A DNA stretch of 64,000 bases from Streptomyces sp. NBC_01451 (GTDB lineage Bacteria; Actinomycetota; Actinomycetes; Streptomycetales; Streptomycetaceae), in NCBI RefSeq assembly GCF_036227485.1, contig NZ_CP109479.1, forward strand, positions 3,472,001 through 3,536,000, written 5' to 3'. Shown here piece after piece: positions 1-64,000 of the stretch. A program made the position numbers and the translations under genes. The number at the start of each line of letters is the position of its first letter. The first letter of the stretch is position 1. The notes beneath the pieces are model-generated. The model was not told the origin of the DNA, ran no database searches, and saw only the letters and a program-made list of their open reading frames with translations.

Positions 1-407
1 AAGCGCGGTCCGGCGCAGCGATGCGCCCGTTGTTCTGTCCCGCCCCCGTGAGGCAGGGAAGACACGTCTTCCCTTGAGTCCCATGCGCACTCCTGTGATC
101 ACGCCACGACACTTGTTGCGTCCTGAGCGGGCCTGATCAAAGCAGGCCTGTGTGAGGAGTTCTCCACGCTTTCACTGCTTGTTGCCCACCGTGACCCTCA
201 GATCCTCCTCAATAGTCTTGACGTGAATTCGGTCAACACGTTTCGGCCACCGGAAGATGCGCTTCCACTGAGCGCTTCCTGTGGGCCGGCTTCGGCGAAT
301 AGGGCATCTCGGGCCCGCCATCGACAGACACTCAGCGGATCGACAGGACACACTGCGGGCTCCTCGGCCGCGAACCTTTATCGACCCGTGATCATCACTG
401 GTTGTGA
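1..407. other. Intergenic region with no supported gene
   Basis: No convincing reading frame with Streptomyces-like codon use is seen here. It contains a perfect palindrome at 55-74 (9-base arms AGGGAAGAC / GTCTTCCCT, 2-base spacer). It also has a partly paired TGATCA...TGATCA element at about 389-410, just beyond the stop of the metallophosphoesterase gene, which may act as its terminator. The palindrome could be an operator for a gene to the left of the window. Composition is a little less G+C rich than in the neighbouring genes. Confidence 0.5.
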
Positions 408-1706
408 TCAGGCCCGCCGGGACGCCAGTTCCACCACGGTGATGTCCGACGGCGCCCCCACCCGCGTGGGCGGACCCCAGGCGCCCGCGCCCCGGGAGAC
501 GTACAACTGAGTGTCCCCGTAGCGCTCCAGGCCGGCGAGGGTGGGGTTGGCGAGGTCGGCGACGAAGTTGCCGGGCCACAACTGGCCGCCGTGGGTGTGG
601 CCGGAGAGCTGGAGGTCGACGCCGTGCTCGACGGCGTCGTGGATCTGCACCGGCTGGTGGGCCAGCAGCACGCTCGCCCGTGAGGTGTCCCGGTCGCCGA
701 GCGCCTTGGCGAAGTCGGGGCCCTGGCCCTCGCTCTCACCGGCGATGTCGTTGACCCCGGCGAGGTCGAAGGCGGGCAGTTCGACGCGCGCGTTCTCCAG
801 TGGGCGCAGACCGAGCCGCCGCACCTCCTCGACCCACTGTTCGGCGCCGGAGAAGTACTCGTGGTTGCCCGTCACGAAGAACGCCCCGTGCCGTGCCCGG
901 AGTTGGGCGAGGGGTGCCGCCGCCGGACCGAGGTCCTTGACGCTGCCGTCGACCAGGTCGCCGACGACCGCGATCAGATCGGGCTGGGTGGAGTTGATCG
1001 TGTCGACGACCTTCTGCGCGAAACCCCGGCCGAGGACCGGCCCGAGGTGGATGTCGCTGACGACGGCGATCCTGAACCCGTGGGCGCCGCGCGGGAGTTT
1101 GGCCAGCGGCACGGTGACGCGCCGCACACGGGGGCCGCGTACGACGCCGTACGTGCCGTATCCGACGGTCCCCGCGGCGGTCACGGCCGCGGCGCCGGCC
1201 ACGACACGGGAGACGAAGAGGCGCCGGGAGGGCGCGGCGAGGAGACGGGGGGAATCCGGGGTGCCGGAGGTGTCCGGCCGGTCCGGGGTGCCGGAAGCCC
1301 CCGACGCGGCTTGCGGGCTTTCGGGGGCGCCTGCCGGGACGGTCTCCGCCCTCCGGAGCGGTACGGGCTCCGACACGGGTGCCTCGGCCGGCCCGCGCCG
1401 CTCCAGGAACCGCCGCAGCAGTGGCCGTACGAGTTCGCCCGCGATCAGGGCCAGCCCCAGGTACACGAACAGGGCCAGCCAGAGGAAGCCCGGCCAGGCC
1501 AGCGTGCGCTGGAGCCAGAAGGGCGCGCCGCCGCGCTCGGCGGCCAGGGCCGCGACCATCATGACGGGCAGGGCGACGAACACCACCGTGCCGACGCGGC
1601 GGGCGAGGCCGGGCCCGGCGGTCGTGTCGCGCACCAGGCGGCGCCAGACGTACCAGTGCAGCCCCACCAGAGCGGCTACCGCGACGAGCAGGAAAACGAT
1701 GACCAT
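408..1706 (-). CDS. Membrane-anchored calcineurin-like metallophosphoesterase (YkuE type)
   Basis: 432 aa. The N-terminal part has hydrophobic segments at about 1-15, 38-60 and 70-95. A Pro/Ser-rich linker follows, then another hydrophobic segment near 165-185 and the catalytic domain (about 200-430). The dinuclear metal motifs of the superfamily are all visible in order: SDIHLG, GDLVDG, GNHEY and GHTHGG. Membrane-tethered members of this family are usually called phosphohydrolases; the substrate is not predictable from sequence. Start is the ATG of MVIVFLL. It lies 16 nt downstream of the small membrane protein gene on the same strand, so the two are probably co-transcribed. Confidence 0.88.
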   Translation of the reverse strand: MVIVFLLVAVAALVGLHWYVWRRLVRDTTAGPGLARRVGTVVFVALPVMMVAALAAERGGAPFWLQRTLAWPGFLWLALFVYLGLALIAGELVRPLLRRFLERRGPAEAPVSEPVPLRRAETVPAGAPESPQAASGASGTPDRPDTSGTPDSPRLLAAPSRRLFVSRVVAGAAAVTAAGTVGYGTYGVVRGPRVRRVTVPLAKLPRGAHGFRIAVVSDIHLGPVLGRGFAQKVVDTINSTQPDLIAVVGDLVDGSVKDLGPAAAPLAQLRARHGAFFVTGNHEYFSGAEQWVEEVRRLGLRPLENARVELPAFDLAGVNDIAGESEGQGPDFAKALGDRDTSRASVLLAHQPVQIHDAVEHGVDLQLSGHTHGGQLWPGNFVADLANPTLAGLERYGDTQLYVSRGAGAWGPPTRVGAPSDITVVELASRRA

Positions 1707-1722
1707 GCGGGTGTGTCCCCCG

Positions 1723-1965
1723 TTATGAGGTCTGGCGCAAAGCGCGCAGTCCGCGCAACCCGATGCCCCCGACGATCGTCCCCAATACGAAGGAGACGAC
1801 CGCGAGCACCAGATGCACCCAGAAGTACGCCGTCGGAGTGCCCGCGTCGTCGAACGCGAGCCCGCTGCTGTCCTTGACCAGATTCTTGATGAAAGTGACC
1901 CAGATGACCCAGCTCCACACCCCGAAGGCGAGCAGGAACCAGGAGACGGGGCGGCTGAGTTTCAC
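1723..1965 (-). CDS. Small two-helix membrane protein (SCO4848-like family)
   Basis: 80 aa from a GTG start (VKLSRPVSWFLL). The frame stays open upstream, but the extension is Pro/Arg-rich with no usable start signal, so the GTG at 1965 preceded by GAAAGG is preferred. There are two transmembrane segments: about 6-26 and about 49-70 near the C-terminus. Function is unknown; it matches a small actinobacterial membrane protein family found beside D-Ala-D-Ala carboxypeptidase genes. It is divergent from that gene. The 205-nt spacer holds an 8-bp hairpin at 2024-2043. Confidence 0.75.
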   Translation of the reverse strand: MKLSRPVSWFLLAFGVWSWVIWVTFIKNLVKDSSGLAFDDAGTPTAYFWVHLVLAVVSFVLGTIVGGIGLRGLRALRQTS

Positions 1966-2170
1966 AAGAAAGGGCCTTTCATCACTGAACCGGGCAACTC
2001 GGTCCGGCCCGGCCGGACAGGGGTCCGGGGGTTGTCCCCCGGATGAGCACAGCGTGGGTTCAGTATCGCCGCTCGGCGCCCGGGCCCGTGGCCGGGGTGG
2101 GGAGGGGGGTTGGCGGGTCCGTTCCGGGGGCGGTGCGACTTCATGGGCCGGTACATGTACGTTCTCCGTC

Positions 2171-3475
2171 GTGCCCGCCTCGAAAAAGACCGCCAAGCGA
2201 ACCTTGCTGGTCACCTCCGCCACCCTGCTGTCCGCCGCGCTGACCGCGCCCGTACCGGCGTTCGCGGCCCCCAAGCCGACGCCGAGTGCCTCGCCGTCGG
2301 TGACTCCCCCGGCGAAGATGTCGACCGTGGGCGGTGAGCGGCTCGGACAGGCCGGGACTCAGGTGAACCTCTCCGACGGGGTGCCGGTGATCCCAAAGGA
2401 CATCACCGCCCGCTCGTGGATCGTCTCGGACGCCGAGTCCGGCGATGTGCTCGCCGCCCACAACGCGCACTGGCGGCTGGCCCCGGCGAGCACCCTGAAG
2501 ATGCTGTTCGCCGACACGGTGCTGCCCAAGTTCCCGAGGACGCTGAAGCACAAGGTCACGACCGCCGAGCTGGCGGACGTCGGCGCCGGTTCCAGCATGG
2601 TCGGCATAAAGGAGAAGGAGACGTACACGGTCCACGACCTGTGGCTCGGCGTCTTCCTGCGGTCCGGGAACGACGCGGTGCACGTGCTCTCCCACATGAA
2701 CGGTGGCGTCGGAGCCACGGTCAAGGAGATGAACGAGCACGCCGAGGAGCTCCAGGCACTCGACACGAACGTGGTGAGCCCCGACGGCTACGACGAGCGG
2801 GGGCAGGTGTCGTCGGCGTACGACCTGACGCTGTTCGCCCGCTCCGGGCTGCAGAAGAAGGACTTCCGCGAGTACTGCTCGACCGTTTCGGCCAAGTTCC
2901 CGGGCGAGACGAAAAAGGACAAGAAGGGCAAGCTGGTCCGCGGGTCCTTCGAGATCCAGAACACCAACCGGCTGCTCGCCGGCGACTCGGACATCCCCGT
3001 GTACCAGGGCATCGCGGGCGTCAAGAACGGCAACACCACCAACGCGGGCGCGACCTTCACGGGGGTCGCCGAGCGGGGCGGCAAGGTGCTGCTGGTCACG
3101 GTGATGCACCCGGAGAAGAACGAGCACAACGAGGTCTACAAGGAGACCGCCCGGCTGCTCGACTGGGGCTTCAAGGCCGCCGGGAAGGTGCAGCCGGTGG
3201 GTGAGCTGGTCGCGCCCAAGGGGGCGGAGGGGTCGAGCGCGCAGCCGGGCTCGACCGACGGCGCGGACTCCGGTTCCGACTCGGGGGAGGCGGGGGGTGG
3301 CGACGGGTCCGGCAAGGGTGACTCCTCCGCGTCCCCGGTCGCGAACACGACCGCCGGGTCCACGGCGGACGAGGGCGGGATGGGCATCGCGCTCGGAATC
3401 GCCGGTGGGGTCGTGGTGGTGCTGGCGGGGGGCGCGTTCCTGATCAACCGGCGGTGGCCACTGCGCCGACGCTGA
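2171..3475 (+). CDS. D-alanyl-D-alanine carboxypeptidase (PBP, S11 family)
   Basis: 434 aa from GTG 2171, giving a typical Sec signal peptide (KKTAKRTLLVTSATLLSAAL, cleavage near AFA). The mature protein has the serine penicillin-recognising triad: STLK (SxxK, nucleophile Ser), SGN (SxN) and KNG where most families have KTG. It should trim the terminal D-Ala of peptidoglycan stem peptides outside the membrane. The C-terminus has a Gly/Ser-rich linker, one transmembrane segment (about 405-425) and a basic tail, so it is anchored at both synthesis and maturity. No strong ribosome-binding site is visible, so the exact start is less certain than the identity. Confidence 0.9.
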   Translation: MPASKKTAKRTLLVTSATLLSAALTAPVPAFAAPKPTPSASPSVTPPAKMSTVGGERLGQAGTQVNLSDGVPVIPKDITARSWIVSDAESGDVLAAHNAHWRLAPASTLKMLFADTVLPKFPRTLKHKVTTAELADVGAGSSMVGIKEKETYTVHDLWLGVFLRSGNDAVHVLSHMNGGVGATVKEMNEHAEELQALDTNVVSPDGYDERGQVSSAYDLTLFARSGLQKKDFREYCSTVSAKFPGETKKDKKGKLVRGSFEIQNTNRLLAGDSDIPVYQGIAGVKNGNTTNAGATFTGVAERGGKVLLVTVMHPEKNEHNEVYKETARLLDWGFKAAGKVQPVGELVAPKGAEGSSAQPGSTDGADSGSDSGEAGGGDGSGKGDSSASPVANTTAGSTADEGGMGIALGIAGGVVVVLAGGAFLINRRWPLRRR

Positions 3476-3486
3476 CCGCTGATTGC

Positions 3487-3631
3487 GCCCCCGCCGCCCT
3501 TACCCGTCCCGTCCCTGGGGGCTGCCTCCCCCAGACCCCCGCTGTCGGACTTCCCAGCCCCTCCGGCGTTTGAGGAGCGGGGGTTCGGGAGCAGCGCCCC
3601 CGAGGACGGGAAGGGTAGGGGCGGCGGGGGC
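3487..3631. terminator. Long inverted repeat between convergent genes (bidirectional terminator; Streptomyces intergenic repeat)
   Basis: Arms 3487-3514 and 3604-3631 are 28 nt long with two mismatches. They enclose a loop that itself folds through G-rich and C-rich stretches. The loop also contains the phrase CTCCGGCGTTTGAGGAG, which I recognise as recurrent in Streptomyces intergenic DNA. It lies between the stops of the carboxypeptidase (+) and the YihY gene (-), so it probably terminates both. Confidence 0.7.
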
Positions 3632-3651
3632 GAGAACCCGGTCTCGCCCCA

Positions 3652-4539
3652 TCACTCCGCAGCGGCACCGCCACCGGCACCGTCGGACACGTCCTCGCTC
3701 GGCGTCGCCGTCCAGGACGCGCAGAACAGGACGAGTTTCGACGTGAAGTTGATCCACAGCAACAGGGCCACGGGGACGCCGAACGCGCCGTACATGCTCT
3801 TCGCCGCCACCCCCTGCATATAGCCGCTGAGCAGCAGCTTCAGCAGCTCGAAGCCGGCGGCGCCGATCAGCGCGGCGACGAACAGACGACGCCGGGTCGG
3901 TTCCACGCCGGGCAGCAGGGTGAGGACGTACAGGAGCAGCAGGAAGTCGGCGAGGACCGCGACGGCGAACGCGGCGAGGCGGAGCAGGACCGCGCCCCAG
4001 CCCGCCTCGTCGATACCGAGCCCCCGCGCCGTCCAGCCGACCGCCGCCGACGCGACGGTGGACGCGGCGATCGTGACGAGGACTGCGCCGCCGAGCCCGA
4101 CCAGCACACCGGTGTCCTTGACCTTGCGCAGGACGGGGTTCCCCTCGTCCTCGGGCACCTCCCACACCGCCCGCAGACACTCCCGCATCGAGCCCACCCA
4201 CCCGATGCCGGTGAACAGCAGCACGGCGCCGGCGATCACCCCGATCGCGCCCGCGTTCTCGACCAGACCGTTGATGTCCAGTTGCTCGGAGATACCGGGC
4301 ACCTGCTCGGCGATCTTCTCCTGGAGCTCCTGCTGCCGCCCGGTGCTGAGCGTGGCGGCGGCGATCGCGGCGGCCACGGTGAGCAGCGGGAACAGTGCCA
4401 CGAAGCTGATGAAGGTCATCGCCGCCGCGAGCCGCGACCACTTCACCCGGTCGAGACGCTCGTACGACCGCCACACGTGCGTGGTCATCAGGCGGACGAC
4501 GATCGGTCCGACGCCGGGGAGCTTCTTCAGCCAGTCCAT
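3652..4539 (-). CDS. YihY/virulence factor BrkB family membrane protein
   Basis: 295 aa. It has the family pattern of an amphipathic N-terminus and about six transmembrane segments: near 40-60, 95-118, 140-165, 175-205, 213-233 and 245-268. The characteristic AMTFISFVALFPLLT segment lies near residue 40. Despite the old annotation ribonuclease BN, family members are inner-membrane proteins without established activity. The C-terminus is Gly/Ala-rich and cytoplasmic. Start is the ATG of MDWLKKLPG. It is convergent with the carboxypeptidase and 49 nt downstream of the RNA-ligase-like gene. Confidence 0.88.
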   Translation of the reverse strand: MDWLKKLPGVGPIVVRLMTTHVWRSYERLDRVKWSRLAAAMTFISFVALFPLLTVAAAIAAATLSTGRQQELQEKIAEQVPGISEQLDINGLVENAGAIGVIAGAVLLFTGIGWVGSMRECLRAVWEVPEDEGNPVLRKVKDTGVLVGLGGAVLVTIAASTVASAAVGWTARGLGIDEAGWGAVLLRLAAFAVAVLADFLLLLYVLTLLPGVEPTRRRLFVAALIGAAGFELLKLLLSGYMQGVAAKSMYGAFGVPVALLLWINFTSKLVLFCASWTATPSEDVSDGAGGGAAAE

Positions 4540-4588
4540 GATGACCTTGTACCCCGGAAGCGCCTGTCAGTTGTGGTTCTCGGGGGTT

Positions 4589-5167
4589 CTACCTGGCCGG
4601 AAGGGGGCCGCGCTCCACGTGGGCCGCCTGCGGCGGCACGACGGCCGCGCCGAAGGTGTACTCGCGCAGCTTGCGCCACACCTCGTCGGGCCCCCGCTCG
4701 TAGAGCGCGAAGCCGGTGCAGGGCCAGTCGGCCTCGTAGTCGGCGAGTTCCGCGAAGGCGCGGTCCATCGCCTCCTCGGCGATGCTGTGCGCGACCGTCA
4801 CATGCGGGTGGTACGGGAACTGAAGCTCGCGCGCCACCGGGCCGGAGGCGTCCCGGACCTGCTTCTGCAGCCAGGTGCAGGCCTCCGCGCCCTCGACGAT
4901 CTTGACGAACACGACGGGCGACAACGGCCGGAAGGTGCCCGTCCCGGAGAGCCGCATCGGGAACGGGCGGCCCGCGGCGGCCACCTCGACGAGGTGTGCC
5001 TCGATGGCGGGCAGCGCCTCGGAGTCGACTTCCGTGGGGGGCAGCAGGGTGACATGGGTGGGGATACCGTGTGCGGCGGCGTCGCCGAAGCCCGCACGCC
5101 GCTCCTGGAGCAGGCTGCCGTGTGGCTCCGGGACCGAGATCGACACACCGATCGTTACGGTCCCCAC
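4589..5167 (-). CDS. 2'-5' RNA ligase / cyclic phosphodiesterase family protein (2H superfamily)
   Basis: 192 aa. The two His-containing motifs of the 2H phosphoesterase fold are clear: HVTLLPP at about 38-44 and HVTVAHS at about 122-128, each HxT as required. The family covers 2'-5' RNA ligases (ThpR) and RNA cyclic phosphodiesterases, and sequence alone does not separate them. In Streptomyces it sits beside trpS, which suggests an RNA or tRNA end-processing context, but that is inference. Start is ATG 5167. Confidence 0.85.
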   Translation of the reverse strand: MGTVTIGVSISVPEPHGSLLQERRAGFGDAAAHGIPTHVTLLPPTEVDSEALPAIEAHLVEVAAAGRPFPMRLSGTGTFRPLSPVVFVKIVEGAEACTWLQKQVRDASGPVARELQFPYHPHVTVAHSIAEEAMDRAFAELADYEADWPCTGFALYERGPDEVWRKLREYTFGAAVVPPQAAHVERGPLPAR

Positions 5168-5192
5168 GTCGTCTCCTGTTCGTCGTCCCGGT

Positions 5193-5258
5193 GTTGCTCT
5201 TGCGGTGTCGCGTGTGCGGTGTTGCTCGTGCCCGTGTTGCTCATATGGGCTGTTGCTC
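5193..5258. repeat. Short irregular repeat of GTTGCTC
   Basis: Four copies of GTTGCTC begin at 5193, 5221, 5235 and 5252, in the 217-nt spacer between trpS and the RNA-ligase-like gene. No reading frame explains them. They may be slippage products or part of the 5' region of the downstream gene. Confidence 0.6.
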
Positions 5259-5384
5259 GTACCGGTCGGCTATCGACTGTACGGCCACGTCGGGTCTGCG
5301 GGCAGGCGCAACCATAGTGATGTGCAGCGCTCTGATACCGCGTCGTGCGCCGTGCGGTGGTACTGGTACCCGTGCGACGACGGT

Positions 5385-6518
<1,134 letters not shown>

Positions 6519-7982
6519 TCAGCCCAGGTCGATCTCCGGATACAGGGGGAAGCCCGCCACCAGGTCCGTCGCCCTGCGGGAGATCTCCTGTGCCACCTTC
6601 TCGTCCAGGACGTGGGATGCCTTCGACGCGGCGCCCGACTTCGTCGTGCCCGGTTCCGCCTCCGTCAGGACTCGGTCCATCAAGGACGCCACCTCGTCCA
6701 TCTCCGCCGTGCCGAGGCCACGCGTGGTCAGCGCGGGTGTGCCGATGCGGATGCCCGACGTGTACCAGGCGCCGTTCGGGTCGGCCGGGATGGCGTTGCG
6801 GTTGGTGACGATGCCCGAGTCGAGGAGCGCGGTCTCGGCCTGGCGGCCGGTGAGGCCGTAGGAGGAGGCGACGTCGATCAGGTTGAGGTGGTTGTCGGTG
6901 CCGCCGGTGACGAGGGTGGCGCCGCGGCTCATCAGGCCTTCGGCGAGGGCGCGGGCGTTGTCGACGATGCGCTGGGCGTAGTCCTGGAAGGCGGGCTGCC
7001 GGGCCTCGGCGAGGGCGACGGCCTTGGCTGCCATGACGTGCGGGAGGGGGCCGCCGAGGACCATCGGGCAGCCGCGGTCGACCTGGTCCTTGAGGGAGTC
7101 GTCGCACAGGACCATGCCGCCGCGCGGGCCGCGCAGGGACTTGTGGGTGGTCGTGGTGACGATCTGGGCGTGCGGGACCGGGTCGAAGTCGCCGGTCAGG
7201 ACCTTGCCGGCGACCAGTCCCGCGAAGTGGGCCATGTCGACCATGAGGGTCGCGCCGACCTCGTCGGCGATCTCGCGCATGATCCGGAAGTTCACCAGAC
7301 GGGGGTACGCGGAGTAGCCCGCGACGATGATCAGCGGCTTGAAGTCACGGGCCGACGTGCGCAGCGCCTCGTAGTCGATCAGGCCGGTCGCCGGGTCGGT
7401 GCCGTAGGAGCGCTGGTCGAACATCTTGCCGGAGATGTTCGGGCGGAAGCCGTGGGTGAGGTGGCCGCCGGCGTCCAGGGACATGCCGAGCATCCGCTGG
7501 TTGCCGAAGGCCTGGCGCAGCTCGGCCCAGTCGGCGTCGGAGAGGTCGTTGACCTGGCGGGCGCCGGTCTTCTCCAGGAACGGGACCTCGACGCGGTCGG
7601 CGAGGACGGACCAGAAGGCGACGAGGTTGGCGTCGATGCCGGAGTGCGGCTGGACGTAGGCGTGCCGGGCGCCGAAGAGTTCGCGGGCGTGCTCGGCGGC
7701 GAGCGACTCGACGGTGTCGACGTTGCGGCAGCCGGCGTAGAAGCGGCGGCCGACCGTGCCCTCGGCGTACTTGTCGCTGAACCAGTTGCCCATGGCCAGC
7801 AGGGTGGCCGGGGAGGCGTAGTTCTCGGAGGCGATCAGCTTGAGCATCTCGCGCTGGTCGGCGACCTCCTGGCCGATGGCGTCGGCGACGCGCGGCTCGA
7901 CGGCGCGGATCACGTCGAGGGCGCTGCGGAAGGCGGTGGATTCGGTGGAGAGCTGCTCGGTGGAGAGGGGCTCGGCTGACAT
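6519..7982 (-). CDS. glyA: Serine hydroxymethyltransferase
   Basis: 487 aa from ATG 7982. It interconverts serine and glycine with tetrahydrofolate and PLP. The PLP-lysine signature [14 protein letters not shown] is intact, as is the substrate-loop region. It is longer than the usual bacterial enzyme (about 415-430 aa), matching the long actinobacterial form, with a Ser/Thr-rich N-terminus that repeats LSTE. The frame remains open upstream but the extra 46 residues are Arg/Pro-rich and unlike the family. Together with trpS and folD it is part of the core background. Confidence 0.93.
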
Positions 7983-8182
7983 CGGGACCTCCGGACGTGG
8001 CGTTCGGCGTTCACGGCTCGGCCCAGGCGCACGGCACTCACTCACGGACCCCGGCAACGGGTTGCGACGGGTCCTGGGGCCGCTTCCCGATGGTCGGTCC
8101 CATCCCAGCGCGCCAGTCACGGCCCGTCGGCCAGCCTACCGGGCAGGCCGGAGGGCCGAGCCGCCCTGTCCACCATGCGAGC

Positions 8183-8213
8183 GACGCCCGCCCGCGGGGG
8201 TCCGGCGGGCGTC
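8183..8213. terminator. GC-rich hairpin overlapping the end of the ATP-grasp gene
   Basis: GACGCCCGCC (8183 on) pairs with GGCGGGCGTC (to 8213) around a short G-rich loop, on the 3' side of the glutathionylspermidine synthase-like gene. The stem runs into its stop codon at 8212-8214. The remaining 8214-7983 spacer to glyA shows no other clear structure. Confidence 0.65.
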
Positions 8214-9447
8214 AGAGGATCACGTGGGGCAGGAAGCGGGCGTACTCGTCGGTGATCAGGCCGGTGGACTCGCGGATGCCGAGCCCCGCCGACTCGTTCT
8301 CGACGACCCAGGCGCCGAGGACGACGTGGTTGCCGTCGAAGGCGGGGAGTGGGGCCAGCTCCTGATAGCAGCAGGGGTTTTCGTCGTCGCGCGCGGTGCG
8401 GACGGTGGACGCGGTGGGTGTGCCGGATGCGGTGGGGGCACCGGGTGCGGTGTCCGGTTCGTGGACCGTCACTCCGGCGCCCTCCCGGCCGAGCAGCGGC
8501 TTGGCGACGTAGCCGGTCGTGTGCGCCAGTTCCCGGGGGCCGTCCAGGTAGGCGGGGAGGAGGTTCGGGTGGTCCGGGTAGAGCTCCCAGAGGACGGCGA
8601 GGAGGGCCTTGTTGCTGAGGAGCATCTTCCAGGCCGGTTCGATCCACAGGGTGCTGCCCGTGCCGCCGCCGTTGTCCAGGGTGTCGAGGACGTGGTCCGC
8701 GAACTCGTCGGTGGTGAGCCATTCCCACGGGTAGAGCTTGAAGCAGCTGCGGATGAACCGGAGTCGGTTGTCGACGAAGCGCCCGGAGAGCGGGTCCCAG
8801 CCGATCTCCTCGACGGAGATCCAGTCGGTGTCGAGACCCGCCTGCTCCGCCGTCTCCTTCAGGTACGCGACGGTCATCAGGTCCTCGCCGATCTCGTCGG
8901 CGGCGGAGTGCGCGAAGTGGAGGGGGCTGCCGGGCGGGAGGAGAGCGGCCTGCTTCCGCCAGGCGGCGATCAGGCGTTCGTGGAGGGAGTTCCACTGGTC
9001 GGCACCGGGGAAGCGGTCCTCCATCCAGAACCACTGGGATGAGGCCGCCTCCACGAGGGAGGTGGGGGTGTCGGCGTTGTACTCGATGAGCTTCGCGGGG
9101 CCGGTGCCGTCGTAGCGGAGGTCGAAACGGCCATAGACGGAAGGGAGTTCGGCGCGGCGGTGCCAGGCCTCGGCGACCGCTGCCGCGATGCGCGGGTCGG
9201 TGATGCCGAGGTCTGCGAAACGGTTCGCGGTGACGATGTGGTCGGCCGCGGCGAGGCACATTCCGTGGAGTTCCTCCACGACGTCCTCCAGCGCCTCGAC
9301 CTCCGGGAGCGAGAAGACGTAGTACGCGCTCTCGTCCCAGTAGGGGCGCAGGGTGCCGTCGGGGTGGCGGGTGAGCGGGTAGATGAGCCCCTGCGCCTCG
9401 ACCGTCTGCTGCCAGCCGGGGCGGGGCTCGATCGTGCGGCGCTGCAT
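8212..9447 (-). CDS. Glutathionylspermidine synthase-family ATP-grasp ligase
   Basis: 411 aa. Family hallmarks are EYNADTPTSLVEA at about residue 125, the long aromatic segment around SSQWFWMED, and the C-terminal KPLLGREGAGV (ATP-grasp glycine loop, about 325). Members ligate an amine to a carboxylate with ATP; Streptomyces lack glutathione, so the substrate must differ from the E. coli enzyme. I chose ATG 9447 (MQRRTIEPRPGW), 7 nt after the stop of the lipoprotein gene, which implies translational coupling. An upstream Ala-rich extension is dismissed. Confidence 0.85.
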   Translation of the reverse strand: MQRRTIEPRPGWQQTVEAQGLIYPLTRHPDGTLRPYWDESAYYVFSLPEVEALEDVVEELHGMCLAAADHIVTANRFADLGITDPRIAAAVAEAWHRRAELPSVYGRFDLRYDGTGPAKLIEYNADTPTSLVEAASSQWFWMEDRFPGADQWNSLHERLIAAWRKQAALLPPGSPLHFAHSAADEIGEDLMTVAYLKETAEQAGLDTDWISVEEIGWDPLSGRFVDNRLRFIRSCFKLYPWEWLTTDEFADHVLDTLDNGGGTGSTLWIEPAWKMLLSNKALLAVLWELYPDHPNLLPAYLDGPRELAHTTGYVAKPLLGREGAGVTVHEPDTAPGAPTASGTPTASTVRTARDDENPCCYQELAPLPAFDGNHVVLGAWVVENESAGLGIRESTGLITDEYARFLPHVIL

Positions 9448-9454
9448 GGCGGGC

Positions 9455-9835
9455 TCAGCCGCCCGAGCTGCTGTCGCCGCCGCCGAGGCCGCCGCGGGAG
9501 ACCCCGGTTTTGCTGCTGTCGTCGTCACCGCTGCCCGAACTGCCGCTGCCCGTGCCGGACTTGCCGGACTGGGTGAAGGAACCGCCCTTCACCCAGCCGG
9601 ACTTCTTCTTGCCGCCGTAGTAGTGGGCGGCGTTGACGGTCGTGGTGGACTTGCAGTTCTTCTCGGCGACGACCTTGTAGCCCTTGGCGGCGTTGTAACT
9701 GTCCCGGTCGACGCAGCGCTTGTCGGGGTCGTCGGAGGAGCAGGCGGTGAGGGCGGCGGCGAGGAGGCCCATCCCGCCGAGTACGACGGTGCCCGAGCGG
9801 AGCCTTCTGCCCGGTTGTCTGCGTGCGTCAGCCAT
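9455..9835 (-). CDS. Small secreted lipoprotein
   Basis: 126 aa. It has a twin-arginine-rich N-terminus (RRQPGRRLRSG), a hydrophobic stretch and a lipobox ending LTAC (Cys about 32), so it should be lipidated and surface-anchored. The mature part has two further cysteines (CVDRDSYN and NCKS), then a Gly/Ser/Asp-rich low-complexity tail. Function is unknown. GGGGAG lies 9 nt before ATG 9835. It is probably co-expressed with the adjacent ATP-grasp ligase, as is common for these ligase pairs. Confidence 0.8.
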   Translation of the reverse strand: MADARRQPGRRLRSGTVVLGGMGLLAAALTACSSDDPDKRCVDRDSYNAAKGYKVVAEKNCKSTTTVNAAHYYGGKKKSGWVKGGSFTQSGKSGTGSGSSGSGDDDSSKTGVSRGGLGGGDSSSGG

Positions 9836-9943
9836 GTTCACGTCTCCCCGTTGGTGTCCGGCCCAGCTTAAAGATCGTCCCAGGACGGTACACACACGAC
9901 TCCCGCCCCTCCCGGCCGCCTCCCGCGCACCTAGAGTCACTTT

Positions 9944-10882
9944 GTGCTCTTTGGAATGGTGTGCGCGCTCGGCGCGGCGGTCTGCTTCGGTACGGCGACG
10001 GTGTTGCAGGCGATGGCCGCACGGGCGGCGGCCGGTGTCGCCGGTCCGGGTGGCGGTCCCGGCAGGGGTTCCGGTGGGGTTCCGGGCAGCGGTCCCGGTG
10101 GGGGGCCGGGCGGCGCAGCGGCGCTGCTGTTGCGGGCGTTGCGGCAGTGGCGGTACCTCGCCGGGCTGGCCCTGGACGGGCTCGGGTTCGTCTTCCAGAT
10201 CGCCGCGCTGCGGTCCCTTCCGATCTACGCCGTCGGCGCCGCGTTGGCCGCGAGTCTCGCCGTCACCGCGGTGGTCGCCGCCCGGCTGCTGCGGGTGCGT
10301 CTGAGCGGCGTGGAGTGGGCAGCGGTGGCGGTGGTGTGTGCCGGGCTGGGGATGCTGGGGCTGGCGTCCGGGACGGAGGGCGAGCGGACCGGGTCGGACG
10401 CGCTGCGGTACGCGATGCTCGCGACCGCCGTGGGTGTGCTGGTGCTGGGGTTGCTGGGCGGGCGGTTGCCGGAGCGGGCGCGGGGGCTGGTGCTCGGGCT
10501 GGGGGCGGGGTTCGGGTTCGGGGTGGTCGAGGTGTCGGTGCGGCTCGTCGACGAGGTGTCGGTGGGGGCGCTGGTGACGAACGCGGCGGTGTACGCGCTG
10601 GTGCTGGGGGGCGGTGCGGCGTTCATCGCGCTGACGTCGGCGTTGCAGCGGGGGGCGGTGACCGTGCCGACGGCGGGGATGGTGATCGGGGAGACGATCG
10701 GGCCGGCGCTGATCGGGGTGGTGTGGCTGGGGGACCGAACCCGGGACGGGCTGGAGTGGCTGGCGGTCGCGGGGTTCGGGGTCGCCGTGGTGGGCGCGCT
10801 GGCACTGGCCCGGTTCGGCGAGGCCCCGGAACAGATCCTGGAACAGACCCGGGAACTGGCCCCGGATCAGGTCCCGGAATAG
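9944..10882 (+). CDS. DMT-superfamily integral membrane transporter-like protein
   Basis: 312 aa from GTG 9944 (VLFGMVCALGAAVCFGTATVLQ). It has about nine to ten transmembrane segments in the EamA-like two-bundle pattern, with a Gly-rich loop near residues 28-60. The C-terminal cytoplasmic tail is acidic. It resembles small-molecule exporters, but the substrate is unknown. It is the last core-like gene before the biosynthetic block, and an export role for that block's product is possible but unproven. Confidence 0.75.
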   Translation: MLFGMVCALGAAVCFGTATVLQAMAARAAAGVAGPGGGPGRGSGGVPGSGPGGGPGGAAALLLRALRQWRYLAGLALDGLGFVFQIAALRSLPIYAVGAALAASLAVTAVVAARLLRVRLSGVEWAAVAVVCAGLGMLGLASGTEGERTGSDALRYAMLATAVGVLVLGLLGGRLPERARGLVLGLGAGFGFGVVEVSVRLVDEVSVGALVTNAAVYALVLGGGAAFIALTSALQRGAVTVPTAGMVIGETIGPALIGVVWLGDRTRDGLEWLAVAGFGVAVVGALALARFGEAPEQILEQTRELAPDQVPE

Positions 10883-11012
10883 GTCTCGTCCCCGCCGCCC
10901 CCACCCGTCCCGTCCTGTTCCTGGGGGCCGCGCCTCCGCCCCCCTACGGTCCTGAACGGGCCTCGCGTCCTCAAGCTCACCCAGAGGGGACCCCCAGACG
11001 GGCTGGAGGCGG
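10883..11012. other. Convergent intergenic region with Streptomyces repeat-like sequence
   Basis: The segment CCGCCGCCCCCACCCGTCCC (10898 on) resembles the left arm of the inverted repeat at 3487-3631. Further G-rich and C-rich runs follow around 10920-10990 that can pair weakly (CTGGGGG with CCCCCAG). It probably serves as terminator for the transporter gene and for the DUF3050 gene arriving from the other side. Confidence 0.4.
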
Positions 11013-11792
11013 TCAGCCCATCCCCTCCACCACCCCGTCCCACAGCCGCACCCGCGCCTCCAGCGCGTCGGTCGCGGTCTCCGCCGCCTCCGCCCATCGC
11101 ATGTCGTCCGCCCCGCACAGGTCGGCGACCATCTGCATCGCCATGGGCGTGTGCTCCTCGCCGTCGACCTCGATGTGGCGGGACAGGTAGTCGCGGAACA
11201 GGGGGAAGCGGTCGGTGCCCTCTTCGCTGATGACCTGGTCGAACATGTCCGGGATGAGGTCCTCGCGGGAGAAGGCGAAGGCCGCGGCCCGGCAGTGCAG
11301 CGGCCGGTCGTTGATGATCTCGAACGTGGTGCGGACGAACTCGGCGGCGGGACCGGGTACTTGGGCGACCCGCAGCGCCGAGCCCACGTCGTGCCCCTCT
11401 CCCACCAGAGCGACGAACGTGTCGATACGTGACGTGTTCGCCTCCGCCTCGCCCATGCCGGCCCGGTACAGCTCGAAGTGGCTGGTGAAGCCCCCGTTCA
11501 GCTCGTCGCTCTCCTCCACGAGCACGATGTCGTTGATGAGGCGCCGGCTCACCTCCGGCCCGCGCGGCACCCAGGGGACGTCGACACAGGTCAGCTCCCG
11601 TTGCAGCGACTTGAGCAGGGACATGAAATCCCATACCGCGAAAACATGGTGTTCCATGAACGTCGCCATGCGTTCCCTGGTGTTTATCCGCTGGTAAATC
11701 GGGTGGGCGGTCACTTCTTTTCGCACGGGTTCGATCACGGACCGGGCCCGCTCGATCCCTTCGTGGGTCATATCCCAGTCGTACCTGGACAT
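11013..11792 (-). CDS. DUF3050 haem-oxygenase-like protein (putative diiron oxygenase)
   Basis: 259 aa from ATG 11792, with AGGGAG 6 nt upstream. The whole length fits the DUF3050 family ([20 protein letters not shown] at about 45-64; [18 protein letters not shown] at about 202-219). Candidate metal ligands are E47/H48/H49, E93/E94, H105 and the H206-x3-D210-x3-H214 series. This last series is like the third-helix ligand set of haem-oxygenase-like diiron enzymes, some of which oxygenate amines; Chlamydia CADD, in the same fold, makes p-aminobenzoate. Divergent from a p-aminobenzoate operon, it could N-oxygenate or otherwise oxidise the aromatic amine. That is inference. Confidence 0.8.
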
Positions 11793-11866
11793 GAAATCTC
11801 CCTCGCGTCGGTCGAATGGCGATCGTGCAGCTTTCCCACTCCCCCGGGCAAGCCCTTTCCTGAATT

Positions 11867-11943
11867 CCGGAAAAGTTACCGCGAGTATCACTGGAAAGAA
11901 CCGTCAAATCGGCCCTAAAAGCCGATAAAAAGTAACCTTCCGG
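11867..11943. promoter_or_regulatory. Nested inverted repeats in the divergent DUF3050/ABM promoter region
   Basis: Outer arms CCGGAAAAGTTAC (11867-11879) and GTAACCTTCCGG (11932-11943) are near-perfect inverted copies about 52 nt apart. Inside them ATCGGC (11908-11913) pairs with GCCGAT (11921-11926). The stretch is distinctly A+T-rich compared with the flanking genes. This layout suits a regulator binding both sides of a divergent promoter, possibly the BTAD protein encoded 9 kb downstream, but no match to a known SARP heptamer repeat is claimed. Confidence 0.5.
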
Positions 11944-11960
11944 ACATCCCGGAGGAGGTT

Positions 11961-12617
11961 TTGAAAATCTTCATTGAAGATTTGAGCGTGACCGCTTCCT
12001 GCTGCGTATACGACGGGGTGACCAGGAATCCCGTCACCATCACGGTGGCGTATCAAGTGATCCCGGGCCGCGAGACCGAGTTCCACTCCTGGGGGTGGGC
12101 CGTGCTGCGTGCGAGGGCGCGCGAGCCGGGTTTCCTGGGGGGTGGCGTGCTTGTCGACGGAGAGGCGGAGTGGCATGTGGTCTACCGCTTCGACAGCGAG
12201 GATACGGCCCTGGCCTGGGAGAACTCTGCCAGCTGGGCACAGTGGGCGGCCAGGGCCCAGGGGCTCGCCCAGGAGACCGGCCGCCGGACCGTCCAGGGCT
12301 CCAAGGTGTGGTTCGACGCCCAGAAGGACTCACCGGCCGGCGCCCCGGCACCGGCCGCTCCGCCGCGCCCGCCGGACAAATGGAAGCTGTGGTTCGTGAA
12401 TATGAGCGCGGTTTTTCCGCCTGTGCTCATATTCAATCTGACCGTTCTCCCGTTCCTCGGCGGGGTAAACGCGCTCATTCGCACTCTACTGCTGTGTCTG
12501 GCCGTGACGGCGCTCGTCACCTGGATTCTCATGCCGCGCCTCCAGCGCTTCTTCAAGAAATGGCTCTACCCGCCGCTCCAGGCACTTCGTGGACGGCACA
12601 AAAGGCGAACCGCATGA
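11961..12617 (+). CDS. Antibiotic biosynthesis monooxygenase (ABM) domain protein with C-terminal membrane anchor
   Basis: Up to 218 aa. Residues about 25-110 show the ABM ferredoxin-like fold pattern (VTITVAYQVIPGRETEF ... WHVVYRFDSEDTALAWENS). Residues about 150-195 hold two transmembrane segments, and the tail is basic. ABM-fold enzymes are cofactor-less oxygenases acting on polyphenols or quinols. The start is uncertain: GGAGGAGG (11951-11958) is only 2 nt from TTG 11961, and GTG 11988 or 12018 would give shorter forms that keep the domain. First gene of the operon, 33 nt before pabAB. Confidence 0.75.
   Translation: MKIFIEDLSVTASCCVYDGVTRNPVTITVAYQVIPGRETEFHSWGWAVLRARAREPGFLGGGVLVDGEAEWHVVYRFDSEDTALAWENSASWAQWAARAQGLAQETGRRTVQGSKVWFDAQKDSPAGAPAPAAPPRPPDKWKLWFVNMSAVFPPVLIFNLTVLPFLGGVNALIRTLLLCLAVTALVTWILMPRLQRFFKKWLYPPLQALRGRHKRRTA
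11965..11983 (+). promoter_or_regulatory. Perfect hairpin at the translation start of the ABM gene
   Basis: AAATCTTC (11965-11972), a 3-nt loop, then GAAGATTT (11976-11983). It begins 6 nt after the strong Shine-Dalgarno GGAGGAGG. It overlaps the apparent start codon region, so it could be an operator in DNA or a translation-controlling RNA hairpin for the whole operon. Confidence 0.5.
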
Positions 12618-12650
12618 CGGCGGCATGAACGATGCAAGGGAGGTGGGCGG

Positions 12651-14933
12651 GTGAAGACCCTGCTCATCGACAATTATGACTCGTACACGTACAACCTGTT
12701 CCAGCTGATCGCGGAGGTCAACGGCGAAGAGCCGACGGTGATCCGCAACGACACGCTGACCAGCAGAGTCGACAGTCTGCTGGAATTCGACAAGTTCGAG
12801 AACGTGGTCGTCTCCCCCGGGCCCGGGCACCCCGCCGCCGCCCGCGACTTCGGGATCAGCGCACGTGTACTCGCCGAGTCCCGGATACCCGTACTCGGCG
12901 TCTGCCTCGGCCACCAGGGCATCGCGCTCGGCGAGAGCGGCCGGATCGCGCCCGCCCCCGAGCCCCGTCACGGGCACCTCTCCACGATCCGGCACGACGA
13001 GCGGGACCTCTTCAAGGGACTCCCGCAGAACTTCACCGCCGTGCGCTACCACTCCCTCTCCGTGCGCGAGCCGCTGCCCGACACCCTTGAGGCCACCGCC
13101 TGGGCCGAGGACGGCGTCCTGATGGGGCTGCGGCACCGCACGCGCCCCCTGTGGGGAGTGCAGTTCCACCCGGAGTCGGTCCTCACCGAGTACGGGCGCC
13201 GCATGCTCATGAACTTCCGCAACCTCACGGCGGAACGCGCCCGCAAGCTCCGTACGAAGAACACCGCCGTCACCTGCACCGCCGCGGCGATGCCCGAACC
13301 CCCCACCCCGACGCTCGTCCCCCGCACCGCCCGCATCCCCGCGCAGCGCCGCTCGCCGCAGCATCAGCGCCACACCCACCGCCTCCACACCCGGCGGATC
13401 GCCACCGCCGTGGACACGGAGGCCGCCTTCGGCCGGATGTACGCGGGCTCGCCGCGCGCGTTCTGGCTGGACAGTTCGCAGGTAGAGAAGGGGCGATCGC
13501 GGTTCTCGTTCTTCGGGGACGGGTCCGGTCCGCTCGCCGAGTTCGTGCGGTACGACGTCACGAGCGGTGTCTGTGAGATCGAGCGGGCCGGGCGGCCTAC
13601 GCGCAAGGTGAGGGCGAGCGTCTTCGACTACCTGAAAAGGCAGTTGACGAACCGTCATGTCGACGCCACCGGGCTGCCCTTCGACTTCACCGGCGGATAC
13701 GTCGGCTACTTCGGGTACGAGACGAAGGCCGACTGCGGAGCCTCGCCCAACGTCCACCGGGCCCAGACCCCGGACGCCTGCTGGCTGTTCGCCGACCGGC
13801 TGATCGCGGTGGACCACCAGGAGGGCTACACGTACGCCGTCTGTGTCGCCGAGGACAGTCCGCAGGCCACGCTGGAGGCCGCCGACTGGCTCGACAGCGC
13901 GCTGGCCCAGCTCTCCTTCGTGTCCGGTCAGCAGCCGCCGCCTCCCGTACCGGCCGCCGAGCCGGACCCCGGCTCGGCGGAACCCTGGCTGGTGCGCGAC
14001 CGGGCCACCTATCTCGCCGACATCGCGGCCTGCCGACGGGAGCTGGCGGCCGGCACGAGCTACGAGGTCTGTCTGACCAACGCGGCCCGGCTGCCCGCCC
14101 CGACCGACGCGTACGACTACTACCGGGTCCTGCGCCGCGTCAACCCGGCGCCGTACGCGGCCTTCCTGCGGTTCGGGGACCTGGAGGTGGCCGGCTCCTC
14201 CCCCGAGCGGTTCCTGCGGATCACCCGGGACGGCATGGCCGAGGCCAGGCCCATCAAGGGCACCGCCCCGCGCGCCGACGACCCGGCGGAGGACGACCGG
14301 CTCCGCGACTCGCTCGCCGCGGACGACAAGACACGCGCCGAGAACCTGATGATCGTCGACCTGCTCCGCAACGACCTGGGCCAGGTCTGCCGCACCGGCA
14401 CGGTACGCGTCTCCCGGCTCATGGTCGCCGAGACGTACGCGACCGTGCACCAGCTCGTCTCCTACGTCGAGGGGCGGCTGCGCGAGGGCACCGACTCGGT
14501 GGACGCGGTCCGCGCCTGCTTCCCCGGCGGTTCCATGACCGGCGCGCCCAAGCTCCGCACGATGGAGATCATCGACTCGCTGGAGACCGAGGCCCGGGGC
14601 GTGTACTCCGGGGCCCTCGGCTACCTCGGGTGCAGCGGCGGCGCGGATCTCAGCATCGTCATCCGGACCGCCGTGATCGCCGACGGCGAGATGCAGCTGG
14701 GCGCGGGCGGCGCGATCGTCCTCGCCTCGGACCCGGTCGCGGAGTACGACGAGATGCTGCTGAAGACAGCCGCGCAGATGCGGGCCCACCAGCAGTACGA
14801 GAAGCAGTACCGGGACCATTACCAGGAGCAGTACCGGCGCGACCGGGAGTACGGCGGCCGGGCGCGCCCGGAGTACCCCGAGTACCCGCGGTCCTCCTCC
14901 CTGTCGGCCGCCGCCGAGGAGGTCGCGCGATGA
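12651..14933 (+). CDS. pabAB: Aminodeoxychorismate synthase, fused PabA-PabB
   Basis: 760 aa from GTG 12651 with GGGAGG upstream. Residues 1-195 are a class I glutamine amidotransferase with nucleophile Cys85 (VLGVCLGHQG) and His173/Glu175 (FHPES). A basic Thr/Pro/His-rich linker (about 195-250) joins it to the chorismate-binding domain (about 255-720). The motif PIKGT with Lys536 is the PabB form; anthranilate synthases have PIAGT. It should make 4-amino-4-deoxychorismate from chorismate and glutamine. A Tyr/Arg/Gln-rich tail of about 45 residues is unusual. Its stop overlaps the next start (ATGA). Fused PabAB enzymes are typical of secondary-metabolite clusters needing extra PABA. Confidence 0.92.
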   Translation: MKTLLIDNYDSYTYNLFQLIAEVNGEEPTVIRNDTLTSRVDSLLEFDKFENVVVSPGPGHPAAARDFGISARVLAESRIPVLGVCLGHQGIALGESGRIAPAPEPRHGHLSTIRHDERDLFKGLPQNFTAVRYHSLSVREPLPDTLEATAWAEDGVLMGLRHRTRPLWGVQFHPESVLTEYGRRMLMNFRNLTAERARKLRTKNTAVTCTAAAMPEPPTPTLVPRTARIPAQRRSPQHQRHTHRLHTRRIATAVDTEAAFGRMYAGSPRAFWLDSSQVEKGRSRFSFFGDGSGPLAEFVRYDVTSGVCEIERAGRPTRKVRASVFDYLKRQLTNRHVDATGLPFDFTGGYVGYFGYETKADCGASPNVHRAQTPDACWLFADRLIAVDHQEGYTYAVCVAEDSPQATLEAADWLDSALAQLSFVSGQQPPPPVPAAEPDPGSAEPWLVRDRATYLADIAACRRELAAGTSYEVCLTNAARLPAPTDAYDYYRVLRRVNPAPYAAFLRFGDLEVAGSSPERFLRITRDGMAEARPIKGTAPRADDPAEDDRLRDSLAADDKTRAENLMIVDLLRNDLGQVCRTGTVRVSRLMVAETYATVHQLVSYVEGRLREGTDSVDAVRACFPGGSMTGAPKLRTMEIIDSLETEARGVYSGALGYLGCSGGADLSIVIRTAVIADGEMQLGAGGAIVLASDPVAEYDEMLLKTAAQMRAHQQYEKQYRDHYQEQYRRDREYGGRARPEYPEYPRSSSLSAAAEEVAR

Positions 14934-16594
14934 CGGCCCACCCGTCCGCCACCGCTCCCCCGGTTCCTGCCCCGGCTCCAGCTGCCGCTCGTGTTCCCGC
15001 CGCCTCCGCCGCCGATGCCGACGCACCGGGCAACCTCGCCGCCCATCTCGCCGCGCTCGCCGAGCGGCGCGGCTGGAGCGACCGGGCCGCCTTCCACCAG
15101 AGCCATCAGGGGCACCGTTCCTGGACCCACGGCGAGGTGCACGAGCTGGCCGCCCGTACGGCGACGGTGCTCGCCCGGCACGGCGTGGGACCCGGCGACC
15201 GGGTGATCCTCGCGCTGCCCGACGGGATCACCTGGGTGACCGTCTTCCTGGCCACCGCCCGCCTCGGTGCCGTGGCCGTCCTGGTCAACCCCGAACTCCC
15301 GCCCGCCGACCACGCGTTCATGACCGAGGACGCCGAGGCCGTGCTGTGCGTGACCGGCCCGGGCCTGGAGGAGGGCGAGCGGGAGACAGGGGTACGAGAG
15401 GGAGGGGCGGGAGGATTACGAGGGGAAGCGGTACGAGGCGGTCGTTTCGCGGGGCGGCCCCTCCTCGGCGCCGACCAGCTCGCCGCCCTCGCCCCCACCG
15501 CCGAACCGGCCACCACCGCCCACCCGGTGGACGCGCACACGCCTCTGTACGTGCAGTACACCTCCGGAACCACCGGGCGCCCCAAGGGAGTTGTGCACTG
15601 CCACGGCGACCCGAAGACCTATCACGACCTCATCGGGCGCCGCCTGCTGCGGATCACCCAGGACGACGTCACGCTCTCCGTCTCGAAGCTGTACTTCGCC
15701 TACGGGTTCGGCAACGCCTTCGTCTTCCCGCTCTTCTCCGGCTCGTCGGCCGTCCTGGTCGACCGGCGTCCGGCCCCGGCCGCCGTCGACGAACTCGTCG
15801 CCCGGCACCGGGTGACGCTCCTCTACTCCGTGCCGTCCGCGTACGCCGCCCTGGTCGCCGACCGCGGCACCGGTCACCAGGCCTGCTTCGCCTCCGTACG
15901 GGCCGCCGTGTCGGCCGGCGAGGGGCTGCCGGACGGGCTCGGGCAGCAGGTCGGCGAGCTGCTCGGCGCGCCGGTGCTGGAGCAGATCGGCTCGACGGAG
16001 GCCGGGCACGCCTTCTGCGCCAACAGCCTCGACCACAACCACCCCGGTACGGTCGGCCGCCCCGTCCCCGGTTTCGAGGTCGAACTGCGCGACCGCGCCG
16101 GGCTTCCGTTGTCCGGTGCCGACGAAGGTGCCGAGGGCGAACTCTGGGTGCGGGGGCCCACGGTGACGAGCGGCTACCTCAACCGGCCCGAGGAGACCGC
16201 CCGTTCACTGGTCGGCGGGTGGCTGGCCACCCGGGACCGGGCGGTGCGTGAACCGGACGGCACCTACCGGCATCTGGGCCGTGCCGACGACATGGAGATG
16301 GTCGGCGGCATCACGGTCTCGCCGCTGGAGGTGGAGGCCGTACTGCGTACCCACCCGGCGGTGAAGGAGGTCGCCGTGGCCGCTCTCACCGACGAGCGGG
16401 GCTTCAGCAGGCTGCGCGCCTTCGTCGTCCCCGCCGGTCCGCCCCGGACGGGCCTGGAGACCGAACTCATCGAGCTGGCCCAGGCCCGGCTCGCCGCCTT
16501 CAAGGTTCCCCGGAGTGTCAGCTTCGTCCCGACGCTGCCCCGCACCTCGACCGGGAAACTCCGCCGCCATCTGGTCCGCCAGGGCGCCTGGTGA
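14930..16594 (+). CDS. Benzoate-CoA ligase-family acyl-adenylating enzyme
   Basis: 554 aa; ATG overlaps the pabAB stop. ANL superfamily: P-loop YTSGTTGRPKG, the benzoate-CoA-ligase-like stretch SKLYFAYGFGNA, A5 region GSTEAGH, hinge GRADDMEMVGG and catalytic Lys about 543 (TSTGK). The aromatic-ligase resemblance together with PABA synthase suggests it activates p-aminobenzoate or a hydroxylated derivative as adenylate and CoA thioester. It has an Ala/Pro-rich N-terminal extension of about 30 residues and a low-complexity insert near 145-170. Its stop overlaps a GTG. Confidence 0.85.
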   Translation: MTAHPSATAPPVPAPAPAAARVPAASAADADAPGNLAAHLAALAERRGWSDRAAFHQSHQGHRSWTHGEVHELAARTATVLARHGVGPGDRVILALPDGITWVTVFLATARLGAVAVLVNPELPPADHAFMTEDAEAVLCVTGPGLEEGERETGVREGGAGGLRGEAVRGGRFAGRPLLGADQLAALAPTAEPATTAHPVDAHTPLYVQYTSGTTGRPKGVVHCHGDPKTYHDLIGRRLLRITQDDVTLSVSKLYFAYGFGNAFVFPLFSGSSAVLVDRRPAPAAVDELVARHRVTLLYSVPSAYAALVADRGTGHQACFASVRAAVSAGEGLPDGLGQQVGELLGAPVLEQIGSTEAGHAFCANSLDHNHPGTVGRPVPGFEVELRDRAGLPLSGADEGAEGELWVRGPTVTSGYLNRPEETARSLVGGWLATRDRAVREPDGTYRHLGRADDMEMVGGITVSPLEVEAVLRTHPAVKEVAVAALTDERGFSRLRAFVVPAGPPRTGLETELIELAQARLAAFKVPRSVSFVPTLPRTSTGKLRRHLVRQGAW

Positions 16595-16647
16595 CCCCCG
16601 CAGCCACTGCGACCCCTCGCAGCAGTACTTCAGAAGGGAACGGGCGC

Positions 16648-18234
16648 ATGCCACAGCCGCAGCCCCTGCTCACCGACCGCGGTTTCTATCTGGGCCCGGT
16701 CTTCCGGCGGGCCGCCGACCGCCACGGAGCCGTCTTCGTCACCCTGGACCGGCCGCTGGACGTCGCTCCCGGCCTCGGGGTCGACCTCAGCTACTCCCGA
16801 CTGGCCGATCTGGTCGAGGAGTTGTCGGCCCGGCTGTGGGCGGCCGGGGTGCGGCCGTCCGAGCAGGTGGTCGTCCACAAGACGGACAACGTCGACATCG
16901 TCCTGCTGACCTGTGCCGTCTCCCGTATCGGCGCGGTCCCCGTGCTGCTGTCCCCCGGCCTCGCCGGACCGGTCGTCGGCCGGCTGCTGGCCCGGCTGCA
17001 ACGCCCCTGGCTGCTCACCGACAGCGCCAAACTCACCGGCCCGCTGACGGAGTTGGACCTCTCGCCGCTGGTCCGCCGAACCCTCTGCGTGAATGCCGAC
17101 GCCGACACCGACGCGCCCGGCGCCGAACCGCTGGCGATGTACGCGGGTGCCGAGCCCGTCGCCGCCGTCCGTCTCCACCCCCGCGAGCCCGCCCTGATCA
17201 CCCACAGTTCGGGCACCACCGGCGTCCCCAAGCTCGCCGTGCACTGCGCGAACACCATGTGGAACCGGCTCGTACCGCAGCAGGCGATGGGCTGGCCCAC
17301 ACGCGGTGAGACGGCCGCGCTGCACATGTCGTTCGTGCACTCGCGCTTCTACCATCTCCTCGGTGTTCTCCTGCACTTCGGCAGCCCGCTGCTCCTGATC
17401 ACCGACCCGGCCCCGGCCGCGGTGGGCCCGCTGCTCGCCCGCCATCGCCCGGGCATCGTTGAGACCCACCCCAACACCTTCGTCCTGTGGGAGGAGTTGG
17501 CGGACGCGCCGGGTCAGCCCCTGTCGCGCGTACGGTCGTACGGGTCGACGTTCGACGCGATCCACCCGCGTACCGTACGGCGGCTGCTGGGCGCCTCGAA
17601 GCGCCGTAGCGCCTGGCTGATCCAGCTGTACGGGCAGAGCGAGACCGGTCCCGTCGCCTTCCAGTGGTTCACCCGGCGCAGCGTCGCGAAGGCGGACGGC
17701 CGCCGGGTCGGGATCGGGATACCCGGCTTCACCCGGGTCCGGGTCACGGACGACGACGGCCGGCCCGCGGCCCCCGGCAAGCCGGGCCGCATCGAGGCCC
17801 GTACGCGCGGGCGCATCCTCACCTACCTCGGCGCGCGCGAGCAGTACGACCGCCAGCTCGACGGCGGCGGATGGTGGCAGATGGGCGACATGGGGTACCG
17901 GAGCAGGCTCGGCGCGCTGTACCTCATCGACCGCGAGATCGACCGGATCGACTCCGTGCACAGCAACCTGGAGGTCGAGGACACGCTGATGGACCGGCTG
18001 GAGGAACTGCGCGAGGTCGTCATCGTGCCGGGCGCCGACCGTGAACCGGTGCCGGTGGTCTGCGTACGGGACGAGATGCCGCTGGACCCGGACCGCTGGC
18101 GTCGGGCGACCGCCGATCTGCCGACGATGGCCGAGCCCAGGCAGTGGCGGTTCGAGGAGCTGCCGATGACGGCGACATGGAAGGTGAAACGGGTCGAGAT
18201 CACCCGCATGCTCGCCGAGGGCGCACGCACGTGA
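16648..18234 (+). CDS. Second ANL-superfamily adenylate-forming enzyme
   Basis: 528 aa from ATG 16648, preceded by AGAAGGGA. A GTG at 16591 overlapping the previous stop would add 19 residues. Motifs: THSSGTTGVPK (P-loop), LYGQSETGP (A5), GDMGY (A7), DREIDRIDS (hinge) and TWKVKR with the probable A10 lysine. It is only distantly like the preceding ligase and could activate a second acid or catalyse amide or ester bond formation. No carrier-protein domain or gene is seen nearby, so a free acyl-adenylate or CoA route is likelier than an NRPS one. Its stop overlaps the next GTG. Confidence 0.82.
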   Translation: MPQPQPLLTDRGFYLGPVFRRAADRHGAVFVTLDRPLDVAPGLGVDLSYSRLADLVEELSARLWAAGVRPSEQVVVHKTDNVDIVLLTCAVSRIGAVPVLLSPGLAGPVVGRLLARLQRPWLLTDSAKLTGPLTELDLSPLVRRTLCVNADADTDAPGAEPLAMYAGAEPVAAVRLHPREPALITHSSGTTGVPKLAVHCANTMWNRLVPQQAMGWPTRGETAALHMSFVHSRFYHLLGVLLHFGSPLLLITDPAPAAVGPLLARHRPGIVETHPNTFVLWEELADAPGQPLSRVRSYGSTFDAIHPRTVRRLLGASKRRSAWLIQLYGQSETGPVAFQWFTRRSVAKADGRRVGIGIPGFTRVRVTDDDGRPAAPGKPGRIEARTRGRILTYLGAREQYDRQLDGGGWWQMGDMGYRSRLGALYLIDREIDRIDSVHSNLEVEDTLMDRLEELREVVIVPGADREPVPVVCVRDEMPLDPDRWRRATADLPTMAEPRQWRFEELPMTATWKVKRVEITRMLAEGART

Positions 18235-19445
18235 ACTCCCCGGAGCAGGTACTGGTCGTCGGGGCAGGTCCCGTCGGCCTGTCCGCCGCCCTCGGGCTGC
18301 GCGCCCACGGGCTGGCCGTCGTCGTCCTGGAGGCGGACCCCGAGGACCGTGAACGCCCGGGCAGCCGCGCCCTGTTCGTGCACCGCGAGACCCTGCGGCT
18401 GCTGGACGGGATGCGCCCGGGCCTGGCCGCCGAGTTCGCTTCCTACGGGCGGACATGGCACACCCGGCGCACGCTGTACCGGGGCCGCGAAGTCTACTCC
18501 CGCACCTTCCCCGAGCAGCCGAGGACGCCCGCGACGACCCCGCCCTTCACCAGCCTGCGCCAGGTCGACACCGAGCGCCTGCTGCGCGCCGCCTGCCGGG
18601 ACGCGGGCGTGGAGTTCGCGTGGGGCGTACGGGTGACGGGCGTGCGGTCCTCGCCGACCGGGGTCACGCTCACCGACTCCGACGGCGGCGTCTGGCACGG
18701 TACGCATGTCGTGGCCGCCGACGGCGCCCGCTCGGCCGTGCGGGCGGAGTTGGGGATCACCATGGACGGCACGCGTTCGGAGGGGTTCCACGTGGTCGTG
18801 GACGTCGCCGACATCCCCGGCGCCGAACTCCCCCTGGAGCGCGTCTTCCACTACGAACACCCGGGCGTGGGCGGCCGGAGCGTGATGCGGGTGCCCTTCA
18901 CCGGCGGCTTCCAGATCGACCTCCAGTGCCGCGACGACGACCAGCAGGAGGCGTACGGCACGGAGGAGGCCGTACGGGAGTGGCTGCCATCGGTCCTGGA
19001 GGCACCCGGGTACGGGTCGCAGATCCTGTGGGTGTCGACGTACCGCTTCCTGCGCAAGGTCGCCGACGCGTTCACCGACCGGCACCGGCGGGTGCTGCTC
19101 GTCGGGGAGGCGGCGCACCTGTTCCCGCCGTTCGGGGCGCGCGGGATGAACAGCGGTATCGCGGACGCGGCAGCCGCGGCGGAGGCCATCGCGGCGGTGA
19201 TCAGGACCGGGCTGGTGGGAGCGGTCGCGGAGTTCGCCGAAGTCCGGCACGCGGCGGCCGTGTTCAACAGCGCGGCCGCCGGCAACGCGCTGGACCACCT
19301 CCGCCCCCGGCGCCGGCTCGTCCGGGCCAAGCAGCGCGCGGCGGCTGCCCTCGCGCCGGTCCTGCCGTGGTGCGGATCGTGGCTGGAGCACGCGCCGTAC
19401 GGACCCCGGAACGGGGCGCCGGCGGTGGCGGGCCGCAAGTACTGA
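18231..19445 (+). CDS. Class A FAD-dependent aromatic monooxygenase
   Basis: 404 aa from GTG 18231 (GTGA overlap). Motifs: GAGPVG at 11-16 (Rossmann FAD), DGARSAVR near 165 (DG motif), and VLLVGEAAHLFPPFGARGMN near 288-307, where the usual GD is GE. The family includes p-hydroxybenzoate, salicylate and 3-hydroxyphenylpropionate hydroxylases. In this cluster it may hydroxylate PABA or hydroxylate with loss of the carboxyl group, as known for 4-aminobenzoate hydroxylases; the choice cannot be made from sequence. Confidence 0.87.
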   Translation: MNSPEQVLVVGAGPVGLSAALGLRAHGLAVVVLEADPEDRERPGSRALFVHRETLRLLDGMRPGLAAEFASYGRTWHTRRTLYRGREVYSRTFPEQPRTPATTPPFTSLRQVDTERLLRAACRDAGVEFAWGVRVTGVRSSPTGVTLTDSDGGVWHGTHVVAADGARSAVRAELGITMDGTRSEGFHVVVDVADIPGAELPLERVFHYEHPGVGGRSVMRVPFTGGFQIDLQCRDDDQQEAYGTEEAVREWLPSVLEAPGYGSQILWVSTYRFLRKVADAFTDRHRRVLLVGEAAHLFPPFGARGMNSGIADAAAAAEAIAAVIRTGLVGAVAEFAEVRHAAAVFNSAAAGNALDHLRPRRRLVRAKQRAAAALAPVLPWCGSWLEHAPYGPRNGAPAVAGRKY

Positions 19446-19486
19446 CCCAGGTATCAAGAAGGCAAGTAAGCAAGAAAGAGCACTTG

Positions 19487-20314
19487 ATGACGCACTCAGC
19501 AACACAAGCGGCAGTCGCGGAAGGGCTGTTGGCGTGGTCGCCGCGCCGGGGCCTGACCGGACCGGACGCGCACGACCACGTGCCGACGGTCGGCGAGCGA
19601 CTGGCGGTCGCCGACTCCTGGCTGCTGCGCGACGGCCGGGTACGCGGCCTCGTCCGCCACCGGGAGCGCTTCCTGGGCGCCTGCGGCGAATCGGGCGGGC
19701 CCTCCCTGCGCCAACTGGTGGACTTCTGGCGGGACATGACCGCCGCGCTGCCACGCACCGGGGAGTGGTTCCCCCGGGTCGAACTGGGCGCCGAATCAAG
19801 GGAGTTGAGGCTCCTTCTCCGCCACGCTCCACCGCTCGGCAGCAGCGTGCGGGTCTGGGCAGCGGGCCAGTCCGACCCGCGTACCGTCCCCCGCCGCAAG
19901 GGCCCCGACCTGGACGTCCTGGCCCGGCTCCGGCAACGGGCGGTCGCCGAGGGCGCGGACGAGGCGGTACTGGTCGCCCCCTCGGGCGTGGTCCTGGAGG
20001 GCATCCACTCCAGCGTCCTGTGGTGGGAGGACGACACCCTGTGCCTGCCCTCGCCACAGCTCCCCGTCCTGGCCGGAGTCACCGTCGCCCTCATCCAGGA
20101 ACGCGCCCAGCGCACCGGCATCCGCGTCGCCCACCGCGAACGCACCCTCGCCGACCTGGACGGCCGCGAGGTGTGGCTCGTGAACGCCCTGCACGGAATT
20201 CGCCCGGTGACGGAATGGACGGGCGGAACGGAACCACTCATGCGGGCCGGGCGCGCGGTACGGGCGGCCGAATGGCGGCAATGGATGGAGGACTTGCCGG
20301 AGCCGCTGCAATAA
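19487..20314 (+). CDS. pabC: Class IV aminotransferase-fold enzyme, aminodeoxychorismate lyase-like
   Basis: 275 aa from ATG 19487; purine-rich GAAAGAG precedes. PLP fold type IV features: RRKGPDL with the probable Schiff-base Lys near 136, the EGIHSSVLWWEDD segment near 170, and WLVNALHGIRPV near 235. With PabAB it completes PABA formation by removing pyruvate from aminodeoxychorismate. Branched-chain and D-amino-acid aminotransferases share the fold, but the context favours the lyase. Last gene of the operon, closed by a very strong hairpin. Confidence 0.85.
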   Translation: MTHSATQAAVAEGLLAWSPRRGLTGPDAHDHVPTVGERLAVADSWLLRDGRVRGLVRHRERFLGACGESGGPSLRQLVDFWRDMTAALPRTGEWFPRVELGAESRELRLLLRHAPPLGSSVRVWAAGQSDPRTVPRRKGPDLDVLARLRQRAVAEGADEAVLVAPSGVVLEGIHSSVLWWEDDTLCLPSPQLPVLAGVTVALIQERAQRTGIRVAHRERTLADLDGREVWLVNALHGIRPVTEWTGGTEPLMRAGRAVRAAEWRQWMEDLPEPLQ

Positions 20315-20331
20315 CCGAGGGCTGAGGCAAA

Positions 20332-20380
20332 GAAGGGGTAGGGGGAGGGTGAATTGAATTCACCCTCCCCCTACCCCTTC
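20332..20380. terminator. Perfect 24-bp inverted repeat, bidirectional terminator
   Basis: Arms 20332-20355 and 20357-20380 are perfectly complementary. They read GAAGGGGTAGGGGGAGGG on the left and its complement on the right, with the centre at GAATTC-like sequence. It lies between the convergent pabC-like and AhpD-like genes, 18 nt after the former stop and 17 nt before the latter. Confidence 0.85.
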
Positions 20381-20396
20381 ATGTCTGAATGTGAAT

Positions 20397-20888
20397 TCAG
20401 CTGCTCTTCTGAACCGGCTGATAAGCGCCGGGAACCATCCGTGTCGCGATGGCGATCCGGTTGTACGCGTTGATGACGGTGGCCGCCCAGATAAGCGCGG
20501 CGACCTGCGCCTCGTCGAAGACGGCGGCGGCCTCGGCGTAGACGTCGTCGGGGACGCGCCCCTCGTGCACCAAGGTCACCGCCTCGGTCAACGCCAGTGC
20601 GGCGCGCTCCCGTTCGGAGAAGAAGGGGGTCTCCCGCCAGGCGTTCAGGGCGTAGATCCGCTGCTCGGTCTCACCCTGCGCGCGGGCGTCCTTGGTGTGC
20701 ATGTCGAGGCAGAACGCGCAGCCGTTGAGCTGGGAGGCGCGAATCCGGATCAGTTCCAGGAGTTCGGGTTCCACCTTGGCGTCCTGCGCTGCGGAAACGG
20801 CGGCGCCGTGCAGGGCGCCCATCGAGGCGGAGACCTCGGGGGTGATTTTCTTGAGGGCGACGCGGGATATGGGTTCAGTGGTGGTCAT
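20397..20888 (-). CDS. Carboxymuconolactone decarboxylase/AhpD-family protein
   Basis: 163 aa. The AhpD-type active site CAFC with downstream His (NGCAFCLDMHTKDA, about 56-69) is intact, so a thiol-dependent alkylhydroperoxidase or oxidative-stress role is likely. The sequence matches the common actinobacterial family of about 150-165 aa. Divergent from the BTAD regulator. It may protect against oxidants or quinones formed by the cluster, though such genes are widespread and may be unrelated. Confidence 0.88.
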   Translation of the reverse strand: MTTTEPISRVALKKITPEVSASMGALHGAAVSAAQDAKVEPELLELIRIRASQLNGCAFCLDMHTKDARAQGETEQRIYALNAWRETPFFSERERAALALTEAVTLVHEGRVPDDVYAEAAAVFDEAQVAALIWAATVINAYNRIAIATRMVPGAYQPVQKSS

Positions 20889-20955
20889 GGGAATACTGTA
20901 ACTGCTGCGAAGAGCCTCAGGATCGCCAACCGGACAGCAAAATCGAGGTAATTAT

Positions 20956-20984
20956 CTGTCGTATGCACGGTGCGCTGCTAGAGT
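20956..20984 (+). promoter_or_regulatory. Possible sigma-70-like promoter for the BTAD regulator gene
   Basis: CTGTCG (20956-20961), 17 nt spacer, TAGAGT (20979-20984). The start codon at 21069 follows about 80 nt later. The -35 is weak and no start site is known, so this is a motif match only. Confidence 0.35.
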
Positions 20985-21068
20985 CGCGACGCCGGACAGT
21001 CGTCTCACCGCACCGTTGCCACGAGGCCTTCGTCGGAGCGGTGACGATGTCCCGCATCGGGGGGATCG

Positions 21069-23729
21069 ATGCCGCTCATCGCGAAGGCTCTCGCACCGTG
21101 CGCCGAGGAGATCTCGGTACCACCGGTGCCGCCGACGTTCACGGAGGCGGCGCGGGGCGGCCTCACCGTCCTGCACGCGCCGCCGGGCTACGTCCTCGGG
21201 GAGGGACTGGCCACCGCGCTGACAGGTGCGGGCAGGCATCCGCTGTGGCTGCGGCTCGATGTCGAGGACGGCGACCCGGCGACCTTCCTGATCTCGCTGT
21301 CGGCCGCAGCGTGCCGTCAGCGGCCGGGCGCCTGCCGTGCCACCCGGGAGCTGCTGCGGGCCCGGCCGGGTCCCGTCTCCGGCTGGCCTCCGCTGTTCGA
21401 GCGGCTCGCGTCCGATCTCGTCCCCCTGCTGCGGGACCGGGGGGCGCTGGTGCTGGAGAACGTGCATCACGCGTCGGCCCCGTCGCGGACCCTGTCCCTG
21501 GTCATCGCCCATCTGCTGCCGGCCCTCGTCGCGGCGGACGTCCCGTGCGTCCTCGTGGGCCATCGACAGGTGCCTCCGCGGTTGCTCAGCGACGGTGAAG
21601 TCCGCTGTTTCGGGCCCGAGTTGAGGGTTCCGCCGGGTGCGCTGGAACAGTTGCTGGACGGCGGCGCCCCGGTGGCCAGGCGGCTGCGACGACGGCTGCG
21701 CGGCCTGTGCGGCGGCCGGGCCGCCGTGGTCGACGCGGTACGCACCACCCTGGTCCTGTCCGGTGCCCGGGAGGTGGAGCGCGCCCTCGACGGCGCCACC
21801 GGTGTGGACGACCTGCTCACCCGGCTGGCCGGGACACTCCTCCACAGCTCCGACGGGGCCGGGCAGCGCGCCCTGGGCCGGGCGGTGCGGCTGGAGTACG
21901 CCCATCCGACGCTGATGGGGAGCGGTCTGCTGCCGTCCGGTCCCTGGCTGCAGGGGCTGGAGGACGGCTGGACGCGGGTGCGCACGGTGTGGCGTACTCC
22001 GCTGCGTGCCGCACTCGACCGGTGCGGCTCTCCCCCACGCGAGGAACTGCGCTGTGCGGCCGAGCAGTTGGTGGCGCTGGACGCGGTGGAACACGCCGTA
22101 CGCCTGTATCTCGACCTCGGCGACGGGGAGTCCGCGGCCCGACTGATCACGGAACGCTCCGACGGTCTGATGGACGACGGCCAGTGGGAGCTGCTCGACG
22201 GGTGGATCGCGCGGCTGCCCGCCGGGGTGCTCGAAGCGCACCCCCAACTCCTCTACATCCGGGCCGAGATGGCCGCCGCCTGCGGGGCCGCCGCGCGGGC
22301 CCGGCACTGGTTCGACCTCGCGGCCTCCCGGTTCGGCGACCGCGCCGACTCCGACGGTGCCTGCCGGAGCCTGCTGGCCGCGAGCGTCGTGGCGGCCGGC
22401 ACCGGAGATCTGGCGACGGCCACCGACCGGGCCCACGCGGCGTACGCCCTCGCCGACACCGACGGCCTTCCCGCGCATCGGAGTTGGGCCGGCTGGCAGC
22501 AGGGCCGACTGGCGCTCCTCGCCGACGACACGGAGGGCGCGCTCTCGCACTTCGCCGGGATCGCCGCCGCCCCGGCCGGTGAGCCCGCGCTCACGGCCCG
22601 GCACCTGGCCCGACAGGTACAGGGGCTGCGCCACGAACAGGCCCTGCACCGCGAGTCCCTGACCGTGCTGGAGGACACGGAGCACGGCGTCCTCGACCAG
22701 ATCACACGGAGCGCGCACCCGTCCGCGGACCGGCTCGGTCAGGTGATGGGCAGGTGCGGCTGGTCGCGCACACCGGTCCCGTTGAAACTGCTGGGCGTGA
22801 CGGCGCCGACCGCCCGGGGCGACCGGGGCGACCGGGGCGACCGGCTGTGGGCGGAGCTGTGGCGCACGTTCAAGGGCGGGCCCCGGGAACCGGTCTCCCC
22901 GGCGCGGGCACCGGCCCGGGCCGACACCCCGGACGCGGCGCCCGCGCCGGGGACACCGGACGCGCCGTCCCGGCTGCTCGCCGTGCATCTGCTGGGCACC
23001 CAGGTCGTCACCGTCGAGGACACCCCGGCGGACAAGTTCACCAGCAGTCGCGCCCGTTCGCTCTTCGCCTATCTGCTCACGCATCGCGATCCCTGGCCAC
23101 GCCGTGAGGCCCTGATGGAGCTCTTCTGGCCGGGCTCACCCCCGGTGGCCGCCCGCAACAGCCTGAACGTCGCGATCCACGGACTGCGCCGCACCCTGCG
23201 CACGGTCACCGCCGATCCGGTGATCGTGTACGCCGACGGCGCCTACCGGCTCGCCGACGACGTCCGGCTGTGGCTGGACGTCGAGGAGTTCGAGCGACGG
23301 GCGGAACGGGGCCGAAAGCTGGAGGCGGCCGGCCGGCTCGGCGGCGCGATGTCCGAGTACGAGTGCGCGGCGGGCCTGTACCGGGGTGATCTCCTCGCCG
23401 ACGACCCGTACGAGGACTGGCCGGTGCTCGACCGCGAACGGCTGCGGCTCGCCCATCTCGACGTACTCGACCGGCTCGGCGGCCTCTCCTTCGCCTTCGG
23501 CCGGTACGCGCCCTGCGCGGCGCTGTGCCGACGCGTCATCGAACTCGACCCGTGCCGCGAGGACGCCCACCGCCGTCTGATGCGCTGCTACTGCCGCCAG
23601 GGCCAGCCGCACCTGGCGCTGTTGCAGTACCGCGCCTGCGCCCAGTTGCTCCAGGAGGAGCTGGGGGTCAGGCCCGGCCCGGCCACGGTCGACCTGCGTG
23701 ACCGTATAGCCCGGCATGACAGCATTTGA
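21069..23729 (+). CDS. Large BTAD-containing transcriptional regulator with degenerate STAND-like N-terminus
   Basis: 886 aa; GGGGGG lies just before ATG 21069. Order: N-terminal region (about 1-300) arranged like a MalT/LuxR-type STAND NTPase but lacking a Walker A lysine (LHAPPGYVLGEGL where GxxxxGKT would be). Then TPR-like helices (about 330-540), a Gly-Asp-Arg repeat and Ala/Pro linker, a winged-helix domain (about 655-720: RSLFAYLLTHRDPWPRREAL, NSLNVAIHGLRRTL) and a bacterial transcriptional activator domain to the end. C-terminal placement of wHTH-BTAD is the reverse of small SARPs. It probably controls the adjacent cluster. No response-regulator or LuxR HTH is present. Confidence 0.82.
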   Translation: MPLIAKALAPCAEEISVPPVPPTFTEAARGGLTVLHAPPGYVLGEGLATALTGAGRHPLWLRLDVEDGDPATFLISLSAAACRQRPGACRATRELLRARPGPVSGWPPLFERLASDLVPLLRDRGALVLENVHHASAPSRTLSLVIAHLLPALVAADVPCVLVGHRQVPPRLLSDGEVRCFGPELRVPPGALEQLLDGGAPVARRLRRRLRGLCGGRAAVVDAVRTTLVLSGAREVERALDGATGVDDLLTRLAGTLLHSSDGAGQRALGRAVRLEYAHPTLMGSGLLPSGPWLQGLEDGWTRVRTVWRTPLRAALDRCGSPPREELRCAAEQLVALDAVEHAVRLYLDLGDGESAARLITERSDGLMDDGQWELLDGWIARLPAGVLEAHPQLLYIRAEMAAACGAAARARHWFDLAASRFGDRADSDGACRSLLAASVVAAGTGDLATATDRAHAAYALADTDGLPAHRSWAGWQQGRLALLADDTEGALSHFAGIAAAPAGEPALTARHLARQVQGLRHEQALHRESLTVLEDTEHGVLDQITRSAHPSADRLGQVMGRCGWSRTPVPLKLLGVTAPTARGDRGDRGDRLWAELWRTFKGGPREPVSPARAPARADTPDAAPAPGTPDAPSRLLAVHLLGTQVVTVEDTPADKFTSSRARSLFAYLLTHRDPWPRREALMELFWPGSPPVAARNSLNVAIHGLRRTLRTVTADPVIVYADGAYRLADDVRLWLDVEEFERRAERGRKLEAAGRLGGAMSEYECAAGLYRGDLLADDPYEDWPVLDRERLRLAHLDVLDRLGGLSFAFGRYAPCAALCRRVIELDPCREDAHRRLMRCYCRQGQPHLALLQYRACAQLLQEELGVRPGPATVDLRDRIARHDSI

Positions 23730-23841
23730 CCCCCGGCTTAAATGCGGAACGGGACGTGCCTAAGCGCGGGCGGGAGCGGTGATTAAGCGAGCGGCGGTAG
23801 GCCGTTGGGCAGACACCGCCGAACGAAAGGGGCACCGCACC

Positions 23842-24291
23842 ATGCCAACCGAACCGAGCACGGACCTCCGGGTCGTCGAGCGTCTTCAGGTACTCGACCC
23901 GAACGGCATCCCCTCCAGCCTGATCATCAGGAAGGGCGATCCGTTCCAGGTGGCGATCGAGTTCGAGGTGCTCGCCGCGGCCGCCAAGGCGGTCCTGTGC
24001 GCGCTGGCCTTCGAGGTCAAGTACTTCGCCGAGAGCCTCGGCCCGGGTCCCGAGAAAGTACTCGGCTCCTTCACGAGGAACACCGTCGCCGGCCAGTCCA
24101 CGTACAACGCCACCACGCCCGCGGGGGCGACGACCACCCTCACCGTTCCGGGCAACACCCTCCCTCCGGGCGTCTACCGGCTCGCGGCAATGGTCACGTT
24201 CAAGGTGCGCTGCCCCGGCAGCGGGGCGCCCCAGACCCCGTACCCGCTGAACGCCTTCGTCGAAGGACGGGCCATCGAGATAGCGCCGTAA
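23842..24291 (+). CDS. Small beta-rich protein of unknown function
   Basis: 149 aa from ATG 23842; AAAGGGG lies upstream. No signal peptide and no family I can name. The pattern of alternating hydrophobics (FQVAIEFEVL, ALAFEVKYF, TTLTVPG, GVYRLAAMVTF, RAIEIAP) predicts an immunoglobulin-like or C2-like beta sandwich. It aligns by eye with the C-terminal 120 residues of the next gene (LPPGVYRLAAMVTF / LPVGTYRLEAAVSL). It is 112 nt downstream of the BTAD regulator and may be in its transcript. Confidence 0.65.
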   Translation: MPTEPSTDLRVVERLQVLDPNGIPSSLIIRKGDPFQVAIEFEVLAAAAKAVLCALAFEVKYFAESLGPGPEKVLGSFTRNTVAGQSTYNATTPAGATTTLTVPGNTLPPGVYRLAAMVTFKVRCPGSGAPQTPYPLNAFVEGRAIEIAP

Positions 24292-24392
24292 CACGCCTGG
24301 ACCCAGCTGGTCCTCCGCGACTGCGACACAGGAGGACCAGCCGTCCGGCGACGCCACGACCCGCGGACACAGGTGACGAAGGAGCAGCGACC

Positions 24393-25328
24393 GTGGAGCG
24401 CCGTAACGACATCAAGGGCGGGGAGGTCGGCACTCCCCGTGCGCACGACCTGACACGGATCGAGGGCATCGGCCCCAAGATCGCGTCCCGGCTCGCCGCC
24501 TCGGGAGTGCTGACCTTCGCGGATCTCGCCGAACGTCCCGTCGACGAGATCATCAAGCTGCTGTCGGACATCAGCCTGTCGCGGACCAAGGTGGAGCACT
24601 GGTGCGCCCGCGCACGGGAGATGGCCGGCACGCAGGAGAGGGCGGCGGACGCCGAGCCGCCGGCCGACAGCCGGCCCTACGAGAGCTTCCTCGTCCGCGT
24701 GCTGCTGGACGAGAGCGGCTCGATCCGCAGTACGACGGTGCAGCATGTGCGGAGCACGGAGCAGGAGCGCTGGGCGGCATGGGACCGCGAGGCCCTGCTG
24801 GACTTCGTCGAGAGCCGGATCGGTCTCACGACACCGCCGGAACAGGAGCCCCGGGTACGGGACGAGCCCGCGCCGGAACCCCCCGTCGAGTCGGCCGAGC
24901 CCGAAGCGGCGGACGGGGTTCCGGAGTCGGCCGGAGTGCCGCAGCCGGGCGGAACCGCCGTGCACCGGACCGGCATCGCGCCCGGGCTCACTCTGGATCT
25001 GCCGGGCCGGCAACGCATCCACGCCGACGCCAGGTTCAACATGACGATCACCCTCGACCTCACCGCGGCGGATCTGCGGGCCGACCGTCTCGCCTACCAC
25101 GCCATCGTGGTGGCACGGCAGTTGGGAACGAAGACCCGCTACACGGTCGCGTCGGCGGACGGGCTGGTCCCGGTGAGCGCGCCCGCCATCCGGCTGGAGG
25201 CCCAGGGGCTGCCCGTCGGCACCTACCGCCTGGAAGCGGCCGTCAGCCTGCGCGAACCGGGGGCAGTGCACCCGGAAGGCCTGGCCGCGACGGCCGAGTT
25301 CCTGACGCTGGAGATACCGGCGAGCTGA
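24393..25328 (+). CDS. Helix-hairpin-helix protein with C-terminal beta-sandwich domain
   Basis: 311 aa from GTG 24393 with AAGGAG 8 nt before it. Residues 18-75 form a helix-hairpin-helix/DUF4332-like unit (LTRIEGIGPKIASRLAASGV, TFADLAE). A second small domain (about 98-145: LVRVLLDESGSIRSTTVQHV ... WDREALLDFVESR), an acidic Pro-rich linker (about 150-195) and the beta domain shared with the upstream gene follow. HhH units bind DNA backbone or proteins; the rest is unassigned. The two genes probably form a unit of partner proteins. Confidence 0.65.
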   Translation: MERRNDIKGGEVGTPRAHDLTRIEGIGPKIASRLAASGVLTFADLAERPVDEIIKLLSDISLSRTKVEHWCARAREMAGTQERAADAEPPADSRPYESFLVRVLLDESGSIRSTTVQHVRSTEQERWAAWDREALLDFVESRIGLTTPPEQEPRVRDEPAPEPPVESAEPEAADGVPESAGVPQPGGTAVHRTGIAPGLTLDLPGRQRIHADARFNMTITLDLTAADLRADRLAYHAIVVARQLGTKTRYTVASADGLVPVSAPAIRLEAQGLPVGTYRLEAAVSLREPGAVHPEGLAATAEFLTLEIPAS

Positions 25329-25391
25329 CCGCACCGACACAACCGGCGGGACTGGAACAGCGGGAGGAACTGGCCCAACCGGCAGGGCAGT

Positions 25392-25697
25392 TCACGCCGA
25401 AGCGTCGTTGTCCCAGTCGATGCCGTTGTCCTGGAGCCACCGTATGTCGTGCTCGGCCACCGGCCGGGCCGCCGGCTCCACATCGACGGCGCCCAACCGG
25501 ACTCCGCCCTTGCCACCGACGTGAGTGGCGTTCTCGTCGCCCAGTTCGAGGACGAGCTTTTCGTAGTGGGGCGGCCAGCGCAACAGCATGCGCCGCTCGC
25601 AACTGAGGCAGCTCCACTCCTCAGCTCCGGACTCGACCGTCCCGGTCAGAACCATCTCATGTGTCCCAGGCACCGTACCGTCCTCCTCCACCCCCAT
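25392..25697 (-). CDS. Conserved-looking hypothetical protein, 101 aa
   Basis: The ATG 25697 form reads MGVEEDGTVPGTHEMVLTG. It has a CLSC pair (SCLSCERRMLLRWPPHYEK) that could hold metal with other residues. The C-terminus is acidic (RWLQDNGIDWDNDASA). The frame is open to 25742, but the upstream extension would cover a perfect palindrome (25711-25740), so the shorter start is preferred. I do not recognise a family. Convergent with the HhH gene, with 63 nt between stops. Confidence 0.6.
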   Translation of the reverse strand: MGVEEDGTVPGTHEMVLTGTVESGAEEWSCLSCERRMLLRWPPHYEKLVLELGDENATHVGGKGGVRLGAVDVEPAARPVAEHDIRWLQDNGIDWDNDASA

Positions 25698-25710
25698 ATC
25701 CGCCCCCGCC

Positions 25711-25740
25711 GGCATGGCGGAGCGGTTGTTCCGCCATGCC
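25711..25740. promoter_or_regulatory. Perfect 11-bp inverted repeat upstream of the 25697 start
   Basis: GGCATGGCGGA (25711-25721) and TCCGCCATGCC (25730-25740), 8-nt spacer, centred about 28 nt before the start codon. Operator or 5'-leader hairpin. The rest of 25743-25959 shows no gene I would support. Confidence 0.5.
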
Positions 25741-25959
25741 ACCTTGTGTTTCCGTGTCGCACCCGCCTAAACCGCGCGGCACGCGGGCCCGGCGGGAAGC
25801 CCGGCGGAATCCTGGGGCTCCATGACCGCGCGGTCCGCGAACGTACGCCGGCAGCGGCTGTGCCGGATGTCCCGCGTGTGCCTGCTCCGTTGATCGCCCC
25901 CTGCCCAGCGGCGAGGGCCGTCGCGCTCTCGCCGGGAGGCGCTCTGGTGTTCGGGTCGG

Positions 25960-27105
25960 GTGGCCCAGCAGGATGGGCGCGTGTTCAGATCCCGCCGCGC
26001 CGAGAAGGCGTACCGCGCCTGCCAGGAGGCGCTTGCGCGCCGCGATGCGCAAGAAGGGCTGCGGCAGCTGGAGTTGGCCGCGAGCCTCGGGCATCCGAAG
26101 GCGATGACCGACATCGGGAACCTCCGGATGGAGAGTGGGGATGCCGAGGCCGCCCGCGAGCTGTGGCGCCGGGCGTCCGAAGCGGGCGCGGGCAGGGCGT
26201 CCACCAACCTCGCAGCCGAGGCGGAGCAGCGCGACGACATGGTCGAGGCCGAGAAGTGGTGGCGCAGGGCGGCCGAACAGGGAGAGCGGGAGGGTGCGCT
26301 GGGTGTGGGGGTCCGCTCCTACCATCGCGGCGACCCGGCCGAGGCCGAGAGGTGGCTGGCTCTGGCAGCGGGCGACGGTGACGCGGAGGCCGCCCGCCAC
26401 CTCGACGTCGTACGCGGCGAGCTCAGGGCCGGGGAAGCGGAGCGGGAGGAGGAACAGGGCTGGGAACAGGGCGAGTTGACGGAGGAGGCACTCCTCGCCC
26501 GGTTGCAGGCGGGCGATGCGGACCTCGCCGAGTCGCTCTTCCGTCAGGCGGCGATGGAGGGGGACGCCGAAGCCGCCTTCAACCTGGGGCTGTTCTACCA
26601 GCAGGCGGGGAACCTCGCGTATGCCGAACCGCTCTGGCGGCTCGCTGCCCAGCGTGGCCTCACCGCCGCGGTGTACAACATGGCGATCCTTCATGAGCAG
26701 CGGGGCGAGCAGGCCATGGCCGACGTGTGGCTGGTCCGGGCGGCCGAGGCCGGGGAGTTCCGGGCCCAGGCCTCGGTGGGGCAACGACTGCTCCGCGGCG
26801 GCAACCACGAAGAGGCCGAGCGGTTCCTGCTCGCCGCGGCCCGGCAGGGCAGCGTGGCGGCGACGTGCTCACTGGGTTCACTGCTCGCGGGGCGCGGCGA
26901 GACCCTGTCCGCCGAAGAGCTGTGGGAACACGCCGCGCGGGGCGGCGACGACTACGCGGCCCGCAGGGTGGCCCAGTTGTGCGAGGACCGCGGCGACAGC
27001 ACCGGAGCCGCCCACTGGCACGCGGTCGCGGAGCGGGCCGGCGAGTCCACGGTGGCCGAACTCGGACCACCGGCCCCCTTGTTGGCGCGCCTGTACCCGC
27101 AGTAG
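25960..27105 (+). CDS. Sel1/TPR-repeat protein
   Basis: 381 aa. Almost entirely alpha-helical repeats of 33-36 residues with the Sel1-like pattern (SLGHPKAMTDIGNLRMESGD, AFNLGLFYQQAGNLAYAEPLWRLAA, AVYNMAILHEQRGEQ, SVGQRLLRGGNHEEAERFLLAAA). About nine repeats are visible, with an acidic hinge near 150-165. It has no signal peptide and is predicted to be a cytoplasmic protein-interaction scaffold. GTG 25960 is the longest start; GTG 25981 (VFRSRRAEKAY) is equally possible. Confidence 0.8.
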   Translation: MAQQDGRVFRSRRAEKAYRACQEALARRDAQEGLRQLELAASLGHPKAMTDIGNLRMESGDAEAARELWRRASEAGAGRASTNLAAEAEQRDDMVEAEKWWRRAAEQGEREGALGVGVRSYHRGDPAEAERWLALAAGDGDAEAARHLDVVRGELRAGEAEREEEQGWEQGELTEEALLARLQAGDADLAESLFRQAAMEGDAEAAFNLGLFYQQAGNLAYAEPLWRLAAQRGLTAAVYNMAILHEQRGEQAMADVWLVRAAEAGEFRAQASVGQRLLRGGNHEEAERFLLAAARQGSVAATCSLGSLLAGRGETLSAEELWEHAARGGDDYAARRVAQLCEDRGDSTGAAHWHAVAERAGESTVAELGPPAPLLARLYPQ

Positions 27106-27115
27106 CCGGGCCTCC

Positions 27116-28264
27116 CTACTCGCTCCCCCAGCCGCCGTCCCCTCGTCTCGCCTTCTTCCTGCTCTCGCGCACCGCCCGCCGACGCTCCTCCTCCGCATCC
27201 CACCGGCGCTTCAACTCCAGGCTGCGCTCGCTGAGTTGGACCGGCTCGTCGTCCTCCTCCCGCCACAGGCCCTGTTCCTTGAGACGGCGTGTCTGCACGT
27301 CGACGGGCGGTTCGGGGTCGAAGTCGGAGGGGCGTGGGCCCTCGGGGCCGTCGGGGCCGACCCTGATGAGGCGTTCGACCCGGGTGACGCGGTAGCGGAT
27401 GCCGTCGACGGTCGCGACGTTGGAGCGCTTCTCGTCGACACGGTCGGCGATCAGGGCGTACTCGGCGGCCTTCTCCTCGCTCAGCCGGAGGGTGAAGGGG
27501 GCCATCACGCGCAGCCAGTAGGCGAGGGAGTCCCGCGCGCCCTGGGGTGTGGAGTCGGCGGAGCCGGGGTTGTGCGCCCGCCAACTCCCGTCCACCCGCT
27601 CGGAGATCATGTATACGGCGGGCAGGAGAACCCCGCCCGGGTGCGTGTGGAGTGCCCGTCGCGCCTCGTCCCGGACCGCCTGCGGTGCGCCGGGCGCGAT
27701 GCCGACGAACTGGATGAGGTCCAGTTTGAGGATGCCGTCGGACAGCCCGGTGCCGGTGACGGGGTCGACCACGAAGCCCTTGGTGCGCGGTCCCACCCGG
27801 TACGCCTCGCCGACCTCCGCAGGGTCGGGGTCGGAGGGGCGGGGCGGCTCGGGCCCGTTCGGCCCCATCCGGACGAAGCGGGAGGCGCGCACGATCCGGA
27901 AGCGCTCGCCGCGCACCCGTACGTCGTTCACGACCTCCCGGTCCATGCGCACGGCCGCCGCCATCCACTTGCGCCGGGCGGCCTCGTCCCCGGCCTCCTC
28001 GGCCTCGCCGGCGCGCAGCCGGAACACCGAGCCGAGCGAGTCCCGGGAGCCCTGCGGGGTGTCACTGCCGTAGCCGTAGAGCTCCCAGCCGCCCGTCTCG
28101 CACTCCCTGGCGTGGAAGAACTCCGGGATGCCCACTCCCATCAGGTCGGGATACCGCCGCGCGGCCTCCCCGGCCTCCTGCTCCGCGAAGGCCGCGATCG
28201 GACCCTCCTGGGCGGTGACCCGGATCGTCAGATACGCCGGAACATCGTCCCTGTAGTCGCTCAT
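27116..28264 (-). CDS. DUF5954-like protein with internal duplication
   Basis: 382 aa from ATG 28264. Two halves repeat: GERFRIVRASRFVRMGPNGPEPPRPSDPDP (about 120-150, quoted in parts as RFRIVRASRFVRMGPNGP and PRPSDPDP) and RYRVTRVERLIRVGPDGP with PRPSDFDP (about 305-335). Each is preceded by a segment carrying STPQG/DTPQG-(A/S)RDSL. It has a highly charged C-terminal tail (ELKRRWDAEEERRRAVRESR), no membrane segment, and unknown function. I believe it belongs to a Streptomyces-specific DUF family (DUF5954), from memory only. It is convergent with the Sel1 gene (10 nt between stops). Confidence 0.7.
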   Translation of the reverse strand: MSDYRDDVPAYLTIRVTAQEGPIAAFAEQEAGEAARRYPDLMGVGIPEFFHARECETGGWELYGYGSDTPQGSRDSLGSVFRLRAGEAEEAGDEAARRKWMAAAVRMDREVVNDVRVRGERFRIVRASRFVRMGPNGPEPPRPSDPDPAEVGEAYRVGPRTKGFVVDPVTGTGLSDGILKLDLIQFVGIAPGAPQAVRDEARRALHTHPGGVLLPAVYMISERVDGSWRAHNPGSADSTPQGARDSLAYWLRVMAPFTLRLSEEKAAEYALIADRVDEKRSNVATVDGIRYRVTRVERLIRVGPDGPEGPRPSDFDPEPPVDVQTRRLKEQGLWREEDDEPVQLSERSLELKRRWDAEEERRRAVRESRKKARRGDGGWGSE

Positions 28265-28314
28265 GCACTGAGCGTGCACACAACGGTCCTGCCGGACACC
28301 CGATTTCACCGAAT

Positions 28315-29541
28315 TCAGGGGGCCCCAGGTGTGGAATCCTGTGGAATCCCCTCGTCACAGACACCGAGGGGCGGGCAGAACCAGTCCAACGCCGTGGTGA
28401 GAAGCTCCAGTTCGTCGTCGCGGCCGTCCGAGTCCGGGCCGTACGCGGCGATCGCGTAGATCTTGCCGTCCGAGGCCACGAAACGCTCGTCGTATACGTG
28501 CCAGGTGCCGGGGTCGGGTTCGCCCCGTATCGAGTCGGCCAGATACTCCAGCCGGGATCCCGTGAACGTGCCGTCGTCGAGGTGGTCCAGGCCGATCTCC
28601 GTGAAGCCGACCGGCTTCGCGGTCCGTTCCGACAGGAACAGCTCGAACGAGGCCTTCGGCGACGGCTCCGCCACCTGGTACACCTGGATCCGGTGGGTGC
28701 GGTCCGAACTGCGGTAGTTGACCACGCTCATGCCGTACAAGGAGTCCACCGTGGCGCGGGTCCACCCCTCGGGGACCGCGATCCGGAAGCCCTCCGTGTC
28801 CTGGCGCAGCTCGTAGCCGGAGGGCGGTGCGGAGACCTGCGCGGAGGGCGGGGCCGTGGTCTCGGTGGGCGACTCGCTCACCTCCGTCGACGCCGACGTC
28901 ACCTCCGGCGGCTCTGACGTCACGGGCGTCGTGGACCTGCCGGGCACGGCCGCCCGGTCCCCGTCCTTGCCGTCGTTCCCGTCGACCACGAAGGTCAGCA
29001 CCAGAGCCACGGCGACAGCGGCGCCGACGGCCCCGATCAGCACGGACCACACGAGCCGCCGTCTCGTCCCGCCGGTGGCGGCAGGCGTGGCAGGCAGACC
29101 GGCGGGCGGCCAGGACGTGTTCGGCCAGTCGGCGAAGGGGCGACCGGCATCGTCCGTCGCGGCCCCTTCGGCGCCCGGCAGCGGCCACACTCCCTGCCCC
29201 GCGGCGCCCGGCCACCCGGCGGGCGCGGACACCGTGGGCGCCTCGGCCACGGGCGGCCACTCACCCCCACCGGCCGGACCAGCGGCAGACGTGCCCGAGG
29301 TGCCCGTCCCGGCCGCTCCCGGCCACCCGGCGGGCGGGGGCACCGCAGGCGCCTCCGGCGGCCCCGATACGAGTGGCAGCGCCTCCGCACCGGCCGGATC
29401 GGTGGCCGGCGTCCCCGGCCACCCGGCGGGCGGGAAGTGCGGCCTGGCCGGTGGCGGCGGAGTGGCCGGAGCGGCGCTGGGGCTCCCGGCGTCCTCCCAG
29501 CGCTGTGTCTCCTCGTCCCAGTACCGCGATCCGCCGCTCAT
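28315..29541 (-). CDS. Type II membrane protein with Pro-rich cytoplasmic part
   Basis: 408 aa from ATG 29541. The N-terminus begins SRYWDEETQRWED and continues with about 130 residues of Pro/Gly/Ala containing four PAGWPG units. A single transmembrane segment lies at about 163-187, then a Ser/Thr/Pro-rich stalk and an extracytoplasmic domain of about 165 residues (YELRQDTEGFRIAVPEGW ... ALDWFCPP). The outer domain looks like the substrate or ligand domain of actinobacterial DUF-type sensor proteins. Function unknown. It follows the 29586-29939 gene closely, separated by a triplicated start-like repeat. Confidence 0.75.
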   Translation of the reverse strand: MSGGSRYWDEETQRWEDAGSPSAAPATPPPPARPHFPPAGWPGTPATDPAGAEALPLVSGPPEAPAVPPPAGWPGAAGTGTSGTSAAGPAGGGEWPPVAEAPTVSAPAGWPGAAGQGVWPLPGAEGAATDDAGRPFADWPNTSWPPAGLPATPAATGGTRRRLVWSVLIGAVGAAVAVALVLTFVVDGNDGKDGDRAAVPGRSTTPVTSEPPEVTSASTEVSESPTETTAPPSAQVSAPPSGYELRQDTEGFRIAVPEGWTRATVDSLYGMSVVNYRSSDRTHRIQVYQVAEPSPKASFELFLSERTAKPVGFTEIGLDHLDDGTFTGSRLEYLADSIRGEPDPGTWHVYDERFVASDGKIYAIAAYGPDSDGRDDELELLTTALDWFCPPLGVCDEGIPQDSTPGAP

Positions 29542-29587
29542 CGCGATCCCCGTCTCATCGTGGTCCCCCGCTCATCGCGATCCCCTC
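29537..29587 (-). repeat. Three tandem 17-nt repeats, each carrying an SD-ATG unit
   Basis: Units 29537-29553, 29554-29570 and 29571-29587 (CTCATCGCGATCCCC type). Read on the minus strand each supplies GGGGATCGCGATGAG or a close variant, giving ATGs at 29575, 29558 and 29541. The first two open frames of only six codons before a stop. The third starts the membrane-protein gene. Confidence 0.75.
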
Positions 29588-29939
29588 ACAGCCCCAGGAG
29601 GGCCGCCACGGCCCCCGCCGAGGCGAGCACGTTCAGCAGTGCCTGGGAGTCGGTGAGCAGCTCCCGCAGTCGTTCCCGGCGCGAAGGAGCCGCCCGGCCG
29701 GTGCGGGTGATCTCCTCCTCCGTCTCCTCCAGGGCCGTGCGCAGTGCGTCCGTCTCCTCGCCGGCCCGCACCCGGGTCAGGTCGGCGCGCAACTCGCGTA
29801 CCGCCTTCAGCAGTTCCTCGGTGGCCTCGTCGCGCTGCGGAGCCGTGCCGTGGTTGGTGACGGCACGCGCGTGGCTGCCGATGGCGAAGGTGCTGTGCGA
29901 GACATCGCCGATACTGACGTTCGGTTCATCGGTGGTCAT
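29586..29939 (-). CDS. Small protein with N-terminal STFAIGSHA motif and C-terminal hydrophobic segment
   Basis: 117 aa. Order: N-terminal NVSIGDVSHSTFAIGSHA (7-24), a charged coiled-coil-like helix (about 36-95: TEELLKAVRELRADLTRVRA and following) and a hydrophobic C-terminus (ALLNVLASAGAVAALLGL). Its ATG overlaps the stop of the upstream gene (TGATG), so translation is coupled. The N-terminal motif matches the C-terminus of the upstream-encoded protein. Family not recognised; the C-terminal segment could insert in or associate with the membrane. Confidence 0.75.
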   Translation of the reverse strand: MTTDEPNVSIGDVSHSTFAIGSHARAVTNHGTAPQRDEATEELLKAVRELRADLTRVRAGEETDALRTALEETEEEITRTGRAAPSRRERLRELLTDSQALLNVLASAGAVAALLGL

Positions 29940-31699
29940 CAGTTACCGGATCCCGTCTGCGGCGCAGTGCCGCCGGTCGTGGAGGAGGCGGTGGCGTGAC
30001 TGCCGACAGCGAAGGTGCTGTTGTCGACGCGGGCGATGTTCGTCACGTCGCCGTTGTTGTTGATGGTGGTGATCTTCTGCATGAACTCGCCGGTCCGGTA
30101 ACCGGATTCGGCCAGTGCGACCCGAACCCCGTTCGCCACCCGGTCCTGCACGTTCTTCAGATAGCGCAGGACGTCCATCTCCTGGAAGTGGGACCCGGTG
30201 GGCACCGAGCCCAGCTCGCGCACGGAGAGGGCGGGCCCGTCGGGCAGCGCACCGGCGTACCCGCCGGTCAGCATCCGCCAGACGTACACCAGGCCCTTGC
30301 CCAGGGTGATCAGTGAGCGGGCCACGGAGCCGGGAACCTGGGCGACGGCCCAGGCCGCCTTGCCGAGCCCGTGGTTGTTGCGGAAGCGGTGGGCGACACG
30401 GTCGGCGTTCTTGAAGTCCTCGCGCACCGGCGTCAGCACGTGCGGGGCGACCTCCAGGGTGAGCATGCGGCCCTGGGTGTGGATGCGCACGAAGACCGTG
30501 ACGACCAGTTCCTCCTCCCAGCCGCCGACACGGATGCGCAGGAAGTGCCGTCTCTTCTCGGCACCCTCCTCGACAGCGCGGGCCCGGTGCTCCTCGAAGG
30601 CCTGCGGATGGTACGGCGCCTCCTCGCGCCGCAGGATCCCCTCGGCGGGCAGGAACACGCACTCGTCGATCTCCAGCCGGCGCAGCCGGTCGCGCCCGAA
30701 CTGACCGGCGTACTCGGCGGGCAGCCGCAGCTGTTCGATCAACGGCCGGATCTTCTCCAGTACGACGCGGTTGCCCAGCGGCTGCTGCTTCTTCATCTCG
30801 TCGGGCCGCAGCTCCACCGCGAGGACCCAGGTCTGGTAGGCCTCGCCCGCTCCCAGGAAGGGCCGCGCCTCGTTGTACATGATCAACGGCGCGTGCTGTT
30901 CGAGCCGGATACGGTCCTTGAGCCGCTGGAACCGCGGCCCCTCGGCCTGCTCGGCCGGGTCGGAGGCGGCGTCCGGGAAGCGCTGCGGGGACAGTTCCGC
31001 GGCCATCGCCCGGGCGAACTGGCCGCGCTGCGCGGCCACGCACAGCGCGATCAGGGCGAACAACGCGAACGTGACCCAGGCCTGCCAGCGCTCGATCGCG
31101 ACGTCTGCGCCGTCCCCGTACGGCACCAGTACGTCGGTCGCCCCGGTCAGCTCGGAGGAACCGGTGCCGTACGAGCCGGAGGACGAGCCGCTCGACGAGC
31201 CGTCGTCCAGGCCGTTGAACGCGACGACCACCGTGATGACCAGCAGGACCCCGAACAGGACCCGGCCCCACCAGCGGAGCAGAAAGGCGGGCACCCGCCG
31301 GTACAGGGGCGGGTACTCGGCGCGGCCCCGGATCCAGGACGCGACCGCGAGGGCCAGAACGGGGAGAACGAAGAGGGCCAGCCAACCGCGGGTCAGCGCC
31401 GAGCCGACCACCCACAGGCCCAGGATCGCCCCGGCCCACAGCAGTTCCCGGTTTCTGGCCCGCAGGGCGTGCGCGAGGACGCGGGCCGCGTCGAAGCCGA
31501 GTGAGGGCGCCACGATCCGCTGTTCGTTGAGATGGAGTTCCTCGATGACCCGGTCGCGGTATCCGGAGTCCAGGTAGGTGCCCGCGCACAGCAGCCGGGT
31601 GGCCTCACTGGCGTGCGGTGGCGTGGGCGCCGGCACGGGCGGTGCGGGCGGTGTGTCTGGTGTCGACTGCGGCTGCTGTGGCACGTGTGCGGTACTCAC
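29939..31699 (-). CDS. Large multi-pass membrane protein ending in the STFAVGSHA motif
   Basis: 586 aa. Pro-rich N-terminus, three or four transmembrane segments (about 84-120 as a pair, 140-160, 205-225), then a soluble region of about 300 residues with alternating beta and charged helices (LIMYNEARPFLGAGEAYQT, ECVFLPAEGILRRE, HFLRIRVGGWEEEL). At the end is GDVTNIARVDNSTFAVGSHA (about 547-566) followed by a Ser/Thr/Gly tail. I do not know the family. The shared terminal motif with the next gene suggests the two products meet through it. Confidence 0.7.
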   Translation of the reverse strand: MSTAHVPQQPQSTPDTPPAPPVPAPTPPHASEATRLLCAGTYLDSGYRDRVIEELHLNEQRIVAPSLGFDAARVLAHALRARNRELLWAGAILGLWVVGSALTRGWLALFVLPVLALAVASWIRGRAEYPPLYRRVPAFLLRWWGRVLFGVLLVITVVVAFNGLDDGSSSGSSSGSYGTGSSELTGATDVLVPYGDGADVAIERWQAWVTFALFALIALCVAAQRGQFARAMAAELSPQRFPDAASDPAEQAEGPRFQRLKDRIRLEQHAPLIMYNEARPFLGAGEAYQTWVLAVELRPDEMKKQQPLGNRVVLEKIRPLIEQLRLPAEYAGQFGRDRLRRLEIDECVFLPAEGILRREEAPYHPQAFEEHRARAVEEGAEKRRHFLRIRVGGWEEELVVTVFVRIHTQGRMLTLEVAPHVLTPVREDFKNADRVAHRFRNNHGLGKAAWAVAQVPGSVARSLITLGKGLVYVWRMLTGGYAGALPDGPALSVRELGSVPTGSHFQEMDVLRYLKNVQDRVANGVRVALAESGYRTGEFMQKITTINNNGDVTNIARVDNSTFAVGSHATASSTTGGTAPQTGSGN

Positions 31700-31879
31700 G
31701 CGGCTCCCCCGATGCGTGTAACGACCCTTGCCAGAGGGCCAGTTGACAGCCCATCAGCATAGAGGGACGGAGGGGCCGCGGGACAGTGGATTGTCACGGC
31801 CCACGGGTCGTGCGCACGGAGGAGGCGGCGAGCGGACGGCGGCGCGGCAAGCGGACGGCGGGGCGGCGCCGGACACACC

Positions 31880-31914
31880 CGGGCCCCGTCCGGCCGAAGC
31901 CTGAACGGGGCCCG
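31880..31914. terminator. Terminator hairpin downstream of mdh
   Basis: CGGGCCCCGT (31880-31889) and ACGGGGCCCG (31905-31914) form a perfect 10-bp stem with a 15-nt loop, 20 nt beyond the mdh stop. Confidence 0.75.
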
Positions 31915-31933
31915 AAGGAAGAGCGGTTGGGGC

Positions 31934-33013
<1,080 letters not shown>

Positions 33014-33207
33014 CTATCGCGCATCCGGGATCCCGGACGTCCGGGTCCCGTGTGGCCCACCCCACAGAGTCGCGTTCACCGTGCCACGGGCAGCGACGGC
33101 CGCCCGTCCGGGAGAGGGGAGTGACGAGCGGCCGTCGCCCGGGGAACCGACTTCGCCGGACTCCCGTGGGGATACTTCCTCGCCTGCCCCGAACCGGGCC
33201 GGGCATT

Positions 33208-33235
33208 CCCCTCGTACGGCGATTCGTACGAGGGG
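33208..33235. terminator. Terminator downstream of the XRE/DUF2690 gene
   Basis: CCCCTCGTACG (33208-33218) pairs perfectly with CGTACGAGGGG (33225-33235). A second hairpin with 10-bp arms (33093-33102 and 33129-33138) lies further on. Together they fill most of the 369-nt gap between this gene and mdh. Confidence 0.75.
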
Positions 33236-33292
33236 AGGCTGCCGTGGCGCCCGCACACGCTGCCGGGTGCCGCGGCCCTACCGGGTGCGCCC

Positions 33293-34585
33293 CTACTGGG
33301 TGCAGCCCTTCTGCCCGGTCGCCTTGAGCGTGACGCACGCCGTCGCGTCGCCCGCGTCCTTCACGGCCACCATCGGCGTGTACGCGTCGGTGTCCGTGTC
33401 GACCGCACCGGTCTGCTTCGCCGACCCGGAGGCGGTGACGTCGACCTGGTCGCCCGGGGCGGCCTGGGTGATGCGCGCCCACGCCGCCTGGCAGGTCTTG
33501 CTGTAGCGGACCTCGACGAGCGTGGTGCCGACGGTGACGCTGTTGGCGGTCTGCGCCAGCTCGCCGCCGCAGCCCATGTTCTCCGGGTCCTGGCCGGTGC
33601 ACGTGGCGCCGCTGCACTCCACACCGACCGGCAGGTCGGGATTCGTGCCGGCCGAGGTCGTCGGCGACGCACTCGGCTTGCTCGCCTCCGGGGTGTCTTC
33701 GCCCCGGTCGGTGAAGGCCCAGGCCGCCGCGACCACCACCGACGCCCCCACGACGCCCGCGAGGAACATCGTGAGCCGCCGCTTGCGCCGCGAACCGCCG
33801 GACCCGCCGCTGCCGCCCGGCCGGGCGTCCTGCGGCGGACCGCCGGGTGCCACTGCGGGCGTACCTGGGGTCCAGGGTGCCGCGCCCTGATGTCCGGGCG
33901 TCTCCGACGGCCCGGACGGTCCGGCCGGTCCCGAGGGCGAGGCCGCGCGCCCCCCGGCGCCACCTCTCGCCGCCGGTCCCTGGTACCCGGCCATGCCCCA
34001 CGAGTTGCTCTCGGCCGAGCCGGAACCGGCCGAACTCGCGGAACTCACCGAGCCGCCGGCAGCACCGCCGCGTGCCGCGCCCGTACGTACGTCGGTCGCC
34101 GAGTCCCGGGCCTCCGTGGCCTTCGGCTGCGGCGGCACGGTCGGTGAGACGCCCGCGGGTCCGGCGATCCCCGGAGTGACCGTCGCGGTCCGGCCGCCCC
34201 GCCCGTTCTTGCCGCTCCCGTTCTTCGTCTCCGCGGCAGGCGCCCCGAACTCACCCAGCGCGGCGCGCGCCTGGGAGATCCGGATCGCCTCCATGGTCAT
34301 GTCGTGGCGCATCTCCGAGCGGCTCCAGGCGCGCTCGGCCAGCTCCCACATCGTGGTCAGGTGCACGGGATTGGTCCCCGTGACCTCGGCCAGGGCGACG
34401 ATCGCGCCCTTGGGCGCGAGAAGCCGACCGTTGAGATAACGCTCCCACGACGTCTTGCTGTAGCCCGTGCGGTCGGCCACCGCCGCGATGCTCAGGCCAC
34501 TGCGGTCCACGAGCCTGCGCAGCTGGCTCGCGAACTCCCTGACCTGCGGATCCAGTTCATCCGGCAAGGCCCTCCAACGAGGCAT
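33293..34585 (-). CDS. Membrane-anchored XRE-type HTH protein with DUF2690-like outer domain
   Basis: 430 aa from ATG 34585, preceded by GGGGGGA. Order: helix-turn-helix at about 15-65 (GLSIAAVADRTGYSKTSWER), a long Gly/Ser/Ala/Pro linker (about 110-290), one transmembrane segment (about 297-318) with basic flank SRRKRR, and an outer domain with four cysteines (VECSGATCTGQDPENMGCGG, SKTCQAAWARITQA). The outer fold resembles DUF2690. Such proteins may sense envelope state and act at membrane-near DNA, which is inference. The neighbour at 34987 is a short paralogue. Confidence 0.82.
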   Translation of the reverse strand: MPRWRALPDELDPQVREFASQLRRLVDRSGLSIAAVADRTGYSKTSWERYLNGRLLAPKGAIVALAEVTGTNPVHLTTMWELAERAWSRSEMRHDMTMEAIRISQARAALGEFGAPAAETKNGSGKNGRGGRTATVTPGIAGPAGVSPTVPPQPKATEARDSATDVRTGAARGGAAGGSVSSASSAGSGSAESNSWGMAGYQGPAARGGAGGRAASPSGPAGPSGPSETPGHQGAAPWTPGTPAVAPGGPPQDARPGGSGGSGGSRRKRRLTMFLAGVVGASVVVAAAWAFTDRGEDTPEASKPSASPTTSAGTNPDLPVGVECSGATCTGQDPENMGCGGELAQTANSVTVGTTLVEVRYSKTCQAAWARITQAAPGDQVDVTASGSAKQTGAVDTDTDAYTPMVAVKDAGDATACVTLKATGQKGCTQ

Positions 34586-34986
34586 TGCTTCCCCCCTCAT
34601 TCCCCCCGGTCGTGCTGGCTGTTCTCCCGTGCGTGGTGCCGTGGATCCCTTTGGCCGAATCCTTTTCTTGACTGTCTTGGCTACCCACACGGATGCGCCC
34701 AGTCAGGATCTCGGTTCCCGGGGTGGGGGCGCACGGGAGCATTGTCAGGCCCGGAGGTGCACCGTTGCACGCCCCCGACCTACGGTCCAGTGTTCCACCG
34801 ACTGCCCTCCCGGCCGGCCGAACCCCTGGATTACGTACGGGACCCCCCGGACCGTCCCGATTGCCCACATTAACCCTGTCGCGTTGCGCCCCGGTTGCGA
34901 TTCCTCGAACTTATCGACACATCGCCACACAGAAAGCACAAGAAAGGTCACACCGGACGCGCGGATGTCACATTCCCTCAACGCCC
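34586..34986. other. Intergenic region, 401 nt, no gene seen
   Basis: Upstream of the XRE/DUF2690 gene and downstream of its shorter paralogue. It is less G+C-rich near 34880-34960. Both strands were read: all open frames have poor codon bias and no start signal. It presumably holds the promoter of the 34585 gene; no motif is strong enough to name. Confidence 0.5.
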
Positions 34987-35499
34987 TCAACCAAAAACGA
35001 CAGCGCCGACCACCGCGACAAGCACGAGCACCAGTACGAGGACCACGGCGACGAGCAGCACCCGCCGGGACGGGTCCGCCGAAACCCCGGAATCCTTTCC
35101 GGACCCCGAGCCCGAACCGGACCCCGACCCGGTCCCGGACTCCACCCACCACGGGAGGGTGGGCACCTCCTCCTCGTACACCCCGTCCTGCCGCTCCGGT
35201 TTCCCGGGCTCCGGGGCCGGTGGCCGGGGCCAGGCCTGGACCGCCAGTTCCCAGCGGACGCCGAAGCGCTCGGCGTCCACAGGGGCGAGGCCCGCGACCC
35301 GGCACAGGGCGGCTATCGCCTGCCGGGGCGGCGGCTGGGTCGCGTTGAGGTACCGCTGCCAGGAGGACTTGCTGTACGCGGTGCGCGCGCCGAGCGCGGC
35401 CAGGCTGAGCCCGGTGCGGTCCTTGAGGAGCCGCACCTGCTCGACGAAGTGCCGCACTTCCGGCGGCAGGTCGTCGGGCAGCGGCTGCCAGGCGCTCAT
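34987..35499 (-). CDS. Short XRE-type HTH protein with C-terminal membrane segment
   Basis: 170 aa. The HTH region (about 28-70: GLSLAALGARTAYSKSSWQRYLN) is clearly paralogous to the larger neighbour. Then come a Pro-rich stretch, a (Gly-Ser)n run near 122-133 and a C-terminal transmembrane helix (RRVLLVAVVLVLVLVLVAVV). It lacks any outer domain. Its tail orientation would keep the HTH in the cytoplasm. Probably a regulatory partner or decayed copy of the 430-aa protein. Confidence 0.8.
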   Translation of the reverse strand: MSAWQPLPDDLPPEVRHFVEQVRLLKDRTGLSLAALGARTAYSKSSWQRYLNATQPPPRQAIAALCRVAGLAPVDAERFGVRWELAVQAWPRPPAPEPGKPERQDGVYEEEVPTLPWWVESGTGSGSGSGSGSGKDSGVSADPSRRVLLVAVVLVLVLVLVAVVGAVVFG

Positions 35500-35596
35500 C
35501 GCGCGTCCTCCTAGGCGTTCGTCGGCCGGTCCCAGGCATTTGACGACGTCAGAGGGGGCAACGGTTCCCGCCGGGGCGAAGTACGGCCCACGGTTC

Positions 35597-36121
35597 CTAC
35601 CTGCCCTGACTGCTGATCGTGTAGTGCAGCGTGTCGTCCAGGAACGGGATCGTCAGCCACGGCCTCGGCTGCGCCATCATCGCCAGCAGCACGATGGCCG
35701 TACCCAGCACCGTGTACGTGACCATGTCCGTGAACCGGGACCGTACGGCGAGCATCCCGACGTCCGGCACCACCCAGCGCAGCACCGCGCCGGCCAGCAT
35801 CGCGGCCCCGATCAGCAGCAGCCCGTACCGGAACACGTCGAGCGCCGTCATCAGGAGCCCGGCCCCTACCGTGCCCAGCACGACGAGGATCGGCCACTGC
35901 CGAACGGGCGCCGGCGCGTCCCCCGGAGCCGCCCGGCCGCCGCCCTCGGGTCGCGCGGTGTCCCGCGTGAAGAGGGGGAAGCGACGCGTCGTACGCCGGG
36001 GACGCCCCGCGGCGTCCGGCGCGCTGACGGGGTCGACGGCAGTGGGTTCGGGCAACTCACCGGATGCCGGCGCGGACGCCGACGCGGGCTCCGCCCGCCT
36101 GTCCTCCGCCTCAGCCGACAC
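35597..36121 (-). CDS. DUF3017 membrane protein
   Basis: 174 aa from GTG 36121. The first 75 residues are Pro/Ala-rich and charged; then three transmembrane segments (about 77-95, 100-120, 136-155) follow, and a short C-terminus ([16 protein letters not shown]). It matches the DUF3017 family, usually found directly after folD in actinobacteria. Its start lies inside the end of folD (11-nt overlap), so the two are translationally coupled. Function unknown. Confidence 0.82.
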
Positions 36122-36965
36122 TGCGCTCCGCCGCCTCGACCACGTTGACGAGCAGCTGGGCACGGGTCATCGGGCCGACTCCGCCGGGGTTCGGGGAGAT
36201 CCAGGCGGCCACCTCGGCGACGCCCGGGTGGACGTCGCCCACGATCTTGCCCTCGGCGTTGCGCGAGACACCGACGTCGAGAACGGCGGCGCCCGGCTTC
36301 ACGTCCTCGGGGCGGACCAGGTGGGCCGAGCCCGCGGCGGCGACGATGATGTCGGCGCGGCGGAGGTGGGAGGCGAGGTCACGCGTACCCGTGTGGCACT
36401 GCGTCACCGTCGCGTTCTCGCTGCGCCGGGTGAGCAGCAGCGGCATGGGGCGGCCGATGGTGACACCGCGGCCGACGACCACGACCTCCGCGCCCTTGAT
36501 CTCGACGCCGTGGCGGCGCAGCAGGGTGAGGATGCCGTTGGGGGTGCAGGGCAGCGGAGCCGGCTCGTTCAGGACGAGGCGGCCGAGGTTCATCGGGTGG
36601 AGGCCGTCAGCGTCCTTGTCGGGGTTCATCAGTTCGAGGATGCGGTTCTCGTCGATGCCCTTGGGGAGGGGCAGCTGGACGATGTAGCCGGTGCAGGCGG
36701 GGTCCTCGTTCAGCTCGCGTACGGCCGCCTCGATCTCCTCCTGGGTGGCCGTGGCGGGCAGTTCGCGCTGGATGGAGGCGATGCCCACCTGTGCGCAGTC
36801 GCGGTGCTTGCCGGCGACGTACTTCTGGCTGCCGGGGTCCTCCCCGACGAGGATCGTGCCGAGGCCGGGCGTGACGCCCTTCTCCTTCAGCGCCGCCACG
36901 CGGGCGGTCAGATCGGACTTGATCGCGGCTGCGGTGGCCTTGCCATCGAGAATCTGGGCGGTCAT
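36111..36965 (-). CDS. folD: Bifunctional methylenetetrahydrofolate dehydrogenase / cyclohydrolase
   Basis: 284 aa from ATG 36965. It interconverts 5,10-methylene- and 10-formyl-tetrahydrofolate, feeding purN and purH encoded 4 kb away. Signatures: [18 protein letters not shown] near 37-54 with the catalytic Lys of the YxxxK/KxxK region, QLPLPKGID near 95-105, NADP-binding [13 protein letters not shown] near 160, and [10 protein letters not shown] near 260. The open frame runs 69 codons further upstream through a degenerate tandem repeat, which is leader, not protein. Confidence 0.95.
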
Positions 36966-36990
36966 GCCCCCATCCTCGCGGATGACCACC

Positions 36991-37067
36991 TCCGGGTTCC
37001 AATCCGGGTTCGGTTCCGGGTTGGGATCAGGGTTCCGATCCGGGTTCGGTTCCGGGTTCGGATCCGG
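36991..37067. repeat. Degenerate 12-nt tandem repeat in the folD leader
   Basis: About six imperfect copies of TCCGGGTTCGGT run from 36991 to 37067, immediately upstream of folD (minus strand). If translated on the minus strand it would read as Asn-Pro-Xaa-Pro repeats, but no start signal supports that. Variation among copies suggests an old expansion. Confidence 0.7.
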
Positions 37068-37285
37068 TTGCGCCACCGCCGTACGGGCATGATCGAGGAT
37101 GTTGCACTTGCACAACACATGCACTATGCGGCTGGACAAGCACAAGTGAACTAAAGAACGATAAAACGACAAGCAGCACAGTGCCGCGGGCAGGGCCGGG
37201 GGGCGGACCGCATACGTACATCACCTTCCTCCGTTCGGTGCCTCGCGTCGTCCCCGCACTTGACGCAGACGGAGGAAGACCCGCC

Positions 37286-37924
37286 ATGAGTTTCGGCGAC
37301 CCGAACAACCCGTACGGCCCGCCCCCGCAGCAGCCCCAGCAGCCGGCGCCCGGTTACGGCTACCCCCAGCAGACCCCGCCCCAGCAGCCCGGCTACGGCT
37401 ACCCGTCGGCACCGCCGCTCGGCCAGCAGGGGTACGGACAGCCGGGCTACGGACAGCAGGGCTACGGCGGCTACCCGGGCGGCCCGCTCACGATGCCGGG
37501 CAACGTGAGGGCCGCGCGCGTGATGCTCTTCGTCATCGCGGGCCTCCAGGTGATCGGCGCCATCCTCATCGCGCTGTCCGCGGTCGCGATCAACGCCGCG
37601 AAGAACGACCAGCAGCTCAAGGACGACGTCGACTTCCAGCAGCTCGCCGACTACTCGTCCGGCGCCCTGTGGGCCGTCACCGCGCTGGCCCTCGCCTGGG
37701 GCGTCTTCGCGATCGTCCTGGGTGCGAAGTTCGGCAGCGGCGGCAGCGGCGTCCGCGTCACCACCATGGTGTTCGCGATCATCACCGCCGTCCTCGGTAT
37801 CTACCCCTTCATCGTCGTCGGCCTGATCCACACCGTGCTCGCGATCCTCGTCGCGGTGTTCGTCGGCAAGTCCGAGGGCGCGGCCTGGTTCAACCGGGCG
37901 AAGTACCCCGGGGTCCACCAGTAG
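37286..37924 (+). CDS. Membrane protein with Gly/Tyr/Pro/Gln-rich N-terminus
   Basis: 212 aa from ATG 37286, GGAGGA upstream. Residues 1-68 are repeats rich in GYGYP, GQQGYG and PQQ, typical of cytoplasmic low-complexity extensions of actinobacterial membrane proteins. There are three to four transmembrane segments (about 75-98, 125-150, 158-180, 180-198). Family not certain (DUF4190/DUF4064-like layout). Divergent from folD. Confidence 0.75.
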   Translation: MSFGDPNNPYGPPPQQPQQPAPGYGYPQQTPPQQPGYGYPSAPPLGQQGYGQPGYGQQGYGGYPGGPLTMPGNVRAARVMLFVIAGLQVIGAILIALSAVAINAAKNDQQLKDDVDFQQLADYSSGALWAVTALALAWGVFAIVLGAKFGSGGSGVRVTTMVFAIITAVLGIYPFIVVGLIHTVLAILVAVFVGKSEGAAWFNRAKYPGVHQ

Positions 37925-37962
37925 GCAGCGGCTGCCGGCGAGTCCGCAGCGTCCACCGTCAA

Positions 37963-38001
37963 GGGCCGTGTCCCACCCCGCCCGAGGGGAGGACACGGCC
38001 C
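37963..38001 (+). terminator. Terminator hairpin after the 37286 gene
   Basis: GGGCCGTGTCC (37963-37973) and GGACACGGCCC (37991-38001) form a perfect 11-bp stem. The following 38002-38285 carries no separate gene; it has a CGTTCC...GGAACG dyad at about 38192-38212 that may belong to the next promoter. Confidence 0.75.
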
Positions 38002-38285
38002 TGGTGCGTCGCGCCCTGTCCGCCGGGCACCGCTCCCCGGGCTCAGCCGCAATGCCGAAGATCCACTTGTGGGAACGGAGCCTGTGTCGACCTGTGTTCG
38101 GACGGCCCGACGCCGACGAAGCGCGCGTCCACCGGGCAAGGAAATCCGTCCCAGCGGGATGCCGGGACGACGGGACGGAGTTCACGCGGCACGTTCCGAG
38201 ATCGTTGGAACGGCCATGGGACGGCGTGCGTGGCACAGTGGCCCGGCTACTGGAGCGTCTGACCAACGTGCCATGGGGGGAAACC

Positions 38286-39338
38286 ATGCCCGCACACCCG
38301 GAATCCGAACAACTCGCCGCGATGTTGCGTGCGTTGAAGAACAGATCAGGACTGAGTTACGAAGCACTCGCCAAGCGGACCGACATCGCCGGCTCCACCC
38401 TGCACCGCTACTGCAAGGGCACCTCGGTGCCTCAGGACTACGGAAGCGTCCACCGCATCGGCACGGTCTGCGGCGCGTCACCCGACGAACTCCGGTCACT
38501 GCACCGGCTGTGGGCGCTCGCGGACACGGCCCGGCTCAAGGAGAACGGGGCGGAGAACGCCGCAGGGAACGCGGCCGGGAGCGGGGAGGCCGCAGATGCG
38601 GTGCAGGACCCGGCCGCCGAGGAACCGGCGACGCCGGAACCCGTCCCGGCCCGTCGGACCCGCTACCCCGTCGTCGTCGCCGCGGTGGCGGCGGTTCTGA
38701 CGGTCGGGGTCTCGGCCTGGGTTCTGTCGACGGAGGAGGCGTCCTCCGCCAACGGCCCCGGCACCGACGGCCGCGTGCTGTTCTCGGCCGGCTGCCGCGA
38801 GGTGGTGGCCATGGGCCAGCACGACACCTGCGTACACGAGGTGCAGCAGCTGCTGCACGACAAGGGCGCGGACATCGGCGTCGACTCGGACTTCGGGCCG
38901 CAGACCCTGCGCCGGGTCACCGCGTTCCAGGTGTTCGCCGGCCTCCCGCCCAACGGTGTCGTGGACGACGCGACGAAGAAGGCGCTGTACTCCTCGCCGA
39001 AGGTGCGCATGAACGTGTGGTCGCCGGAGAAGGTGCGGCAGCGCATCCGCGCGGTGTTCAAGGAGGCGCCGGACAAGGCCGTCGCCATCGCGGACTGCCA
39101 GTCCTTCCTGGACCCGTTGCACATCCTCCCCAACACCAACGGCACCCGTAACTGGGGCGTGTTCCAGATCTCCGACGCCCGGCTGCGCGAGCTGGGCGGC
39201 ACCCCGCGGCAGGCGCTGGACCCGGCGTGGAACATCACGGCGGCCGAGCGCCTGTGGAGCGTGGACCACGACTTCCACGACTGGCCGAACTGCGAACGAG
39301 CCGCCGATGCCTCGCCATCGCCCACAAAACGCCCCTGA
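38286..39338 (+). CDS. HTH membrane protein with peptidoglycan-binding and lysozyme-like outer domains
   Basis: 350 aa from ATG 38286 preceded by GGGGGG. Order: XRE-type HTH (about 10-60: GLSYEALAKRTDIAGSTLHRYC), acidic linker, transmembrane segment (about 127-147), PG_binding_1-like repeat (about 175-240: CVHEVQQLLHDKGADIGVDS, FGPQTLRRVTAFQ) and a transglycosylase/lysozyme-like domain (about 255-335: NGTRNWGVFQISD). Where active relatives have a catalytic Glu in the CES-type motif, this protein reads ADCQS, so it may bind but not cleave glycan. It could couple wall sensing to DNA binding. Confidence 0.78.
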   Translation: MPAHPESEQLAAMLRALKNRSGLSYEALAKRTDIAGSTLHRYCKGTSVPQDYGSVHRIGTVCGASPDELRSLHRLWALADTARLKENGAENAAGNAAGSGEAADAVQDPAAEEPATPEPVPARRTRYPVVVAAVAAVLTVGVSAWVLSTEEASSANGPGTDGRVLFSAGCREVVAMGQHDTCVHEVQQLLHDKGADIGVDSDFGPQTLRRVTAFQVFAGLPPNGVVDDATKKALYSSPKVRMNVWSPEKVRQRIRAVFKEAPDKAVAIADCQSFLDPLHILPNTNGTRNWGVFQISDARLRELGGTPRQALDPAWNITAAERLWSVDHDFHDWPNCERAADASPSPTKRP

Positions 39339-39344
39339 GCACAC

Positions 39345-39386
39345 GGCCGCGGCTCACCGGAACCGGGATTCCGGTGAGCCGCGGCC
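39345..39386. terminator. Perfect 18-bp hairpin between convergent genes
   Basis: Arms 39345-39362 and 39369-39386 are fully complementary (GGCCGCGGCTCACCGGAA on the left) with a 6-nt loop. It lies between the stop of the HTH/lysozyme-like gene and the stop of purH and should terminate both. Confidence 0.88.
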
Positions 39387-39422
39387 CTACTCGTCACTCG
39401 TCACTCGGCCTCGGGCTCGGCC

Positions 39423-41006
39423 TCAGTGGAAGAAGTGCCGCGTCCCCGTGAAGTACATGGTGACGCCCGCCTTCTGCGCCGCCTCCACGACCAGCTCGTC
39501 CCGCATCGAACCGCCGGGCTGCACCACGGCCTTGACGCCGGCCGCCGTCAGGATCTCCAGCCCGTCGGGGAACGGGAAGAACGCGTCCGAGGCCGCGTAC
39601 GCACCGCGTGCCCGCTCCTCCCCCGCCCGCTCGACCGCCAGCTTCGCCGAGTCGACGCGGTTGACCTGGCCCATGCCGACGCCGACCGAGGCGCCGCCCT
39701 TGGCCAGCAGGATGGCGTTGGACTTGACGGCCCGGCACGCCTTCCAGGCGAAGGCGAGTTCCGCGAGCTCGGACGCGGACAGCGCGTCGCCCGTCGCAAG
39801 GGTCCAGTTGGCCGGGTCGTCGCCGTCGGCCTGGAGCCGGTCCGTCACCTGGAGCAGCACACCGCCGTCGACGGGCTTGACCTCGACCGGGTTGGCGGGC
39901 GCGCCGGCGGCCTTGAGCACCCGGATGTTCTTCTTCTTGGCGAGGGCCTCCAGCGCCCCCTCCTCGTAGTCGGGCGCGACGATGACCTCGGTGAAGATCT
40001 CCGCGACCTGCTCCGCCATCTCCTTGCTGACCGGGCGGTTGACGGCGATCACACCACCGAACGCCGACAGCGGGTCGCACGCGTGCGCCTTGCGGTGCGC
40101 CTCGGCGACGTCCGCGCCGATCGCGATACCGCAGGGATTGGCGTGCTTGATGATCGCGACGCAGGGCTCGTCGTGGTCGTACGCGGCACGGCGGGCGGCG
40201 TCCGTGTCCGTGTAGTTGTTGTACGACATCTCCTTGCCGTGCAGCTGCTCGGCCCTGGCCAGGCCGCCACCCGTCCCGTCCACGTACAGGGCGGCGGGCT
40301 GGTGCGGGTTCTCGCCGTAGCGGAGGGTGTTCTCGCGCTCCCAGGTGGCGCCGAGGAAGTCAGGGAACTGCGACTCGTCCACCGGGGCGTACGACGACGC
40401 GAACCAGGAGGCCACCGCCACGTCGTACGCGGCGGTGTGCTGGAAGGCCTCCGCGGCGAGCCGCTTGCGGGTGGTGAGGTCGAAGCCGCCGGTCTGTACG
40501 GCGCTCAGCACGTCGGCGTACCGCGCCGGGCTGGTGACCACGGCCACGGACGGGTGGTTCTTGGCGGCGGCGCGGACCATCGAAGGGCCGCCGATGTCGA
40601 TCTGCTCCACGCACTCGTCGGGCGAGGCGCCGGAGGCGACCGTCTCGCGGAACGGGTAGAGGTTGACGACGACCAGGTCGAAGGGCTCGACGCCCAGCTC
40701 GGCGAGCTGGGCGCGGTGGTCCTCCAGACGCAGGTCGGCGAGGATGCCCGCGTGCACCTTGGGGTGCAGGGTCTTGACCCTGCCGTCCAGGCACTCGGGG
40801 AAGCCGGTGAGCTCCTCGACCTTGGTGACGGGGACGCCAGCGGCGGCGATCCGGCCCGCCGTCGATCCCGTGGAGACGAGTTCCACGCCGGCCTCGTGCA
40901 GGCCACGGGCCAGCTCTTCCAGACCGGTCTTGTCGTAGACGCTGACGAGCGCCCTGCGAAGGGCCCGCTTGTTGCTCTCGGCCGTGACAGTGATGTCGGC
41001 GGTCAC
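39423..41006 (-). CDS. purH: AICAR transformylase / IMP cyclohydrolase
   Basis: 527 aa from GTG 41006, the last two steps of IMP synthesis. The N-terminal cyclohydrolase domain has [11 protein letters not shown] and [25 protein letters not shown] follows near 138. The transformylase domain shows the KHANPCG motif near 290 and ends ...[10 protein letters not shown] as in other PurH proteins. It takes formyl groups from 10-formyl-THF made by FolD. Its GTG overlaps the purN stop (GTGA), so the two are coupled. Confidence 0.96.
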
Positions 41007-41632
41007 TGGATAACTACCTTTCGTCCCTCAATGCGATAGCCGTTGCGGGCGAGCCGCCCCACGACATCGACGAGCAGCCTTCGCTCGACTTCCTTGATGC
41101 GCTCGTGCAGAGCGCTCTCGTCGTCCTCGTCCCGGATCTCCACCACGCCCTGAGCGATGATCGGTCCGGTGTCGACGCCGTCGTCGACGAAGTGGACGGT
41201 GCAGCCGGTGACCCTCGCGCCGTACGCGAGCGCGTCGCGAACGCCGTGGGCCCCCGGAAAACTGGGCAGCAGGGCGGGATGCGTGTTGACGAACCGCCCG
41301 CCGAACAGGGCCAGGAACTCCTTGCCCACGATCTTCATGAACCCGGCGGAGACGACCAGATCGGGTTCGTACGCGGCCACCGCCCCGGCGAGCGCCGCGT
41401 CCCACTCCGCCCGGGTGCCGTGGTCCTGCACCCGGCACACGAACGTCGGCAGCCCGGCCCGCTCCGCGCGGGCGAGCCCCTCGATGCCGTCGCGGTCGGC
41501 GCCGACCGCGACGATCTCGGCCCCGTAGGCCTCGGTGCCGGTGGCCGCGACGGTGTCGAGGAGCGCCTGCAGGTTGGTACCGGATCCGGAGACCAGCACG
41601 ACAAGACGCTTGGCGGCCTGGGACTCGGCCAC
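41003..41632 (-). CDS. purN: Phosphoribosylglycinamide formyltransferase
   Basis: 209 aa from GTG 41632 with AAAGGG 7 nt upstream. Motifs: [12 protein letters not shown] near 13-24 (phosphate loop), [17 protein letters not shown] near 100-116 with the catalytic Asn-x-His, and [10 protein letters not shown] near 140 with the catalytic Asp. First gene of the purN-purH operon. The 294 nt to the divergent 41927 gene contain no other gene. Confidence 0.95.
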
Positions 41633-41926
41633 GGCGGGGCCCTTTCTCGGGGGAGCGTTTGTATGGTCGTACGAATGCTTCGCGCCCGGGGATACGGGGA
41701 AGTCTACGAAGCGGCCGACCGCCAGCAACGATACCGGCACTCCGGACAGCCCCCACGGGACGGGGGCGTGGCCGGAAGGTAGCGTCTGGGAGGAGCCGGT
41801 CCGGGAACGCGGTGGTCACGCGGTGCGTTCACGGAGTGGCGGCTCATGCCGAACAGCCGTAATCGACAGCCGTATCGACAGCCGTGAACCAACGGCCGTG
41901 ATCAACAAGGGGAAGACGCTCACTTG

Positions 41927-42724
41927 ATGTCGGACCGCAGCCTGCGACTCCTCACGCTCACCCCGCAGTCTGTGCTGCTGCGGGAGCACCCCGCGTCGCC
42001 CCCCGACGCGCCCTCGGGCAAGAAGAACGTCGACACCGGCACGAACGGCGACGGTCAGGGAAGCGCGGCCCAGGACGACAACCCGTTCGCCCCGCCGCCC
42101 GAGGGCACACCGGACAGGCCCTGGCAGCCCCGGCATCCGGCGGGCGACGACGCCTCCGGCGACGGCGGCAGCTCCCCATGGGGCAGTCAGTGGAGCGACC
42201 GGCAGCCCGGCCGCTCCCCGGGCGTCTTCGGCGACCGCTCCGGCCGGTCCGGCGGACAGGGCGGCCCCGAGGGACAGGGCGACGGACAGGGCACCAACCC
42301 GCGCTGGGACCCGACGGACCCGGCCCAGCGCCAGGCGCGGTACGCACTGCTGTCCGGCATGTGGGCCTTCTTCTTCGCCCTCTTCAGCTGGCCGTACGTG
42401 GCACTGCTGCTCGGCGCGCTCGCCCTGAACTGGGGCATCGGCGCCCTGCGCGCCAAACCACGCACCCCGAACCCGGACACCCCGGCGCCCCCGCAGGGCA
42501 CCGGCGGCGCGGGCGCCGGGAGCCGGCAGCAGCGGACGGCCGCGATCAGCGGCCTGGTCACGGCGTCCCTGGCACTCGTCATGGTCGCCGCGACGTTCAG
42601 CCTCCAGTTCATGTACCGCGACTACTACACGTGCGCGAACGACGCCCTCACGACCACCGCCGAGAAGGCCTGCAACGACCTGCTCCCGAAGCAGCTCCGG
42701 GAAGTGTTCGGCACGAACAGCTAG
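41927..42724 (+). CDS. Membrane protein with disordered N-terminus, divergent from purN
   Basis: 265 aa from ATG 41927 (AAGGGGA upstream). About 120 residues of Gly/Asp/Gln/Pro-rich sequence come first. Two main transmembrane regions follow (about 140-165 and 203-228), and a C-terminal part of about 35 residues has two Cys ([20 protein letters not shown]). The layout resembles DUF4190 proteins. The position beside purN and the PerM-like gene recalls the mycobacterial Rv0954-Rv0957 order, so it may be a divisome-associated membrane protein; this is inference. Confidence 0.72.
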
Positions 42725-42752
42725 ATCCGGTCCGGGAACAACTGTCCCCCGG

Positions 42753-44435
42753 CTACGGCTGGGTCTCCTCCGGCTCCGGCCGAGCCTCTTCCGGCGGCGC
42801 CGCCGACGACGCCGCCTTGAGCGCGGCCCAGCGGGCCTCGCGGGACGCGGCGTCGTCGTACCAGGGCGCGGGTGGCGTCGACGGTGACGGCAGATCGGCG
42901 GGGAGGAAGTCGTAGACGGCCTCCAACTCGTAGGGGTCGCTCGCCCCGTAGGCGTCGTCGGCCGCAGTCCCGCGCGGTTTCCGCGTCCCGTCGGGCACCG
43001 CCGGGGTCGTCAGCTTCAGCGTGCCGGTGTCGGCGCCGGTGTCCGCTCCGGTGCCCTTCGGCCGCTTCCGCAGCCGCCACGCGCGCAGCCCCAGGGCCGT
43101 CGGTACGGCGACCGCGGCCGTCCACACCAGTGTGGCCGCGCCCGTCTGCCACCACACCGGTCCGACATGGGCGAGGGCGCCGCTCCCGAGCGGCCCGCCC
43201 GACAGCGCCGCCAGCACCGCCAGCGCGCCCGCGCACAGAGCTGCGGCAAGACCCGCGTTGGCGGCGGTACGCCCGCCCGACCAGGGCACCTTCCCCTCGC
43301 CCGGCCCCGCCGCCCGCGCCGTGAACCAGGCCACCGTCAGCCCGGCCGCCACCGGCACCGCGGTGACCGCCCAGGTCAGCGGGGTGCCCGGGCCGGCGTC
43401 CGGCAGGGCCGCCAGCAGCGGGAACGGCGGCAGCAGCGGCGCCGGGTCCGAGACCAGTGGCCCGGTGGCGTGGCCCGCGCCGAGCGCGAACCCCGGGCCG
43501 AGCGCGTAGGCCGCGCCCCACAGTGCCGCGTTGGGGATCAGGGCCAGGCAGAGCAGCAGGACGGCGATCCGGCCCGACCACGCCTCCGTCAGCTGGAGGA
43601 AGGAGTCCCGGGCGGCGCCGCCGTGCCCGACCAGCGACACCGCGACGAGCAGCGCCCCGCCCCCGACGACCACGGCGGTGCCGGCCCCGGCCGCCCGCCC
43701 GACGGCCAGTCCCCGGCCACGGGCATCCGCGTCCAGCGCGCGTCGGCGCACCCACCTGGGCAGCGGATACAGCACCCGCGGCGAGAGGGGCGCGCACGGC
43801 CGACCGTACGCCGTCCACACCCCTGCGCCCGCCGCCGTCATGGCGAACAGCGGCACGCATACGGCCGTCCACGCCCAGTCGGGACGCAGCCCGCCCCCGG
43901 CCGCGTACAGCGCGACACCCCCGCCGACGGCCAGATACCCGGCGACCACGCCGAGCCAGACGGTACGGGCGGGAAGAGGGGGCGCGTCCTCCGCCGCGCC
44001 TTCCCGCTCCGGGCCCTCCGTCGCGTCGCGGGCGGCTCGGTGCAGCAGCCAGGCCGGGAGCGCGAGCAGCAGCAGGGGGGTCACGCCGACGGGGGCGGGG
44101 GCGCCGGACAGGCTGTCCACGCGCACGAGTTCGGCCCCGTGAGCGAGCAGCCAGAGGGCGGCGGCGACGTGCAGGGCGCCGTCGGGTCCGCTGTCCGGGT
44201 ACGGCGAGCTGATCCAGAGCACCATGACGAGCACGGCGAACGAACCGAGCCCGAGCCCGGCCGCGACCGCGCCGCCGAGCAGGCCCGCGCCCAGTCCGGG
44301 GGAACGGTCGCGCAGACGGTCGCGGAGCCGGTCGCGCAACCGGGAGCGAACCCGGGAGCGGACCCGGGAGCGGACCCGGGTACGCGGGGGCAGGAAGGAG
44401 AGCCGGCGGTCGGTCGTCTGTGTCACGGACGCCAT
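42753..44435 (-). CDS. perM: PerM-like (DUF6350) polytopic membrane protein
   Basis: 560 aa from ATG 44435; GTG 44426 is better spaced from GGGAG. After an Arg-rich cytoplasmic N-terminus encoded by a 12-nt tandem repeat come about 10-12 transmembrane segments (about 50-460), then a charged Pro-rich cytoplasmic tail. Position between sucCD and purN-purH is the same as M. tuberculosis Rv0955 (perM), a membrane protein needed for cell division under stress. The identity rests on layout plus synteny, not on catalytic motifs. Confidence 0.75.
44304..44387 (-). repeat. Seven 12-nt tandem repeats within the perM-like gene
   Basis: Units at 44304, 44316, 44328, 44340, 44352, 44364 and 44376. On the coding strand they give the peptide repeats RVRS (three) and RLRD (three). 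Copies fall into two sub-families (ACGGTCGCGGAG type and CCGGGAGCGGAC type), indicating stepwise expansion in frame. Confidence 0.85.
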
Positions 44436-44532
44436 GCTCCCAACGACACGCGCTTTCCCGTCGTAACAGGCGAACTTACGACGTGTCACTCAATATACGT
44501 TTTATGTACTTTTCTGTGCGAAGGGGCCCCCG

Positions 44533-45615
44533 GTGACGCAAAGCCCCGCCATCCCGCTGCCCCCGCCCGCCGAACGCCGACGCCTGCGCGAGTCCCAGTC
44601 ACTGACGCGGGCTCAGGTCGCCGAACGGGTGGGCGTCAGCCGCGAGACGGTACGCGCGTGGGAGACCGGCCGTACGACACCGCGCGGACGCAAGGCGCAG
44701 AAGTACGCGAGCCTGCTGGCATCGGCCCCGACGTCGGCACCCACCACACCCGCACCCACGTCGGCACCGGCACCGGCAGTCGTGGCGGAAAAGGGGACGG
44801 GCGACGCCCCCATCACCCCCCTGACGCCCGCTCAGGCCTTCGACGCGCTCTACGCGTTCTGCGCGCCCGCCCTCGTACGGCAGACCTATCTCCTCACCGG
44901 GCGGCGGGAGTTGGCGCGCGAGTCGGTCGAACGGGCGTTCCAGCTGGCCTGGCACCGCTGGCCCGAGGTGGCCGTGGACCCGGACCCGGCGGGGTGGGTA
45001 CGGGCGACGGCGTACGAGTGCGCCCTCTCCCCCTGGCACCGCTTCCGTGCCCGCCACCGCCACCCGGAGGCCCCGCCAGCCGACCCGGACGACCGCGCGC
45101 TGTTGTCCGCGCTCCTGACACTCCCCCCGCCGTACCGCCGCACCCTGGTCCTCCACGACGGTCTGGGGCTCGGCCTGCCCGAGACGGCGGCGGAGACGGA
45201 GGCGAGCACCAGGGCGGCGGCGGGCCGCCTCCGCCACGCCCGCGAGACGATGGCGACCCGCCTGCCGGACCTCACGGACCCGGCCCGCCTCGCACCCCGC
45301 CTGGCGGGCCTGGCCACCCACGCCCGGCTGCGCGCCGCCCGCCCCTCGTCCGTCCGCGCGGGCAGCGAACGCCGCGCCCGGAACTGGACCCAGGCGGCGA
45401 TCGCCTTCACCGTCGCCCTGATCGGCGCCACCACGTTCACCCTCCAAACGGCCCCGACGCACTACGAGCCACCGGTGGCCCCGGGGACGACAGTGCAGGG
45501 GGTGCCACCACAGGCGGCCCCGGGGCCGTTGTCACGGACGGAACGAAACCTCCGCAAGAAACTCCGGGACACGACGCCGAGCGGCCCGGAGAGAACCCTG
45601 CCGGAGCCGAGGTGA
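44533..45615 (+). CDS. XRE HTH fused to ECF-sigma-like region with C-terminal membrane segment
   Basis: 360 aa from GTG 44533, AAGGGG upstream. Residues 15-55 are a helix-turn-helix (LTRAQVAERVGVSRETVRAW), then a Thr/Ala/Pro linker. Residues about 98-165 resemble sigma region 2 (FDALYAFCAPALVRQTYLLT, GWVRATAYECALS) and 195-245 resemble region 4 (LLTLPPPYRRTLVLHDGLGL). A hydrophobic segment at about 285-303 and a Pro-rich tail follow. It is an unusual three-part architecture. Key promoter-contact residues cannot be judged by eye. Divergent from the perM-like gene. Confidence 0.72.
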   Translation: MTQSPAIPLPPPAERRRLRESQSLTRAQVAERVGVSRETVRAWETGRTTPRGRKAQKYASLLASAPTSAPTTPAPTSAPAPAVVAEKGTGDAPITPLTPAQAFDALYAFCAPALVRQTYLLTGRRELARESVERAFQLAWHRWPEVAVDPDPAGWVRATAYECALSPWHRFRARHRHPEAPPADPDDRALLSALLTLPPPYRRTLVLHDGLGLGLPETAAETEASTRAAAGRLRHARETMATRLPDLTDPARLAPRLAGLATHARLRAARPSSVRAGSERRARNWTQAAIAFTVALIGATTFTLQTAPTHYEPPVAPGTTVQGVPPQAAPGPLSRTERNLRKKLRDTTPSGPERTLPEPR

Positions 45616-45622
45616 GCTGCGT

Positions 45623-45650
45623 GCGGGCTGCGGGCTGCGGGCTGCGGGCT
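45623..45650. repeat. Four tandem copies of GCGGGCT
   Basis: Perfect 7-nt repeat in the spacer between the sigma-like gene and sucD, just before the terminator hairpin. Confidence 0.85.
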
Positions 45651-45659
45651 GCGCATGAC

Positions 45660-45694
45660 TGTGGGCCCGCCCCGACAAAGGGAACGGGCCCACA
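45660..45694. terminator. Terminator between the sigma-like gene and sucD
   Basis: TGTGGGCCCG (45660-45669) and CGGGCCCACA (45685-45694), perfect 10-bp stem with a 15-nt loop, between convergent stops. Confidence 0.78.
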
Positions 45695-45733
45695 TGGGTC
45701 CGGCTCAGGACCACCGGAAGACGTCAGGAAACG

Positions 45734-46618
45734 TCAGCCGGCGAGGATCTCACGCGCCAGCTTCGCCGTCTCGGTGGGCGTCTTGCCGACCTTGACACCG
45801 GCGGCCTCAAGGGCCTCCTTCTTCGCGGCAGCCGTGCCGGAGGAGCCGGAGACGATGGCACCGGCGTGGCCCATCGTCTTGCCCTCGGGCGCGGTGAACC
45901 CGGCGACGTAACCGACGACCGGCTTGGTCACGTTCTTCGCGATGAAGTCCGCGGCACGCTCCTCCGCGTCACCACCGATCTCACCGATCATCACGATCAG
46001 GTCGGTGTCGGGGTCCGCCTCGAACGCGGCCAGCGCGTCGATGTGCGTCGTGCCGATGACCGGGTCGCCACCGATGCCGACGGCCGACGAGAAGCCGATG
46101 TCCCGCAGCTCGTACATCATCTGGTACGTCAGCGTGCCGGACTTCGAGACCAGACCGATACGGCCCGGCTTGCTGATGTCGCCCGGGATGATGCCGGCGT
46201 TCGACTGGCCCGGAGTGATGAGACCGGGGCAGTTCGGGCCGACGATCCGGGTCTTGTTGCCCTTCGACTGCGCGTACGCCCAGAAGGCGGCGGAGTCGTG
46301 GACGGCGATGCCCTCGGTGATGACGACCGCGAGGGGGATCTCCGCGTCGATCGCCTCGACCACGGCGGCCTTGGAGAAGGCCGGCGGTACGAAGAGGACC
46401 GATACGTTCGCGCCAGTCTTCTCCATCGCCTCGGCGACCGTGCCGAAGACCGGGATCTCGGTGCCGTCGATGTCGACGGAGGTGCCCGCCTTGCGCGGGT
46501 TCACGCCACCGACGATGTTCGAGCCGTCCGCCAGCATGAGCTTGGTGTGCTTCATGCCCGTGGCACCGGTCATGCCCTGGACGATGATCTTGCTGTCCTT
46601 GTTCAGGAAGATAGCCAT
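45734..46618 (-). CDS. sucD: Succinyl-CoA ligase alpha subunit
   Basis: 294 aa. It binds CoA and carries the phosphohistidine intermediate. [13 protein letters not shown] at about 13-25 is the CoA-binding region, GPNCPG near 120, and [15 protein letters not shown] near 240-254 holds the active-site His. It lies 21 nt after sucC, same operon, forming the TCA-cycle enzyme with SucC. Confidence 0.96.
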
Positions 46619-46639
46619 GGCTGTTCTGTCCCTCTTCCC

Positions 46640-47818
46640 TTACTTCGCAGCCGCGAGCTCGGCGGCCTTGTCGGCCGCGCCGTCCATGGTGTCCACGCGC
46701 TGGACCAGCGGGTGGTTGGCGTCGGTGAGGATCTTGCGCCCCAGCTCGGCGTTGTTGCCGTCGAGGCGGACGACGAGGGGCTTGGTGACTTCCTCGCCCC
46801 TGTCCGCGAGCAGCTGCAGCGCCTGCACGATGCCGTTGGCGACCTCGTCGCACGCGGTGATGCCGCCGAAGACGTTGACGAAGACCGACTTGACGTCGGG
46901 GTCGCCCAGGATGATCTCCAGGCCGTTCGCCATCACGGCCGCGGACGCGCCGCCGCCGATGTCGAGGAAGTTGGCGGGCTTGACCCCACCGTGCGCCTCA
47001 CCGGCGTACGCGACGACGTCGAGGGTGCTCATGACGAGACCCGCGCCGTTGCCGATGATGCCGACCTCACCGTCGAGCTTGACGTAGTTGAGGTTCTTGG
47101 CCTTCGCGGCGGCCTCAAGCGGGTTGGCCGCGTCCTTGTCCTCAAGGGCCTCGTGGTCCGGCTGGCGGAACTCGGCGTTCTCGTCCAGGGACACCTTGCC
47201 GTCTAGGGCGATGACCTTGCCGGAGGCGACCTTGGCGAGGGGGTTGACCTCGACGAGGAGGGCGTCCTCCTTGATGAAGGTGTCCCACAGGGTCACGAGG
47301 ATCTCGGCGACCTGCTCGGCGACCTCGGCCGGGAACTTCGCCTGGGCGACGATCTCGCGGGCCTTCTCGATGCTCACGCCCTCGTTGGCGTCGACCGGGA
47401 CCTTCGCGAGGGCCTCCGGGTTCTCCTCCGCGACGACCTCGATCTCCACGCCGCCCTGGACGGACGCCATGGCGAGGAACGTGCGGTTGGTGCGGTCGAG
47501 GAGGTACGAGACGTAGTACTCCTCGACGATCTCGGGCGCGGTCTCGGCGATCATCACCTTGTGGACCGTGTGGCCCTTGATGTCCATGCCGAGGATGTCC
47601 GTCGCGCGGGCGACGGCCTCGTCCGGGGTGGCGGCGAGCTTCACGCCGCCGGCCTTTCCACGCCCACCGACCTTCACCTGCGCCTTGACGACCGACTTGC
47701 CGCCCAGACGCTCAGTCGCAGCGCGCGCCGCCTCAGGCGTGTCGATGACTTCACCGGCCAGCACCGGTACACCGTGCTTGGCGAAGAGGTCCCTCGCCTG
47801 GTACTCGAACAGGTCCAC
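46640..47818 (-). CDS. sucC: Succinyl-CoA ligase beta subunit (ADP/GDP-forming)
   Basis: 392 aa. N-terminal ATP-grasp begins [36 protein letters not shown] near 45-62 is the nucleotide loop; LVEVNPLA near 200 and the C-terminal [18 protein letters not shown] near 315 are diagnostic. Start ATG 47818. First gene of sucC-sucD; its promoter lies in the 610-nt upstream region. Confidence 0.96.
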
Positions 47819-48428
47819 GCGCGTCCGTCCCTATCAGTGATCTCGCGGTTCGTTGGATGCGTGGGCGTGCCGCGAAGGGCAACGTGACGTCCGCCGTGTC
47901 ACAAGGGTGGCGCACACGATGTCCGAGTGCGCGGCATGTCCGTCTCGCAGGTTATCGCCGCACCCCGCAGGTCCCTAAATCAGGAATCACACCTGAGCGG
48001 TGATACCTGTCACAGAGTGCCATTCACGGCCGATATTCGGCCCGCGAGAGGGGCGCAAAGACGCGTTACGAATGCATAGGGGCGCAAAGGTGAGGCCTCA
48101 CCGGGCTGGGGTGGGCCCGGTGAGGCCCCTGGAAGGCCCGCCAACGGCTTTGACGGTCCTCCGGCGACGGTTCCCCACCCCTGGGGGAGCCGCTCGCCGC
48201 TGCCCGCCGGGCACGCCCCGACCGGACCGATGGCATTCGGCCGTACAGGGGCTTTCCCGGCGGAGTCCGGAAGATCCGCACGTCAGGCGTGCGGAGGTCG
48301 GGTGCGCGGAGCTGGGCCAGGATGTGCGGAGGCCGAGATTCCGGCTGGCACTCCGTGCAGTCGTCGCGTGCCGTTCCGGCCCGACGGACGGTTTCGCGCA
48401 CGGCGACGGAACGGAGCGGACGCCCTGC
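47819..48428. other. Long intergenic region upstream of sucC
   Basis: 610 nt without a supported gene. It contains a 13-bp perfect hairpin (48094-48127, listed separately) and an 8-bp hairpin TCCGCACG/CGTGCGGA at 48275-48295. The part near 47930-48060 is relatively A+T-rich (AGGTCCCTAAATCAGGAATC) and probably holds the sucC promoter. No tRNA or known riboswitch fold was recognised. Confidence 0.5.
48094..48127. terminator. Perfect 13-bp hairpin between the LP-repeat gene and sucC
   Basis: GGCCTCACCGGGC (48094-48106) and GCCCGGTGAGGCC (48115-48127), loop 8 nt. Probably ends the transcript of the 48429-49346 gene before sucC; an attenuator role for sucC is less likely given its 276-nt distance. 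Confidence 0.7.
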
Positions 48429-49346
48429 CTAGGCGGGGCTTACGGGAATGTCCCGGTACCTGTTCCCGGCCTCGGCACCGGCGGCGACCGGGGCGACCCC
48501 CGGTACGAGGCACACCGGCGCCCGCTGGTTCAGCGCGACGGCATGTCCGTCGCCGTGCCCTCCGTGCCGGGGACCACCGGCGTCGACGACCGCCCGGTCA
48601 CCGAGCGCCCCATGAGACACCCCGTTGTCCGGCATGCCCCCGGGCACCCGACGCACAGCCGCCCCGGAGACGTCCACGCCATCCCGGTCACCGGCCGCCA
48701 CCACTCCACGGACGTCCACGGCCCCACCCGCACGACCGAGGAACCGAGGGCCGTAGGGCACTCCGTCCTGATGCGCCCCGGCAGCGGGCGTCGGCAGGGT
48801 CTTCTTCGGCAGCGAGGGGGCGGCCGGGGACGAGGGGGAAGTGGAAAGAGGGGGAAGGGAGGGGAGGGAGGGAGAGTCCGGAGAAGCAGGGACCGGAGAG
48901 TGAGGAGAAGAGGGTGCGGTAGGCAACGAGGGCACGCCCGGAAGCACGGGCGGCTCAGGGATCTCCGGAAGCACCGGAAGTGCCGGCAACTCGGGAAGTG
49001 CCGGAAGTGCCGGTAACGCGGGGAGTCCCGGAAGTTCGGGTAACGCGGGAACCGCGGGAAGCGTCGGCGGGGCAGGCAACGTCGGCGCCTGCGCCACGAC
49101 CTCCGCCAACTCCTCGGTCACGGCCGCCACCGGGCCACCGACCGGAGGCCCGACCCTCTCGGCCGTCGGCCGAACCACGTCGACCCGCACCGGTGGCGGG
49201 CCCTCCGCGGCATGCGCCCGCTCCCCGCAGAGGAACCCGAACACGAACAGGCCGCCGACCAGCACCGCCACCCGCAGCGCGCGCCGCCCCGCCGCCGTAC
49301 GCGTCACACGCACTACGGCAACGGACAGGGCGACTGGCCAGTTCAA
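48429..49346 (-). CDS. Probable secreted protein with Leu-Pro repeat region
   Basis: Up to 305 aa. The N-terminus holds a signal-like segment (RALRVAVLVGGLFVFGFLCG, then AHA) at about 24-47. Residues about 88-140 are a run of LPAL/LPEL units, followed by a Ser/Pro-rich stretch and a Gly/Val/Asp-rich C-terminus. Two TTA leucine codons lie in the repeat. The start is weak: TTG 49346 has no Shine-Dalgarno on its strand, and GTG 49313 or 49307 are alternatives. Third-position bias is weaker than in neighbours, so the frame is likely but not certain. Confidence 0.5.
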   Translation of the reverse strand: MNWPVALSVAVVRVTRTAAGRRALRVAVLVGGLFVFGFLCGERAHAAEGPPPVRVDVVRPTAERVGPPVGGPVAAVTEELAEVVAQAPTLPAPPTLPAVPALPELPGLPALPALPALPELPALPVLPEIPEPPVLPGVPSLPTAPSSPHSPVPASPDSPSLPSLPPLSTSPSSPAAPSLPKKTLPTPAAGAHQDGVPYGPRFLGRAGGAVDVRGVVAAGDRDGVDVSGAAVRRVPGGMPDNGVSHGALGDRAVVDAGGPRHGGHGDGHAVALNQRAPVCLVPGVAPVAAGAEAGNRYRDIPVSPA

Positions 49347-49562
49347 GAAGGAGGACTTTCCCGGGCGGCGTTACGACGACGGGCGTCAAGGAACCACGAG
49401 TGTCGAGGAACAACGAGGAGCAGGACAAGGCGGCGCCGATCCTGCACGGCCCTCCCGAGGTCGCGCAAGTCCCCCGTTCCCGATGCGCACTCATGTCCCT
49501 TTTGCCGACCGGAAGCCGCCCTCACGCCACTCGGTTCACTCAGCGCACTCGGGTCACTCGGG

Positions 49563-50738
49563 TCACTCGGTGTCGGGTATCGGCAGCGGGCGCTTCTCGA
49601 TGGCCGCGGCCATGATGTCCGGGAACAGGTCGGGAGTGCAGGCGAACGCCGGTGCTCCCAACGCCGCGAGTGCCGCCGCGTGCTCCCTGTCGTACGCCGG
49701 CGCCCCCTCGTCCGAGAGCGCGAGCAGCGTCACGAACTGCACCCCGGACGCCTTCATCGCGGCGACCCGCTTCAGCATCTCGTCGCGTATGCCTCCTTCG
49801 TAGAGGTCGCTGATCAGCACGACGACGGTCTCGGCGGGCCGGGTGATCTGCGACTGGCAGTACGCGAGCGCCCTGTTGATGTCCGTGCCACCGCCGAGCT
49901 GCGTACCGAACAGCACGTCCACCGGATCGTCGAGCTGGTCGGTGAGGTCGACGACCGCCGTGTCGAAGACGACGAGCCGGGTGTCGATCGACCGCATGGA
50001 CGCCAGCACCGCCCCGAACACCGACGCGTACACCACCGATGCCGCCATCGATCCCGACTGGTCGATGCAGAGGACGACCTCCTTCTTCACCGACTGGGAG
50101 GCGCGCCCGTACCCGATGAGCCGCTCCGGCACGATCGTGCGGTACTCCGGGAGGTAGTGCTTGAGGTTGGCCGAGATCGTACGGTTCCAGTCGATGTCGT
50201 GATGGCGCGGCCTGCTGATACGGGCACTGCGGTCCAGCGCACCGGTGAGCGTGGCCCGGGTCCGGCCGGCGAGCCGCTTCTCGAGATCCTCGACGACCTT
50301 GCGTACGACCGCTCTCGCCGTCTCCTTCGTCGTCTCCGGCATCGCCTTGTTGAGGGAGAGCAGCGTGCCGACGAGGTGGACGTCCGCCTCGACCGCCTCC
50401 AGCATCTCGGGCTCCAGCAGGAGCGCGGAGAGACCGAGCCGGTCGATGGCGTCCCGCTGCATGACCTGGACGACGGACGACGGGAAGTACGTCCGGATGT
50501 CACCGAGCCATCGTGCGACCGACGGCGCGGACGCCCCGAGCCCCGCCGAACGGTCCCGCCCCGGCCGGCCCCGGCCCCCGTCGTCCCTCCCGTAGAGCGC
50601 GGCGAGCGCGCCGTCCATCGCGGCGTCCTGTCCGGAGAGCGCACACCCGGTACCGTCCGCCGCGTCGCCCCCGAGCACGAGGCGCCACCGCCGCAACCGC
50701 TCCTGTGCCGGATCCGCCGACTCGGTCGCCGTCGTCAT
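49563..50738 (-). CDS. VWA (CoxE-type) metal-ion-dependent adhesion protein
   Basis: 391 aa. The C-terminal von Willebrand A domain (about 220-385) has a complete MIDAS: DQSGSMAAS near 228, the conserved Thr in GGGTDINRAL near 285, and ISDLYEGG near 308. The N-terminal half is helical (CoxE/YehP-like), with a histidine in RPRHHDIDWNRTI. ATGA overlap with DUF5682 shows coupling. Partner of the MoxR ATPase encoded upstream; such pairs work as metal- or protein-insertion chaperones. Confidence 0.88.
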   Translation of the reverse strand: MTTATESADPAQERLRRWRLVLGGDAADGTGCALSGQDAAMDGALAALYGRDDGGRGRPGRDRSAGLGASAPSVARWLGDIRTYFPSSVVQVMQRDAIDRLGLSALLLEPEMLEAVEADVHLVGTLLSLNKAMPETTKETARAVVRKVVEDLEKRLAGRTRATLTGALDRSARISRPRHHDIDWNRTISANLKHYLPEYRTIVPERLIGYGRASQSVKKEVVLCIDQSGSMAASVVYASVFGAVLASMRSIDTRLVVFDTAVVDLTDQLDDPVDVLFGTQLGGGTDINRALAYCQSQITRPAETVVVLISDLYEGGIRDEMLKRVAAMKASGVQFVTLLALSDEGAPAYDREHAAALAALGAPAFACTPDLFPDIMAAAIEKRPLPIPDTE

Positions 50739-53278
50739 GTCCCCACCCCCACAAGGTTGTTGTCGTCGACGCCCCCGTCACCCGCGTCCGACGGCCCCAG
50801 CAGCAGCCGCAGCACCGGCAACACGGCATCCGCCCGCCGGGCGTCGAGGCCGGGTGCGAACCCCGGCACACCGGCGGCGCCGGTCACCGCACTTCCCCCT
50901 TTCCCCGGGCCGCGCCGGACCAGTTCCCCCAGCGTTCTGCGCACCCCCGGCTCGTACACCGAGAACGTGCGCCTCAGCAGGGGCAGCACATCGGTGAACG
51001 CCTCCGCGGACACGCCGGTCAGCCAGGCGTCTACCAGCCCGAGCAGCCGCTCGTCGTGCACCAGGAGCATCCCGCCCCCGGAGCCGCCCCCGACGAACCC
51101 CTCGATCCACGCCGCCGCGTCCCCCGGCGCCGTCCCCGGCGACAGCACGAGCCCCACGAGGACCGCCGCCTCGTCCTGCGCCAGCTCCCCGTCGTCCAGC
51201 AGCAGCCGCACGGCCCGCCCGCGCACGACCCCGGCCACACTGTCCCGCGCGCACAACACCCGGAGCACGGAGTGCCAGCGGTGCCGCAGCTCGCTGTGCC
51301 GTCCCGGCGCGGGGACATCCTCGGCGGCGCTCGCGGGAGTGTCCTCGGGCTCGGAGTCCCTCACGGGGACCTCCGCGGCGGGGCCCGCGGAGACACCGCC
51401 CGGAGAGGCCCCCGCGGCAGCGCCACCAGCCGGAGCCGGAGCCGTGTTCGTGCCGGCGGCCTCGCCGAGCAGCCCCACCGCCCCGTGCACCGCGTCCACA
51501 TGGCGCCGCATTTCCTCGGCGGCCTCCGTGTCGAGCGCGGCGCAGGCCGGGGGCAGGCCGACGAAGACGCGCTCGGCGAGACCCGCCGCGACCTCGGCCA
51601 GCGCCCGGGTGTCCGTGCCGCGTACATCGCCGTAGCGCAGGGACCGGACCAGCGCCGGAAGTGCCTGGGCCAGGTGGCCCACGTCGGCGTCGAGGGCCGC
51701 GCGGTCGGCGAGGACCCGCATCACCACGGGGAGCGCGTCGGCCAGTTCGGCGAGCAGACAGCGCTCGGCGAGTCCGGTCACGTCGGCCAGTGAGCCCGCG
51801 CCGACGGCGTCGGCCTCCGCCCTGGCGGTCGCCGCCGAGAGCACGGTCGTCCCCCACACACCGGCCTCGGCGACCCGTACCGCCAGCTCCGGCTCCCACC
51901 TCAGGCGCCACGTCTCCCGGAAGGTACCGGTGCTGCCACGCGACGCCGCGGGCTCGCCCCAGCCGATCCCGAGCAGCCGCAGGCGGTGCAGCAGCCGGCT
52001 GCGCGCGGCGTCGGTCTCCTTGCGCAGATCGAGCTCCAGCTCCCTTTCCAGCGCCTCCGGTTTGAGCCGCAGCCGACGCTGAAGGCGCGTCAGGTCCCGT
52101 TGCAGGGGCACCGTGGGCGCCGACTCCGGTACCTCGCCCAGCACGTCTCCGACGACGAGCCGGTCCTGCACCAGGGCCAGCGGGACGTCCGAGCCCTCGC
52201 ACATCACCGCCCGCACGGCGTCGGTCGTCTCGGTGAGTCCCGGCAGCGGGCGCCCCCGCATCGCCGCGAGCGTCTCCGCCAGCCGCACCGCCTCGATGAC
52301 GTGCGCCGAGGAGACCATCCTGTCCTCGTCGCGCAGCAGCCCGGCCACCTTGGTCATCCACCGCTCGACCGGCCGGTCCCGCGCGCCGAACAGGTGCCCG
52401 TACCAGCCGGGCGAGTCGATGCCCGCCCCGTACCCGCTGGACCGCGCGAGCCTGCGGTGCGTCCACGGCACCCAGGTCACGTCCACCTTGACCTTGGCCA
52501 GCCCCTTCAGCAGCGCCCGGTCGGCGGCGACGGCGGTCTTCCGCCGCAACGCGGGCACATGCCAGGCGCCGCACACCACGGCCACCGCCGCGTCCCCGAA
52601 CTCCCTCTGTGCCGCCCGCATCTGGAGCCGCATGTACGCCTCCCGCACGGGATCCCGGTCGTGGCCCCCGGTCCCGTACACCTCACGCAGCGCGCCCATG
52701 GCCTCTTCGAGCGCCTCGAAGGGAGCGAACGCGTCCCCCTCCCCCGTCCCCCGGTGCTCGACGACGTCCTCCCACCAGCGCTCCGGATCGTCGTAACCAC
52801 CGGTCCTCGCGAGCACGGCGAGCGGATCGACCCGCAGATCGACGTCCGTGACCGTGTCCGTGCCGGACGCCGGACCATCGGTTCCGTCCCCCTCGCCCTC
52901 CGGCTCCCCGTCCTCCGCCACCTCCGCCGTCTCGTGCTCCCAGGCGAGTGTGTGCGTGGCGGGGAGGTCGATGAAGCGGACGGGGACCCCGTGTTCGAGG
53001 GCCCAGCGGATCGCCACCCACTCCGGGGAGAACTCGGCCAGCGGCCAGAACGCCGAGCGGCCGGGTTCGTCCACGGCGTGGGCCAGCAGGGCGACCGGTG
53101 GCCGCATGTCCTCGTCGGCGGCGAGCGGGACCAGGGCGTCGGCCTCGGGCGGCCCCTCGATCAGGACGACCGCCGGCCGCGCCGCCGCCAACGCGGCCCG
53201 CACCGCCCGCGCCGAACCGGGCCCGTGATGCCGCACACCGAGCAGCAACGGCCCGGTGCTCCGCCCGGCCTCGGTCAC
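50735..53278 (-). CDS. DUF5682 protein, TraB/EreA-superfamily-like N-terminus
   Basis: 847 aa from GTG 53278 (AGGAAGGGGG upstream; GTG 53299 possible). The N-terminus reads LGVRHHGPGSARAVRAAL then VVLIEGPPEAD, resembling the His- and Glu-containing core of the TIKI/TraB/EreA hydrolase-like superfamily. RFIDLP near 110 and YMRLQMRAAQREFGD near 220 fit that fold. The remaining 550 residues are helical with no named domain. It lies between the MoxR gene and the VWA gene in one coupled operon, so it is probably a substrate or effector of the module. Confidence 0.8.
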   Translation of the reverse strand: MTEAGRSTGPLLLGVRHHGPGSARAVRAALAAARPAVVLIEGPPEADALVPLAADEDMRPPVALLAHAVDEPGRSAFWPLAEFSPEWVAIRWALEHGVPVRFIDLPATHTLAWEHETAEVAEDGEPEGEGDGTDGPASGTDTVTDVDLRVDPLAVLARTGGYDDPERWWEDVVEHRGTGEGDAFAPFEALEEAMGALREVYGTGGHDRDPVREAYMRLQMRAAQREFGDAAVAVVCGAWHVPALRRKTAVAADRALLKGLAKVKVDVTWVPWTHRRLARSSGYGAGIDSPGWYGHLFGARDRPVERWMTKVAGLLRDEDRMVSSAHVIEAVRLAETLAAMRGRPLPGLTETTDAVRAVMCEGSDVPLALVQDRLVVGDVLGEVPESAPTVPLQRDLTRLQRRLRLKPEALERELELDLRKETDAARSRLLHRLRLLGIGWGEPAASRGSTGTFRETWRLRWEPELAVRVAEAGVWGTTVLSAATARAEADAVGAGSLADVTGLAERCLLAELADALPVVMRVLADRAALDADVGHLAQALPALVRSLRYGDVRGTDTRALAEVAAGLAERVFVGLPPACAALDTEAAEEMRRHVDAVHGAVGLLGEAAGTNTAPAPAGGAAAGASPGGVSAGPAAEVPVRDSEPEDTPASAAEDVPAPGRHSELRHRWHSVLRVLCARDSVAGVVRGRAVRLLLDDGELAQDEAAVLVGLVLSPGTAPGDAAAWIEGFVGGGSGGGMLLVHDERLLGLVDAWLTGVSAEAFTDVLPLLRRTFSVYEPGVRRTLGELVRRGPGKGGSAVTGAAGVPGFAPGLDARRADAVLPVLRLLLGPSDAGDGGVDDNNLVGVGT

Positions 53279-53424
53279 GATGCCCCCTTCCTTACCCACG
53301 TCGAGTCGTCGTCATCGACCGCTTCACTCACGCCACCGCCCCACACGGACACCGAACCGCCTCCCGCCGACATCCCGTACCCCCGTCCCCGTCCATCCGC
53401 GCCCCCACCCACGGCACGGCTCAT
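53275..53424 (-). CDS. Possible 49-aa Gly-rich microprotein linking MoxR and DUF5682 genes
   Basis: ATG 53424 overlaps the MoxR stop (ATGA), and its TGA overlaps the DUF5682 GTG (GTGA), so it fits exactly between the two genes. Sequence begins MSRAVGGGADGRGRG and ends DDDDSTWVRKGAS: a Gly-rich half, then an acidic patch. GAGG precedes the ATG. The double overlap is a pattern seen in real coupled Streptomyces genes, but the protein has no homologue I know, and it may only be a translational bridge. Confidence 0.45.
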   Translation of the reverse strand: MSRAVGGGADGRGRGYGMSAGGGSVSVWGGGVSEAVDDDDSTWVRKGAS

Positions 53425-54566
53425 GCGCTCGCCTCACGGCAGGCCCGGTAGAAGTCCTTCCAGCCGTCGCGTTCGCGGACCACCGCCTCCAGGTACTCCT
53501 GCCAGACGACCCGGTCGGCCGCCGGATCGCGGACGACGGCGCCGAGGATGCCCGCGGCGACGTCGGAGGCCCGCAGGACGCCGTCGCCGAAGTGGGCGGC
53601 CAGGGCCAGGCCGCTGGTGACCACCGAGATCGCCTCGGCGGTGGACAGCGTGCCGCTGGGCGACTTCAGCTTCGTCCGGCCGTCCGACGTGATCCCGTCG
53701 CGCAGTTCACGGAAGACGGTCACGACGCGACGGATCTCGTCGACACCGTCCGGCACGGCCGGCAGGTCGAGCGAGCGGCCGATCTGGTCGACCCGGCGCG
53801 AGACGATGTCCACCTCGGCGTCGGCGCTCTCCGGCAGCGGCAGCACGACCGTGTTGAAGCGGCGCCGCAGGGCGCTGGACAGCTCGTTGACCCCGCGGTC
53901 GCGGTCGTTGGCCGTCGCGATCAGGTTGAACCCGCGTACCGCCTGCACCTCCTGGCCCAACTCCGGTATCGGCAGGTTCTTCTCCGACAGGATCGTGATC
54001 AGCGTGTCCTGTACGTCGGCCGGAATACGGGTCAGTTCCTCGACACGGGCCGTCATCCCCTCCGCCATCGCCCGCATGACGGGGCTGGGCACGAGGGCCT
54101 CACGGCTCGGGCCGTGCGCGAGCAGCCGCGCGTAGTTCCAGCCGTACCGGATCGCCTCCTCCGGCGTGCCGGCCGTGCCCTGGACCAGCAGCGTCGAGTC
54201 GCCGCTGACCGCTGCCGCCAGGTGCTCGGACACCCAGGTCTTCGCCGTGCCGGGGACGCCGAGGAGCAGCAGGGCGCGGTCGGTCGCCAGGGTCGTGACG
54301 GCGACCTCGACGATGCGGCGCGGGCCCACGTACTTCGGGGTGATCACCGTGCCGTCGGGGAGGGTGCCGCCCTGCAGGTAGGTCGCGACGGCCCACGGCG
54401 ACAGTTTCCAGCGGGCCGGGCGCGGGCGGTCGTCCTGCGCGGCCAGCGCGGCGAGTTCGGCGGCGAAGGCGTCCTCGGCGTGCGGGCGCAGTTCCTCCGT
54501 GCCGTTCGCGTGCGCGGACTGCTCCTGACGCGGTTCGACGGATGTCGGTTCAGTGGAAACAGACAT
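53421..54566 (-). CDS. MoxR-family AAA ATPase
   Basis: 381 aa from ATG 54566, GGAGGGGG upstream. Walker A GVPGTAKTW near 95-103, a MoxR-type insert, sensor-1-like LIATANDRDRGVNEL near 210-224 and arginine-finger region SSALRRRFN near 226-234. The N-terminal 45 residues are a low-complexity extension. MoxR ATPases act with VWA proteins to remodel or load cofactors into target proteins. First gene of the minus-strand arm; a damage-type promoter element lies 54-76 nt upstream. Confidence 0.9.
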   Translation of the reverse strand: MSVSTEPTSVEPRQEQSAHANGTEELRPHAEDAFAAELAALAAQDDRPRPARWKLSPWAVATYLQGGTLPDGTVITPKYVGPRRIVEVAVTTLATDRALLLLGVPGTAKTWVSEHLAAAVSGDSTLLVQGTAGTPEEAIRYGWNYARLLAHGPSREALVPSPVMRAMAEGMTARVEELTRIPADVQDTLITILSEKNLPIPELGQEVQAVRGFNLIATANDRDRGVNELSSALRRRFNTVVLPLPESADAEVDIVSRRVDQIGRSLDLPAVPDGVDEIRRVVTVFRELRDGITSDGRTKLKSPSGTLSTAEAISVVTSGLALAAHFGDGVLRASDVAAGILGAVVRDPAADRVVWQEYLEAVVRERDGWKDFYRACREASA

Positions 54567-54619
54567 GGCTCGGTCCCCCTCCAGCTCGGCCGGTCTTGGC
54601 CCGTTCGGATCTGGTGTCC

Positions 54620-54642
54620 ACACTGCACCACGCCACTGACAA
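54620..54642 (-). promoter_or_regulatory. RecA-NDp/PafBC-like promoter element for the MoxR operon (imperfect)
   Basis: On the minus strand TTGTCAGTG (54642-54634), 8 nt, then CAGTGT (54625-54620). The consensus tTGTCRGtg-N8-TAnnnT is matched except that the -10 begins CA rather than TA. The MoxR start is 54 nt downstream of the -10. Confidence 0.55.
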
Positions 54643-54703
54643 TGCGCTCTGAGCTGCGGAAATACCATTTCTGGAGCCGAGTGGAGATCGTCGCGGGGGC
54701 CGA

Positions 54704-54726
54704 TTGTCAGTGCCGGGATCTACCTT
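54704..54726 (+). promoter_or_regulatory. RecA-NDp/PafBC-type DNA-damage promoter for the SWIM gene
   Basis: TTGTCAGTG (54704-54712), 8 nt, TACCTT (54721-54726): a full match to the SOS-independent damage-promoter consensus tTGTCRGtg-N8-TAnnnT known in Streptomyces and mycobacteria. Transcription would begin near 54733, at or one base before ATG 54734, so the mRNA is predicted to be leaderless. No Shine-Dalgarno is present, in keeping with this. Confidence 0.7.
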
Positions 54727-54733
54727 CGATGTC

Positions 54734-56092
54734 ATGACTCAGCAGGGGGTGCGCTGGACAGCGGATCAGGTGCTGGCACTGGCGCCTGACGTCTCGTCAC
54801 GCAAAGCGGGAAGCAAACTCGGTGCGGCCGGGCCGTGGTCGGAGGCCGGCAGTTCCGACGAGGGGACGGTGTGGGGACTGTGCAAGGGCAGTGGCAGCAA
54901 GCCGTATCAGACGGTCGTCGACATCGCGGACGCCACCGGGCCCGCGTACAAGTGCAGTTGTCCCAGCCGGAAGTTCCCGTGCAAGCACGCGCTCGGGCTG
55001 CTGCTGCTCTGGGCGGGCGGGGACGGCGCGGTGCCGCGAGGGGAGGCGCCGGGCTGGGCGGAGGAGTGGCTGGCGGGGCGGCGGAAGCGGGCGGAGGAGA
55101 AACGGACGGCGGGCGCGGCCGGTTCCCCGTCCGGTTCCGGTGATCCGGAGGCCGCTCGACGCAGGGCGGAGCGCCGGGCCGAGCGGATCACGGCGGGGGC
55201 GACGGAGCTGGAGCAGCGCCTCGCCGACCTGCTGCGCGGCGGCCTGGCCACGGCGGAGCAGGCGGGGTACGGGCTGTGGGAGGAGACGGCGGCCCGCATG
55301 GTCGACGCCCAGGCCCCCGGACTGGCGGCGCGGGTAAGGGAGTTGGGGGCGATCCCGGCGTCCGGCCCGGGCTGGCCGGTGCGGCTGCTGGAGGAGTGCG
55401 CGCTGCTGCATCTCCTCGACCGGGGCTGGCTGCGCCGGGACGAGCTGCCGGACGGTCTGGCGGCGACGGTCCGGTCGCGGATCGGCCTGCCCGGCTCGGC
55501 GGACGGCCCGCCGGTGCGCGACCAGTGGCTGGTCCTCGCCCAGTACGAGACGGCGGACGCCCGCCTGACGACCCGCAGGATCTGGCTGCACGGCGCGGAG
55601 TCGGGCCGTACCGCCCTGCTCCTCTCGTACGGGGCGGCCGGCCGGGCCCCCGAACTGGCACTGCCGGTCGGCCTGGCGTTCGAGGCGGAGGTGTCCGCGT
55701 ATCCCGGCGCCGGGCAGTTGCGGGCGGCCCTGGGAGAGCGGTTCGCACCACCCGCGCCGACGGGGACACGGCCGCCGGGGACGACGACCACGCGCGCGGC
55801 GGAGCTCTACGGTGACGCCCTCCGGGACGATCCCTGGCTGGACTCCTTCCCCGTGACGCTGGACCGGGTGATACCCGTCCCGGACGGCGGCTCCTGGCAA
55901 CTGGCGGATGCCGACTCCGACTTGGCGCTGCCCCTGGCCCCCTCCGCCGTCGCTCACCCCGGCCTGTGGCGCCTCGTCGCGCTCTCGGGCGGGGCTCCCG
56001 TGACGGTCTTCGGCGAGTGCGGCCACCGCGGTTTCACTCCTCTGACGGCCTGGCCGGAGGAGGCGGCGGGACAGGCGGTCCCGCTGTGCTGA
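54734..56092 (+). CDS. SWIM zinc-finger protein
   Basis: 452 aa from ATG 54734. The SWIM motif CSCPSRKFPCKHALGL (CxCx6CxH) lies at about 75-90, binding zinc and probably DNA or protein. An Arg/Glu-rich helix (about 110-165) and a long C-terminal region without named domain follow, ending PLC. SWIM proteins occur with recombination and with MoxR/VWA modules. 64 nt before the DUF5691 gene; probably one transcript, driven by the damage-type promoter. Confidence 0.88.
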   Translation: MTQQGVRWTADQVLALAPDVSSRKAGSKLGAAGPWSEAGSSDEGTVWGLCKGSGSKPYQTVVDIADATGPAYKCSCPSRKFPCKHALGLLLLWAGGDGAVPRGEAPGWAEEWLAGRRKRAEEKRTAGAAGSPSGSGDPEAARRRAERRAERITAGATELEQRLADLLRGGLATAEQAGYGLWEETAARMVDAQAPGLAARVRELGAIPASGPGWPVRLLEECALLHLLDRGWLRRDELPDGLAATVRSRIGLPGSADGPPVRDQWLVLAQYETADARLTTRRIWLHGAESGRTALLLSYGAAGRAPELALPVGLAFEAEVSAYPGAGQLRAALGERFAPPAPTGTRPPGTTTTRAAELYGDALRDDPWLDSFPVTLDRVIPVPDGGSWQLADADSDLALPLAPSAVAHPGLWRLVALSGGAPVTVFGECGHRGFTPLTAWPEEAAGQAVPLC

Positions 56093-56156
56093 GGCGACCC
56101 GGCACAACACGACTCACGGCTCCCCGACTCCACCGCTCCCGACGAAGGGGAATCTC

Positions 56157-57857
56157 ATGAACGGCAGCAGGGCCTCCACCCCCGTGGACTCGCCTTCCGT
56201 GATCTCGCCCTCGGCGGACGCCTGGGAGGAGCTGGTCACCGCGGCGCTCCTCGGCACGGAGCGGCGTACGCCCCCGGGCTGCCCGCCGGGCAGGCAGGCG
56301 CCGGTCGCGCTGCTCGACGCGGCGGCCGTGGAGACCGTACGGCGGCGTGCGGGGCTGCGACCGGCCAGGGCGGCGACGCGGCCGGAGCCCGCAGCGGCGG
56401 ACCCACGACCGCCGCTGCCGCCCGCGGCGGCCCGCCGGCTGTCGCTGCTGCTGGCCGACCGGCCCGGCACCCCGGGCGGCAGCGGTCGCCGGGGCACGGC
56501 GCCGGACCTGATGGAGCTGCTGCCCCAGTGGCTCGCGGCGGCGAACACGCACGGTTTCGCGGCGCCTCCACAGGCGCTGCCCGCACTGCTCGACGCGGCC
56601 AGGGGGCGTACGGATCTGCGTCCGGCGGCGCTCGCGTTCGCGGGCCCGCGCGCGCTGTGGCTCGCCCGGCTGAACCCGGACTGGCGGTTCGCCCTGCGCT
56701 CGACGCCGGGAGGGGGCGCGTCCCTGCCGGGCGTCGAGGAGGCGGAACAGATCCAGCGGCTCTGGCAGGAGGGCCTGTTCGCCGAACGCGTCTCCCTCCT
56801 CGCGGCGATACGCGCGCGGGAGCCCGCCGCCGCCCGGGAGCTGCTGGAGACGACCTGGGCGACAGAGCGGGCCGAGGACCGGCTGATGTTCCTCGACTCG
56901 CTCCGCACGGGACTGCGCGCCGAGGACGAGCCGTTCCTGGAGCGGGCGTTGGCCGACCGCAGCCGCAACGTCCGGGCGACAGCTGCGGAGTTGCTGTCCG
57001 CGCTGCCCGATTCGGCACTCGCCGCACGGATGGCGGTCCGCGCGGGAGCGTGCGTGGCCCTCGACCACACGAGCAGCGCGGACGACGCAAGCGTTACGGG
57101 CGGTACGAGGGGCGGGACGGCGCTGGTCGTCGAGGCACCGCACGAGTGCGACGCGGGCATGGAGCGCGACGGCGTCGTGGCCAAGGCCCCGGCGGGGCGT
57201 GGTGAACGGTCCTGGTGGCTCGGCCAGTTGGTGGAGGCAGCGCCGCTCGGATCGTGGTCGGGGCGGCTCGGCGGACGTACGCCCGAGGAGATCGTGGCGC
57301 TGCCGGTGGCCGACGACTGGCAGGGCGAGCTGCACGCCGCGTGGTGCCGGGCTGCGGTGCGGCAGCGGAACGCCGACTGGTCGAGGGCGCTCCTCGGCGC
57401 GCCCTCGACACCCGGAGCCGGCGGCCCCGGGGCGGTGTCCCTGGCGGAGCGGGCGAAGCTGCTCGCCACGCTGGCCTCCGCCGAACGGGCCGACTGGGTG
57501 GCGGGGTTCATCGCGACGCACGGACTGTCCGAGGCCTTCCAGCTGCTCGGGGTGTGCGCGGTGCCGTGGGCGCCACCGCTCGGGCGGGCAGTGGTCGACG
57601 CACTCAACATCGCTCGGGACGCCGGGAGTTACCCATGGAGCTTCAGCGGGGTGATGGGGCTCGCGGAACGCTGCCTCGACCCCTCCGAGGCCGGCCGCCT
57701 CGACGGCCTGCTGGCGATACCCGACGAGGGGAAGGACGCCTCACCGGGCGCGGGCAGCTACTGGGCGGAGGCCTTCCAGCGCCTCGTAGGCACGTTGCGT
57801 CTGCGCGCGACGATGGAGGAGGAACTGACAGCGGGCGGGCGGGTGGGAGAAGCCTGA
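56157..57857 (+). CDS. DUF5691 protein
   Basis: 566 aa; AAGGGGA precedes ATG 56157. It starts with a motif typical of the family, WEELVTAALLGTERRTPP (about 23-40), then an Arg/Ala-rich stretch and HEAT-like helical segments (RSRNVRATAAELLSALPDSA near 270 reads as a HEAT repeat). No catalytic signature. I identify it as DUF5691 from its constant association with SWIM, MoxR, VWA and DUF5682 genes; the role may be scaffold or adaptor. Its stop is 55 nt from the convergent icmB-like gene. Confidence 0.75.
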   Translation: MNGSRASTPVDSPSVISPSADAWEELVTAALLGTERRTPPGCPPGRQAPVALLDAAAVETVRRRAGLRPARAATRPEPAAADPRPPLPPAAARRLSLLLADRPGTPGGSGRRGTAPDLMELLPQWLAAANTHGFAAPPQALPALLDAARGRTDLRPAALAFAGPRALWLARLNPDWRFALRSTPGGGASLPGVEEAEQIQRLWQEGLFAERVSLLAAIRAREPAAARELLETTWATERAEDRLMFLDSLRTGLRAEDEPFLERALADRSRNVRATAAELLSALPDSALAARMAVRAGACVALDHTSSADDASVTGGTRGGTALVVEAPHECDAGMERDGVVAKAPAGRGERSWWLGQLVEAAPLGSWSGRLGGRTPEEIVALPVADDWQGELHAAWCRAAVRQRNADWSRALLGAPSTPGAGGPGAVSLAERAKLLATLASAERADWVAGFIATHGLSEAFQLLGVCAVPWAPPLGRAVVDALNIARDAGSYPWSFSGVMGLAERCLDPSEAGRLDGLLAIPDEGKDASPGAGSYWAEAFQRLVGTLRLRATMEEELTAGGRVGEA

Positions 57858-57912
57858 GCCGCCACCGGGACCCACCCGCACCCCGAGGCCCCACGCCCGC
57901 AGCCCGCACGCC

Positions 57913-58275
57913 CTACGCCCCCGCCGACTCCCGTACGTGCGCCCGCACCCACTCCACGGCAGAACCCGTGGTCGCCCCGGGGACGGTCTCCTCGCCGAAC
58001 ACCTTGATGTCCGCCGCGTCCTGCTCCCGCAGGAGGTCGCCCACAGCCGCGAAGAGCGTGCTGTGGGCGCCGGAGGGGACGGAGAGCCAGATCGCGTCGG
58101 CGTCCTCCTGGATCGCGGTGCCGACGATCTGCTCGGGGGTCTGGTGAAGTCCGGTGTAGATGACCTCCATACCGGCGTCACGCAACGCCCGCGCCATCAC
58201 CTCGGCTTCGCGGTCGTGACCGTCCGGCCCCGGCTTCGCCACCACCACACGGATCGGACCGGCCGCGACACCCAT
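57913..58275 (-). CDS. icmB: IcmB-like cobalamin-binding small mutase subunit, apparently degenerate
   Basis: 120 aa from ATG 58275, GGAGG 6 nt upstream. It is clearly a B12-binding domain of the isobutyryl-/methylmalonyl-CoA mutase type (VVVAKPGPDGHDREAEVMAR, EVIYTGLHQTPEQIV). Three differences from functional relatives are visible: the DxHxxG cobalamin motif reads DGHDRE; the usual GLSxLSGAH segment reads WLSVPSGAH; and about 18 residues around the GGxIP loop are absent between KVFG and VPGATT. The frame is intact. Either it no longer binds B12 normally, or it has a new role. The start codon and position beside pcrA match the usual Streptomyces icmB. Confidence 0.7.
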   Translation of the reverse strand: MGVAAGPIRVVVAKPGPDGHDREAEVMARALRDAGMEVIYTGLHQTPEQIVGTAIQEDADAIWLSVPSGAHSTLFAAVGDLLREQDAADIKVFGEETVPGATTGSAVEWVRAHVRESAGA

Positions 58276-58678
58276 CTTTGCCTCCATGAAGTGAACGAAC
58301 GTTATGTCAAGCATCCCGCAACCGGCAGTTTCGCGACGGATTCCGAGGGGGAAATCACACGGTGGGACACGTTCGCCGCGCACCGGTGGGACCGGCGCAA
58401 GGGGAGCCGCATCGAGGTCGTCGCACCACCGCGTCGCGAGCCGCGCGCCGTGGGGGTGCGGTGCGTCGGAGATGGCACGAAGGGCAGTAAGGGCACGACA
58501 GCGGGGAGCTTCGTCGCCGTCCGGCAAGGAGCTTCACCGCCCCTTGGCGTCACGCACGCCGCACGCCTCACTCGTGCACCACCACCGCCGACGCCACCAC
58601 CGGCCGCCCTCGTCGCGACCCCCCACGAGGGCACACGAGGGACAGAGAAGTCCACCGTGTGCCGACAGGAGGTCGGCC
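58276..58678. other. Intergenic region between icmB-like and lipase genes
   Basis: 403 nt of divergent spacer. TTGACA appears on the minus strand about 30 nt before the icmB-like start but without a convincing -10. Open frames on both strands lack proper codon bias. No RNA gene recognised. Confidence 0.45.
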
Positions 58679-59608
58679 ATGAAGGTCATCCGGGCAGCAC
58701 TGCCCCTGCTTCCGTTCTGTCAGCGCGTCCTGCCGAGCAGGCTGACGGGGCTCTCCGTCGCACTGCTGAAGGCGACCGCCCTGGAGATCGCGATCCTGGC
58801 GGGACATCTGCTCCTCTATCCGTCGGGCATCGTCCAGGAACGCCGCCCCACGCCCTGTGGCCCCTCCCCCCTCTGTGACCCCTCCGACCCCTCGGCGCTC
58901 CCGGGAGCCCTCAACACCGCCGCCGCCCCCACCCACCTGCCGACGCAGCCGAAGCCCCCGGTCGTCCTCCTCCACGGCTTCATCGACAACCGCTCCGTCT
59001 TCGTCCTGCTGCGCCGATCCCTCGCCCAGCACGGCCGGCAGCAGATCGAGTCGCTCAACTACTCCCCGCTGACCTGCGACATCCGTACCGCGGCCGAGCT
59101 GCTCGGCCGGCACGTAGAGGAGATATGCGAGCGCACGGGCCACCCACGGGTGGACATCGTCGGGCACAGCCTGGGCGGCCTGATCGCGCGCTACTACGTG
59201 CAGCGCCTCGGCGGTGACCTCCGCGTCCGTACGCTCGTCACCCTCGGCACCCCGCACTCCGGCACCCGCGTCGTCCCGCTGGCCGACGCGCACCCGATCG
59301 TCCGCCAGATGCGCCCCGGCTCGGCAGTGATCGAGGAACTGCGCCTGCCCGCGCCGGACTGCCGTACGCGCTTCGTCAGCTTCTGGAGCGATCTGGACCA
59401 CCTGATGGACCCGCCGGAGACGGCCCGTGTCGACCACCCGGACCTGCTGGCGGAGAACGTGCAGGTCAGCGGCGTCGGCCACCTCGCCCTCCCCGTACAC
59501 CCCGCCGTCGCGACCGGGATACGGCAGGCACTGGACGAGAGCGACCACTCCCTCACCGCCGTGTCGCAGACGGACAAGGCCCGAGCCGGCGGACTGACCG
59601 TGGCGTGA
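58679..59608 (+). CDS. Membrane-anchored alpha/beta-hydrolase (lipase/acyltransferase family)
   Basis: 309 aa from ATG 58679, AGGAGG upstream. N-terminal hydrophobic segment (about 22-48) likely anchors or exports it. Catalytic domain: VVLLHGFIDN near 95 (oxyanion), GHSLGG near 163 with nucleophile Ser, TLGTPHSGTRV near 190, Asp in FWSDLDHLM near 240 and His in VSGVGHLALP near 264. The pattern is that of extracellular triacylglycerol lipases of Streptomyces. A Cys-rich insert (PTPCGPSPLCDPSD) follows the anchor. Confidence 0.88.
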   Translation: MKVIRAALPLLPFCQRVLPSRLTGLSVALLKATALEIAILAGHLLLYPSGIVQERRPTPCGPSPLCDPSDPSALPGALNTAAAPTHLPTQPKPPVVLLHGFIDNRSVFVLLRRSLAQHGRQQIESLNYSPLTCDIRTAAELLGRHVEEICERTGHPRVDIVGHSLGGLIARYYVQRLGGDLRVRTLVTLGTPHSGTRVVPLADAHPIVRQMRPGSAVIEELRLPAPDCRTRFVSFWSDLDHLMDPPETARVDHPDLLAENVQVSGVGHLALPVHPAVATGIRQALDESDHSLTAVSQTDKARAGGLTVA

Positions 59609-59761
59609 ACCCGGCCCCGAGCGCCGCCCGCGGGCGGGCCAGGGCCGCCGAACAGCCCCCAAGATTCGAACAATCTTCGAACGCCAGGCCAAACCCGTGC
59701 CCGCAGTCCCCCGAAACACGGCCGAATGCCCGTTTCCCTCAGGCACGAAACCTGCGGAAGA

Positions 59762-59791
59762 TTGTCGCGCCCGCGTACCGCCGGGTACAGT
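59762..59791 (+). promoter_or_regulatory. Possible promoter for the M23 peptidase gene
   Basis: TTGTCG (59762-59767), 18-nt spacer, TACAGT (59786-59791), followed after about 48 nt by GTG 59840. An upstream dyad AAGATT...AATCTT sits at about 59662-59678. I looked for a c-di-AMP (ydaO) riboswitch, often found before wall hydrolases, and could not recognise one. Confidence 0.4.
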
Positions 59792-59839
59792 CGCCGCACT
59801 GCTCTGCCAGCCCCTGTTGTCGAGGCGAAAGAGAAGTTG

Positions 59840-61387
59840 GTGAACGAACGTCACCCGTCGGGGACCATGACCCCCCCGGCTCCGGCTTCCGATGCCGCGA
59901 CGGCCCATTACGCGTCGTACGGCACGCAGGAAGTCCCTTTCGGTGACTTCACCACGCACGACCCCACCTTCGCCAACGGTTTCGACACGGGCATGGGCAC
60001 GGGTAACGGCACCGGAAATTTCGAAACCGACCCGCTCTTCGGCGACATGCCGGGCGAGGACACCACCGGTTCCTACGACAACTCCCAGTGGTCCACCGGC
60101 AGTCACCAGACCCTGAACTACGACCCGTACGCGGCCCAGCACCACGCCGCCTACGACACCGGGGCTTACGACACCACCGCCTGGGCGCCGGGATACCAGC
60201 AGCTCGCCGGGATCCCCGCGCAGACGCCGCCTCCGGGCGGTGACAACAGCGGCCAGTGGGATGCGAACGCCTGGCTCCAGCCCGAGCAGGCCGGCCCGGC
60301 CAACCAGACCCAGCAGTGGGAATGGGGCACGCAGGCCTTCGACACGGGCGTGTACGACGCCACCCAGTGGAACTCGGACAGCGGCCCGGACAGCACGCCC
60401 GCCCCGTCCACCGAGTACGAGCACACGCACGAGCACGAGTACGACCAGCAGGCGACCGCACTGTTCGAGCAGATCACGGACGCTGCGGAGTACGACCAGC
60501 ACGCCCTCGCCCACGACGAGTCGGACCCCTTCACCGACGGCGAGCTGCCCGCCGAGGCCCCGCTGCTCGACGGCCAGGAAGAGGTCGCCCCGGGCGCGAT
60601 GCCCGGACCCGGGCGCGCGGCTTCCCGTACGGCGGCGCGCAACGCGGGCCGGTCCCGGCGCCGTACCCCGGCCAAACGTTCCGCCCTGCTGACCATCGCT
60701 GTTCCGTCCGCCTGTGTGATGGGGGTCGCGGGGATCGCCGCCGCCTCCGTGGGCGGGATGAACGGGGACAGCGAGCAGAACACGACGACGTCGGCGGCGG
60801 ACGGTGTCGCCGTGAAGCCGTCCACCGCGAACAACAAGCTGGACTCCCAGCTGGAAAGCCTCTCCGCGGGCGCCGACGACTTCGCCGACCGGGCCAGCCG
60901 GACGCAGGAACGTATCGACCTCAAGGCCCAGCAGGTCGCGGAGAAGAAGGCTGCGGCGGCGGAAGCCGCCCGCAAGGAGCGACTGCGCCCGAAGTACGCC
61001 CTTCCGGTCGAACAGCGCGGCCTCAGCGCCTACTTCGGCCAGGCCGGCATCAACTGGATGTCCGTACACACCGGGATCGACTTCCCCGTCTCGTACGGCA
61101 CGACGGTGATGGCCGCGACCGACGGCACCGTCCGGACGCAGTGGAACAGTGCCTACGGCAACATGATGATCGTGACGGACAAGGACGGCACGGAGACGTG
61201 GTACTGCCACCTCTCCACCTACCAGGTCCCGTCCGGTACGACGGTCAAGGCCGGCGACCCCATCGCGTACTCCGGGAACTCCGGGAACTCGACCGGCCCG
61301 CACCTGCACTTCGAGGTACGGCCCGCCGGCGGCTCGGCGATCGACCCGCTCCCGTGGCTGCGCAGCCACGGCCTCGACCCGACGTAA
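59840..61387 (+). CDS. M23-family metallopeptidase (peptidoglycan endopeptidase)
   Basis: 515 aa from GTG 59840. A long cytoplasmic Tyr/Gln/Asp-rich region (1-260), basic patch SRRRTPAKR, transmembrane segment (about 280-300), coiled coil (about 345-385: ASRTQERIDLKAQQVAEKKA) and a C-terminal LytM domain. The zinc ligands HxxxD (VHTGIDFPV, near 412) and HLH (GPHLHFEV, near 487) are intact, so it should be an active LytM-type endopeptidase at the wall. The very long disordered N-terminus is a notable feature of some Streptomyces members. Confidence 0.9.
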   Translation: MNERHPSGTMTPPAPASDAATAHYASYGTQEVPFGDFTTHDPTFANGFDTGMGTGNGTGNFETDPLFGDMPGEDTTGSYDNSQWSTGSHQTLNYDPYAAQHHAAYDTGAYDTTAWAPGYQQLAGIPAQTPPPGGDNSGQWDANAWLQPEQAGPANQTQQWEWGTQAFDTGVYDATQWNSDSGPDSTPAPSTEYEHTHEHEYDQQATALFEQITDAAEYDQHALAHDESDPFTDGELPAEAPLLDGQEEVAPGAMPGPGRAASRTAARNAGRSRRRTPAKRSALLTIAVPSACVMGVAGIAAASVGGMNGDSEQNTTTSAADGVAVKPSTANNKLDSQLESLSAGADDFADRASRTQERIDLKAQQVAEKKAAAAEAARKERLRPKYALPVEQRGLSAYFGQAGINWMSVHTGIDFPVSYGTTVMAATDGTVRTQWNSAYGNMMIVTDKDGTETWYCHLSTYQVPSGTTVKAGDPIAYSGNSGNSTGPHLHFEVRPAGGSAIDPLPWLRSHGLDPT

Positions 61388-61397
61388 TCGGCCGCAG

Positions 61398-61433
61398 CGC
61401 CCCCGATGCCCCGATAGGGGCACTAAGGGGGCG
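61398..61433. terminator. Nested hairpin terminator with adjoining Streptomyces repeat
   Basis: Inner TGCCCC-GATA-GGGGCA (61407-61422), outer CGCCCCC (61398-61404) with GGGGGCG (61427-61433). Immediately after is GTGGGGAACTGCGCGACAAG (about 61433-61452), a phrase I recognise as repeated in Streptomyces intergenic regions. It separates the convergent M23 peptidase and pcrA. Confidence 0.8.
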
Positions 61434-61496
61434 TGGGGAACTGCGCGACAAGCCACAGCGAACCCGCAGGTTCCGCACCGAGCATCCAGCGGAGCG

Positions 61497-64000
61497 CTAA
61501 AGCTTTTCCACCGGCGCGTAGCGCAGCAGCAGCCGCTTCGGCTTGTCCTCGCCGAAGTCGACCGTCGCCTCGGCGTTCGAGCCCGTGCCGTTGACACCCA
61601 CCACGGTGCCCAGCCCGAACTGGTCGTGCGTCACCCTGTCCCCCACCGCCAGCGCGACGACCGGCTTCTCGACACCGCCGCGGCGCGTGGCGAAGCCGGA
61701 CGCGCCCGAGGCCGCGGAGCGCGACCGCGAGGACGCCAACGACGAGAACGACGACGCCACCCCGGAGGCCGGGCCCGAGGATGTCGCCGGAGCCATGGCG
61801 CCCGTGCGCTTCCACTCCAGATGGGCCGCCGGGATCTCCTCCAGGAAACGCGAGGGCGGGTTGTACGACGGCTGCCCCCACGCACTGCGCAGCGACGAGC
61901 GCGTCAGGTACAGCCGTTCACGCGCGCGCGTGATGCCGACGTACGCGAGCCGCCGCTCCTCCTCCAGTTCCTTGGCCTGGCCGAGGGCACGCATGTGCGG
62001 GAAGACGCCGTCCTCCATGCCGGTCAGGAACACCACGGGAAACTCAAGGCCCTTGGCGGTGTGCAGGGTCATCAGGGTGATGACGCCGGAGCCGTCGTCG
62101 TCCTCGTCGGGGATCTGGTCGGAGTCCGCGACCAGGGCGACCCGCTCCAGGAACGCGGCGAGCCCGGCCGGGGCCGGCGGCTCGCCCTCGGCGGGCTGGT
62201 CGGCCTCGGCCGCTTCCCCGGCCGCGGCCGATTCCTGCTCGAACTCCAGGGCCACCGCGGCGAGTTCCTGGAGGTTCTCGATCCGGGTCTCGTCCTGCGG
62301 GTCGGTCGACGCCTGCAACTCGGCCAGATAGCCGGTGCGTTCGAGGACCGCTTCGAGGACGGTGGCCGGGCCCGCGCCCGACTCCACGATCGTCCTCAGG
62401 TCCTCCATCAGCGTGTTGAACCGCTTGACGGCGTTGGTCGACCGTGAAGCCATCCCGTACGCCTCGTCCACGCGCTTCAGTGCCTGCGGGAAGCTGATCT
62501 TCTCGCGCTGGGACAGGGCGTCGATCATCGCCTCCGCGCGGTCGCCGATGCCGCGCTTGGGGACGTTGAGGATGCGGCGCAGCGGCACCGAGTCCTCCGG
62601 ATTGGCCAGGACGCGCAGGTAGGCCAGGACGTCCCGGACCTCCTTGCGCTCGTAGAAGCGGACGCCGCCGACGACCTTGTAGGGCAGGCCGACGCGGATG
62701 AAGATCTCCTCGAAGACACGGGACTGGGCGTTCGTCCGGTAGAAGACGGCGACGTCGCCCGCCTTCGCGTCGCCCGCGTCCGTCAGCCGGTCTATCTCCT
62801 CGGCGACGAACTGTGCCTCGTCGTGCTCCGTGTCGGCGACATAGCCGGTGATCTGAGCACCCGCGCCCGCGTTGGTCCACAGGTTCTTGGGGCGCCGGGA
62901 CTCGTTGCGCTCGATGACCGCGTTGGCGGCGCTCAGGATCGTCTGCGTGGAGCGGTAGTTCTGTTCGAGCAGGATCGTCGTCGCATCCGCGTAGTCCTCC
63001 TCGAACTGGAGGATGTTGCGGATCGTCGCGCCCCGGAAGGCGTAGATCGACTGGTCGGCGTCGCCCACGACACACAGTTCGGCGGGCGGTACGTCGGCGG
63101 CGTCACCGGTGTGCTCGGCGGTGCCGACGAGTTCCCGTACGAGCGCGTACTGGGCGTGGTTGGTGTCCTGGTACTCGTCGACGAGGACGTGCCGGAAGCG
63201 GCGGCGGTAGTGCTCGGCGACGTCCGGGAAGGCGCGCAGCAGGTTGACCGTCGTCATGATCAGGTCGTCGAAGTCGAGCGCGTTGGCCTCACGCAGTCGC
63301 GACTGGTACATCGCGTACGCCTGGGCGAGGGTCTTCTCGAAACCGTCGTTCGCCTGGGCGGCGAAGTCCTCCTCGTCGATCAGCTCGTTCTTCAGGTTGG
63401 AGATCTTCGCGCTGAAGGACTTGGGCGGGAAACGCTTGGGGTCCAGGTCCAGATCGCGGCAGACGAGCGCCATCAGCCGCTTGCTGTCGGCGGCGTCGTA
63501 GATCGAGAAGGAGGATGTGAAGCCGAGCCTCTTGCTCTCCCGCCGGAGGATCCGCACGCACGCGCTGTGGAACGTCATCACCCACATCGCGTTCGCGCGC
63601 GGGCCGACGAGGTGCTCGACGCGTTCCTTCATCTCGCCGGCGGCCTTGTTGGTGAAGGTGATCGCGAGGATCTGGCCGGGGTGGACGCCCCGCTCGCCGA
63701 GCAGATACGCGATGCGGTGCGTGAGCACACGCGTCTTGCCGGAGCCGGCGCCCGCCACGATGAGCAGGGGGGTGTCGGCGTGCACGACGGCCGCGCGCTG
63801 GTTCTCGTTCAGCCCGTCCAGGAGCGCGGCCGGGTCCACCACCGGGCGCGGGGCGCCGTCGCGGTAGTACGCGTCCCGGTCCGGCGGCGCGTCGAACTTC
63901 CCGCCGAACAGGTCGTCCGGAACGGGCTCCGGCGCATGCTCGTCCTCGGGCGGCGGCGGGGGTTCCTCCTCGCGGGCCCGAGGACCCTGGAGGTCCGCCA
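61497..64000 (-). CDS. pcrA: ATP-dependent DNA helicase PcrA/UvrD (5' end outside window)
   Basis: At least 834 codons; the frame is open to the window edge without a Met, so the start lies outside. The N-terminal extension is acidic and Pro-rich (EEEPPPPPEDEHAPEP), typical of Streptomyces PcrA. Superfamily 1A helicase motifs are complete: GAGSGKT (Walker A), TFTNKAAGEM (Ia), VDEYQDTNHAQ (II), GDADQSIYAFRGA (III), EQNYRST (IV), LMTLHTAKGLEFPVVFL (V), AYVGITRARERL (VI). It unwinds DNA in repair and replication restart. The C-terminus has a Tudor-like end (VGDRVTHDQFGLGTVV) that binds RNA polymerase in relatives. Confidence 0.95.
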   Translation of the reverse strand, partial: ADLQGPRAREEEPPPPPEDEHAPEPVPDDLFGGKFDAPPDRDAYYRDGAPRPVVDPAALLDGLNENQRAAVVHADTPLLIVAGAGSGKTRVLTHRIAYLLGERGVHPGQILAITFTNKAAGEMKERVEHLVGPRANAMWVMTFHSACVRILRRESKRLGFTSSFSIYDAADSKRLMALVCRDLDLDPKRFPPKSFSAKISNLKNELIDEEDFAAQANDGFEKTLAQAYAMYQSRLREANALDFDDLIMTTVNLLRAFPDVAEHYRRRFRHVLVDEYQDTNHAQYALVRELVGTAEHTGDAADVPPAELCVVGDADQSIYAFRGATIRNILQFEEDYADATTILLEQNYRSTQTILSAANAVIERNESRRPKNLWTNAGAGAQITGYVADTEHDEAQFVAEEIDRLTDAGDAKAGDVAVFYRTNAQSRVFEEIFIRVGLPYKVVGGVRFYERKEVRDVLAYLRVLANPEDSVPLRRILNVPKRGIGDRAEAMIDALSQREKISFPQALKRVDEAYGMASRSTNAVKRFNTLMEDLRTIVESGAGPATVLEAVLERTGYLAELQASTDPQDETRIENLQELAAVALEFEQESAAAGEAAEADQPAEGEPPAPAGLAAFLERVALVADSDQIPDEDDDGSGVITLMTLHTAKGLEFPVVFLTGMEDGVFPHMRALGQAKELEEERRLAYVGITRARERLYLTRSSLRSAWGQPSYNPPSRFLEEIPAAHLEWKRTGAMAPATSSGPASGVASSFSSLASSRSRSAASGASGFATRRGGVEKPVVALAVGDRVTHDQFGLGTVVGVNGTGSNAEATVDFGEDKPKRLLLRYAPVEKL

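Follow-up and report, generated by a model that had tools for sequence, protein, structure and literature searches.

A ddrTUVWX-like gene module under candidate DNA-damage promoters in Streptomyces

In Deinococcus, the ddrTUVWX operon is radiation-induced in an IrrE-dependent manner and controlled by IrrE/DdrO (PMC5552922), and the operon of D. taeanensis that bears this name carries an extra gene of 78 residues (PMC9510100). Elsewhere, MoxR systems are known for the maturation of enzymes (PMC3893208), and MoxR-vWA conflict systems have been described (PMC12839542 and PMC7159879); a text search of the latter paper for SWIM and YehL yielded no hit. From a regulatory perspective, an element named RecA-NDp is described as a target of PafBC (PMC6789036), and in S. 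coelicolor it lies before recA and before a macrodomain gene that is induced fivefold by UV (PMC5087735). According to PMC9380542, a first search showed no conservation of the M. smegmatis PafBC motif in S. venezuelae. Here, we analyzed a 64-kb stretch of a Streptomyces chromosome (hereafter the window) in which the association of a MoxR gene and a zinc-finger gene with DNA damage had been proposed from the sequence alone and was not known to have been described. The association is supported by our sequence tests, but its novelty is only partial, the Deinococcus homolog having already been published as radiation-induced and IrrE/DdrO-controlled.

Five proteins on two divergent arms

The sequence-only reading had listed a MoxR-VWA-DUF5682 arm within a span of 53421..57857. 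The gene content of this arm was right, yet its true order is MoxR-DUF5682-VWA, and the span holds the MoxR, SWIM, and DUF5691 genes but leaves out those of DUF5682 and VWA (table 1).

Table 1. Genes and putative promoters of the locus, in window coordinates
Feature	Position	Strand	Detail
VWA CoxE-type protein, DdrX/YehP-like	49563..50738	-	MIDAS DQSGS at residue 226
DUF5682 protein, DdrW/YehM-like	50735..53299	-	alpha/beta N-terminal domain, then helical repeat domain
MoxR AAA+ ATPase, YehL type, DdrV-like	53421..54566	-	Walker A GVPGTAKT
RecA-NDp/PafBC-type promoter, MoxR arm	54620..54642	-	TTGTCAGTG-N8-CAGTGT, CA-type -10
RecA-NDp/PafBC-type promoter, SWIM arm	54704..54726	+	TTGTCAGTG-N8-TACCTT
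SWIM zinc-finger protein, DdrT-like	54734..56092	+	CxC-x6-CxH, residues 74-85
DUF5691 protein, DdrU-like	56157..57857	+	
pcrA/uvrD helicase, neighbor	61497..64000	-	start beyond window end

The start of MoxR was placed at 54566 by reading of the sequence, against 54668 for the mechanical ORF start. The protein has the features of the YehL subfamily, namely an AAA_5 domain with a Walker A motif, a VWA partner gene, and a DUF5682 neighbor; by eye, its Walker A is intact, its Walker B reads ARVEEL rather than showing the usual DE, and its sequence matches midasin and NorQ chains. The MIDAS of the VWA protein is intact in sequence, as are the ligands of the SWIM zinc finger (CSCPSRKFPCKH, of the form CxC-xn-CxH; Pfam PF04434). 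The DUF5691 protein is predicted to form a helical solenoid, according to a model built on a fused relative. As for DUF5682, its N-terminal domain harbors invariant RHH, E, FSPE, DLP, REA, and GxxH motifs. Fold searches returned no match with E < 0.001, and no relationship of DUF5682 to the TraB/ChaN/EreA-like hydrolase fold was found by Pfam, by PDB sequence, by hhalign to YbaP, or by a fold search that did not take the N-terminal domain by itself. Since neither the fold searches nor the TraB-family comparison gave a match, it is only from residue conservation that the idea of DUF5682 as an enzyme arises.

Judged by sequence, the five genes are homologous to ddrTUVWX. The D. taeanensis operon, as examined here, repeats the five genes without any change of order and likewise has the extra 78-residue gene; four of the protein pairs are 71, 54, 43, and 37% identical, and DUF5691 reaches 38% across no more than 69 aa (E 5e-8). 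An RDRM-like palindrome was also recognised, after the fact, in D. taeanensis, whereas in Streptomyces no RDRM would be expected.

Promoter elements, regulon, and conservation

Two inverted copies of TTGTCAGTG had been noted between 54634 and 54712 and both are present there, at 54704-54712 on the forward strand, with a -10 at 54721-54726, and at 54642-54634 on the reverse strand, with a -10 at 54625-54620. No other copy occurs in the window, where 0.12 would be expected from base composition. The consensus of the element, which we take, as in the sequence-only reading, to be TTGTCRGTG-N8-TANNNT, is matched exactly on the SWIM side, as had been claimed; the MoxR side agrees with it except at the start of the -10, which departs from TANNNT by a CA, again as anticipated. 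The SWIM transcript is predicted to be leaderless because the start codon lies 7 nt past the -10, and the MoxR-side element lies 53 nt upstream of the MoxR start. A loose scan of the window (up to three mismatches) yielded about as many hits as shuffled sequence (8 vs. 7.0): the strength of the motif lies in its exact match, its genome-wide set, and its conservation, not in such a scan.

In the whole genome, 33 exact RecA-NDp/PafBC-type sites with TTGTCAGTG were found for about 0.06 expected from base composition, and none for a reversed control motif. They precede, according to Pfam, recA, uvrA, uvrB, pcrA/uvrD, xseA, ogt, rarA, and a UDG gene. The pcrA gene, previously cited as a neighbor, is present nearby and extends past the window end, just beyond which lies its own exact site (window-equivalent 64038-64060). 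Sites with a C-type -10 number 20, of which 14 besides that of moxR were read and 8 of these scanned with Pfam; five of the eight precede genes for Lhr, DNA polymerase I, an IMS polymerase, DNA ligase, and a DNA pol III delta-type protein. On sequence grounds, -10 elements of CA type form a genuine class, which polA, dinB, ligA, and lhr have in common and which a strict TANNNT search would overlook. The genome also encodes a PafB/PafC-type pair about 2 kb behind a Pup-ligase gene, in which a WYL/WCX protein overlaps a WYL/WCX protein with an HTH_PafC domain. Literature searches did not find the gene set as a member of the PafBC regulon. Overall, these observations support, at the level of sequence, that Streptomyces has a regulon of PafBC type, a point left open by a 2022 paper (PMC9380542).

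The SWIM gene was found in 56 of the 61 genomes sampled from the genus, where the module is near-universal, and 50 loci, from 50 of these 56 genomes, entered the site count. The SWIM-side site scores 11 or 12 of 12 consensus positions at all 50 loci (46 exact), and at 49 of them a start codon follows the -10 at a distance of 5-9 nt. Ahead of SWIM, 44/50 loci also have a MoxR-side element on the other strand (exact 9-mer at 43). When searched from MoxR itself, the motif was detected in nine of ten genomes; genome G047 has none within 1.4 kb of MoxR. A search for the motif upstream of homologous SWIM and MoxR genes in other Streptomyces had been proposed as a check, and its absence at homologous loci had been set beforehand as refuting: within Streptomyces the motif is kept, but in several other families of actinobacteria no site can be recognised.

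A set of 80 named loci was likewise scored over 12 consensus positions. Control windows reached a score of 10 in 1.4% of cases and 9 in 9.4%. At 10 or more, Streptomycetaceae have the site before SWIM in 20/20 and before MoxR in 20/20 scorable loci; in other Actinomycetota it stands before SWIM in 31/52 (47/52 at 9 or more, with 21 loci under 10 and five under 9) and before MoxR in 1/54, and in cyanobacteria in 0/3. The layout is divergent in 20/20 Streptomycetaceae and on one strand in 55/55 others, the other Actinomycetota having a single operon in the order SWIM-DUF5691-MoxR-DUF5682-VWA. The promoter site thus moves with operon architecture, before SWIM where there is one operon and on both arms where it is split. 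Among 30 further loci from outside the genus, a site with at most two mismatches precedes SWIM in 12, all of one family (f15, 12/19), and in 0/11 of families f4, f16, f22, and f37; recA itself has such a site in 10/18 of those genomes. Because of the company of repair genes, the PafB/PafC-type pair, the near-universal conservation in the genus, and the shift with architecture, the view that these sites behave as RecA-NDp/PafBC promoters is supported. The same genome harbors a second, paralogous operon (DUF4132, MoxR, DUF5682, VWA) with an exact RecA-NDp/PafBC-type site upstream, kept at a score of at least 10 in 21 of the 24 genomes having its first gene.

Candidate mechanism and competing explanations

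We estimate at roughly 85% the probability that the five-gene module is the Streptomyces form of a ddrTUVWX-like DNA-damage module, with each of its two arms under a RecA-NDp/PafBC-type promoter. Because the promoter type of repair genes appears on both arms and the Deinococcus operon is radiation-induced under an unrelated regulator, the module very likely belongs to the response to DNA damage and has been overlooked there; its regulation by damage-type promoters is strongly supported, and its induction by damage in Streptomyces is predicted. A single operon would have been split in Streptomycetaceae into two divergent arms, each with its own promoter. PafBC, whose sensing step is known from mycobacteria, would be activated by ssDNA and, acting on the housekeeping RNA polymerase, would turn on the two arms jointly once DNA is damaged. 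The MoxR AAA+ ring and its VWA (MIDAS) adaptor may then remodel or activate a client, much as midasin or NorQ/NorD do. This client could be DUF5682, an enzyme to judge by its invariant His/Glu/Asp residues, while target recognition, or delivery of the machine to damaged nucleoprotein, might fall to the SWIM zinc finger and the solenoid DUF5691. This allocation of roles to the proteins is the likeliest one, but we give it well under even odds, and the loading or unloading of a partner, as initially suggested, is conceivable.

Alternatively, the PafBC targets may be real and the module may merely use the damage signal while serving protein quality control, stress in general, or defense by a MoxR-vWA system that damage sets off. 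The enzyme maturation and conflict systems cited above fit this possibility, as does the absence of LexA-box patterns near the first gene at 8/8 non-Deinococcus loci (E. coli, two Rhizobium, Methylosinus, Hymenobacter, and three cyanobacteria; one Rhizobium scan missed the true start), for which reason no damage link is seen there. However, a comparison of all five proteins with the PADLOC models gave no match (0 families at E 0.01), the near-universality of SWIM in the genus is unlike a patchy defense island, and in each of two unrelated regulons the module is found alongside core repair genes, so that we regard this explanation as possible but on balance improbable. One could also argue that damage controls the SWIM arm alone and that the element before MoxR is a mere remnant whose CA -10 is weak, since this -10 starts with C in 43/43 genus copies with the exact 9-mer; yet 7 of the 14 columns outside the selecting 9-mer are invariant across these 43 loci whereas the SWIM-side spacer is variable by eye, the element stays with MoxR in all named Streptomycetaceae, and polA, dinB, ligA, and lhr share its -10 class, which makes a remnant very unlikely. 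An ordinary sigma-HrdB promoter with a chance -35, or another element unrelated to DNA damage, would account for the resemblance of TTGTCA to a -35 box and of TANNNT to a housekeeping -10, but is hardly credible given a 9-mer with fixed spacing that is hundreds of times over-represented and placed on repair genes, and given the PafBC and S. coelicolor data introduced above (PMC6789036 and PMC5087735).

Returning to the DNA-damage module, it would appear from sequence to be wired to two unrelated LexA-independent damage regulators, of PafBC type and IrrE/DdrO, which speaks strongly for the importance of its product to damaged cells. More broadly, we give somewhat less than even odds to a new type of DNA-damage machine that crosses phyla, in which an AAA+/VWA remodeller, a target-recognition pair (zinc finger and solenoid), and their own enzyme would have entered two non-homologous LexA-independent damage regulons on separate occasions (in Actinomycetota through activation by PafBC, in Deinococcus through derepression from DdrO), the wiring being preserved by per-arm promoters after the Streptomycetaceae split and the paralogous set being wired likewise.

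Relation to known systems

With NorQ/NorD, CoxD/CoxE, and RavA/ViaA, the module shares a MoxR AAA+ with a VWA partner, and its MoxR matches NorQ chains, but those systems have other neighboring genes than DUF5682, SWIM, and DUF5691. E. coli yehLMPQ, which gives the YehL subfamily of MoxR, is on sequence comparison a cousin of the module: it has the MoxR, DUF5682, VWA_CoxE, and SWIM proteins but neither a DUF5691 match nor a LexA-type box upstream, and YehQ aligns with the Streptomyces SWIM protein at the zinc finger only and without significance. The yeh genes are also alike in content to the second operon, yehI corresponding to DUF4132. The PafBC regulon of Actinomycetota resembles the present set in consensus, spacing, repair-gene company, and the PafB/PafC-type genes of this genome, and differs by the CA-type -10 of the MoxR side, where TANNNT is the rule. 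Finally, Deinococcus ddrTUVWX (Deide_18730-18690, in the RDR regulon of IrrE/DdrO), compared on D. taeanensis, has the same five proteins in the same order and is damage-inducible and LexA-independent, as is predicted in Streptomyces; in Deinococcus, DdrO acts at an RDRM to repress a single operon, whereas in Streptomyces the arms are two and divergent, and their RecA-NDp promoters are of activator type. The comparison joins the actinobacterial operon to two other orphan gene sets, ddrTUVWX of Deinococcus and yehLMPQ of E. coli, and makes DNA-damage survival the candidate trait.

Two inverted promoter-type elements between the arms of the module

The sequence-only reading had placed two inverted TTGTCAGTG elements before both arms of the module, with the full consensus of the RecA-NDp/PafBC promoter (RecA-NDp reportedly being defined by papers of 2002 and 2004) on the SWIM side and a -10 starting with CA on the MoxR side, and each of these features was recovered, the SWIM-side consensus being exact. 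These two are the only TTGTCAGTG copies in the 64-kb window, when 0.12 would be expected from composition; as a window scan with three mismatches allowed performed no better than shuffles, only the exact form of the motif carries weight. Because the SWIM ATG begins 7 nt after its -10, the SWIM transcript is predicted to be leaderless, and the -10 on the other side precedes the moxR ATG by 53 nt.

The DUF5682 protein of the window is 76-80% identical to those of several named Streptomyces, which marks the genome as a member of that genus. The sequence shows an intact MIDAS (DQSGS) in the VWA protein and a complete set of SWIM ligands (CSC-x6-CKH). Scripted Walker patterns found no match in the window MoxR, in which a Walker A (GVPGTAKT) and a Walker B (ARVEEL) were read from the printed sequence. 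This MoxR is 71% identical over 357 residues to the MoxR of another fetched locus (L276:10668-11756), and in these two proteins RVEEL or RLEEL replaces the usual DE of Walker B, when Walker A is normal.

Coordinates of the module, its promoter elements and related loci (window positions unless a contig or fetched locus is named; the window is G000:C1:3472001-3536000)
Feature	Position	Strand	Remark
VWA_CoxE	49563-50738	-	Pfam
DUF5682	50735-53299	-	Pfam
MoxR AAA_5	53421-54566	-	Pfam
TTGTCAGTG copy, MoxR side	54634-54642	-	-10 CAGTGT at N8
TTGTCAGTG copy, SWIM side	54704-54712	+	-10 TACCTT at N8
SWIM	54734-56092	+	Pfam
DUF5691	56157-57857	+	Pfam
UvrD/PcrA	61497 to past window end	-	Pfam
Second operon	G000:C1:1842152-1853154 (L249:2153-13154)		headed by exact site at G000:C1:1842152, one of 33
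Fused SWIM-DUF5691 loci	L186, L196, L206, L209, L212, L221, L228, L229; L093, L099, L101		

A probable genome-wide promoter class with T-type and C-type -10 elements

Across the single 10.27-Mb contig of the genome, TTGTCAGTG-N8-TANNNT occurs 33 times (reversed control 0; 0.06 expected from composition) and TTGTCAGTG-N8-NANNNT 65 times (control 0), the first -10 letter being T in 33, C in 20, G in 9 and A in 3. We read the ORFs behind all 33 T-type sites and scanned 20 of the 32 besides SWIM with Pfam. The products thus identified include RecA, the exonuclease VII large subunit, UvrD/PcrA, MGMT, UvrB, UvrA, MgsA/RarA, a UDG-superfamily protein, a RuvA-containing ORF and DEAD-box helicases. PhoH, a sigma factor, YjbR, DUF4132 and immunity-protein families were found too; one scanned ORF has no family, and L007 and L016 are among the sites lacking a convincing gene close downstream. 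Two exact sites (G000:C1:6043288 and 6128053; L017 and L018) stand immediately upstream of genes for SUKH-4 and Imm51 immunity-family proteins, as if such genes were induced by damage.

Among the 20 C-type sites, 14 besides that of moxR were read and eight of those Pfam-scanned. Five of the eight precede genes for an Lhr helicase, DNA polymerase I, an IMS polymerase, an NAD-dependent DNA ligase and a DNA polymerase III delta-type protein. The genes behind the remaining three encode a pentapeptide-repeat protein, a DUF5937/ArsR-type protein and a product with no family. Since C-type sites precede repair genes, the CA -10 of moxR is a member of a class that such genes use. By scripted placement the start codon falls 6-7 nt past the -10 at 7 of the 14 sites, and 94 nt past it in the polymerase III delta-type gene. 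Five of the 20, that of moxR included, have GGTGCANNNT at the -10, hinting that the upstream TG may compensate for the missing T. The pentapeptide-repeat protein (G000:C1:4291077; L117:781-1494) starts 6 nt past its CA-type site; members of this family can target DNA gyrase, with which a damage link would be in keeping.

The genome holds two Pup-ligase-family genes. About 2 kb behind the second, and separated from it by two ORFs, the gene of a WYL/WCX protein overlaps that of a PafC-type protein; next come ORFs that we take to be tatA and tatC and, beyond these, an exact site before a helicase. A pafABC neighbourhood of this layout is known from mycobacteria.

Distribution of the elements within and outside the genus

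The SWIM protein is encoded in 56 of 61 sampled genomes of the genus, and 50 of these loci (30 + 20) were fetched and examined. The search for the same motif upstream of SWIM and MoxR homologues, suggested by the sequence-only reading, recovered it in the genus: the SWIM-side site matches 11 or 12 of 12 consensus positions in 50/50 loci (exactly in 46), with a start codon 5-9 nt past the -10 in 49, and [TAC]TGTCAGTG lies within 700 nt on the opposite strand in 44/50, with the exact 9-mer in 43. In all 43 the MoxR-side -10 is CANNNT, and beyond the 9-mer 7 of the element's 14 other positions do not vary, including GGTG just before the -10. Searching from MoxR itself recovered the element in 9 of 10 genomes, most of which had an unclear MoxR side; in G047, none was found within 1.4 kb of MoxR.

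At the class level, 60 of 236 genomes matched: 22 belong to the genus, and several matches among the rest are weak. Loci were fetched for 34 of the 38 outside the genus, and four weak ones (L112-L115) lack an operon of this kind. Every locus in which two or more of the five genes were found has them on a single strand, ordered SWIM-DUF5691-MoxR-DUF5682-VWA. A site before SWIM with at most two mismatches in TTGTCAGTG is present in 12 of 30 loci, all in family f15 (12/19; one exact, most at leaderless distance), and in 0/11 from families f4, f16, f22 and f37. For recA, found in 18 of 20 genomes, 10 of 18 have such an upstream site, often ATGTCGGTGG-N7-TAGCTT; all four f15g30 and all three f16 recA genes lack any such site. 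The element is thus lineage-dependent, drifting from its Streptomyces form.

We also scored named loci against the 12 positions of TTGTCRGTG-N8-TANNNT, using the 80 of 577 relatives that ranked highest in similarity to a Microbispora-type DUF5682 protein, an uneven sample in which five loci lack SWIM or MoxR and were left out where unscorable. Control windows of 280 nt from the same loci reach 10 in 1.4% of cases in other Actinomycetota and 1.9% in Streptomycetaceae (true sites included), and 9 in 9.4% and 8.4%, so that 10 is the telling threshold. Upstream of SWIM, at least 10 is reached in 20/20 Streptomycetaceae, 31/52 other Actinomycetota (at least 9 in 47/52) and 0/3 cyanobacteria (9 in two); upstream of MoxR, in 20/20, 1/54 and 0/3, respectively. 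The arms are divergent in 20/20 Streptomycetaceae and on a single strand in 55/55 others. Judged by site distribution and arm orientation, the promoter goes with the head of the transcription unit, and a split unit has one at both of its heads. In Nocardia, some Micromonosporaceae and two further families, a single protein of 925-1050 aa combines SWIM and DUF5691, which suggests that they function together.

Damage induction in the literature and in related operons

RecA-NDp promoters are already known in Streptomyces (PMC5087735, PMC9411070). A paper on S. venezuelae LexA states that an initial search did not recover the M. smegmatis PafBC motif as conserved (PMC9380542), with which our site counts for this genome and the genus-wide module promoters disagree. 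That the damage link was undescribed, as first supposed, agrees with the open-licence literature searched, in which no tie of the actinobacterial gene set to PafBC was found, and falls for Deinococcus, where it was shown by experiment: Deide_18720, 18710 and 18690 (VWA CoxE-like) are induced more than 5-fold, their function being given as unknown (PMC5552922), as it still is for ddrTUVWX in PMC8072749.

The D. taeanensis plasmid operon encodes SWIM, DUF5691, an AAA ATPase, a 78-aa protein, DUF5682 and VWA, and is named ddrTUVWX in the literature, where an additional gene of 78 residues is placed between ddrV and ddrW (PMC9510100). Identity to the window is 71% for MoxR, 54% for VWA, 43% for DUF5682, 37% for SWIM and 38% over 69 residues for DUF5691. 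Upstream of the D. taeanensis SWIM start, at 36-20 nt, is an RDRM-like palindrome, the sole one of its pattern in 26 kb; it is weak evidence because the pattern was framed with the sequence already in view.

DUF5682 occurs in 30 of 72,556 plasmid records. The five-gene order is present in Rhizobium sp. K102; the plasmids of Hymenobacter radiodurans and Methylosinus share the gene order with no VWA gene annotated, and the annotation of Rhizobium sp. Kim5 gives only a shorter hypothetical protein for the first gene. With the patterns tried, no LexA-type box was found near the first gene in Rhizobium (the Kim5 scan missed the true start), H. radiodurans, Methylosinus, E. coli or three cyanobacteria. 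On this basis, promoter type points to a damage link in Actinomycetota, and experiments have shown one only in Deinococcus.

Finally, the same genome carries a paralogous operon (second operon in the table) of a DUF4132 protein, a 1693-aa ORF without Pfam match, MoxR and a DUF5682/VWA fusion. Its DUF4132 protein is found in 24 of the 61 genus genomes, 21 of which have a site of at least 10 of 12 within 300 nt upstream of the gene. In E. coli, yehI (DUF4132) likewise lies beside yehLMPQ, and the content of the second operon resembles yehI-yehL-yehM-yehP.
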